The position numbers were made by a program, and so were the translations under genes. A DNA stretch of 40,892 nucleotides from an uncultured Clostridia bacterium (GTDB taxonomy: Bacteria; Bacillota; Clostridia; TANB77; CAG-508), in assembly GCA_947599825.1 (NCBI GenBank), contig CANQFS010000009.1, positions 1 to 40,892 on the forward strand, read 5' to 3'. Position 1 is the first letter of the stretch. Each line of letters begins with the position of its first letter. Below are positions 1 to 40,892 of this stretch, one piece after another. A model generated the notes under the pieces. It ran no database searches. It was given only the letters and a program-made list of their open reading frames with translations, and had not been told where the DNA came from.

Positions 1-1
1 T

Positions 2-205
2 ATTGACTTTTTGTTTTTGTTTTAATTTTTATTGACTTTTTGTTTTTGTTTTAATTTTTATTGACTTTTTGTTTTTGTTTTAATTTTTATTGACTTTTTG
101 TTTTTGCTTTAATTTTTATTGTTTTTCTGTTTTTGTTTTAATTTTTATTGTTTTTCTGTTTTTGTTTTAATTTTTATTGTTTTTTTTGTTTTTGCTTTAA
201 TTCTT
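2..205. repeat. 29-bp AT-rich tandem repeat, about 7 copies, immediately downstream of ftsZ
   Basis: Unit ATTGACTTTTTGTTTTTGTTTTAATTTTT starts at 2, 31, 60, 89, then variant ATTGTTTTTCTG... at 118, 147, 176; constant 29-bp period. Array may continue beyond the window. Confidence 0.95.
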
Positions 206-215
206 ATTTTTCCTC

Positions 216-1334
216 TTATTTCATTCCTTTTTTGTTTCTTAAGAATGAAGGAATATCTAAATCATTTGATGAATTTGAGCTATCTATTGGAGCTGGTATA
301 GAATTGATTTTTTCTCCCCATGCTTTGTCTACAATGCTACTAACACTACTCATTGATGATGATTCTAAACCTTTATCAAATCCTGTTGCTATAACAGTTA
401 TAACAATATCTTCGTCTAGAGTTTCGTCAATAACTGCACCAAAGATAATGTTTGCCTCTGGGTCTACACTTCTTTGTACTAATTCTGCAGCGGTGTTTAC
501 TTCGTGTAGTCCTAAGTTTGCACCACCAGTAATGTTGATTATAACTCCTCTTGCTCCTTCGATTGAACTTTCTAGTAATGGATTTTGCACAGCTTGTTTT
601 GCAGCGTCTTCTGCTCTGTTTTCTCCAGATGCTCTACCAATACCCATATGTGCAATTCCTGTATTTAACATGATTGTTTTTACATCTGCAAAGTCTAAGT
701 TTACAAGTCCTGGTACAGCAATTAAATCTGAAATACCTTGTACGCCTTGTCTTAATACATCGTCTGCCATTTTGAATGCTTCTACTATAGATGTTTTTCT
801 ATCTATTATTTGTAATAGTTTGTCGTTTGGAATAACAACTAATGTATCTACTTTTCCTTTTAGGCTTTCTACACCACGGTCTGCTTGTGTTAAACGTTTT
901 TTACCTTCGAATGTGAATGGTTTTGTAACAACTCCTATTGTTAATATTCCCATTTCTTTTGCACATGCTGCTACGATTGGAGCTGCCCCTGTACCTGTTC
1001 CTCCACCCATTCCGGCTGTAACAAATACCATATCTGCTCCGCGTAATGCTTCTTGAATTTCTGTTTTGCTTTCTTCTGCTGCTTGTGCTCCAATGTCAGG
1101 ATTTGCTCCTGCTCCTAGTCCTCTTGTAATTTTTTCTCCTATTTGAATTTTTGTGCTTGCTTTTGATAATAATAAAGCTTGTCTATCAGTATTTACTGCG
1201 ATAAAGTCTACTCCTTTAATTCCTGACTCTACCATTCTATTTACGGCATTGTTTCCTGCTCCTCCAACACCTATTACTTTTATTGTTGCTGCTCCATCTA
1301 ACATTGTATTTTCTTCTGCACCTTCCATCAACAT
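216..1334 (-). CDS. ftsZ: Cell division protein FtsZ
   Basis: [29 protein letters not shown] tubulin signature, C-terminal DIPSFLR peptide. Confidence 0.98.
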
Positions 1335-1487
1335 GATTTATTTCCTCCTTTTTTATTTTTGTTTTTATTTTGCTTTTGTCTTTTTTCTTATTGTTTATTA
1401 ACTTTTAACTAATTTTTATTATTTTTTGTTCTATTATATTTATTATGCTGTTTGCTATTTTTTTGCTTTATTTATATCTCTAGAATT

Positions 1488-2732
1488 TTACGAGTAAAAG
1501 AATTCTTTTATTCTTTCTAAAACGTTTTGTATTATACTTTCCTTTTTATTGGAATCTATATTGCTTGCTACTGTTTTTGCAAATGGTCTTGCTGCAATGT
1601 ACCTTACTAAAGAATATGCTGTTCTATATTCTGGCCTTACTGTACTAACTAGTCTTCCTGTTGAGATTTTTACAGGAATATTTAGAATAACTTTTCCTGC
1701 TACATCGCTTTTGTTGATATTTGCAATTCCTTGCCCTGTTAAGACAATATTGTTTATTTTTGGCTTAATTCCTTGACTTAGAATATCTTTATTAACTAAT
1801 GAAAAGATTTCTTCAATTCTTGCTTCAATAATTTCAATTAGTTCTGAACTTTTTATTGCTTTTGATTTTACATCTTCATGGCAAGTGTTTAAAATAATTT
1901 CGTTGTCATTATCTATAAAAGATTTCATTGCTAAACCATATTGTTTTTTTAGCTTGTCCGCTTCTTCTTCATCTATGTTTAATACTAATGCAATATCAGA
2001 AGTAATGCTGTCTCCTCCTAGTGGAATGGTGTTTGTATAAATGAACCCGTTTCCTTCGAAAACACCAATATCCGTGTTTCCTGCTCCAACATCTAATAGC
2101 ATGATGTTGTCGTTCATTTCATTGTTGTCTAGCATAACATTTCTTTGTGCTAAGCAAATAGGTATTAAGCCATCTACTTCTAGATTTGCTTTTTTGAAAA
2201 TAGAAACCATTTGCCTTACGTAGTCTTTATCTGCTAATATTACTTGTGCATTTAATGTAAAACTAGAACTTAAATTTCCTACTGGATCTGCTACAGTTTT
2301 TCCATCTTCTAGTATGAATTTATCTGTTACTATATCTATTATTGTTTTTCCTTCTGGGATTTCGATGTCTTTTACTTGCATAATGCCAGAAGCTACGTCT
2401 TTTGTAGATATTCCTGCATATTTGTCTTTTGCTTCTCTTGCAACACTATTTTGTACTATTGTAATGTATTTTCCTGGAATCGTGACATAGGCTGAATGAA
2501 TTTTTAAGTCTGTTTCTGCTTCCGCTTCTTGAACTACTTTGCTAATTGCTAATGCAATTTCATCTTCATCTATGATTTTTGTTTTTTTGATTCCGTTACA
2601 CTTATGGCTTGTGTTGCATATTACTTCAATTTGATTAAAATTATTGACCTCTCCTACTACTAGGCTAACCTTAGAAGTACCGATGTCAATTCCTACAATA
2701 ATATCCCCGATAGCCAAAGTCAACTCCTCCAT
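1488..2732 (-). CDS. ftsA: Cell division protein FtsA
   Basis: Actin-like IIVGIDIGTSKVSLVVGE, LLDVGAGNTDIGVF, directly upstream of ftsZ. Confidence 0.93.
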   Translation of the reverse strand: MEELTLAIGDIIVGIDIGTSKVSLVVGEVNNFNQIEVICNTSHKCNGIKKTKIIDEDEIALAISKVVQEAEAETDLKIHSAYVTIPGKYITIVQNSVAREAKDKYAGISTKDVASGIMQVKDIEIPEGKTIIDIVTDKFILEDGKTVADPVGNLSSSFTLNAQVILADKDYVRQMVSIFKKANLEVDGLIPICLAQRNVMLDNNEMNDNIMLLDVGAGNTDIGVFEGNGFIYTNTIPLGGDSITSDIALVLNIDEEEADKLKKQYGLAMKSFIDNDNEIILNTCHEDVKSKAIKSSELIEIIEARIEEIFSLVNKDILSQGIKPKINNIVLTGQGIANINKSDVAGKVILNIPVKISTGRLVSTVRPEYRTAYSLVRYIAARPFAKTVASNIDSNKKESIIQNVLERIKEFFYS

Positions 2733-2798
2733 TTTTGTTTAAAATTATTTCCCCTTTAGAATATTATATTTCACAAAAAAAGTCAATAGATTTGTTAT

Positions 2799-2832
2799 AA
2801 TTTTGTAATATTTTTGTAATATTTTTGTAATA
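2799..2832. repeat. 11-bp tandem repeat (ATTTTTGTAAT), about 3 copies
   Basis: attttgtaatatttttgtaatatttttgtaat upstream of ftsA. Confidence 0.8.
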
Positions 2833-2946
2833 ATATATTCTTATGTTTTCTTATGTATATTACTATAACTTTTTCTATTGATTTTTTGTATATTTTTTTT
2901 CAAGTTATTATTATTTTAAAGGTCCGTAAATTTTTATATTTAATAT

Positions 2947-3013
2947 TTTCATTACTTATTTTCATTACTTATTTTCATTACTTATTTCGTTACTTATCTT
3001 TGTTACTTATTTT
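2947..3013. repeat. 13-bp tandem repeat (CATTACTTATTTT), about 5 degenerate copies at the 3' end of sbp
   Basis: cattacttatttt at 2950, 2963, 2976, then degenerate cgttacttat / tgttacttat copies. Confidence 0.85.
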
Positions 3014-3420
3014 TGTTTTTCTTTAGTAGTTGATTCGTTTGCTTGTTTTATTGCTGCTTCTGCTTTTGCAATGATTTTGTTACTTGCTAGTTTTTCTACG
3101 TAATAACGACGAATTGTTCCTAAATTATTAAACATTCTTCCTACAAATACAACTACTGCAGCAAGGTAAATATCTACATTTAACTTTTGTCCCAAATAAG
3201 TTAGTGCCATAGCTAAAATTGCATTTACAAAAAATCCTGAAAGAAATATTTTCATATCAAAGTTTCTTTTTAAACTTGACGTAATGGCACCAAATACAGA
3301 GTCTAATGCAGCAATTATGGCAATAGCTAAATAGCCAGAATAAGTATATGGAATTGTTGGAATGTTAGTTCCAATTAGTGCTCCTATGATGCACCCTATT
3401 ATGATGGCAATTAGTATCAT
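3007..3420 (-). CDS. sbp: Small basic protein, DUF1290 (Sbp-like)
   Basis: IGALIGTNIPTIPYTYSGYLAIAIIAALDSVFGAITSSL; position next to ftsA/DUF881. Confidence 0.85.
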   Translation of the reverse strand: MILIAIIIGCIIGALIGTNIPTIPYTYSGYLAIAIIAALDSVFGAITSSLKRNFDMKIFLSGFFVNAILAMALTYLGQKLNVDIYLAAVVVFVGRMFNNLGTIRRYYVEKLASNKIIAKAEAAIKQANESTTKEKQK

Positions 3421-4124
3421 TCTTCTACCTCCTTTGCATAGCGAAATTGTAATTGATTTTTACTACTGTTATATGCTGAAATGTGAATATTTTTTTCTTG
3501 CTTCATTTCTACTGTTTTTCCAAGTTTTGTGTAACTATCTATGAAGCCACTATTTTTTAGGCTTAAGGCACTTGATAGATACATTGGATTTCCGATTGCT
3601 TTTACAATATATGGAGAAATGATTCGTTCCTCGTTTACTAAAATATATGGATTTACATCAACAATTTCTGTCATACTTAAGACTCTAGAACCATTAATTG
3701 AGATTGCTTCTGCCCCTGCTAATTTTAGCTCATTTATTAATGTTCGTAAATCACTTGCACTAATATCTTTTTCTTCGTTATTTTGTAGTGTAACAATTAC
3801 ACCTTCTCCTGTTACATTTGTTTTTCCTAGTAAAAAGTTAGTTTGTTCTAATTCTTCATCTAATAATTCAGATGCTTGTTCATTTGAGTCTATTTTTTGT
3901 TGATATTCTGCTATTTTTTGTTGTGTTTCTACTAATTTTTCTTCTATTTCTTCATATCTTGTTTTTGAGTCTGATAGCATAGTTTGTAATTCTTCTTCTC
4001 TCGCTGCTTCTATTCCTGTAATATCTGTTTCTTCTACAATTTTAAATTGCATAAACATTACACAAACTAAAATCATACAAATAATTCCTATGATAGTAGA
4101 AAGAATTATTTTACTTTTATTCAT
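3417..4124 (-). CDS. DUF881 family protein
   Basis: Single TM + coiled coil + LINELKLAGAEAISINGSRV; 4-nt overlap with sbp. Confidence 0.88.
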   Translation of the reverse strand: MNKSKIILSTIIGIICMILVCVMFMQFKIVEETDITGIEAAREEELQTMLSDSKTRYEEIEEKLVETQQKIAEYQQKIDSNEQASELLDEELEQTNFLLGKTNVTGEGVIVTLQNNEEKDISASDLRTLINELKLAGAEAISINGSRVLSMTEIVDVNPYILVNEERIISPYIVKAIGNPMYLSSALSLKNSGFIDSYTKLGKTVEMKQEKNIHISAYNSSKNQLQFRYAKEVEE

Positions 4125-4161
4125 TTTTTATCATTCCTTTCCAAGATGCAAGATTTTTTTA

Positions 4162-4875
4162 TTATTTTTCAATATTCATATATTGGGCGGAAATAACACC
4201 TGTATATTTTGGTATTTCTACTTTGTTTAATTTTTTTATATTTACAATAATTCCATATTGTCTTAATTGTTTTGTGTATCCTGCTGACCAGTCTATTCCC
4301 ATTAAACTTTCTTGAAATCCAATTGCTCTTATGGTAAATGGCGAAGTTATTCTTTCATTATTAACTTTTATTACATTGCCAATGCAAGTGATTGCAGTTG
4401 TGTTTACAATTCTTTGTCCATTTATTGATATTGCTTCTGCTCCTGCATTTTTTAGTTCATTTACAAGTACTCTTAAGTCAGCATCATGTACTATATGATA
4501 ATAAATGTCATCTAGTGGTCCGATTTCATTTGGGTCGTCTTCAACTACCATTTCAATTCCTGGTCCTTCTAAATTTGTCATTCCTAATAAATTGTTATTT
4601 AATCTAATTTGTTCTTCTTTACTAGTAGAGTTGCTGTCATCTTTTGTTGATTCTTCTCTTATTTTTGCTAATCTTTTTTCTGCTTCATTTAATTGATTAG
4701 ATATTCTTTCATATTTTTCATTCCATTTTAATACTTCATCTCTTAGTTCATCTTTTGCAAATGCTTTAGATACAGTTGAATTTGCGTTTTTTATGGTGTT
4801 TATTTGCACGCAAATAGCAATCGTTAGTATAATGCATACAATTCCCAAGGTAAGGGCAATTTTATTTTTGTTCAT
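4162..4875 (-). CDS. DUF881 family protein (second paralogue)
   Basis: VLVNELKNAGAEAISINGQRIVNTTAI; adjacent paralogue. Confidence 0.88.
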   Translation of the reverse strand: MNKNKIALTLGIVCIILTIAICVQINTIKNANSTVSKAFAKDELRDEVLKWNEKYERISNQLNEAEKRLAKIREESTKDDSNSTSKEEQIRLNNNLLGMTNLEGPGIEMVVEDDPNEIGPLDDIYYHIVHDADLRVLVNELKNAGAEAISINGQRIVNTTAITCIGNVIKVNNERITSPFTIRAIGFQESLMGIDWSAGYTKQLRQYGIIVNIKKLNKVEIPKYTGVISAQYMNIEK

Positions 4876-4892
4876 TGCTTTTCTCCCTTCTT

Positions 4893-5843
4893 TTACACTC
4901 TTTCTCTAAATACTGCATTTTCTTTGTTTAGGTCTATATTTACGAAAATTTCGCCTGCTTTTCCCTCTTCTTTTTCCAATATAGATTTAATGGTTAATAT
5001 TTTTGTGTTTAGGTTTGTATTATCTCCTAAATAGGCGGTTTTTTCTTGTTTTTCAAATATTAGTTTTATGTTTTTTGGCTTTGATATATCAATTCTTGTA
5101 ATAAGATTTGATAGTTCGTTTATTTCTGCCACTTCCATGATTTGAGCAACTAGAGATAATGTTTCTAAATCTTCAGTACATAAGCGGTTTCCAACTGAAA
5201 ATTCACTAACTTCTGTAATAGCTCCTTGTAAGACTGGTATTTCTAACTTTTCTTGTGCTATTTCTAAAAAATAGCCTTGCTTGTCCACATATACATAAGC
5301 CCCTGCATATTCTAGTAGATAAGTTGGTTTTCTTTCTTCTACTTGAATAATAAGTGTAGATGGCAATTTTCTCGAAATTTTTACTTTTCCTATGTAAGCA
5401 TTTTGCTTGATTTGTTTTTTGATTTTTCTTTTATTTAGTTGAAATGTATTTTGCTCAATTTGAATTTGTGATAAGCTTATAATTTCACTCTCTGTTACCT
5501 TTTCGTTTCCTTGTACTTCAATAGTTTTTATATTAAAAAGTGGCGAAAACATAGCACATAAAATAAGGGTTATGAATAGAATGCTTAGTGCTCCATATTT
5601 TAAAGCAAAAATAACTCTTTTTCTTTTCTTTATTATTTTTTCTTGCTCTTCTTGTGAGACCACTTTTGGTGGCACTTTTCTTTTTGACGTGTTATTCTTT
5701 TTTTGTGCTTTTTGCTGATTTTTTTTCTTTTTATTTTTACTTTTTGCTTTTTTATTATTTTTTTCATTAGCACTACGATTTGTAGGCTCTTGCATTCTTG
5801 TAACACCAATAATAATTTCTTGTTCTTCTGTTTTCTTCGCCAC
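4893..5843 (-). CDS. ftsQ: Cell division protein FtsQ/DivIB (POTRA domain)
   Basis: Lys-rich cytoplasmic tail, one TM, FNIKTIEVQGNEKVTESEIISLSQI POTRA motif. Confidence 0.88.
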   Translation of the reverse strand: MAKKTEEQEIIIGVTRMQEPTNRSANEKNNKKAKSKNKKKKNQQKAQKKNNTSKRKVPPKVVSQEEQEKIIKKRKRVIFALKYGALSILFITLILCAMFSPLFNIKTIEVQGNEKVTESEIISLSQIQIEQNTFQLNKRKIKKQIKQNAYIGKVKISRKLPSTLIIQVEERKPTYLLEYAGAYVYVDKQGYFLEIAQEKLEIPVLQGAITEVSEFSVGNRLCTEDLETLSLVAQIMEVAEINELSNLITRIDISKPKNIKLIFEKQEKTAYLGDNTNLNTKILTIKSILEKEEGKAGEIFVNIDLNKENAVFRERV

Positions 5844-5858
5844 TTTTTCACCTTCTTT

Positions 5859-7113
5859 TTAGGTATTTTTTATTTCAATGTTTGCTCCTATGCTTTGTAG
5901 TTTTTCTTCTAAATTTTCATAGCCTCTTAAAATATATTCAATATTATTTACAGACGTAGTTCCTTTTGTGCAAAGCCCTGCTAATACTAGAGCCGCTCCG
6001 CCACGTAAGTCATGACTATCTACTTTGCTTGCATTTAATTTTCTAACGCCTTTGATTACTGCCATTTTTCCTTCAATTTGAATTTTTGCTCCCATTTTTT
6101 GGAGTTCTTGTGTATATTTATATCTATTTTCAAATATATTTTCTACAATTACAGACGTTCCTTTTGCAATTGTGAGCATGCTTCCAAAAATGGATTGCAT
6201 GTCTGTTGGAAAACCTGGATATGGTAGTGTTTTTATATCTATTGATTTTAGCTTTTTGGGTGCTTCTAACTCAATTACTTTTCCTTGTGTTTCTATTTTG
6301 CAACCGCATTCTTGCAGTTTATGAATAATTGGCGTAATGTGCTCTGGTTCTACATTTAATAATTTTAATTTTCCACCTGTTGCAGCTACCATGCAAAGGT
6401 ACGTTCCTGCTTCTATTCTGTCTGGCATAACTTTATAGCTTACTTCTTTTAGCTGTTTTACACCTGTTATCTTTACAATGTTGGTGCCGGCGCCTTCTAT
6501 TTTTGCACCCATTTTATTTAAGAATTTTGCTAAGTCTTCTATTTCTGGCTCCATGGCAGCATTTGTAATTGTTGTAACACCTTCTGCTAAAACTGTAGCT
6601 AAAATAATATTTTCAGTTGCTCCTACACTTGGGAAATCTAAATTAATTTCTGTTCCTACTATTTTATCACATTTGCAATGGATAAATCCACCTTTTTCTT
6701 CAATATGAATTCCTAATTTTTGAAATGCACTTAAATGCAAATCAATAGGTCTTGCTCCTATTTCACACCCGCCCTGGATATGAAAATGTTGCTTCCTTAA
6801 ATCTACCAATAATGGCTCCTGCCATTATAACAGTGGAACGCATTTGCCTCATCATATCTTCTGGAATTTCTGTTTTTCGCATTGGTTTTGTATCAATTAC
6901 TATTTTACCACGTTCTTTCTTTACTTTGCAACCCAAAAGCTTTAAAATTTTAAGCGTAATTTGGGTGTCGTGAATGTTTGGTACATGATATAGTTTAGTT
7001 GTTTTTGCACTTAAAATGGTTCCTGCTATGATAGGAAGTGAGGCATTTTTTGAACCTGAAACAGATATTGTTCCTTCTAGCCTTTTTTCTCCTTTGATTA
7101 TGTAGCTAAGCAT
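5859..7113 (-). pseudogene. murA: UDP-N-acetylglucosamine 1-carboxyvinyltransferase MurA, interrupted by a one-base frameshift
   Basis: ORF 6763..7146 ends ...FKEATFSYPGRV*; ORF 5859..6809 continues ...GGCEIGARPIDLH. Removing one base near 6771 gives SYPGGCEIGARPIDLH, the MurA active-site loop. Confidence 0.9.
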
Positions 7114-7257
7114 TTTTCTTTCCCCTTTCTTTTTACATGTTTTCATCGTCTTATGCAGTGAAATTTATTTAATATGGAGTTCTCTATTAAATAATGATTC
7201 TGCTATATATTATGTTTCATGCAAAAAAAGGGTGAGAATTACTCTTTTCTTTTTATA

Positions 7258-8103
7258 TTATTTTTCTAGTATTTCTCTAATTTCTTTTATTTTTGTAAGT
7301 GCTGTAATATAACCTACATTATAGCAATAGTCTATTTTCTTTATGTTGAAAACGCTTGCCTCTGATAGGTCTAAGTCTAATACTAAATCGCTTTGTTTTA
7401 TGGCATCTTCTGCTCTTGCATCAAATAAAATATCAATTGATTTAAATACAACTTCGTAAATACTTTTTGGTTCATAGCTTAGTGCTGTTGAAAATTTCAC
7501 AGTTAATACTTTATCTGCTCCTAATTTTCTTACTTCGCCTGCTGGTACATTATCTAAAAGGCCTCCATCTACAAATTTATGTCCTAAATATTCGCATGGT
7601 GCAAATACGCCTGGATAACTACTGCTTGCACGAACTGCCTTTTCTATAAGAGCATCTGTTATATAAAAATCCTCTTTATTTTCTTGATTCGTGAAAACAT
7701 ATTTTTTACTTTCTACAATATCTACAGTTGGAATAGAAATTGGCATTGATATGTCCTTCATTTTTGTGATTCCTTTTTGCCTTGCACATTCTCTTAATGC
7801 AATTTCTGTATTTTCACCTGATAATAGTCCGTAGCCTAATAATCTTCTAGAGTTTTTTAAATTTCCTGCAAAATGGCTTGCGTTTGCTTTCATAATTTCT
7901 TTTGCAAAATATTTAAAAATTTCTAACATTTTTTCTGGGCTATATCCCATTGCATATAAACTTGCTACAATGCTTCCTATGCTAGTTCCTGAAATAGCAT
8001 CAATTTTTATATCATTTTCTTCTAATGCTTTTATAACGCCTATATGTGCGGCACCTTTTACCCCGCCTCCTGCTAGTGCTAATCCTAATTTCATACTTTT
8101 CAC
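7258..8103 (-). CDS. Patatin-like phospholipase
   Basis: GGGVKGAAHIG oxyanion motif, GTSIG nucleophile elbow, VDGG catalytic Asp. Confidence 0.93.
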   Translation of the reverse strand: MKSMKLGLALAGGGVKGAAHIGVIKALEENDIKIDAISGTSIGSIVASLYAMGYSPEKMLEIFKYFAKEIMKANASHFAGNLKNSRRLLGYGLLSGENTEIALRECARQKGITKMKDISMPISIPTVDIVESKKYVFTNQENKEDFYITDALIEKAVRASSSYPGVFAPCEYLGHKFVDGGLLDNVPAGEVRKLGADKVLTVKFSTALSYEPKSIYEVVFKSIDILFDARAEDAIKQSDLVLDLDLSEASVFNIKKIDYCYNVGYITALTKIKEIREILEK

Positions 8104-8210
8104 CTTCTTTTAAAAGTTATTATAGTTCTATAAACGCTTATTTTTAAATTTTGACCCTGCCTTTAAAATTTACAAATTTTATATTTTTTGCTCCGTCCCT
8201 GAAATATAAA

Positions 8211-10208
8211 TTAGTATTTTACTACCAATTTGTTAAATTTGCTATTGATATAGCTTTCTAGTTTTTGCATAAATTCTTCTGCATTTATTTCTTTTTTTGC
8301 TACCATATCTAAGCCTTTTTCCCAGCTTGCTGTTAGTTTTGGGTTTAGCATGTCTGGCATTGATGATGCTACTACGTCATATATGATTTCGCCTTTTTTA
8401 GTTGGGGTTATAATTTGCGTTTTTGTGTTGATAGCTATATATGATATTTTTTCTAATTTTTTTATTATTTCTGCTCTTGTTGCACTTGTTCCAATTCCTG
8501 CACCTTTAATTTGCTCTCTTAATTCCTCTTCTTCTATTAGTTTTCCTGCATTTTCCATGGCAAGTATCATTGAACCTGAGTTATACCTAGTTGGTGGAGA
8601 TGTTTCTGAATCCTTTGTTTCGAAGTTTTTAGTATTTATTTCTTGACCTTTTTTTAATTTGTTAAGTATTTCTAAGTTTGCAGTATCTTTTTTCTCTTCT
8701 GAATCTCCTTCATTTTTGTCTTCTTGACCTTCTTGTGTTTCTTTGTTAATTTGCTTTTCTGATTCATTATTTTTTTCTACCTGTTTTTTTCCTCCGTCCC
8801 CTAATACAGCTAAATATCCAATATTAGTGCAAACTTTTCCACTGGTATTAAATTCTTCTTCGTCGATTTTGATGGTAACGGAAATTTTATTATATTCTGC
8901 TGGTGGAAAGAAAATTGCTAGAAATCTTTTTACAATAAGTATATATACTTGTTTGTGCAAATCTTTTAGCTTTTCATAGTTTTCAAATCCTTGCCCTGTT
9001 GGAATGATAGCATAGTGGTCTGTTATTTTGCTGTCATTTACATATTTTGTTTTTATTAAATTTGTAGAGTATTTTTCTTCTGACATTTTCTTTAAATAGC
9101 CTTGTATTTCTTCATTTTGGAAGCCTTTGGCTAGTCCATTCAAATTTTTTGAAATGACTTTGGCTACTGCAGTTGATAGAACTCTTGCATCTGTTCTTGG
9201 ATATGTTACTAATTTTTGTTCATATAAGTTTTGAATAATTTCTAAAGTTTCATCTGGTTTTATTTTAAAGCGTTTTGTACATTCGTTTTGAATTTCTGCT
9301 AGGTTAAATAAAAGTGGAGCATTTTCTTTTTGCTTACTCTTTTTTACTTCTTCTACAATTGCTTTTTTATCTTTTAACGATATTATAAAGTCTTTGGCAT
9401 CTTCTATTTTTTTAAAGCCTGATTCATTATATAGTTTTGGTGAATCTTTTAGTTTAGATTTTTCACTTACTTTCCATTCTGCCTTAAAGGAACTTGTTTC
9501 GTCTCCAAATTCGCCTATTACTTTATAAAATGGTGTTTTTACAAAGTTTCTAATTTCTCTTTCGCGAGAAACAACCATTCCTAAAACACAAGTCATAACA
9601 CGTCCAACTGATATAGATGCTCTTTCTTCTTCAATTTGTTTGGCTACTCTTCTTCCATATATAATTGAAAGAAGTCTTGAAAAGTTGATTCCGATAAGAT
9701 AGTCTTCTTTTGCCCTTAGATATGCTGAATCTGACAAACTATTATATTCTTCTAAGTTTTTTGCCTCTGCTATGCCTCTTTTTATTTCTTCTTCTGTTTG
9801 TGAGTCTATCCATACACGTTTCTTTTGTTTTCCTTGCACTCCTACCATTTGGTCTACTAGGCGATATATATATTCTCCTTCACGCCCTGAGTCGGTTGCT
9901 ACATAAATGCAAGTTACATCTTCTCTTTTAAGTAGATTTTCTATTATATGAAATTGTTTTTCTACGCTTGGTATGACTTCATATTTATATTCTTTTGGCA
10001 TAAAAGGAAGTGTGTCAAGCCTCCATAGTTTTAGTTTCTCGTCATATTTTTCTGGATATGACATAGTAACTAAATGGCCGACACACCAAGTTACAATCCA
10101 TTCATTTGATTCTAAATAGCCATCTTTTCTGGTTGTACCTATTCCTAATACTTTGGCAAATTCCATAGCAACTGATGGCTTTTCTGTAATTAGTAGTTGT
10201 TTTGGCAT
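8211..10208 (-). CDS. topB: DNA topoisomerase III (type IA)
   Basis: LLITEKPSVAMEFAKVLG, ATDSGREGEYIYRLV TOPRIM, LVTYPRTDARVLS catalytic Tyr region. Confidence 0.95.
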   Translation of the reverse strand: MPKQLLITEKPSVAMEFAKVLGIGTTRKDGYLESNEWIVTWCVGHLVTMSYPEKYDEKLKLWRLDTLPFMPKEYKYEVIPSVEKQFHIIENLLKREDVTCIYVATDSGREGEYIYRLVDQMVGVQGKQKKRVWIDSQTEEEIKRGIAEAKNLEEYNSLSDSAYLRAKEDYLIGINFSRLLSIIYGRRVAKQIEEERASISVGRVMTCVLGMVVSREREIRNFVKTPFYKVIGEFGDETSSFKAEWKVSEKSKLKDSPKLYNESGFKKIEDAKDFIISLKDKKAIVEEVKKSKQKENAPLLFNLAEIQNECTKRFKIKPDETLEIIQNLYEQKLVTYPRTDARVLSTAVAKVISKNLNGLAKGFQNEEIQGYLKKMSEEKYSTNLIKTKYVNDSKITDHYAIIPTGQGFENYEKLKDLHKQVYILIVKRFLAIFFPPAEYNKISVTIKIDEEEFNTSGKVCTNIGYLAVLGDGGKKQVEKNNESEKQINKETQEGQEDKNEGDSEEKKDTANLEILNKLKKGQEINTKNFETKDSETSPPTRYNSGSMILAMENAGKLIEEEELREQIKGAGIGTSATRAEIIKKLEKISYIAINTKTQIITPTKKGEIIYDVVASSMPDMLNPKLTASWEKGLDMVAKKEINAEEFMQKLESYINSKFNKLVVKY

Positions 10209-10237
10209 ATTAAATATCCTTTTCTAATTAATGGCAA

Positions 10238-11089
10238 TTATATTTTGATGATATCCATTTCAGATGTATAGTTTGAATTTCCATAAGGGTATATGATATA
10301 TAGTTGTCCTTCTGGTCCTACAAAGAAATAGTTTACATTGTCTGTTACATACATAGCATTATTGATGTCTCTTTTGTATATGGTTTGTCCTGTTTGTGCT
10401 AGTGCTTCTGCTATTGCTTCTGCTTGTTTGCTTGCTTCTGTTACTTGTTTTTCTATTTTTTGATTTACTTCGCTTTTATCTATTTCTCTTGCTTCTAAGA
10501 TTTCATTTAGTGTTACTTTTTTCTTTGTTTCTATATCATAGTTGTAGGTTTGTACTATAATTCTTTGTGGACTGTCGCCTTCTTTTAAGGTTGCTTTTAT
10601 TACTAATGATAATATATTTTCATTTAGGTAAGCAACATATTCTAGGTTATAAATAGTATAGATTGTACTATTATTAATTATATCTCCTGCTTTGTTGGCA
10701 AATATAGATTGGGTTGTAACATTAAATTCTTCTCCTGCTTCTGATCTTACATTAAATACTGGTAATTTTATGTTCAAACTATATTTTTCATTTTCTTCTT
10801 CTACTGTTTGTGTTGTATATACAACGTCTTTTTCTTCTAAGCCTATATATTTTTCTATAGAAGAGGTGTCGTAACCTTGTGCGTCAAATGTATTGTTAAA
10901 TAGGCTATTGAATTCTTCTTTTACTTTTTCTAAATCCACTTCATTATTTTCGTTGTTTATATTATTGTTTTGGTCGCTTTCTGTATTTTCACTTGGATTG
11001 CTTAGAAATACTTGATAATATACTCCTGCTACAATTGCAATTACACAAATGGTAGTAATAGCAATATATAATAAATTTCTTTTTTTCAT
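10238..11089 (-). CDS. Membrane-anchored extracytoplasmic protein, DUF3298/DUF4163-like
   Basis: N-terminal TM then two-part extracytoplasmic domain ending VNYFFVGPEGQLYIIYPYG; family assignment by pattern only. Confidence 0.6.
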   Translation of the reverse strand: MKKRNLLYIAITTICVIAIVAGVYYQVFLSNPSENTESDQNNNINNENNEVDLEKVKEEFNSLFNNTFDAQGYDTSSIEKYIGLEEKDVVYTTQTVEEENEKYSLNIKLPVFNVRSEAGEEFNVTTQSIFANKAGDIINNSTIYTIYNLEYVAYLNENILSLVIKATLKEGDSPQRIIVQTYNYDIETKKKVTLNEILEAREIDKSEVNQKIEKQVTEASKQAEAIAEALAQTGQTIYKRDINNAMYVTDNVNYFFVGPEGQLYIIYPYGNSNYTSEMDIIKI

Positions 11090-11177
11090 AAAATATGCTA
11101 ACCTCCTTATTTTTCTTCGTTTATTATATCATTGCTATTTTGATAATGCAATAAAAAATGAGAAAGTTTATGTATAA

Positions 11178-11213
11178 TAAAAGAGATTACATTTTTGTAA
11201 CCTCTTTTTGTGT
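11178..11213 (-). terminator. Rho-independent terminator downstream of ferredoxin
   Basis: aaaagagattacatttttgtaacctcttttt hairpin with A/T tracts. Confidence 0.8.
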
Positions 11214-11228
11214 ATATGATTATTTTTT

Positions 11229-11465
<237 letters not shown>

Positions 11466-11474
11466 TTAACTTTT

Positions 11475-12398
11475 TTATATTTCATCTTCTTGCATATTCT
11501 TTTTGTCCATTTTTTCTAATTTTTCTAGTGCTTGTAATTCTTTCAAGTTTTCCTTTTCTTCTTCATCTACAATTTCTTCTTCTCCGTTTTTTATGATTTT
11601 TACATCTTTGGCATCATATTTTTTATAATAATTTTCTCCGTTATCGTCTTTTAGCTTTACTCTTAGACGTTCTTTTAGAGTTTCTACTCCTTCTACGGTT
11701 CCTTCTCCATCTGCTGTTTTTACAATGGCTCCTATTTTTGGAAGTCTTTTCATTTTTTCTTCATATACGTCTTGTTCATATTTTAAGCAACACATTAATC
11801 TTCCACAATTGCCTGATATTTTTGAAGGATTTAATGACATGTTTTGCTCTTTTGCCATTTTTATGGATACGGTTTCAAAGTTTCCTAAGAATGAACAACA
11901 ACATAGTTCTCTTCCACAAACGCCATTTCCACCTATTCTTTTTACTTCGTCTCTTACTCCTATTTGTCTTAGCTCTATTCTTGTTTTGAAAATGCTTGCT
12001 AAATCTTTTACTAAGTCTCTAAAGTCAATTCTCCCTTCTGCTGTAAAGTAAAATAGCACTTTGCTGTTGTCAAATTTGAATTCTACATCTGTTAGAGTCA
12101 TATCTAAGTTATGTTCTTTTATTTTCTTTTTACATATTTCAAAGGCTTCTTTTTCTTTTATTTTGTTTTCTTCTTCCTGCTTTTTGTCTTTATATGTTGC
12201 TATACGAATTACTTTTTTTAATGGTTTTACTATATTTTCATCTGGCATTGTTCGATTGCTAATAACTACCTGTCCATATTCTTGCCCTTGCGTTGTTTCT
12301 ACAATAACAAAGTCTTTATTGGTAATTTCTAATTCCCCAGGGTCAAAGAAATATACTTTTCCTGGCTTTTTAAATCGAACTCCTACTATATTTTTCAT
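11475..12398 (-). CDS. ricT: PSP1 domain protein (RicT/YaaT-like)
   Basis: GVCGRELCCCSFLGNFETVSIKMAKEQNMSLNPSKISGNCGRLMCCLKYE. Confidence 0.93.
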   Translation of the reverse strand: MKNIVGVRFKKPGKVYFFDPGELEITNKDFVIVETTQGQEYGQVVISNRTMPDENIVKPLKKVIRIATYKDKKQEEENKIKEKEAFEICKKKIKEHNLDMTLTDVEFKFDNSKVLFYFTAEGRIDFRDLVKDLASIFKTRIELRQIGVRDEVKRIGGNGVCGRELCCCSFLGNFETVSIKMAKEQNMSLNPSKISGNCGRLMCCLKYEQDVYEEKMKRLPKIGAIVKTADGEGTVEGVETLKERLRVKLKDDNGENYYKKYDAKDVKIIKNGEEEIVDEEEKENLKELQALEKLEKMDKKNMQEDEI

Positions 12399-13269
12399 TC
12401 ATTTCCTCCCACATATTCATTACAAGATAGTCAATGCACATATCATAGTTGCTACTGGCTAATAATCTTTTTTTTGTTTGCTCTACATATTGAATGCAAT
12501 TCCATTTTTCTTTTGTATGATATAAAACTACATTTATATATTCTAATATTTCTTGTATTTTTTCTTTTTGCTCATATAGTATTTTTGCTTGCTTTAAGGC
12601 TGTAATTTTATCTTGCTTTCCTATTTTTTCTATTAGTTCATCTACTTCTTCATAAATTTCTTTTTCTTCTTGTAGTTTAATGGCTTTGCTAATACTTCCT
12701 TCACTTTTAGAAATCAATTTTTCTGCTAATTCTATTTGCATTTGCTCTTTTAGATATTCTTCTATTTTTGTTTCTTCTATTGGTTCAAAAGAAACTTTAA
12801 TACACCTTGATTTTATTGTATTTAACAATTTGCTTTCATTTGCAGTTGTTAATATAATTGTAGCATACTCTGGTGGCTCTTCTAAAGTTTTTAATAAACA
12901 ATTCTGTGCTTCTTTTGTCATAGCATCACTATCTATAATAAGATAGACTTTTTTTGTAGAAGTAATTGGTTTTTCTAATATTTTTTCTTGCATTTGACGA
13001 ATTTGCTCTATTTTTATGCTGTTGTTTTCTGGCTCTATTTCATAAAAATCTGGGTGGTTATGATTATGATATTTTTGACAAGACAAACAATTTTCATTTT
13101 CTTCTTTTTCTAAGCATAAAAGTTTTCTTGCAAATTCTCTTGCAAAAAGTGTTTTTCCTATGCCTTCTATTCCAGAAAATAGGTAACTATGCAAAATATG
13201 ATTTTCACTAATTGCTTTATTTAAAAATGTTTTTACTTTTTCATTTCCTACAATATTATTAAAGCTCAA
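12370..13269 (-). CDS. holB: DNA polymerase III delta' subunit
   Basis: Walker A GIEGIGKTLFAREFARKLLC, Cys motif, CLLKTLEEPP; overlaps ricT start. Confidence 0.9.
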   Translation of the reverse strand: MSFNNIVGNEKVKTFLNKAISENHILHSYLFSGIEGIGKTLFAREFARKLLCLEKEENENCLSCQKYHNHNHPDFYEIEPENNSIKIEQIRQMQEKILEKPITSTKKVYLIIDSDAMTKEAQNCLLKTLEEPPEYATIILTTANESKLLNTIKSRCIKVSFEPIEETKIEEYLKEQMQIELAEKLISKSEGSISKAIKLQEEKEIYEEVDELIEKIGKQDKITALKQAKILYEQKEKIQEILEYINVVLYHTKEKWNCIQYVEQTKKRLLASSNYDMCIDYLVMNMWEEMNEKYSRSSI

Positions 13270-13401
13270 GTTTGCTTGCTCCTTTTCTAAGTTATGCTTT
13301 TTTAGTTATGCTACGTTTTTTGTTTCTGTTTTAATTACTTTTTTACTAATTTTGATTTTTTATTTCTTATTTTTTATTTTTTTAGTGACCATAGTAATAT
13401 T

Positions 13402-14022
13402 TTAAACTTTTCCAAATAAGTTAAGTGGCCAAAAACGAATCCATACTTTACTTTCTATTTTTTCTATTGGAATGCAACCAAATTTTCTACAGTCCATACT
13501 ATATTGTCTGTTATCTCCCATTGCAAATACATAGCCTTCTGGTACAGTGAAGTCTATTAAATTTGCGTGACTTGGCTCTGTTATTACTGTATTTTCTAAA
13601 TAGTCTTCTTTTAATTCTTCTCCATTAATATATACTTTTCCATTTTCTATTTTTACTTGATCACCTGGAAGTGCAATAACTCTTTTTATAAAACTCTTTT
13701 TTCCTACTTCTAATACATAATAAGTAAATTTATTAAACCAGCCTTCTTTTTCTTCATAGACTGCCTTTACTCCAGATGGTTCATCGCTACTTGGTGCTTC
13801 AAAGGTAATAATATCTCCTCTTTCTGGTATTTCATGAAAGGTTCTGGATAAACGATTTAAAATTAGCCTTTGATTTTGCTTTAATGTAGGAAACATTGAA
13901 GTTTGCTTTACTACTGTTGGTGTTCCTACAAAATAACGAATTAATAGTGCAAGTACAATTGCTATAACAATGCAATAAGTCCATTCTAAAATTTCTTTTG
14001 TTGTATTACTAATATGAAACAT
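13402..14022 (-). CDS. lepB: Signal peptidase I
   Basis: TSMFPTL (Ser), KKSFIKRVIALPGDQV (Lys), GDNRQYSMDCRKFG. Confidence 0.94.
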   Translation of the reverse strand: MFHISNTTKEILEWTYCIVIAIVLALLIRYFVGTPTVVKQTSMFPTLKQNQRLILNRLSRTFHEIPERGDIITFEAPSSDEPSGVKAVYEEKEGWFNKFTYYVLEVGKKSFIKRVIALPGDQVKIENGKVYINGEELKEDYLENTVITEPSHANLIDFTVPEGYVFAMGDNRQYSMDCRKFGCIPIEKIESKVWIRFWPLNLFGKV

Positions 14023-14094
14023 TTTATTCTCTCTCCTTTTTTTATCTACTCTATTATAGTTCGTTTTTTCTTATTTTGCAAGACTAGTATTTTT

Positions 14095-15540
14095 TTATTT
14101 TGTTGGTATACGTATAACTACTTCTGTGCCTTTTCCTTTTTCGCTTTTTATGTCTATACTTCCTTTGTTTTGGTCTAGAATTTCTTTGGCAATTGATAGT
14201 CCAAGACCTGTTCCTCCCATTTCTCTAGTACGTGCTTTGTCTACACGATAAAAACGGTCGAAAATTCGGCTTAAATCTTCTTCTGGAATTCCTATTCCGT
14301 TGTCTATTACCTTTATGTAGGCATCATTATATACAAAACCTACATATATTTTGATATTTCCTCCGTCTGGTGTGTATTTTATGCTGTTGGTCATAATGTT
14401 TAATACTACTCTTTCAATGCCATCTTTGTCTGCTTTTACTGGTGGTACATTAGCTGTTACAAAACATTCTACTTGATGCCCTTTTTTGTCTATTTCTAAT
14501 TGTAATTTTTCTTGGCATTTCTTTACTAATTCTCCTAAATCAAATTCACTTGCTTCTTTCTTAACTTTGTTGCTGTCGTAACGAGATAAGATTAGTAAGT
14601 CGGTAACTAATTTTGCCATTCTTCTTGCTTCTGATGCGATTACATTTAGGAATTTATCTTTTGTTTCTTTGTCATATTCGCCTTCTAGTAAAGTGTCTGC
14701 ATAGCCCATAATTGAAGTAATTGGTGTTTTTAGTTCGTGTGATACGTCTGCTACGAATTCTTTTCTCATATTGTCTAGTTTTACGTGCTCTGTAATATCT
14801 TGTATTACTACAATAATGCCTGATGGTCTATCTTTTTCATCTTTAAAAGATGCAAAGAATATGTTTAGGTATTTATCATCTACTTGTGCTCTTTGCTCGG
14901 AAGATGTCCAATTTTCTAGGTAAATTGTTTTTTCTAAGTTAATGTCCATATTTATTTTTTGAAAGATTTTTTCAAATGTATTATCATTTTGTGTTAGTTT
15001 CAATAGTTCTGTTGCTGCTGGATTAATGTGCATAATATTGCCTTCCATGTCAAAAGCAATAACCCCGTCTGTCATGTGAAGTAAAATTGTTTCAATTTGA
15101 TTTTTTTGACGATTTACTTCTTTTAAGTTTTCTTGTAGTTCATGCGTCATAATGTTAAATGCACTTGTTAATTCATCAGTTTGGGTTTTATTTTTTCCTT
15201 CTTCTATATAATCTAGCATTACATTTTCGCCTGCTGTAATTTTTGGAACGCGATTAATTAGTTTTGTAATTGGATCTACTACTACTTTTGCTACAAATAT
15301 TCCAATTAGAATGCAAATAAGTCCAAAAACAAAAATTAAAATAATGGTAATAGCTTTTATACTTTGTATTTGTTTTAAAAATAATTCTTCTATTTGTTGT
15401 ATTTGTTCTTGATTTTGTATAATGGCAGATAAGTCTATATTTTGTAAATAAAAGATAGATACTGCCCCCATTACAGTAATTAAAAGTATGCCTAATATGC
15501 TAAAAAGTAATATAATTTTTAGTTGCACATTTTTTATCAT
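14095..15540 (-). CDS. walK: Sensor histidine kinase (WalK/PhoR-like; HAMP, PAS, HisKA, HATPase)
   Basis: FVADVSHELKTPITSIMGYADTL; GGTGLGLSIAKEIL; adjacent walR-like gene. Confidence 0.88.
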   Translation of the reverse strand: MIKNVQLKIILLFSILGILLITVMGAVSIFYLQNIDLSAIIQNQEQIQQIEELFLKQIQSIKAITIILIFVFGLICILIGIFVAKVVVDPITKLINRVPKITAGENVMLDYIEEGKNKTQTDELTSAFNIMTHELQENLKEVNRQKNQIETILLHMTDGVIAFDMEGNIMHINPAATELLKLTQNDNTFEKIFQKINMDINLEKTIYLENWTSSEQRAQVDDKYLNIFFASFKDEKDRPSGIIVVIQDITEHVKLDNMRKEFVADVSHELKTPITSIMGYADTLLEGEYDKETKDKFLNVIASEARRMAKLVTDLLILSRYDSNKVKKEASEFDLGELVKKCQEKLQLEIDKKGHQVECFVTANVPPVKADKDGIERVVLNIMTNSIKYTPDGGNIKIYVGFVYNDAYIKVIDNGIGIPEEDLSRIFDRFYRVDKARTREMGGTGLGLSIAKEILDQNKGSIDIKSEKGKGTEVVIRIPTK

Positions 15541-15602
15541 TATATTTTCTCCTTATGGAAAATGCACAAAAGGCTTTTCCTTTTGTGCACCCTCTTATTT
15601 TT

Positions 15603-16328
15603 CTATTTTGATGCGATATAATATCCAACGCCTCTTTTTGTGATTAAGATTTTAGGATTTGAAGTGTCTTTTTCTATTTTTTCACGAATTCTTCTTACTG
15701 TAACATCTACCGTACGAATGTCTCCATAATATTCATAGCCCCATACCTTTTCTAAAAGGGTTTCTCTTGTGACTACTTGTCCTGGTTGGTTTGCTAAATA
15801 CCTTAATACTTCAAATTCTCTTAATGTTAAATCTATTACTTCTCCACGCACTTTTACTTCAAATTTGTTTAAATCTAGTGTTAAATCTCCTATGGTTATA
15901 ATGTTAGCTTCTGTTTTTGAGTCGCCATCTTCTATTTGCTTTTCGCTTATTTCTGCTTTTCTTAAATTTGCTTTTACTCTTGCTACTAATTCTCTTACGC
16001 TGAAAGGCTTTGTTATATAGTCATCTGCTCCTAGTTCTAACCCTAATATTTTGTCTATTTCTTCATCTTTTGCTGAAATCATAAGGATAGGAATATTTAA
16101 GGTTTGCCTTATTCTTTTACATACGGTAAGCCCATCTATTTTTGGAAGCATGATATCTAGTAATACTAAGTTCGGCTTTTGTTCTAATGCGATTCGTACT
16201 GCTTCTTCTCCGTCATTTGCTTCTAGTGTGTTATATCCTTCTTTTTGTAAGTTATAAACTAACATTTCTACAATGGTTTTTTCATCGTCTACAATGAGAA
16301 TTGTTTTTTTATCTAAATTTTCTTCCAT
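15603..16328 (-). CDS. walR: OmpR-family response regulator, WalR-like
   Basis: VDDEKTIVEML, GADDYITKPFS, YYGDIRTVDVTVRRIREKIE. Confidence 0.9.
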   Translation of the reverse strand: MEENLDKKTILIVDDEKTIVEMLVYNLQKEGYNTLEANDGEEAVRIALEQKPNLVLLDIMLPKIDGLTVCKRIRQTLNIPILMISAKDEEIDKILGLELGADDYITKPFSVRELVARVKANLRKAEISEKQIEDGDSKTEANIITIGDLTLDLNKFEVKVRGEVIDLTLREFEVLRYLANQPGQVVTRETLLEKVWGYEYYGDIRTVDVTVRRIREKIEKDTSNPKILITKRGVGYYIASK

Positions 16329-16415
16329 GGAAAATCCGCCTTTCTTTTCTTTCTACTTAGTTATATCATAATCTTTTTATTTACACAAGTGTTTTTCTAT
16401 ACTTTTTTTACTTTA

Positions 16416-16457
16416 TAAAAAAAGAATGAATCATTTGTGAATCATTCTTTTTTTATA
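16416..16457 (-). terminator. Rho-independent terminator of rpoC
   Basis: aaaaaaagaatgattcacaaatgattcattcttttttt symmetric hairpin right after the rpoC stop. Confidence 0.9.
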
Positions 16458-16465
16458 TTATTTTT

Positions 16466-19400
16466 TTATTCAGCTTCTACTGTTTCTTCTTGGCTTTCTT
16501 CTACTTCTTCCTCATTTGCTTGTGTTTCTTCTTGTTCTGTACTAATATGAGTATTTCTATACTTATTTAGTCCAGTTCCTGCAGGGATTAACTTACCAAT
16601 AATAACGTTTTCTTTTAGTCCAATTAACTCATCTACTTTACCTTTAATTGCTGCTTCTGTTAATACTCTTGTTGTCTCTTGGAAAGATGCTGCAGATAAG
16701 AAGCTATCTGTTGCAAGTGAAGCTTTTGTAATTCCAAGTAAAATACGTTTGCCTGTAGCTGGGCGTTTGCCTTCTGCAATTGCTTGATTATTGATATCTT
16801 CAAATTCATACATATCAACTAATGAGCCTGCAAACATATTAGTGTCTCCGTTATCTTCTACTCTTACTTTCTTAAGCATTTGTCTACCAATAACTTCAAT
16901 GTGTTTATCGTTGATATCAACACCTTGGTTACGATATACTTTTTGTACTTCTTGTACTAAGTAATTATAAACTCCGTCTGGACCTTTAATTGCAAGTAAT
17001 TCATTAGGGTTAATAGATCCTTCTGTTAGTGGCCATCCTGCTTTTACTTCGTCTCCTTCTTTTACTCTTAGTTTTGAGCCAAATGGAATGACGTAAGATT
17101 TACTATCATCTTTTGAAGTAACAACAACTGTTTTTCTCTTCTTGTCTTCTTCAATTTTAACTTTACCGTCAATTTCTGTAATAATTGCAAGTCCCTTTGG
17201 TTTTCTTGCTTCGAATAATTCCTCAACTCTAGGAAGACCTTGTGTAATGTCGGCAACACCAGCAACACCACCAGAGTGGATAGTTCTCATTGTAAGCTGT
17301 GTACCAGGCTCACCAATAGATTGCGCTGCTATAATACCAACTGTTTCACCAATATTTACTTCTTCACGACTAGCTAGACCCATACCATAGCATTTTGAAC
17401 ATACACCGTTTTTAGTTCTACAACCAAATACTGAACGTACTGCTACTTCTTCGATGCCTGCTTCTACTATTTTGTCTGCTATTTTGTCGTTAATCATTGT
17501 ATTGGTATCTACAATTACTTCTTTTGTTTGTGGATTTATAATATCTTCTAATGGATAGCGTCCAATTAATCTTTCTTGTAAAGTTTCAATTACTTGGTTT
17601 CCATCTTTAATAGCAGATAGTGTAATTCCATCATGTGTTCCACAATCATGTTCTCTTACGATTATATCTTGTGAAACGTCAACTAATCTTCTGGTTAAGT
17701 AACCAGAGTCTGCTGTTCTTAATGCTGTATCTGATAAACCTTTACGAGCACCATGGGCAGAAATGAAATATTCTAGTGCATCTAGTCCTTCACGGAATGA
17801 TGATTTTATAGGAATTTCAACTGTTTTACCAGTTGTACTTGCCATAAGTCCACGCATACCTGCAATTTGTTTTAATTGGTCTAAGTTACCACGAGCACCT
17901 GAGTCTGACATCATAAATACTGGGTTTAATTGTGTGAAGTTTTCTTTCATAGCATCTTTTACTTCGTCTGTTGCGCTTTCCCAAATTTTGATAACAGATT
18001 GATATCTTTCATCTTCAGTAATTAAACCACGTCTATATTTCTTTAATACGTCGTCTACTTGTTCTTGTGCTTTTGCTAAGATTTCTTTCTTTTCTTCTGG
18101 CACTTTTACGTCGTCAATTGAAACTGTAATACCACCTGTTGTAGAATATTTGAAACCAGTTGCTTTAATGTAGTCTAGAAGTTCTGCAGAACGATTTAAA
18201 CCATATTGGTTAATGCTCTTTTCTACAATTTTTCCTAGTTTTTTCTTATTAACTACAAAGTTAATTTCTGGCTCGAATTCGTTTTCAGGGTTTGTTCTAT
18301 CTACAAAGCCTAAATCTTGTGGAATTCCTTTATTGTATATAATTCTTCCTACTGTTGTTTGTACTTTTTTATGTTTTTCATTGCCTTCTTCGTCTTTTTT
18401 ACTCATACGAACGAAGATTTTAGCATGCATTCCAACTTCTTTATTTTCATATGCAATTATTGCTTCTTCTGGAGATGAGAAGTAGTTTCCTTCTCCCTTT
18501 TCTCCTTCTACTTCCATTGTTAAGTAGTAACTTCCTAAAATCATATCTTGGGTAGGAACTGTTACTGGCTTACCATCTTGTGGTTTTAGTAGGTTGTTTA
18601 CAGATAGCATTAAATATCTTGCTTCTGCTTGTGCTTCTGGTGATAATGGAACGTGAATTGCCATTTGGTCACCATCGAAGTCAGCGTTGAATGCAGTACA
18701 TACTAATGGGTGTAATTTGATTGCTCTACCTTCTACTAATACTGGTTCAAATGCTTGAATTCCAAGTCTATGTAGTGTTGGAGCACGGTTTAGCATAACT
18801 GGGTGATCTTTTATAACGTCTTCTAGTATATCCCATACTTCTGGACGTAGTCTTTCTACCATTCTTTTTGCATTTTTAATATTGTGTGCTAAGCCTCTTC
18901 CTACTAATTCTTTCATTACAAATGGTTTGAATAATTCTACTGCCATTTCTTTTGGAAGACCGCATTGATATAATTTTAATTCTGGTCCTACTACGATAAC
19001 TGAACGTCCAGAGTAGTCAACACGTTTTCCAAGTAAGTTTTGACGGAAACGTCCTTGTTTTCCTTTTAACATATCTGATAAAGATTTTAAAGGTCTGTTT
19101 CCAGCACCTGTAACAGGACGACCACGTCTTGAGTTGTCAATTAGTGCGTCTACTGATTCTTGAAGCATTCTTTTTTCGTTTCTTTTTATGATTTCTGGTG
19201 CTCCAAGTTCAATTAGTCTTTTTAAACGATTGTTTCTATTAATAACTCTTCTGTATAAGTCATTTAAGTCAGATGTTGCAAATCTACCACCATCTAATTG
19301 TACCATTGGTCTGATTTCTGGTGGGATAACAGGAACTACATTCATAATCATCCATTCTGGTCTGTTTCCAGATAGTCTGAAAGATTCTACTGTATCTAAT

Positions 19401-20029
19401 CTTTTGATTAGTTTTGCTTTCTTTTGCTCACTAGCTCCTTCTAATTCTTTCTTTAATTTTGCAGATAGTTTGTCTAAATCAATTTCTTTTAATAATTTTT
19501 CTAGTGCTTCTGCTCCCATTTCTGCTTTGAAGCTTCCGCTTCCGTATTTTTCAACTGCTTCATGATATTCTTTTTCTGTTAATACTTGGCATTTCATTAG
19601 TCCTGAAGTACCTTTGTCTACTACAATATATGATGCAAAATATACGATTTTCTCTAAGTTTCTTGGTGAGATGTCTAACATTAAAGCAATTCTACTTGGG
19701 ATTCCTTTGAAATACCAAATGTGTGCTACTGGAGCAGCAAGCTCAATATGTCCCATTCTTTCACGTCTTACTTTTGATTTTGTTACTTCTACTCCACAAC
19801 GATCGCAGACAATGCCTTTGTATCTTACTCTTTTATATTTTCCACAATGGCATTCCCAATCTTTTGTTGGTCCAAATATTCTTTCACAGAATAGACCATC
19901 TTTTTCTGGCTTTAAGGTTCTATAGTTAATGGTTTCTGGTTTTTTTACCTCTCCTTTTGACCATTCTCTAATTTTTTCGTCTGATGCTAAGCCAATTTTA
20001 ATTTTATCAAACATTTCTAATTCGTCCAT
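16466..20029 (-). CDS. rpoC: RNA polymerase beta' subunit
   Basis: [38 protein letters not shown], full length 1187 aa. Confidence 0.99.
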
Positions 20030-20032
20030 TTA

Positions 20033-20056
20033 AATTAGAAGCCCCCTTCTCTAATT
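20033..20056 (-). promoter_or_regulatory. Hairpin enclosing the rpoC Shine-Dalgarno
   Basis: Minus strand AATTAGagAAG-GGGG-CTTCTAATT, 3 nt before ATG; SD AGAAGGGGG lies in stem/loop. Confidence 0.5.
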
Positions 20057-20070
20057 TTTTGGGTAATTTC

Positions 20071-20133
20071 AAAGTCTTTCAAAGAGGCTAACCCCCGCTC
20101 TTGCAAATTTTATTGTCGCCTCTTAAAGTCTTT
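20071..20133. repeat. 9-bp direct repeats (AAAGTCTTT) flanking a 7-bp inverted repeat (AAGAGGC/GCCTCTT)
   Basis: AAAGTCTTT at 20071-20079 and 20125-20133; AAGAGGC 20082-20088 / GCCTCTT 20118-20124. Confidence 0.7.
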
Positions 20134-20138
20134 GGAAT

Positions 20139-20483
20139 TTATTTAGTTAATTCTTTTTTAAAAAATTTTTTTATAATTGGAATATCTTCAACAGCTGTAT
20201 AGAAAATTTTACTTGAATCCATTTTTCCATAACCATGTGCAAATCGATTTCTCATTCCTCTAATTGCATTCCAATTTATTTCATTTTTCGTTTTTTCTAA
20301 ATATTCATCTGTTAAGTGATTTGCGAGTTCTCCTATTTGAAATATTTTCATAGAAAGTGAATCTTTATAATCATTATCTTGTTTGAACTTTTCTATGTCA
20401 TTTCCAAAACGATTTATGGTTTTTTCAATTTCATCACAATATTTTAGCATGTGCTTTAATATTGTAATATCTCTATTATCCAT
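20139..20483 (-). CDS. hepT: HEPN domain protein, HepT/DUF86-like putative RNase toxin
   Basis: RNRFAHGY = RX4HXY HEPN motif; ATG at 20483 overlaps the MNT stop by 8 nt. Confidence 0.88.
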   Translation of the reverse strand: MDNRDITILKHMLKYCDEIEKTINRFGNDIEKFKQDNDYKDSLSMKIFQIGELANHLTDEYLEKTKNEINWNAIRGMRNRFAHGYGKMDSSKIFYTAVEDIPIIKKFFKKELTK

Positions 20484-20805
20484 ATATAACCACTCTTTCT
20501 TTTTTAATCGTATCATAAAATTCTTTATCTATTTCATCAATACTACTCTCTTCAAAGCACTCTTCTTCAATTAAATCTACTTCTTTATTTAACGCTTGTT
20601 TTAACGCTTCCAAAATAGCTCCAATAATTAGTAAACTTTTAATATTTTTAGCTACTATAATGATATCAATATCACTATTTTCATTATAATCTCCTCGTGC
20701 ATAAGAGCCAAAAACATAAGCTTTTTCAACGCCATATTCTTTAAATATTGGGCTTGTTAATTCTTTTATTTTAGTAATAGCCTGTTGTTTTTCTAGGTTT
20801 TCCAT
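20476..20805 (-). CDS. mntA: Minimal nucleotidyltransferase, MntA-like putative antitoxin
   Basis: GSYARGDYNENSDID = exact GSX10DXD motif; SD AGGGAGG; starts about 20 nt after the rpoB stop. Confidence 0.9.
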   Translation of the reverse strand: MENLEKQQAITKIKELTSPIFKEYGVEKAYVFGSYARGDYNENSDIDIIIVAKNIKSLLIIGAILEALKQALNKEVDLIEEECFEESSIDEIDKEFYDTIKKERVVIYG

Positions 20806-20824
20806 AGGCTTTCCTCCCTAAATT

Positions 20825-23800
20825 TTACTCTAGCCCATCATTGTCTAAATTGTCTTCTGCTAAGTCTGTATCGAAAATAGAATCATCATCTTCATCATCT
20901 AAATCTGCAAATAATTCATCTTCGTCGTCAGTGTCTAAAAGCATTTCCTCTGTATCTTCATCAGCTTCAATGTAACTATCTTCTAGTTCACTTTCATCTA
21001 ACATATTTTCACCTAATTTTGCTTCTTCATAGTCAATTCCTTCGTCTATATGTTCTTTTAATTCTAGTTCTTGGTTATCCTCTGAGTATAAACGAACATC
21101 TAGTCCTAATGCTTGAAGTTCTTTTACTAATACTTTGAATCCTTCTGGAACACCTGGCTCTGGAACGTTTTCACCTTTAACAATTGCCTCATATGTTTTT
21201 ACACGTCCTACAACATCATCTGATTTTACAGTAAGCATTTCTTGAAGTGTGTATGCTGCACCATAAGCCTCTAATGCCCAAACTTCCATTTCTCCGAAAC
21301 GTTGTCCACCAAATTGTGCTTTACCTCCTAAAGGTTGTTGTGTAACTAGTGAGTATGGTCCAGTTGAACGAGCGTGGATTTTGTCATCTACTAAGTGGTG
21401 TAGTTTTAACATATACATAACACCAACGGTAACTGGGTTGTCGAATTCTTCACCTGTACGTCCGTCGTGTAAAATTGCTTTTCCATCTTCACGAAGTCCG
21501 GCTTGTTTTAATAATTCTTTAATTTCTTCATCTGTTGCACCATCAAATACTGGCGTTGCAACCTTCCAGCCTAATGCTTTTGCTGCCATACCTAAGTGTA
21601 CTTCTAGTACTTGACCTAAGTTCATACGAGATGGTATACCTTGTGGGTTAAGTACAATGTCTACTGGAGTTCCGTCTTCTAAGAATGGCATATCTTCTAC
21701 TGGTAGAATTCTTGAAATAACACCTTTGTTACCATGACGTCCGGCCATTTTATCACCAACAGAAATTTTTCTCTTTGTTGCAATATAGCAACGAATTACT
21801 TGGTTTACACCTGGGCCTAATTCATCTGAATTGTCTCTTGTGAAGATTTTTACATCTACTATGGTTCCTGCTTCTCCATGTGGTACTCTTAAAGATGTAT
21901 CTCTAACTTCTCTTGCTTTTTCTCCAAAGATAGCACGAAGTAATCTTTCTTCTGCTGTAAGCTCGGTTTCTCCTTTTGGTGTTACTTTTCCAACTAGGAT
22001 ATCTCCTGGTCTTACTTCTGCACCAATACGAATAATTCCGTTTTCATCTAGGTCTTTTAAACTGTCATCTCCTACGTTTGGAATGTCTCTTGTAATTTCT
22101 TCTGGGCCTAATTTTGTGTCTCTACATTCGCAATCATATTCTTCTATATGGATAGATGTATAAACATCTTCTTTTACTAATCTTTCACTAATTAGTACAG
22201 CATCTTCGTAGTTGTAACCTTCCCATGTAGTGAAGGCAATTAGCACGTTTCTTCCTAGTGCCATTTCTCCATCTTTTGTAGATGGTCCATCTGCTAGGAT
22301 ATCTCCTTTGCTAACTTTTTCTCCTCTTGTTACTACTGGTCTTTGGTTAATGCATGTACCACCATTAGTTCTTTTGAATTTACGAAGTCTGTAAGTGTCT
22401 ATTTCATTTTTCTTATTGCGTACTTTGATTTCGTCTGCTGTTACTTTTTCTACTACACCATCATTTATTGCAGTAACAGTAATTCCAGAGTCTTTAGCGG
22501 CTCTATATTCAATTCCTGTTCCTACTATAGGTGCTTCTGGCATTAAAAGTGGAACGGCTTGACGTTGCATGTTAGAGCCCATTAGAGAACGTTTTACGTC
22601 GTCATGCTCTAGGAAAGGAATCATTGCTGCTGCAACAGAAACTAATTCTTTTGGTGAAACGTCTATATAATCTACTTGACTGCTATCTACCTCTGTGATT
22701 TCAGATTTATGACGTACACGAATTCTTTTATTTACGAATTTTCCGTCTTTATCTAGTGGTTCTGATGCTTGTGCAATAATGTAATTGTCTTCTTCGTCTG
22801 CTGGCATATATTCTACTATATCTGTTACTTTTCCTGTTTCTTTATCTACTTTACGATATGGTGTTTCAATGAAGCCATATTCGTTGATAATAGCAAAAGA
22901 TGATAATGCAGAAATAAGTCCAATGTTTGGTCCTTCTGGAGATTCTACTGGGCAAAGTCTTCCATAGTGAGTATAGTGAATATCACGAACCTCGAAACCT
23001 GCTCTTTCTCTAGATAAACCACCAGGTCCTAATGCTGAAATTCTTCTTTTATGTGTAAGTTCTGATAATGGGTTAGTTTGGTCCATAAATTGTGATAATT
23101 GTGAACTTCCAAAGAACTCACGAATAGATGATGTAATTGGTTTTGTGTTAATTAATGTTTGTGGTGTTACAATATCTAGGTCTTGAATTGTCATTCTTTC
23201 ACGAACTACTCTTTCTAGTCTTGTTAAACCAATTCTAAATTGATTTTGTAATAATTCACCAACACAACGGATACGTCTATTTCCTAAATGGTCAATATCA
23301 TCTACATTTCCGATTCCATGATCTAGGTTAAATAAATAACTAATAGAACCAATAATGTCTTCGTTTGTTACGTGTTTTGGTATTAATTCTTCTTTTCTTT
23401 CTTTTAATACTTTATGTAAGTCTTTTTTGTCTGTGGTCTCTAAAATTGATTTTAATACTTCATAATTTACTTCTTCTTTGAAGTGTAAGTCTGAAATATC
23501 AACATCTGTAACAAATTTATGAATGTTAACTGTACCATTTCCAATAATTCTTACTTTACTGTCGTTTACTTTTACATCTACAATGTTAATTCCTGTGTTT
23601 TGGATATCTTCTGCTACTTCTTTTGAAATAACAGTATCTTTTTCTACTAATACTTCTCCTGTTGATGGATCTATAATGTCTTCAAATGCTACTTTTCCAG
23701 CAATTCTAGATGCTAGACTTAATTTTTTGTTAAATTTGTAACGTCCAACTTTTGCTAAGTCATATCTTCTGTCATCGAAGAATAAACCATTGAATAAGTT

Positions 23801-24553
23801 TCTTGCTGCATCAACGGTTGGTAATTCTCCTGGTCTTAATTTTTTGTAGATTTCAATTAAGGCTTCGTCTTGTGTTTTTATAGTGTCTTTTTGAATAGTT
23901 GCCATTAATTTTGGCTCTTCGCCAAATAAAGCAATCATTTGCTCGTCTGTAACTAAACCAATTGCTCTTAAAAGGCAAGTAACTGGTATTTTTCTTGTTC
24001 TATCTACTCTTGCCCAAAATACGTCGTTTCCGTCTGTTTCATATTCAATCCATGCACCACGAATTGGCATAACAGTAGATGTAAATATTTTCTTTCCTGT
24101 TTTGTCAAATTCAGAAGCATAGTAGCAACCTGGAGAACGTACTAATTGGCTGACTACAACTCTTTCTGCACCATTAATAATGAAGGTTCCACTTTCGGTC
24201 ATTAATGGGAAGTCTCCTAAATAAATTTCTTGCTCTTTAATTTCTCCTGTTTCACGGTTAATTAGACGTACTTTTACATGTAATCTTGTAGAGTACGTAG
24301 CATCTCTTTCTTTGGCTTCTTCTACGCTGTATTTGGTTTTGTCTTCCATATAATAGTCGAAAAATTCAAGAACTAAATTTCCAGAATAGTCTACGATTGG
24401 GGAAATATCTTGCAATACTTCGCCTAAACCCTCTTCTACAAACCAATCGTAAGAGTCTTTTTGGACTTTAATTAAGTTTGGCATTTCAATAAAATCGCCA
24501 ATTTTTGCAAACGTTTTACGTGTGCATTTTTCGTGTTTGATATCTTTTACCAA
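20825..24553 (-). CDS. rpoB: RNA polymerase beta subunit
   Basis: [62 protein letters not shown] start preceded by AGGGGG. Confidence 0.99.
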
Positions 24554-24870
24554 AACAAATACCCCCTATATTGAATTTAAAGCAGACTTAAATTTTTAGC
24601 ATTTTGTAGGAAAATATTTTTTGATGACAAAGTGATTTTATATATTTTTCCTATTTTTTGCTACTTTTGTGAATAAAATTTATGTTTCAAAAGAAGTCCT
24701 TCTTGTTATTTTCTTTTTTTCTTAAGAAAATGTTCCTTTCCTGCTTACTTAAAGGCTTATTTCCCTAAGAAAAAAGAAATACAATTCCTCTTCTTTCTTA
24801 AAAATTTTCATGATTTTTTTGTTATAATTACTTTTGTGTATTAAAATTATTTTTTGATTTTGTGACGCAA

Positions 24871-24915
24871 AAAGGCTAGTTGGCAACTTTTCTTATTTTT
24901 GTGCCAACTACCTTT
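24871..24915 (-). promoter_or_regulatory. Terminator-like hairpin in the rpoB leader (candidate attenuator)
   Basis: Minus strand AAAGG-TAGTTGGCA-(loop)-TGCCAACTA-g-CCTTTTT: 9-bp perfect stem extended past a bulge, then a U-tract. Confidence 0.65.
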
Positions 24916-25045
24916 ACTTTTGTATTTTATTTGTTTAAAATTATTTCTCTTTTTATATTAACCAACCCCACTATTTTCTTGGTTTCTATGCTAATATGTT
25001 TGTGCTATTTTGCGCGTAAGGCGATAAATTTCCTTATACTATTCT

Positions 25046-25075
25046 AGTATAACCTATTTCCGTAGGGCTTGTCAA
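25046..25075 (-). promoter_or_regulatory. Sigma-A type promoter upstream of rpoB
   Basis: TTGACA (25075-25070), 18-bp spacer, TATACT (25051-25046). Confidence 0.7.
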
Positions 25076-25148
25076 TAGTTTTGGGAAAGAAAATTAAGGT
25101 TTTTTTACAAAATTTTCGTTGCTAATTCAATCATTATCATTATATATA

Positions 25149-25191
25149 ATAAGCCCTACATAGAATTTTAATTTTCCATGTAGGGCTTTTA
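25149..25191. terminator. Hairpin terminator, possibly bidirectional
   Basis: AAGCCCTACAT...ATGTAGGGCTTTT. Confidence 0.75.
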
Positions 25192-25193
25192 AA

Positions 25194-25487
25194 TTAAAGA
25201 TTTTTTATTATCATACTAAAAGATAAATCTATTATGATAAAACTTAATCCTATTAATATTGCCGGTATAACTATTTCTCTTATTGTTATTGTTGGTGTAC
25301 TTATACCTATATAAAAAACTAAAATTTCTGTCATTGCTACAAGAAGTATTGTACTCCACTTTCTCATTTTAGTTTTTTTTACAGTTTTATTTTTCTTCGA
25401 TGGTGCATGACTTATAGCCCAAAAAATAAAGGAAATTACCATAACCAAAAAAACAAATGAAATAAGAATCATCTTTACACTAAGCAT
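25194..25487 (-). CDS. Hypothetical small membrane protein with 3 predicted TM segments
   Basis: 97-aa hydrophobic ORF in an intergenic slot, followed by a terminator. Confidence 0.6.
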   Translation of the reverse strand: MLSVKMILISFVFLVMVISFIFWAISHAPSKKNKTVKKTKMRKWSTILLVAMTEILVFYIGISTPTITIREIVIPAILIGLSFIIIDLSFSMIIKNL

Positions 25488-25608
25488 AAATCTTCCTCCT
25501 TAAAATATTTATTTTACTATTGTTGTCTATATATACCTGAAAAACAGGAATTAAAAATTTATATTATCATTATAATTCATTTTATGCAATTTTGCAAGGT
25601 TAGCATTA

Positions 25609-26292
25609 CTATTTTTCACTATATCCAAATTTTTGCATTCTTTCTTTTTCTTTTTTAGATAATTTTTCAAAAAATTCTGCTAATGCTGTTATATCTTGAT
25701 TATTTAAAAATTCAAAATATTGTACTCTATCATCTTTTGATATAACAATTGGACTTACATTGTTTTTTATCAACTCATAATTTAATAATAGTCTACCAGT
25801 TCTTCCATTTCCATCTTCAAAAGGGTGTATCTTTTCAAATTCAATGTGATATTTAGCAATTTTAGAAAAAACTTCTTGTCCATCATTATTATAATTATAT
25901 ATAAAGTAATTCATTAAATTTGGTATTTGCTTTGCTTCTGGTGGAATATACTCAGTACCATTAATAAAAACTTGTACTTTTCTATATCCTTCACTATCCT
26001 TTATGTCTTTATTTATTGTTTCATTTAGATTTTTTATAAATCTTTCGTCAAAATCTTTACCCATTTTTAAATTTTCAAAAACAATTTCTAATGCTTTCTT
26101 ATGATTAATAGCTTCATATATTTCTCTTGGCTCTCTTCCTTGTATTTTGAAACTATTATCATTATATAAAATAGCATAAGTTTCAGCATAAGTTAAAGTG
26201 CTTCCTTCTATTCCGTTCGAATGATATGTACTTCTTGTAATTAAATCTTTTAAATATTCTTTATTATTTAGAATGAACTCTAAAATTGTCAT
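25609..26292 (-). CDS. Fic/DOC family protein (AMPylase-like) with N-terminal inhibitory motif
   Basis: HPFEDGNGRTGR (HPFX[D/E]GNGRXXR); SNGIEG matches (S/T)XXXE(G/N); SD AAGGAG before MTILEF. Confidence 0.93.
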   Translation of the reverse strand: MTILEFILNNKEYLKDLITRSTYHSNGIEGSTLTYAETYAILYNDNSFKIQGREPREIYEAINHKKALEIVFENLKMGKDFDERFIKNLNETINKDIKDSEGYRKVQVFINGTEYIPPEAKQIPNLMNYFIYNYNNDGQEVFSKIAKYHIEFEKIHPFEDGNGRTGRLLLNYELIKNNVSPIVISKDDRVQYFEFLNNQDITALAEFFEKLSKKEKERMQKFGYSEK

Positions 26293-26309
26293 TATTTTCT
26301 CCTTAAACT

Positions 26310-27581
26310 TTACTCTACTTTTTCTCCACAATTACCACAGAATTTAGCGTTCTTTTCTAGTTTTGAGTTACATTTTTTACAGAATTTTGGTTTTGGATTT
26401 CCACAATTTGCACAGAAGTTTCCTTCGTTTTCTGTTCCGCAATCGCATTTCCATTTGGTTGTTTCTGCTTTTTGTTCTTCATTTACTTGTGCACTTTCTA
26501 ATTGTGCCATATCTGCTTGCTCTTGTGATGATTGTTGTTTGTTTGCTTGCTCTGATGTCTTTACTTCTTGCTTACTTAAATCCATGCTACTTTTTTCTGT
26601 GTTTTGCCATACTCCTTGTACTGTTTGCCCCATTACATTTCCTGTTGACATATTCATCATTCCAATTCCCATAAAGCCATTTATGGCACCATTACTATTT
26701 TCTGCTGCACTTTTTACTGCTTCTGAATATGCTTCTACCATCTTGCCTTGTTGCATGTATGCATTTGAACTTAATTCATAATCGTCTATTTTCTTTTCTG
26801 ATTCATCATCTAATGTAACAGATTCTACTGCAAAACTATCTATTTTTATTCCTCTTTCACGAATTTTTTCGTCAAATACTTTTTCGTCCATCATTTGTCT
26901 AATTTCATCTGTTTGACTTGGCATTTCTAATACAGGTACTTTATAGTTACTTGTTCCTAGTTCATTTGTTACATTTTGAAATACTGCTAATACTTCACTT
27001 CTTAATTGTTCTACTAATTGTGATTTACGATATATATCTGCTGTTCCTGCAAGTTTTGTCATAAATAATGCTGGGTTCATTATGCTAAATGTATAAGTTC
27101 CAAAACATTTAATTTCTACTCTTAAAGGTGTAAGAGTGTTTGTCATTTGATTTGGAATTGGATGTGACCAATCTTGAAATGGAATTGGTGCAGGTGTTCC
27201 AAATTTGTTGTCAATAATTTCTTTTATATTAAAGAAAAATACGGCTTGCTCTTTTGCAGTTGCTCCATCAAATGTAAATCTTTGCCACATTTCTTTAAAT
27301 ACGGCTCCAAATTGTCCTCCGAAAAAAGATGGTGATGATGATTCATCAAAAGTATAAAATCCATCTTCTGCTGTTGCATCAATTACTCTACCATTATCAT
27401 AAATAACTGCACATTGTCCTGGTGCTACAATAATTGTACTTTTTTTGGTAATTACTCCCGTTTCTGTTGTTTTCTTTACCATTAAAACATCATTCGTCAT
27501 GTCATCACAACGAATTGCTTCCTTCCATTGATCATGTAAAGTGCTTCCTATTGCATCTTTAGCTGCTTTAATTAATCCCAT
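26310..27581 (-). CDS. SPFH-domain ('virion core protein'-like) protein with C-terminal zinc ribbons
   Basis: N-terminal SPFH-like region with VAPGQCAVIYDNGRV; C-terminal CDCGTENEGNFCANCGNPKPKFCKKCNSKLEKNAKFCGNCG. Confidence 0.85.
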   Translation of the reverse strand: MGLIKAAKDAIGSTLHDQWKEAIRCDDMTNDVLMVKKTTETGVITKKSTIIVAPGQCAVIYDNGRVIDATAEDGFYTFDESSSPSFFGGQFGAVFKEMWQRFTFDGATAKEQAVFFFNIKEIIDNKFGTPAPIPFQDWSHPIPNQMTNTLTPLRVEIKCFGTYTFSIMNPALFMTKLAGTADIYRKSQLVEQLRSEVLAVFQNVTNELGTSNYKVPVLEMPSQTDEIRQMMDEKVFDEKIRERGIKIDSFAVESVTLDDESEKKIDDYELSSNAYMQQGKMVEAYSEAVKSAAENSNGAINGFMGIGMMNMSTGNVMGQTVQGVWQNTEKSSMDLSKQEVKTSEQANKQQSSQEQADMAQLESAQVNEEQKAETTKWKCDCGTENEGNFCANCGNPKPKFCKKCNSKLEKNAKFCGNCGEKVE

Positions 27582-27639
27582 AATTTTTTCCTCCTATTCT
27601 TTTTTAAGGGCTGGTACAAATTGCCCAAATTGTCCTTTT

Positions 27640-28587
27640 TTAATTTCTTAGTGGCTCTAAACCAGATAATACCCACGTGTTAGCGCCTGTTGTAATTATG
27701 CTTCCACAATACTCACATTTTCCTGCTGACGTAATTTGTGTTGGTGCTCCACAGTTTGGACAGTTAGTAGTTTTTACTTGTTCTGTTCCTTCTTGTGTTA
27801 GTACTCCTGTTTTTCTTTCAAATGTCATTTTATAGACTGTTGTTCTATCTTGTGTTTTGCTTCCTTCTAATAATTCCTTTGTTGTTGCGTCTATAATATA
27901 ATCTTTCATTGTCGATTTTAATGCAATTTCTAAGATGTCCCTATCTCCTTCTTGCCTGAATTTATAAATTGTTGCATAGTTTACTGCTATACGATCCATT
28001 ACATTTATACGGTTGGTGTCTATATAGCCTTGTACTTGGTTTTTGTGTTGTTCAAATAAGCTTTCTGTTTCAAATGGTCTCATTGGTTCCCAGTCTCTTG
28101 CTGTCCATGCATTTTGCAATTTTACAAATAAGTCTTTTGCCCACGATAACATTTTTTCTTCTGAAAAGTTTGGATCTATTAGTTTGATTTGCTCTGTATA
28201 GATGTGTGATTGGCTAACATCTACTATTGGTGTATTTCTTACTGCTTGACTGCTATAATATGGTATATTCCTTGGACCTCTTGGTCCTGCATTTCTATTT
28301 TTCATAACTCTTATTATAATGTAAATGATAAGAATAAGAAAAAATCCTCTTCCTACGTTGTTTCCTAATAACCACCCCATTAAGAAAAATAAGTCGCCAC
28401 TGGAACTTGAACTACTTGAGCCCCAGTCCGAGTCCCAATCGGAATCCCAACTAGAAGAACTAGAACTCCAAGAAGAGCCTCCACTATCATAGCGGTCAAA
28501 ACTTCCTACATCGGCAAATGATAAGGTGTGCAATGCAAGAATAAGTGAAATGCAAAGAATAAAAATTCCTATTTTCCTTTTTTTCAT
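27640..28587 (-). CDS. TIM44-like membrane protein with Ser/Asp-rich linker and C-terminal zinc ribbon
   Basis: Signal peptide, SSWDSDWDSDWGSSSSSSSG, TM, TIM44-like domain, CPNCGAPTQITSAGKCEYCG. Confidence 0.78.
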   Translation of the reverse strand: MKKRKIGIFILCISLILALHTLSFADVGSFDRYDSGGSSWSSSSSSWDSDWDSDWGSSSSSSSGDLFFLMGWLLGNNVGRGFFLILIIYIIIRVMKNRNAGPRGPRNIPYYSSQAVRNTPIVDVSQSHIYTEQIKLIDPNFSEEKMLSWAKDLFVKLQNAWTARDWEPMRPFETESLFEQHKNQVQGYIDTNRINVMDRIAVNYATIYKFRQEGDRDILEIALKSTMKDYIIDATTKELLEGSKTQDRTTVYKMTFERKTGVLTQEGTEQVKTTNCPNCGAPTQITSAGKCEYCGSIITTGANTWVLSGLEPLRN

Positions 28588-28659
28588 TTGTTTTGCCTCC
28601 TCTTATGCTCTATTTTTATTATATTTATGCTTATTTTTATGCTTGTTTCCTATACTTTT

Positions 28660-28689
28660 ATCATACACTTTTTTAGGGAATTTTGTCAA
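28660..28689 (-). promoter_or_regulatory. Sigma-A type promoter for the TIM44/SPFH/Fic cluster
   Basis: TTGACA (28689-28684), 18-bp spacer, TATGAT (28665-28660). Confidence 0.65.
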
Positions 28690-28701
28690 TTGTTTTTTAT
28701 T

Positions 28702-28734
28702 ACCTGTTTTTGGGAACGTAGGAAAAAAACAGGT
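28702..28734. promoter_or_regulatory. Perfect 10-bp inverted repeat between divergent promoters (operator candidate)
   Basis: ACCTGTTTTT (28702-28711) / AAAAACAGGT (28725-28734). Confidence 0.55.
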
Positions 28735-28763
28735 TTGACATTTTACTTTTCTTATATTAGAAT
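28735..28763 (+). promoter_or_regulatory. Sigma-A type promoter for the + strand export gene
   Basis: TTGACA, 17-bp spacer, TAGAAT. Confidence 0.68.
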
Positions 28764-28873
28764 AGATTTCGATTTTAGTAATAGATTTGTATCAATAAGT
28801 TTTTATTATTAAATTCTTATATTATAAAAATTTATTAGTAATTTATAGTAATTTGTTTAGAAGGAGTTTCATT

Positions 28874-29365
28874 ATGATTAAAAAATATTTATTAGTTTTT
28901 TTAGTATCTATGATACCACTAATTGAATTAAGAGGCGCTGTTCCTATTGGCTTAAGCACACTTTTAGGAGACCCTCTTCCTTTACTTCCTCTTTATATTA
29001 TTTGCATTGTAGGAAATATGCTTCCTGTTCCTATTATATTTTTCTTTGCAAGAAAAGTATTACTATGGGGTGCAAATAAGAAATTTATTGGAAAGTTCTT
29101 CCGCTTCTGCATCGAAAAGGGCGAAAAAGGTGGTAAGAAGTTACAAGAAACTGCAGGAAGTGGCTTATATTTTGCTTTATTTCTTTTTGTAGGAATTCCT
29201 CTTCCTGGCACAGGTGCTTGGACAGGAACGCTTGCTGCTAGCTTTTTAGATATGGATTTTAAGAAAAGTGTTATTGCTGTTATGGCAGGTGTTATTTTAG
29301 CTGGTATTATTATGGGGCTAGCTTCTGCTGGCGTGTTTGGTGCTTTGGGTGCTATGATTAGTTAA
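28874..29365 (+). CDS. Small multidrug export protein (COG2426-like) integral membrane protein
   Basis: MIPLIELRGAVPIGL, GIPLPGTGAWTGTLAA; SD AGAAGGAG upstream of ATG 28874. Confidence 0.88.
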   Translation: MIKKYLLVFLVSMIPLIELRGAVPIGLSTLLGDPLPLLPLYIICIVGNMLPVPIIFFFARKVLLWGANKKFIGKFFRFCIEKGEKGGKKLQETAGSGLYFALFLFVGIPLPGTGAWTGTLAASFLDMDFKKSVIAVMAGVILAGIIMGLASAGVFGALGAMIS

Positions 29366-29384
29366 AGAGATCATTCTATCTTCA

Positions 29385-29421
29385 CCAAAAAATCGGTAGT
29401 TTGTTACTACCGATTTTTTAG
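29385..29421 (+). terminator. Rho-independent terminator of the + strand export gene
   Basis: AAAAAATCGGTAGtttgttaCTACCGATTTTTT. Confidence 0.92.
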
Positions 29422-29472
29422 GTTAAAAGGAGTTTTTTATTTTCTATTTTAAAAAATGTTTTTTCCTATTGA

Positions 29473-29598
29473 AAGGGGTCTCTCAAATGGCAATTTATCG
29501 TCAAAAAAGGGGTGTCCTAGATGGCAATTTTAGCATTTTTTTGAAGGGGTGTCCCTAGCGTTCCAAAATGGAACAAAAAGGGGCGTCCCTACTGTTCT
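29473..29598. repeat. Four degenerate units of a GGGGTGTCCC...ATGGCAATTTT intergenic repeat
   Basis: aaggggtctctcaaatggcaattta / aaggggtgtcctagatggcaatttta / gaaggggtgtccctagcgttccaaaatggaac / aaaaggggcgtccctactgttc. Confidence 0.75.
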
Positions 29599-31660
29599 AC
29601 TGCTTGCGTTTGAATTTTAGGATTACTTTGAATAAGTCTCCGTCTAGGTAGATTTGAAAGGTTCCTTGTTGTAATTCTGTTAAGCTTTGTGCTATGGATA
29701 AACCTAAACCGCTTCCTTCTGTGTTTCTAGAAGATTCTCCTCTTACAAAACGCTCCATCAATTCTTCTGCTGAAATGTTTAGTTTTTCTTTTGATATATT
29801 TTTTAAGTTGATTTCTACTATTTCTTGTTCTAATAATACATCTACATATACGCGCGATTTTGGAAGTGCATATTTTACAATGTTAGAATATAAGTTTTCT
29901 ATTACGCGGTATAAGTAACGACTATCTGCTGTTATTGTGACGTTTTCTTCTGGCAAATTTAATAATAAGTCTAATTTTTTCTCCTTTAATTTATCTTCGA
30001 ATTCGCCTGATACTTGTTTTATTAGTTCCTTTACATCTAATTTTTCCATATTTAATTTGATGCTTCCAGATGATGCTTTTGAAGCTTCTACTAAGTCTTC
30101 TGTTAAATGTTTTAGTCTTTGTGATTTTTGGTCTAATATGGTTAAGTATTCTTCTGCCTTTTTGTTTGGCATTTTTTCTTTTTTTAGTAAGTCTACATAG
30201 TTAATAATAGAGGTTAGTGGTGTTTTTATATCATGTGATACATTGGTAATTAATTCTGTTTTCATTCTTTCGCTTTTTAAGCTTTTGTTAATAGCAGTTT
30301 GTAGACCTCCTGCAATGTCGTTTAAGTAAATGCATAATTGTTTTAGTTCTCCTGTGTATTGACTTTCATCTAAATGAACTTGCGTATTTCCCTCGTATAA
30401 TTCTTTTATTGTTTCTTTTATTTTTTTTAATTTTTTTAGGTATTGGAATGACCAATAGAACATTACACCACATAGTCCAAGAATAAATAATAACATTATT
30501 GGACCTAATGCTATACTTAAGAATCCGCTAAATAATAGTATTAAACTGTATCCTATAATTACAATTGCTAATTCTAATGATAGACTAATATTATTTGAAA
30601 TGTTATTTACAACCTTTTGTATTAATTTATAGATTCGATATATTATAGTGTTTTTCAATAATGTGTGTGTTTTTATTCTTTTTACAGTGGTTAAGTAAAA
30701 TAACATTCCAACTACATAATAAATTGCAATTATTCCTATTATGATTATTCCAATAAAATCAATTTCATTGATGCGCATACCTTGAAAATTATCTATTAGA
30801 ATTAATGCAATTCCTGTTGCAAAAAACAGAAAAGCAAGTACGAATTCATAAGGTATTTTGTCTAGCACATCTAGCTCAATTTCTTGTTTTCCTCTTTTCT
30901 TTCCTGCATAAGTGGTTATAAGAATCATGTATAAAAAAATAAGAATAATATTTATTATAAGCGTAATGATAGCAATTTCATAAATAGGGAATACATTGTC
31001 ATGTAAAATTTTATAATTGTAATAATAGTCTTTATATTGCAAAGGATCTTGTATTCCTGTATATATAGTGCAATCATATTGTTTTAAATCTGTATATGGA
31101 GATTGATAAGCAATATTTTCAAGTGATAGTAAGGAAATATTAGTATTTACCTTTCCTTGCTCATAACTCCAAAAATAGGAATAATTATTTAACTCATTTT
31201 TGATTTCTTCCGTTGTGTCTGTGCTTAGTGTTTGACTTACGTTTGTAATGGCTTCTTTCGTTTTATTATCTATTATTAAAAATTTTAAGTTTTTATTTTG
31301 TAAATAATTTTTATAATAAATTTTTTGTCCTTGTACATCACTTTCTACAACGTCATAATAGTTTGGTATATATAAAGTATATTTATCATTTTGTACTATG
31401 CTTGTTACCTCTCCTAAATGTTGATATTCATCCTGTACTTCTTTTTCATAACTTACTCCTACATTATTGATAATAGATTCTTTATATAAGTTTGCAAATT
31501 GCTTAGATTCAAAAAAGTTATACTCTTTTACGCTTGTGTCTTCTTGCTCATAATACCATATAGAAACAATGGATTTCAATATTGAAAATATAGCAAGTGG
31601 AATAAGAATATAGCAAATTATGCGAATTAATGCTGCATATTTATTTGATGTTTTTTGCAT
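29597..31660 (-). CDS. Membrane sensor histidine kinase (VanS-like)
   Basis: NVSHDIKTPLTSIINYVDLL, RGESSRNTEGSGLGLSIAQSL; multiple TMs. Confidence 0.9.
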   Translation of the reverse strand: MQKTSNKYAALIRIICYILIPLAIFSILKSIVSIWYYEQEDTSVKEYNFFESKQFANLYKESIINNVGVSYEKEVQDEYQHLGEVTSIVQNDKYTLYIPNYYDVVESDVQGQKIYYKNYLQNKNLKFLIIDNKTKEAITNVSQTLSTDTTEEIKNELNNYSYFWSYEQGKVNTNISLLSLENIAYQSPYTDLKQYDCTIYTGIQDPLQYKDYYYNYKILHDNVFPIYEIAIITLIINIILIFLYMILITTYAGKKRGKQEIELDVLDKIPYEFVLAFLFFATGIALILIDNFQGMRINEIDFIGIIIIGIIAIYYVVGMLFYLTTVKRIKTHTLLKNTIIYRIYKLIQKVVNNISNNISLSLELAIVIIGYSLILLFSGFLSIALGPIMLLFILGLCGVMFYWSFQYLKKLKKIKETIKELYEGNTQVHLDESQYTGELKQLCIYLNDIAGGLQTAINKSLKSERMKTELITNVSHDIKTPLTSIINYVDLLKKEKMPNKKAEEYLTILDQKSQRLKHLTEDLVEASKASSGSIKLNMEKLDVKELIKQVSGEFEDKLKEKKLDLLLNLPEENVTITADSRYLYRVIENLYSNIVKYALPKSRVYVDVLLEQEIVEINLKNISKEKLNISAEELMERFVRGESSRNTEGSGLGLSIAQSLTELQQGTFQIYLDGDLFKVILKFKRKQ

Positions 31661-32369
31661 GTTTTGGTTCCTCCTCTAATTTTTCTATTTTATATCCTAT
31701 TCCCCAAATAACTTTTAAGTATTTTGGCTCTTTTGGATTGATTTCGATTTTTTCTCGAATGTGACGAATATGTACTGCAATGATATTATCTGCTCCATAA
31801 GCCTCGTCTTCCCAAACATTTTCATATATTTGGTTAATGGAATATACTTTTCCTTTGTTTTTTGTTAGAAATTTTAAAATGTTATATTCGGTTGGTGTTA
31901 GTTTTATTTCTCTTCCTTCTACTTCTACTTGTTTTGTATCATCATTTATTATTAAGTCACCTGTTTGATAAATTGTGCCTTCTTCTTTCTTTTGAAAAGA
32001 ACCTAAAGAAGTGTATCTTCTAATTTGTGAGTTGACTCTTGCAATTAGCTCTACTGGATTAAAAGGCTTTGTTACATAGTCGTCAGCACCATTATTTAAG
32101 CCTGCTACTTTGTCGTAATCTTCAGATTTTGCAGATAGCATAATAATAGGTACTGTTTTTGTTTCCCTTATTTTACTTGCTGTTGTCATTCCGTCCATTT
32201 TAGGCATCATTATATCTAAAATTACTAAGTGAATTTCTTCTTTTCCCATAATTTCTAATGCTTCTTTTCCATTGTAGGCTTTGAATATTTTGTAACCTTC
32301 CTTGCTCAAATAAATTTCAATGGCATTTACAATTTCTTTATCATCATCACAAACTAAAATATTATACAT
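31641..32369 (-). CDS. OmpR-family response regulator (VanR-like)
   Basis: VCDDDKEIVNAI, GADDYVTKPFNP; overlaps the kinase start. Confidence 0.93.
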   Translation of the reverse strand: MYNILVCDDDKEIVNAIEIYLSKEGYKIFKAYNGKEALEIMGKEEIHLVILDIMMPKMDGMTTASKIRETKTVPIIMLSAKSEDYDKVAGLNNGADDYVTKPFNPVELIARVNSQIRRYTSLGSFQKKEEGTIYQTGDLIINDDTKQVEVEGREIKLTPTEYNILKFLTKNKGKVYSINQIYENVWEDEAYGADNIIAVHIRHIREKIEINPKEPKYLKVIWGIGYKIEKLEEEPKHAKNIK

Positions 32370-32453
32370 TTTTTCTTTCCTTCCTATTTTTGCATGTATT
32401 TTTTATTTCTTATTTTTTTGTATTTTTCAGCGCAATGACTTCTTCTGCTTAAT

Positions 32454-32510
32454 AGTATAACATACATTTCTTAAGAAAAAAGTAGTTGGTTTCTTAAAGT
32501 TTTATTAAGA
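32454..32510 (-). promoter_or_regulatory. Candidate response-regulator promoter with three TTTMTTAA-type direct repeats upstream of a TATACT -10
   Basis: + strand TTTCTTAA at 32467, TTTCTTAA at 32490, TTTATTAA at 32501 (spacings 23 and 11); TATACT at 32459-32454. Confidence 0.45.
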
Positions 32511-32514
32511 AAAA

Positions 32515-32661
32515 GGAAAGATTTGGGACGCGTCCAAAACTTTCCTACTTTTCATTATGAGTATTTACATTATGTTTTATTAACTTCATTTTTTATAAAT
32601 ATATAAATTATATGGTAATATTTTTTAGATGGAAAGTTTTGGACGCGTCCCAAATCTTTCC
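32515..32661. repeat. 147-bp element bounded by perfect 31-bp inverted repeats (MITE-like)
   Basis: GGAAAGATTTGGGACGCGTCCAAAACTTTCC (32515-32545) is the exact reverse complement of 32631-32661. Confidence 0.9.
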
Positions 32662-33776
32662 TGCTCTCTATATTCTATGAAATCTTCTACTAGGACTTTC
32701 AACATTGCTATAACTGGCACTGCTAAAAACATTCCAACTATGCCGAAGTATGCTCCTCCTATGGTAACTGCAAGAATAACTAAAATTGGATTGATTTTTA
32801 GAGAGTTTCCTACTATTTTAGGGTTTATGATGTTGGCATCAATTTGTTGTAAAATGGTTACAATAATTAATAGCCAGATTGCTTGAGATAAACCTCCTGT
32901 AAGTAATGTAATAATTCCTGCTATGATTACTGCAATTATTGCTCCTATGTATGGAATTAAGTTGAAAATTCCTATCATAAAGCCTAATAAAATTGCATAT
33001 TTTACTCCTAGTATGCTCATAGCAATAGATGTCAATATTCCTACCACAATGGCATCTAAAAATTGGCTAGATAAAAAGTGGAAGAAAATTTCATTTGTTC
33101 TATGAAAGTATTTATCTATATTTTGATATGCTTTTTCATTAAATATAGAGCCTGCTAGTCTCCTAAAAAAGGTTAAGATTTCTGTTCTACTATTTAAGAT
33201 ATAGATGGAAACTACTATTGCAACGAATATGTCAAATATTCCACTTGCAAAGCTAATGGCTCCTTGAGCATATTGCGTTAGTACATCTACATTTATAATT
33301 TGCTTAATATCTATATTTTCTAATTCTTTTACTACTCTTGTAATTACTTCTGTTTTCCAAAAAGAATCTTCTGGAAGTTCATTAATTTTTGATACAGCTG
33401 TTTCATAATAAGAAGCAAAATTATTGGTTAAGTCAATAATGCTTTGCACAATTGGTGGTACTATGAAATTTATTAAGATTACTAATAAAATTAGGGCAAT
33501 TAAATATACTGTAAAAACACTTAATGGTCTTGCCTTTTTTGCAATAATTCTAACTTTTTTACTTTTTTTATAAGTTATTTCTATTTTTTTGCAAGGAATG
33601 TATAATATATATGCTATTAAAACTCCTGTTGCAAAAGGAGCAAGTATACTTAATAAATTTTTTACCCAGTCCATAATTTGCCCTATACTATCTACAGTTT
33701 TGTAAACAAATATAGTAGCAATGGCAAATGTGAACCAATATAACCATTTTTTCCAGTTTTTTGTTTTTTCCTTCAT
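32625..33776 (-). CDS. AI-2E family transporter (PerM/YdiK-like)
   Basis: About 8 TMs, PYIGAIIAVIIAGIITLL, QQIDANIINPKIVGNSLKINPILVILAVTIGG. Confidence 0.93.
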   Translation of the reverse strand: MKEKTKNWKKWLYWFTFAIATIFVYKTVDSIGQIMDWVKNLLSILAPFATGVLIAYILYIPCKKIEITYKKSKKVRIIAKKARPLSVFTVYLIALILLVILINFIVPPIVQSIIDLTNNFASYYETAVSKINELPEDSFWKTEVITRVVKELENIDIKQIINVDVLTQYAQGAISFASGIFDIFVAIVVSIYILNSRTEILTFFRRLAGSIFNEKAYQNIDKYFHRTNEIFFHFLSSQFLDAIVVGILTSIAMSILGVKYAILLGFMIGIFNLIPYIGAIIAVIIAGIITLLTGGLSQAIWLLIIVTILQQIDANIINPKIVGNSLKINPILVILAVTIGGAYFGIVGMFLAVPVIAMLKVLVEDFIEYREQERFGTRPKLSI

Positions 33777-33846
33777 TTTTGTTCCTTTCTCTCTTCAATT
33801 TAAAAGTGCTTATAGTAATAAAAAATTGTTTCTTTCAAATTATATT

Positions 33847-33928
33847 TTTTATAATTATTGAATCTAGTTTAATAATTTATTATATTTAAATCTACTTTTA
33901 TAATTTATTATATTTGAATCTATTTTTA
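33847..33928. repeat. 28-bp tandem repeat, about 2.9 copies
   Basis: TAATTTATTATATTTRAATCTAYTTTTA at 33873-33900 and 33901-33928 with a degenerate preceding copy. Confidence 0.8.
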
Positions 33929-33939
33929 CACTATTTTAG

Positions 33940-33966
33940 TTAAGTCCTGTCCCAAATGGCAATCTA
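33940..33966. repeat. Single CTGTCCCAAATGGCAATCT repeat unit abutting the exodeoxyribonuclease stop codon
   Basis: Shares GTCCC and AAATGGCAAT words with 29473-29598. Confidence 0.5.
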
Positions 33967-34719
33967 AAGTTCAATATCTAACTCCACTGGGCAATGGTCA
34001 CTTCCAAATACTTTATCATGAATTTTACTATCTTTTATGTTTTTTTGAATGGAGTTTGATGTTATAAAATAATCTATTCTCCACCCTACATTTTTTTCTC
34101 TTGCTTTCATCATATATGACCACCATGTATAAGCATTTTCTTTTTCTGGATACAAATAGCGGAATGTATCAGTAAAGCCTGCTTGCAATAATTGCGTCAT
34201 TTTGTTTCTTTCTTCGTCTGTGAAACCTGCATTGTTGTGATTTGTTTTTGGATTTTTTAAGTCTATTTCTTCATGTGCTACGTTGAAGTCTCCACAGTAT
34301 ATAACTGGTTTCTTTTTGTCTAAGGAAAGTAAGTATTTTCGTATTTCATCTTCCCATATCATACGATACTCTAATCTTTCTAGTTCTCGTTTGGAATTTG
34401 GTGTATAACAATTTACTAGATAAAATTTTTCAAATTCTAATGTGATAATTCTTCCTTCTTGGTCATGCTCTTCTTTTCCTATGCCATAAGTAACGTTTAA
34501 TGGTTTCTTTTTTGTAAACACTGCTGTTCCTGAATATCCCTTTTTTACAGCACTATTCCAATATTGATAATATCCGTCTAGTATAAGCTCTATTTGGCCT
34601 TCTTGCATTTTGGTTTCTTGAACACTGAAAATATCTGCATCAATTTCTTGAAAGAAGTCCATAAATCCTTTATTTAATATTGCTCTTAAGCCGTTTACAT
34701 TCCATGAGATAAGTTTCAT
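33964..34719 (-). CDS. xth: Exodeoxyribonuclease III
   Basis: MKLISWNVNGLRAIL, VYCGDFNVAHEEIDL-like, WRIDYF, FGSDHCPVELDI. Confidence 0.95.
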   Translation of the reverse strand: MKLISWNVNGLRAILNKGFMDFFQEIDADIFSVQETKMQEGQIELILDGYYQYWNSAVKKGYSGTAVFTKKKPLNVTYGIGKEEHDQEGRIITLEFEKFYLVNCYTPNSKRELERLEYRMIWEDEIRKYLLSLDKKKPVIYCGDFNVAHEEIDLKNPKTNHNNAGFTDEERNKMTQLLQAGFTDTFRYLYPEKENAYTWWSYMMKAREKNVGWRIDYFITSNSIQKNIKDSKIHDKVFGSDHCPVELDIEL

Positions 34720-34798
34720 GTTGCCCTCCTATTTTTATTTGGTGTTTTATTTTCCTTTTTTATATTATCACGCATAGCAAAAAAGTGCAATAGTACAT

Positions 34799-34841
34799 GG
34801 AACAAAAAAGGGCTCCCTTTGTTTAGGGCGTCCCTCTTGTT
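34799..34841. repeat. Degenerate GGGCTCCC / GGGCGTCCC repeat
   Basis: ggaacaaaaaagggctccctttgtttagggcgtccctcttg. Confidence 0.45.
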
Positions 34842-34851
34842 TTTCTATTTT

Positions 34852-35844
34852 TTAAAATTCATATACATATGCTTCTAGTGATTTTCTACCATACTGTAAA
34901 GCGCTAGTATGAGAATTCATATAAATATCTAGTTTGCTATTTGATATTGCTCCACCTCTATCTTGTACTACAAACCAGCCACCGTTTGGCTTATCTTTTA
35001 ATGCTGGAATATAAATAATTGTTCCTATTGCATAACCGCTACCTGCTGCTACTGTGTACCATTGTGTTGCTTTTGCTCCTGAAGCTGTGATTCCATTTGT
35101 TTTTCCACAACATTTTATGCAAGCACAATATGCTGATGTGTTAAATGTTTTTACTGTTGGTGTAATTCCCTGTACTTTTTGAGCAAGTGCTGTAGATGCT
35201 GTTACTGCTGGGTTTGTTGTAGCAACTCTTTCTGCTGCACTTCTTGAGGTAACTTGGGCTGTTCTTACTTCTACTATTTTTGTAACTGGTTCTTTTATAA
35301 TTTTTGATGAAATTTCTATTCTTTCAATTTCTACTTCGTTTTGATATTTTGCTTTATAAGTAATTTCTTTTAAGCCGTCAACTCCATTTTGAATAACTCT
35401 GTTTTGAGTAGTTCCTTCGCCTGTTGATTCTTTTGTAACAGTTTCATATGGAATTACTACTTGTTCTGTTACTAATTTTTCGGTTATAGTTCCATAAGAA
35501 CTTAAAATTTCTTCTTTTGTGATAACGTTTTCTCTTTCTGCAATTTCGCCTTGATATTCTGCTTTATTAAAAATATGAATTGTTTTATTTTCTGTAATGT
35601 TTTCCTCTAAGCCCGGAGTTACCATTTCTTCTTGCGTTAGAGTAATGTGATTTTCATTTAATATATCTTCTACTTTCGTTTTTGAGGTTAATACTATCAT
35701 TTCATAGTCGTTTGAAAGTATGATTTTTACGTTTGTTAACCTAGCATTTGATGCCATAACACCAATTCCTGTAATGAAGATAAATATGCAACTAATGGCT
35801 AATATTTTCATCATGGATACAGATGCTTTTTCGTTTTTGTTCAT
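34852..35844 (-). CDS. DUF348/G5/3D-domain cell-wall protein (YabE-like)
   Basis: DUF348-like N-terminus, G5-like region, 3D domain TFNTSAYCACIKCCGKTNGITASG...VVQDRGGAISNSKLDIYM. Confidence 0.9.
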   Translation of the reverse strand: MNKNEKASVSMMKILAISCIFIFITGIGVMASNARLTNVKIILSNDYEMIVLTSKTKVEDILNENHITLTQEEMVTPGLEENITENKTIHIFNKAEYQGEIAERENVITKEEILSSYGTITEKLVTEQVVIPYETVTKESTGEGTTQNRVIQNGVDGLKEITYKAKYQNEVEIERIEISSKIIKEPVTKIVEVRTAQVTSRSAAERVATTNPAVTASTALAQKVQGITPTVKTFNTSAYCACIKCCGKTNGITASGAKATQWYTVAAGSGYAIGTIIYIPALKDKPNGGWFVVQDRGGAISNSKLDIYMNSHTSALQYGRKSLEAYVYEF

Positions 35845-35879
35845 AAAAATTTTTTTCCTCCTCTTTGGATTGCATGGCC

Positions 35880-35908
35880 ATTATATCATTGTTTCTTTTG
35901 TGTGTCAA
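35880..35908 (-). promoter_or_regulatory. Consensus sigma-A promoter for the G5/3D gene
   Basis: TTGACA, 17-bp spacer, TATAAT, all consensus. Confidence 0.82.
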
Positions 35909-36099
35909 ATTTTTACTTTTCTTACAGCCTTATGGTTTTTACGTTTTTCTTTCTTGCTTTAGAAGGCTTGTAATGCTTGTCTTTACTATAGTATATGCCT
36001 TACTTTGGTATTTTATTCTTTTTTTGAGAAATTTTTCCAAAATTTTATTATATAACTATTTATGGATTTTTAATTATTTTTAGGCTTTTTTATATAAAA

Positions 36100-36146
36100 A
36101 GCCTAGGATTTTCTATCAAATAGAATTTTTAAGAAAATCTAAGGCT
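36100..36146 (-). terminator. Probable terminator downstream of tatD
   Basis: Minus strand GCCTTAGATTTTCT...AGAAAATCCTAGGCTTTTT with two stem mismatches. Confidence 0.6.
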
Positions 36147-36167
36147 CACCATATTTATATATTCTGA

Positions 36168-36250
36168 TCTTTTATATTGTATATTTTATATTGTATACTT
36201 TATATTGTATACTTTATATTGTATATTTTATATTGTATATTTTACATTTT
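36168..36250. repeat. 14-bp tandem repeat (YTTTATATTGTATA), about 5-6 copies, at the tatD 3' end
   Basis: ttttatattgtata ttttatattgtata ctttatattgtata ctttatattgtata ttttatattgtata. Confidence 0.9.
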
Positions 36251-36257
36251 TATATCT

Positions 36258-37047
36258 TTATTTTTCAATTTCAAAAATCTTCATCGCATTTTCGTAAGTC
36301 ATTTTTGCTACTTCTTCTAGTGGAATATTTTTAAATTCTGCTATTTTTTTTGCTACAAATTTTACATTTCGGCTATCGTTTCTAGTTCCTCTTTTTGGCT
36401 CTGGTGCTAAGTAAGGGCTATCTGTTTCAATTAGTATTTTATCTATTGGAACCATAGAAACTATTTCTTCTGCATTTTTTGAATTTTTGAAGGTAATTGG
36501 CCCTGCAAATGATATATAATAACCTAATTTTAATGCTTCTTTTACTAATTCTCTGTTAAGTGGACAACAATGAAATACACCTTTTTTACTTACTTCATGC
36601 TTTTTCAACATTTCTAATGTATCCTCAAGTGCTTCTCTTGTATGAATTACAATTGGTAATTTGTATATATTTGCAAGTTCAATTTGATTTTCAAACATTT
36701 CTTTTTGAATTTCTTTATTTTCCTTATTCCAGTAGTAGTCTAGGCCTATTTCTCCTACTGCTACTATTTTTCTATTTTCATTTTGTTGCAACATACTTTC
36801 TATTTCTTGTAACATTGTTTTTATGCTTTTACTATTCTCTGGTACATCATTTGGAGATATTCCACAAATGCTATATATAAATGGATATTTTTTAGAAAGT
36901 TCTATACTAAATTTTGAAGATGGTATATCATAGCCGAACACAATTCCATTTGCTAATTCCTTCTTTTTTTGTTTGTTCTATAATTTCTTCTCTATCTTCA
37001 TCAAATTTTTCATCATTATAATGCGAATGTGAGTCAAAGAATTCCAT
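36258..37047 (-). pseudogene. tatD: TatD family deoxyribonuclease, interrupted by a one-base frameshift
   Basis: N-terminal frame MEFFDSHSHYNDEKFDEDREEIIEQTKKEGI... ends early at ISKWNCVRL*; the other frame continues ...GIVFGYDIPSSKFSIELSKKYPF. Confidence 0.88.
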
Positions 37048-37063
37048 TTTTACCTCCCTTCTT

Positions 37064-37109
37064 TATAATACAACAACTCAAGAAGTAGTACCTCCTGAGT
37101 TGTATTATA
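37064..37109 (-). promoter_or_regulatory. Long hairpin in the acpS-tatD spacer
   Basis: Minus strand TATAATA-CAACTCAGGAGG-tacta-CTTCTTGAGTTG-ttg-TATTATA; 12-bp inner stem with two G-U pairs. Confidence 0.6.
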
Positions 37110-37131
37110 TCTTTTTTAAAATATCAAGTAA

Positions 37132-37509
37132 TTATTTTGTTACAATTACACACGTTGCTGTTGCATATTCTTTTAAATGGGAAAGGCTAATGTCTATTTG
37201 CTCGATATTATTACAAAATTTTTTATTTAAAAATTCTACTTGTGGTTTTCCCTGATTATTGTTTACTATTTGTACATCTGTCCATGTTATTTCATATTTG
37301 TTTTCTAATGTTTCTGAAATTGCTTTGAAAATTGCTTCTTTTGCTGCAAAACGAGCTGCAAAATGCTGATATTTCATTTGCTTTTTATTATTGCAATATT
37401 CTATTTCTAAAGGAGTATATATTTTGTTTATGAAGTTTTCTCCTAAGTTTTCAATTGATTCTTGAATTCTATTTACTTCAATTATGTCTGTTCCACAAGT
37501 GATTTTCAT
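37132..37509 (-). CDS. acpS: Holo-[acyl-carrier-protein] synthase
   Basis: CGTDIIEVNRIQESI, FAARFAAKEAIFKAI, DISLSHLKEYATATCVI. Confidence 0.94.
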   Translation of the reverse strand: MKITCGTDIIEVNRIQESIENLGENFINKIYTPLEIEYCNNKKQMKYQHFAARFAAKEAIFKAISETLENKYEITWTDVQIVNNNQGKPQVEFLNKKFCNNIEQIDISLSHLKEYATATCVIVTK

Positions 37510-37547
37510 TGTTTATTTCCCTTTCTACATTATAGTTGAGTAAAATT

Positions 37548-38789
37548 TTAGTCTAAATTTAAAAATAATAACACAAAATTTACAATATTGAAAATTAAGG
37601 CTCCTACTAGAATAACTAACAAAATGCGATTTGTTTTTTGTGTTTTTTCAATATTTAAATCTTTATATGCTATATCATATTGTTCTTTTATTTTTTCAAA
37701 CAATTCTTTTAATTCTAAGGTTTCTTCCCACTTATTGCAAAGCATGCTTCCTTGCTCGTTTTGGGTAATTTCTTGCATTCCTATATTTTTCATAAAATTT
37801 AGCAATTCTTCTCTTGCTTTTCTTAAAGTTTTGCCTTTTTTTATTTCTAAGTTCATCTTTTTTAGGTAAATTTTCTTATATAATAATAATAAATATGTGT
37901 ATAAATATTCCTGTTCATATGCAAAAGGTAATTTCGTATAATTTTCAGTATTAATGCTTGAAGTAAGTAGCGTTGTTCCTTGCTTTGTAAAGCCTAATTT
38001 TACATATTTTAGTGGTTCTAATATTTGTTTTTTATATATTTCTTCAGTATAATTTACTTGATGATTGCTTGGCAAAATATTGCTAAATTTCATAAATTCA
38101 TCTTGTAAATTATTAAAATCTTCTTCTTTATTCCAATTTTCTTGTTCTAAACATACATAAGAATATGTAAGAAATCTTTCTTCTTCTAAATTCATTTCTT
38201 TTGCATCTTTACTTGGAGTTGTTATGCTTTTTATAATATTTGTTAGTTCTTTTATATCTTTTAAATTATTGGTTTGAATTCGAATGTTTTCATAGTTTAA
38301 CGAATTGCTTTCTGAATATATATCTCGAAATTTATAATTGAAATTTAATACATCTTCAAAGTCACTTTCATTTTCAATAATTGTTTTAAATATTAAAAAA
38401 CATATTCCTGTTTTAAAGCATACTATTTCCATTTTGGGAATATCAAAAAATATACCATTTTTTTCTCCAACTTTTCCTTGTACTTCTTTTCCTAATGTAT
38501 ATTCAAACATAGTACAAGGATATTTTGAAAGTAAAGCAGATTTCATACTATTATCTAATTTTTCTAATTGCGTTCTTTGCTCCTTACTATAAAGAAAAGA
38601 TGAAAATAGATAGTTTCTTACACTTGGTAAAAAATATGTATAAATATTTAAATCTTTTTCTTTTTCCCATATTTTTAATGTGCAATGCTTATCTGTTAGT
38701 AATTTTAATAAATATTGATTATATTTTTTTTCGTCTATTACATAAGGGTAAATAAAATAGGAATATTGGTATTTTATCTTTCGTTCCAT
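37548..38789 (-). CDS. Hypothetical membrane-anchored protein with CorA-like layout
   Basis: Mixed N-terminal domain, helical stalk, C-terminal hydrophobic hairpin-like segment; no GMN motif. Confidence 0.6.
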   Translation of the reverse strand: MERKIKYQYSYFIYPYVIDEKKYNQYLLKLLTDKHCTLKIWEKEKDLNIYTYFLPSVRNYLFSSFLYSKEQRTQLEKLDNSMKSALLSKYPCTMFEYTLGKEVQGKVGEKNGIFFDIPKMEIVCFKTGICFLIFKTIIENESDFEDVLNFNYKFRDIYSESNSLNYENIRIQTNNLKDIKELTNIIKSITTPSKDAKEMNLEEERFLTYSYVCLEQENWNKEEDFNNLQDEFMKFSNILPSNHQVNYTEEIYKKQILEPLKYVKLGFTKQGTTLLTSSINTENYTKLPFAYEQEYLYTYLLLLYKKIYLKKMNLEIKKGKTLRKAREELLNFMKNIGMQEITQNEQGSMLCNKWEETLELKELFEKIKEQYDIAYKDLNIEKTQKTNRILLVILVGALIFNIVNFVLLFLNLD

Positions 38790-38867
38790 TTTTTCCTCCT
38801 AAAAACGCATTTGGGCATTTTTCCATAATTTATTATTGGAAATAGGGCTAGTTTATAGCCCTTTTCT

Positions 38868-40391
38868 TTATTTTGTATAATAATTTGCATTGATGTCTCC
38901 TGCTAAATGCCATTTGCTAATAAAATCTACTACTAATACATTTTCTAATGTATAGTTACATTCACATACAACTTTTCCCTTGGCATCTAAGCTTCCCCAT
39001 TTTCCGTCTTTTTTAACTGCTACATAGCCGTATTTGTTTTGTTCTGTTGCATCTTCATAAATATAGTCTACAACTACAACACCTTTTTCATTTACATAGC
39101 CATATTTTCCGTCTTTTTTACTTAAGAATATTGTGTTTGTTGCTAGTATTTCTGTGTTTTCTTTTTGTTCTAATTTGAAGTTATAATATTTATATTCTCC
39201 ATTTTCTCTTACTCGAATATAGTTTTTGTCTTGGTTTATTTCTGTTATTAAACCTGTTACTTTTACATTAAAGTCTTTGTCTAATAGTTGTGATTCTATG
39301 CTGTCACTTTTTTCTACTTGAAATACTCCTATATTAGATAAATATGTAATATTACTATATTCAAATGGAAGTGCTTCTTCTTTATTTATTGTAATGATTC
39401 CATATTTGCCTTCTTTTTGCGCAATGTAATAGTTTGAAAATGCATATGTTAAGTTTTCATATTCTGCTGGTATTTTTTCTTCGCCTGCCTTATTAATTAC
39501 ACCATATTTTCCATTGGTTTTTATAATGAAGTTATCTACGTTTATTTCTTTTACTTCATTAAATTTGTTTTCTAGAAAGGCTTCGCCATTAGCATTTACT
39601 ACCTTTACTATTTCTGCTTCTTTTACTACATACATGCCATTTCCATAAACATTGCTAATAGCATCATATTTTGGCTCTAATGCTGTGGTTGTATCGTAAT
39701 TAATTACACCATATTTTCCTTGGTCATTTTTAACAATAAAGCCATCTTCATATTTTTCTGTAAGAGATGTAATTTCCTCATATTGATTTTCTATAATTAC
39801 TTTTCCTATACTATCTACTAGACCCTTTTTGCCATTTGATGTAGTAACAAATACAGATTTAGTTCCTATTATTGGCTCAATTGAATCTTGCGTGCAACTT
39901 ATAAGTTCTTTTCCATCTAAGTTAATAAGTCCGTATTTTCCGTCTTTTTGTACTTTTAATACATTGCTTTCATACCACAAATTATTGTTTTTGTCATGAT
40001 TGTAAATAACTTCTACTTTATCATATTCTCCAAATATTGTGTTATTTTTTTCGTTGATTGCTTTTGATGTATATGTTCCTTCTTCATAATTGACATTTTG
40101 CGTGCAAATGAAAATTGGTTTTGTATTGTCTGGAATAATTATCATTTCGTCATAGGTTGGTTGTACTACTGTGTTTCCTTTTGTATCAATTACACCCCAT
40201 TTACCACCTTCGTAAACTGCATAATATGCTAAGGAAAATGCCTTATCATTAAGGTTAGAATCTCCTTTTAGTAATTCTTTAATTCCTATAAAAAACATAA
40301 TAATGACTAAAAATGCCATAATTACTGCAATTACTTTTTTTATATTTAACTTTTTTCCACCGTTATATCTTCTTGCTCTAGTTCTTCTCAT
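38868..40391 (-). CDS. WG-repeat (KWG) protein with N-terminal membrane anchor
   Basis: Repeated GKWGVIDTKGNTVV, GKYGLINLDGKELI, GKYGVINKAGEEKI, GKYGYVNEKGVVVV. Confidence 0.93.
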   Translation of the reverse strand: MRRTRARRYNGGKKLNIKKVIAVIMAFLVIIMFFIGIKELLKGDSNLNDKAFSLAYYAVYEGGKWGVIDTKGNTVVQPTYDEMIIIPDNTKPIFICTQNVNYEEGTYTSKAINEKNNTIFGEYDKVEVIYNHDKNNNLWYESNVLKVQKDGKYGLINLDGKELISCTQDSIEPIIGTKSVFVTTSNGKKGLVDSIGKVIIENQYEEITSLTEKYEDGFIVKNDQGKYGVINYDTTTALEPKYDAISNVYGNGMYVVKEAEIVKVVNANGEAFLENKFNEVKEINVDNFIIKTNGKYGVINKAGEEKIPAEYENLTYAFSNYYIAQKEGKYGIITINKEEALPFEYSNITYLSNIGVFQVEKSDSIESQLLDKDFNVKVTGLITEINQDKNYIRVRENGEYKYYNFKLEQKENTEILATNTIFLSKKDGKYGYVNEKGVVVVDYIYEDATEQNKYGYVAVKKDGKWGSLDAKGKVVCECNYTLENVLVVDFISKWHLAGDINANYYTK

Positions 40392-40517
40392 TTTTATATA
40401 TCAATCCCTTCTTGCCTACTTTATTAATGTGCCTTTAAATGCATAATCTTATTTTGAATTATATTTTTATTTTGGTAGGCAATTTTTCTTTTTCTTTACT
40501 ATACCATATTTCGCCAT

Positions 40518-40544
40518 AAAAAAACAAGGTTTTACACCCTGTTT
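40518..40544 (-). terminator. Probable Rho-independent terminator of the Rpn-type gene
   Basis: Minus strand AAACAGGGTgtaaaACCTTGTTTTTTT. Confidence 0.65.
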
Positions 40545-40645
40545 CTTTTATTTTTATTTATATTTTTCTTATATAACCTAGTTTATAGATTTTTTATTTA
40601 TATATATTCATAATTTTTTCTTTTCTAGTTATTATTTTATATAAG

Positions 40646-40892
40646 TTATAGTTTTTCTATCATTTCTTTGTTCAAGCCTGTTATTTCTATTATTTTTTCT
40701 ATTGGCATATTTTCTTGTTTTAACTTCTTTGCTATTTTTATTTCTGTTTCTTTTATTCCGTTTTTCTAGACCTTCCTTCAAGCCATCTTCTCTTGCGTGC
40801 CTTAGACCGTTTTTTTCATCTCTTATTGCTTTTTCTCTTAACTCTGCTACTCTTTTTAATTCTTTATCTTTACTTATTTTTTCTAATTCACT
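40646..40892 (-). pseudogene. C-terminal fragment of a Rpn family/PD-(D/E)XK transposase-type protein, truncated by the window edge and frameshifted
   Basis: Minus strand ELEKISKDKELKRVAELREKAIRDEKNGLRHAREDGLKEGLEK then, after removing one base near 40760, GIKETEIKIAKKLKQENMPIEKIIEITGLNKEMIEKL*. Confidence 0.7.

Follow-up and report, generated by a model that had tools for sequence, protein, structure and literature searches.

Class I HEPN/MNT pairs are recognized by neighbouring PF01934 (or PF08780) and PF01909 domains with the motifs RX4HXY and GSX10DXD (PMC7641770). The closest system that we can name for the locus described here is HepT/MntA (SO_3166/SO_3165) of Shewanella oneidensis, a class I HEPN/MNT pair and type VII toxin-antitoxin system, in which MntA adds AMPs to the tyrosine of RX4HXY (PMC7641770). 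A related precedent concerns genomic position: the lysine operon of Thermus thermophilus HB8 holds an MNT-HEPN module that strain HB27 does not have (Makarova and colleagues, PMC2701414).

We analysed a window of 40,892 nt, which is an entire contig of a 1.53-Mb, 70-contig genome (G000) that was apparently assembled from a metagenome. Its named near relatives are uncultured Clostridia, several of them out of animal-gut studies. On the minus strand of the window, an MntA-like minimal nucleotidyltransferase gene (MNT, 20476-20805, 109 aa; the predicted antitoxin) and a HepT-like gene (HEPN, 20139-20483, 114 aa; the predicted RNase toxin) lie between the ORFs of rpoB (RNA polymerase beta subunit, 20825-24553, 1242 aa), immediately upstream, and rpoC (RNA polymerase beta' subunit, 16466-20029, 1187 aa), downstream. 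The first-pass annotation had placed the MNT ORF 19 nt past the rpoB stop (20825) on the same strand, with an 8-nt overlap into HEPN, and both were confirmed, the ATG at 20483 being the likely HEPN start; a second, upstream ATG at 20516 is also open. An SD-like GGGAGG is located just 5' of MNT, and 109 nt separate the HEPN stop (20139) from the rpoC start (20029). In this window, rpoB and rpoC are outside the usual ribosomal-protein cluster: the neighbours (15603-16328 and 25194-26331, minus strand) are ORFs for a small membrane protein and a Fic-like protein upstream of rpoB, and for a response regulator and a kinase downstream of rpoC.

Sequence, motifs, gene order and fold all support the HEPN/MNT (HepT-MntA-like) identification proposed at first. 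HEPN scored 62.1 bits against PF01934 (HepT-like; Pfam cut-off 23.5), and MNT scored 56.9 bits against PF01909 (cut-off 21) and 52.4 bits against PF18765. Both motifs were exact, as previously annotated: GSX10DXD in MNT reads GS-YARGDYNENS-DID, and RX4HXY in HEPN reads R-NRFA-H-G-Y. R78, H83 and Y85 were invariant among 13 HEPN homologues, which share a QIGEL signature, and G33, S34, D45 and D47 among nine MNT homologues. The NCBIfam equivalog cut-off of 60 bits was missed by both proteins (HepT_toxin NF047751, 26.3 bits; MntA_antitoxin NF047752, 45.2 bits), and the pair is therefore a divergent member of the broad class, outside the narrow equivalogs. PADLOC listed MNT under the candidate system PDC-S09. 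AlphaFold2 models were obtained with a pLDDT of 91.1 for HEPN and 89.6 for MNT. In the Foldseek search with the HEPN model, the first 23 PDB matches were all HepT/HEPN toxin chains (7bxo, 5yep, 6m6u, 7ae6 and others), with TM scores up to about 0.70 and probabilities up to 1.00, although with weak E-values (0.03 at best); the modelled fold is that of HepT. By the sequence criterion, the pair belongs to class I HEPN/MNT (HepT/MntA, type VII), with predicted toxin and antitoxin activities.

The Shewanella HepT/MntA system and the window pair thus have in common a PF01934 domain beside a PF01909 domain, RX4HXY, GSX10DXD and an arrangement as two small adjacent genes, and the best structural matches of the HEPN model are the solved structures of the Shewanella proteins. 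The two pairs share 12-18% identity over the aligned fold, and the window HEPN is shorter (114 aa). Unlike HepT/MntA, the window pair is located between rpoB and rpoC, and it is known here from its sequence and predicted fold.

The closest HEPN homologues (54-60% identity) were found in scattered genera of the same family, at unrelated loci and with MNT just upstream. Because the two genes also overlap in this order in the genomes of these relatives, the pair is not a chance ORF. One such MNT-HEPN pair (L296:1185-1878, plus strand, in G052) lies between gatA (PF01425, 439 bits) and gatB (PF02934, GatB_N, 416 bits), 5 nt before gatB; a related pair (L297) is located behind a gene that reads as gatB, and a more distant one (L316) has a response regulator on one side and a histidine kinase on the other. 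Judged by ORF heuristics rather than gene calls, 9 of 48 pairs have neighbouring ORFs on the same strand no more than 200 nt away in both directions. Phage and plasmid records, too, contain homologues. Degraded copies exist as well, such as a HEPN fragment with stops in genome G183, and a shortened PemK-like ORF (L140) is a comparable remnant; such cases might suggest that the window pair is a decayed or inert passenger whose toxin or antitoxin is no longer active. We consider this very unlikely, as neither the MNT nor the HEPN frame is interrupted and every catalytic residue of the motifs is preserved.

We then compared the locus with G016, the closest relative in the genus, whose RpoC N-terminus is 99.6% identical to that of G000. 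In G016, rpoB and rpoC are separated by 130 nt with continuous flanks and no MNT-HEPN pair. On the rpoB side, 20821-24592 matches G016 DNA contiguously at 96.2%, and on the rpoC side, 17759-20151 matches at 96.6%. In the DNA alignment, 669 nt are private to G000 and 3 nt to G016; in other words, a 669-nt segment (20152-20820, minus strand) stands in place of 3 nt of the ancestral spacer. The last three HEPN codons and the stop (TTA ACT AAA TAA) are ancestral spacer sequence already present in G016. The genes of the first-pass annotation therefore stand, but its span of the feature needs revision, since the inserted DNA is 20152-20820 and the 3' end of HEPN is native spacer. The GC content of the insert is 26-27%, compared with mostly 33-40% in the adjoining rpoB. 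Neither end-to-end terminal inverted repeats nor a transposase ORF were detected in the 669-nt insert, which therefore lacks these marks of cargo borne by a transposon.

The pair is known from a single assembled genome, and a chimeric join during metagenome assembly into 70 contigs could in principle have placed an MNT-HEPN fragment between rpoB and rpoC. However, both flanks run on at 96% identity to G016 within one contig with a loss of just 3 nt, native spacer codons close the HEPN frame, and two independent chimeric joins would be needed; an artefact is extremely unlikely. The insertion of MNT-HEPN between rpoB and rpoC is recent, because the empty site in G016 is precise, and it spared the conserved hairpin (described below) and the ribosome-binding site before rpoC. 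It resembles the Thermus HB8 module, which is likewise a recent, strain-specific MNT-HEPN insertion in a housekeeping operon (PMC2701414), and differs from it in operon and host lineage, the target being the rpoB-rpoC junction. Taken with the loci of the relatives, the Thermus case means that insertion of such modules into housekeeping operons is already known.

Transcription of the pair was considered from the sequence. No terminator-like site was found at 19600-21300, in agreement with the previous statement that no terminator lies between rpoB and rpoC. Promoter-like sites were not clearly more frequent than in shuffled sequences (11 versus 8.0 ± 2.7); weak ones within MNT and HEPN could permit partly independent expression. 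Inspection by eye of the sequence 5' of rpoB gave a sigma-70 promoter candidate for its transcript (TTGACA, 18 nt, TATACT; 25046-25075, minus strand). The shared strand, the 19-nt gap, the lack of a terminator at this site and the candidate promoter make co-transcription with rpoB likely, and the pair probably lacks its own promoter and depends on read-through from that of rpoB.

We surveyed rpoB-rpoC junctions at 172 distinct loci, drawn from the GTDB family of the window genome and from near relatives, and in 59 other Clostridia. MNT-HEPN was present at one of the 172, that of G000, and at none of the 59. The gene order rpoB-MNT-HEPN-rpoC is accordingly not conserved in relatives. The family spacer is long (median 154 nt, largest 1448 nt, 172 loci) compared with that of other Clostridia (median 36 nt, maximum 124 nt, n = 59), and the gap was 12-47 nt in seven genomes from sister families within the order. 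Open frames of about 2500 aa in relatives had raised the candidate of an rpoB-rpoC fusion, which was rejected: the rpoB stop is present in the genomes whose junction was read, and such frames go with rpoB-rpoC gaps that are multiples of three.

Other genes also occupy the junction, on the same strand. In another genus of the family, a PemK/MazF-like gene (PF02452, 26.2 bits; cut-off 23.1) was found at two loci (L102 in G067, and L158), and the shortened PemK-like ORF mentioned above is a remnant at the junction of G165. This gene shares the junction, the strand and a position upstream of the same hairpin with the window pair. It is RNase-toxin-like too, but belongs to an unrelated toxin family, consists of a single ORF and occurs in more than one genome. 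A BNR-repeat gene (BNR_2, PF13088, 108.9 bits; 340 aa; L052:1372-2394, minus strand) is located at the junction of G021, and a Y1 transposase-like ORF (Y1_Tnp, PF01797, 24.7 bits) at that of L254 in G052; the latter ORF itself bears REP-like GTAGGGGCG repeats. Two further ORFs, for which no Pfam match reached the cut-off, were also observed, as were many short insertions of repeats. Since cargo has been taken up repeatedly, the junction of this family is permissive, MNT-HEPN being one of several passengers. A literature search on the rpoB-rpoC spacer yielded only work on mycobacterial species typing, and titles, abstracts and retrieved passages on gene insertions in rpoBC contained none on this junction.

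The first-pass annotation had proposed that the dose of the pair would track RNA polymerase (RNAP) expression and that the pair could give RNAP-linked growth control. In such a scheme, the toxin-antitoxin balance would report RNAP synthesis, and a drop in operon expression, for example from phage shut-off or an RNAP inhibitor, would free HEPN and arrest growth. The codirectional position 19 nt past rpoB with no terminator is consistent with it, as is a second RNase-toxin-like gene, PemK/MazF, at the junction in another genus. However, the pair occurs at only 1 of 172 junctions and is absent from the nearest relative G016, its closest homologues adjoin unrelated genes at other loci, and other cargo found at the junction has no relation to toxins. 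Neither the proposed dose link nor the growth control was supported by these results. Because rpoB-MNT-HEPN-rpoC is not conserved, we rejected RNAP-linked control as the main reading and regard it as very unlikely.

Between the HEPN stop and rpoC, the spacer holds a conserved hairpin RNA (20065-20139, minus strand; apical loop at about 20117-20089), which was not in the feature list of the first-pass annotation. In 133 of 146 family spacers of at least 80 nt (including L027, L033, L037 and L145), there is a hairpin whose conserved loop measures about 28 nt and approximates GACAAAAAGGAAUUGYNCAGCRGUGUA. The stem sequence turns over fully between loci, yet the stem strongly covaries. RNAalifold returned no structure for the full 133-row MAFFT alignment because the stems vary too much, and therefore arm swapping and a fixed-length subset were used. 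Folding energies averaged -16.4 kcal/mol for a locus's own arms versus -6.0 kcal/mol for arms swapped between loci, and own-arm pairing was better than the swapped mean in 133 of 133 loci, with the caveat that arms were picked beside the loop and the loci are related. In an ungapped subset of 23 sequences, 85.9% of cells pair, whereas shuffles reached 51.9% and slid controls no more than 54%, and 60 double changes were counted versus 25.6 ± 3.2; these figures are somewhat flattered, as sequences were chosen for the subset because their predicted stems are equally spaced, a choice that favours pairing. The swapped-arm test is independent of that choice.

No Rfam family matches the hairpin, and it was not seen in the sister families of the order. 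A hairpin model (R1) gave 13 matches in 60 family genomes, one each, and all those with a known rpoC position lie inside the rpoB-rpoC gap. R1 misses the divergent G000 copy in whole-genome scans, so the copy number in G000 is based on anatomy only. A possible second copy upstream of rpoB (R1, 21.6 bits, E 0.18) was rejected, as that stretch has no comparable hairpin fold. Downstream of the hairpin, at 20065-20029 on the minus strand, a small stem AAUUAGAG/CUUCUAAUU is predicted whose loop contains the likely rpoC Shine-Dalgarno sequence AAGGGGGC, in both the window genome and G016. Protein-coding cargo is upstream of the hairpin in 7 of 8 cases, counting the remnant; the hairpin was not found at the L254 junction with the Y1 transposase-like ORF. 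Titles, abstracts and retrieved passages on structured RNA upstream of rpoC likewise contained none on this junction. We infer that the hairpin may be a processing site or control element of the rpoC or RNA polymerase transcript. A broader proposal is that the family junction is a specialised, hairpin-marked site which repeatedly captures RNase toxins (HEPN/MNT in the window, PemK/MazF-like in another genus), so that toxin control would track RNAP synthesis, while processing or translational control at the hairpin would keep the toxin message apart from rpoC; we judge this very improbable.

The explanation that we favour, and hold to be highly probable, is that a mobile class I HEPN/MNT pair was recently inserted codirectionally behind the rpoB stop and is read from the rpoB promoter without being tied to RNAP. 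The insertion site was available because the rpoB-rpoC spacer of the family is long. Read-through from the candidate rpoB promoter would provide the transcript, on which MNT would be translated first from its own GGGAGG site and HEPN next via the 8-nt overlap. By homology with HepT/MntA, MNT would AMPylate Y85 in the RX4HXY motif of HEPN and silence its RNase. Its maintenance would be due to addiction or selfish persistence and not to a role in regulating RNAP.

Few bacterial genes are paired as stably as rpoB and rpoC. Because this pairing is so stable, a toxin-antitoxin pair lodged between them is a striking example of hitchhiking in an operon, and the junction is an unusually conserved target for MNT-HEPN insertion. 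The toxin-antitoxin pair itself is ordinary; what is remarkable is its location. The case draws attention to a family of Clostridia whose rpoB-rpoC junction is long, repeatedly takes cargo and holds a hairpin outside Rfam, and this side finding may matter more than the MNT-HEPN pair itself.
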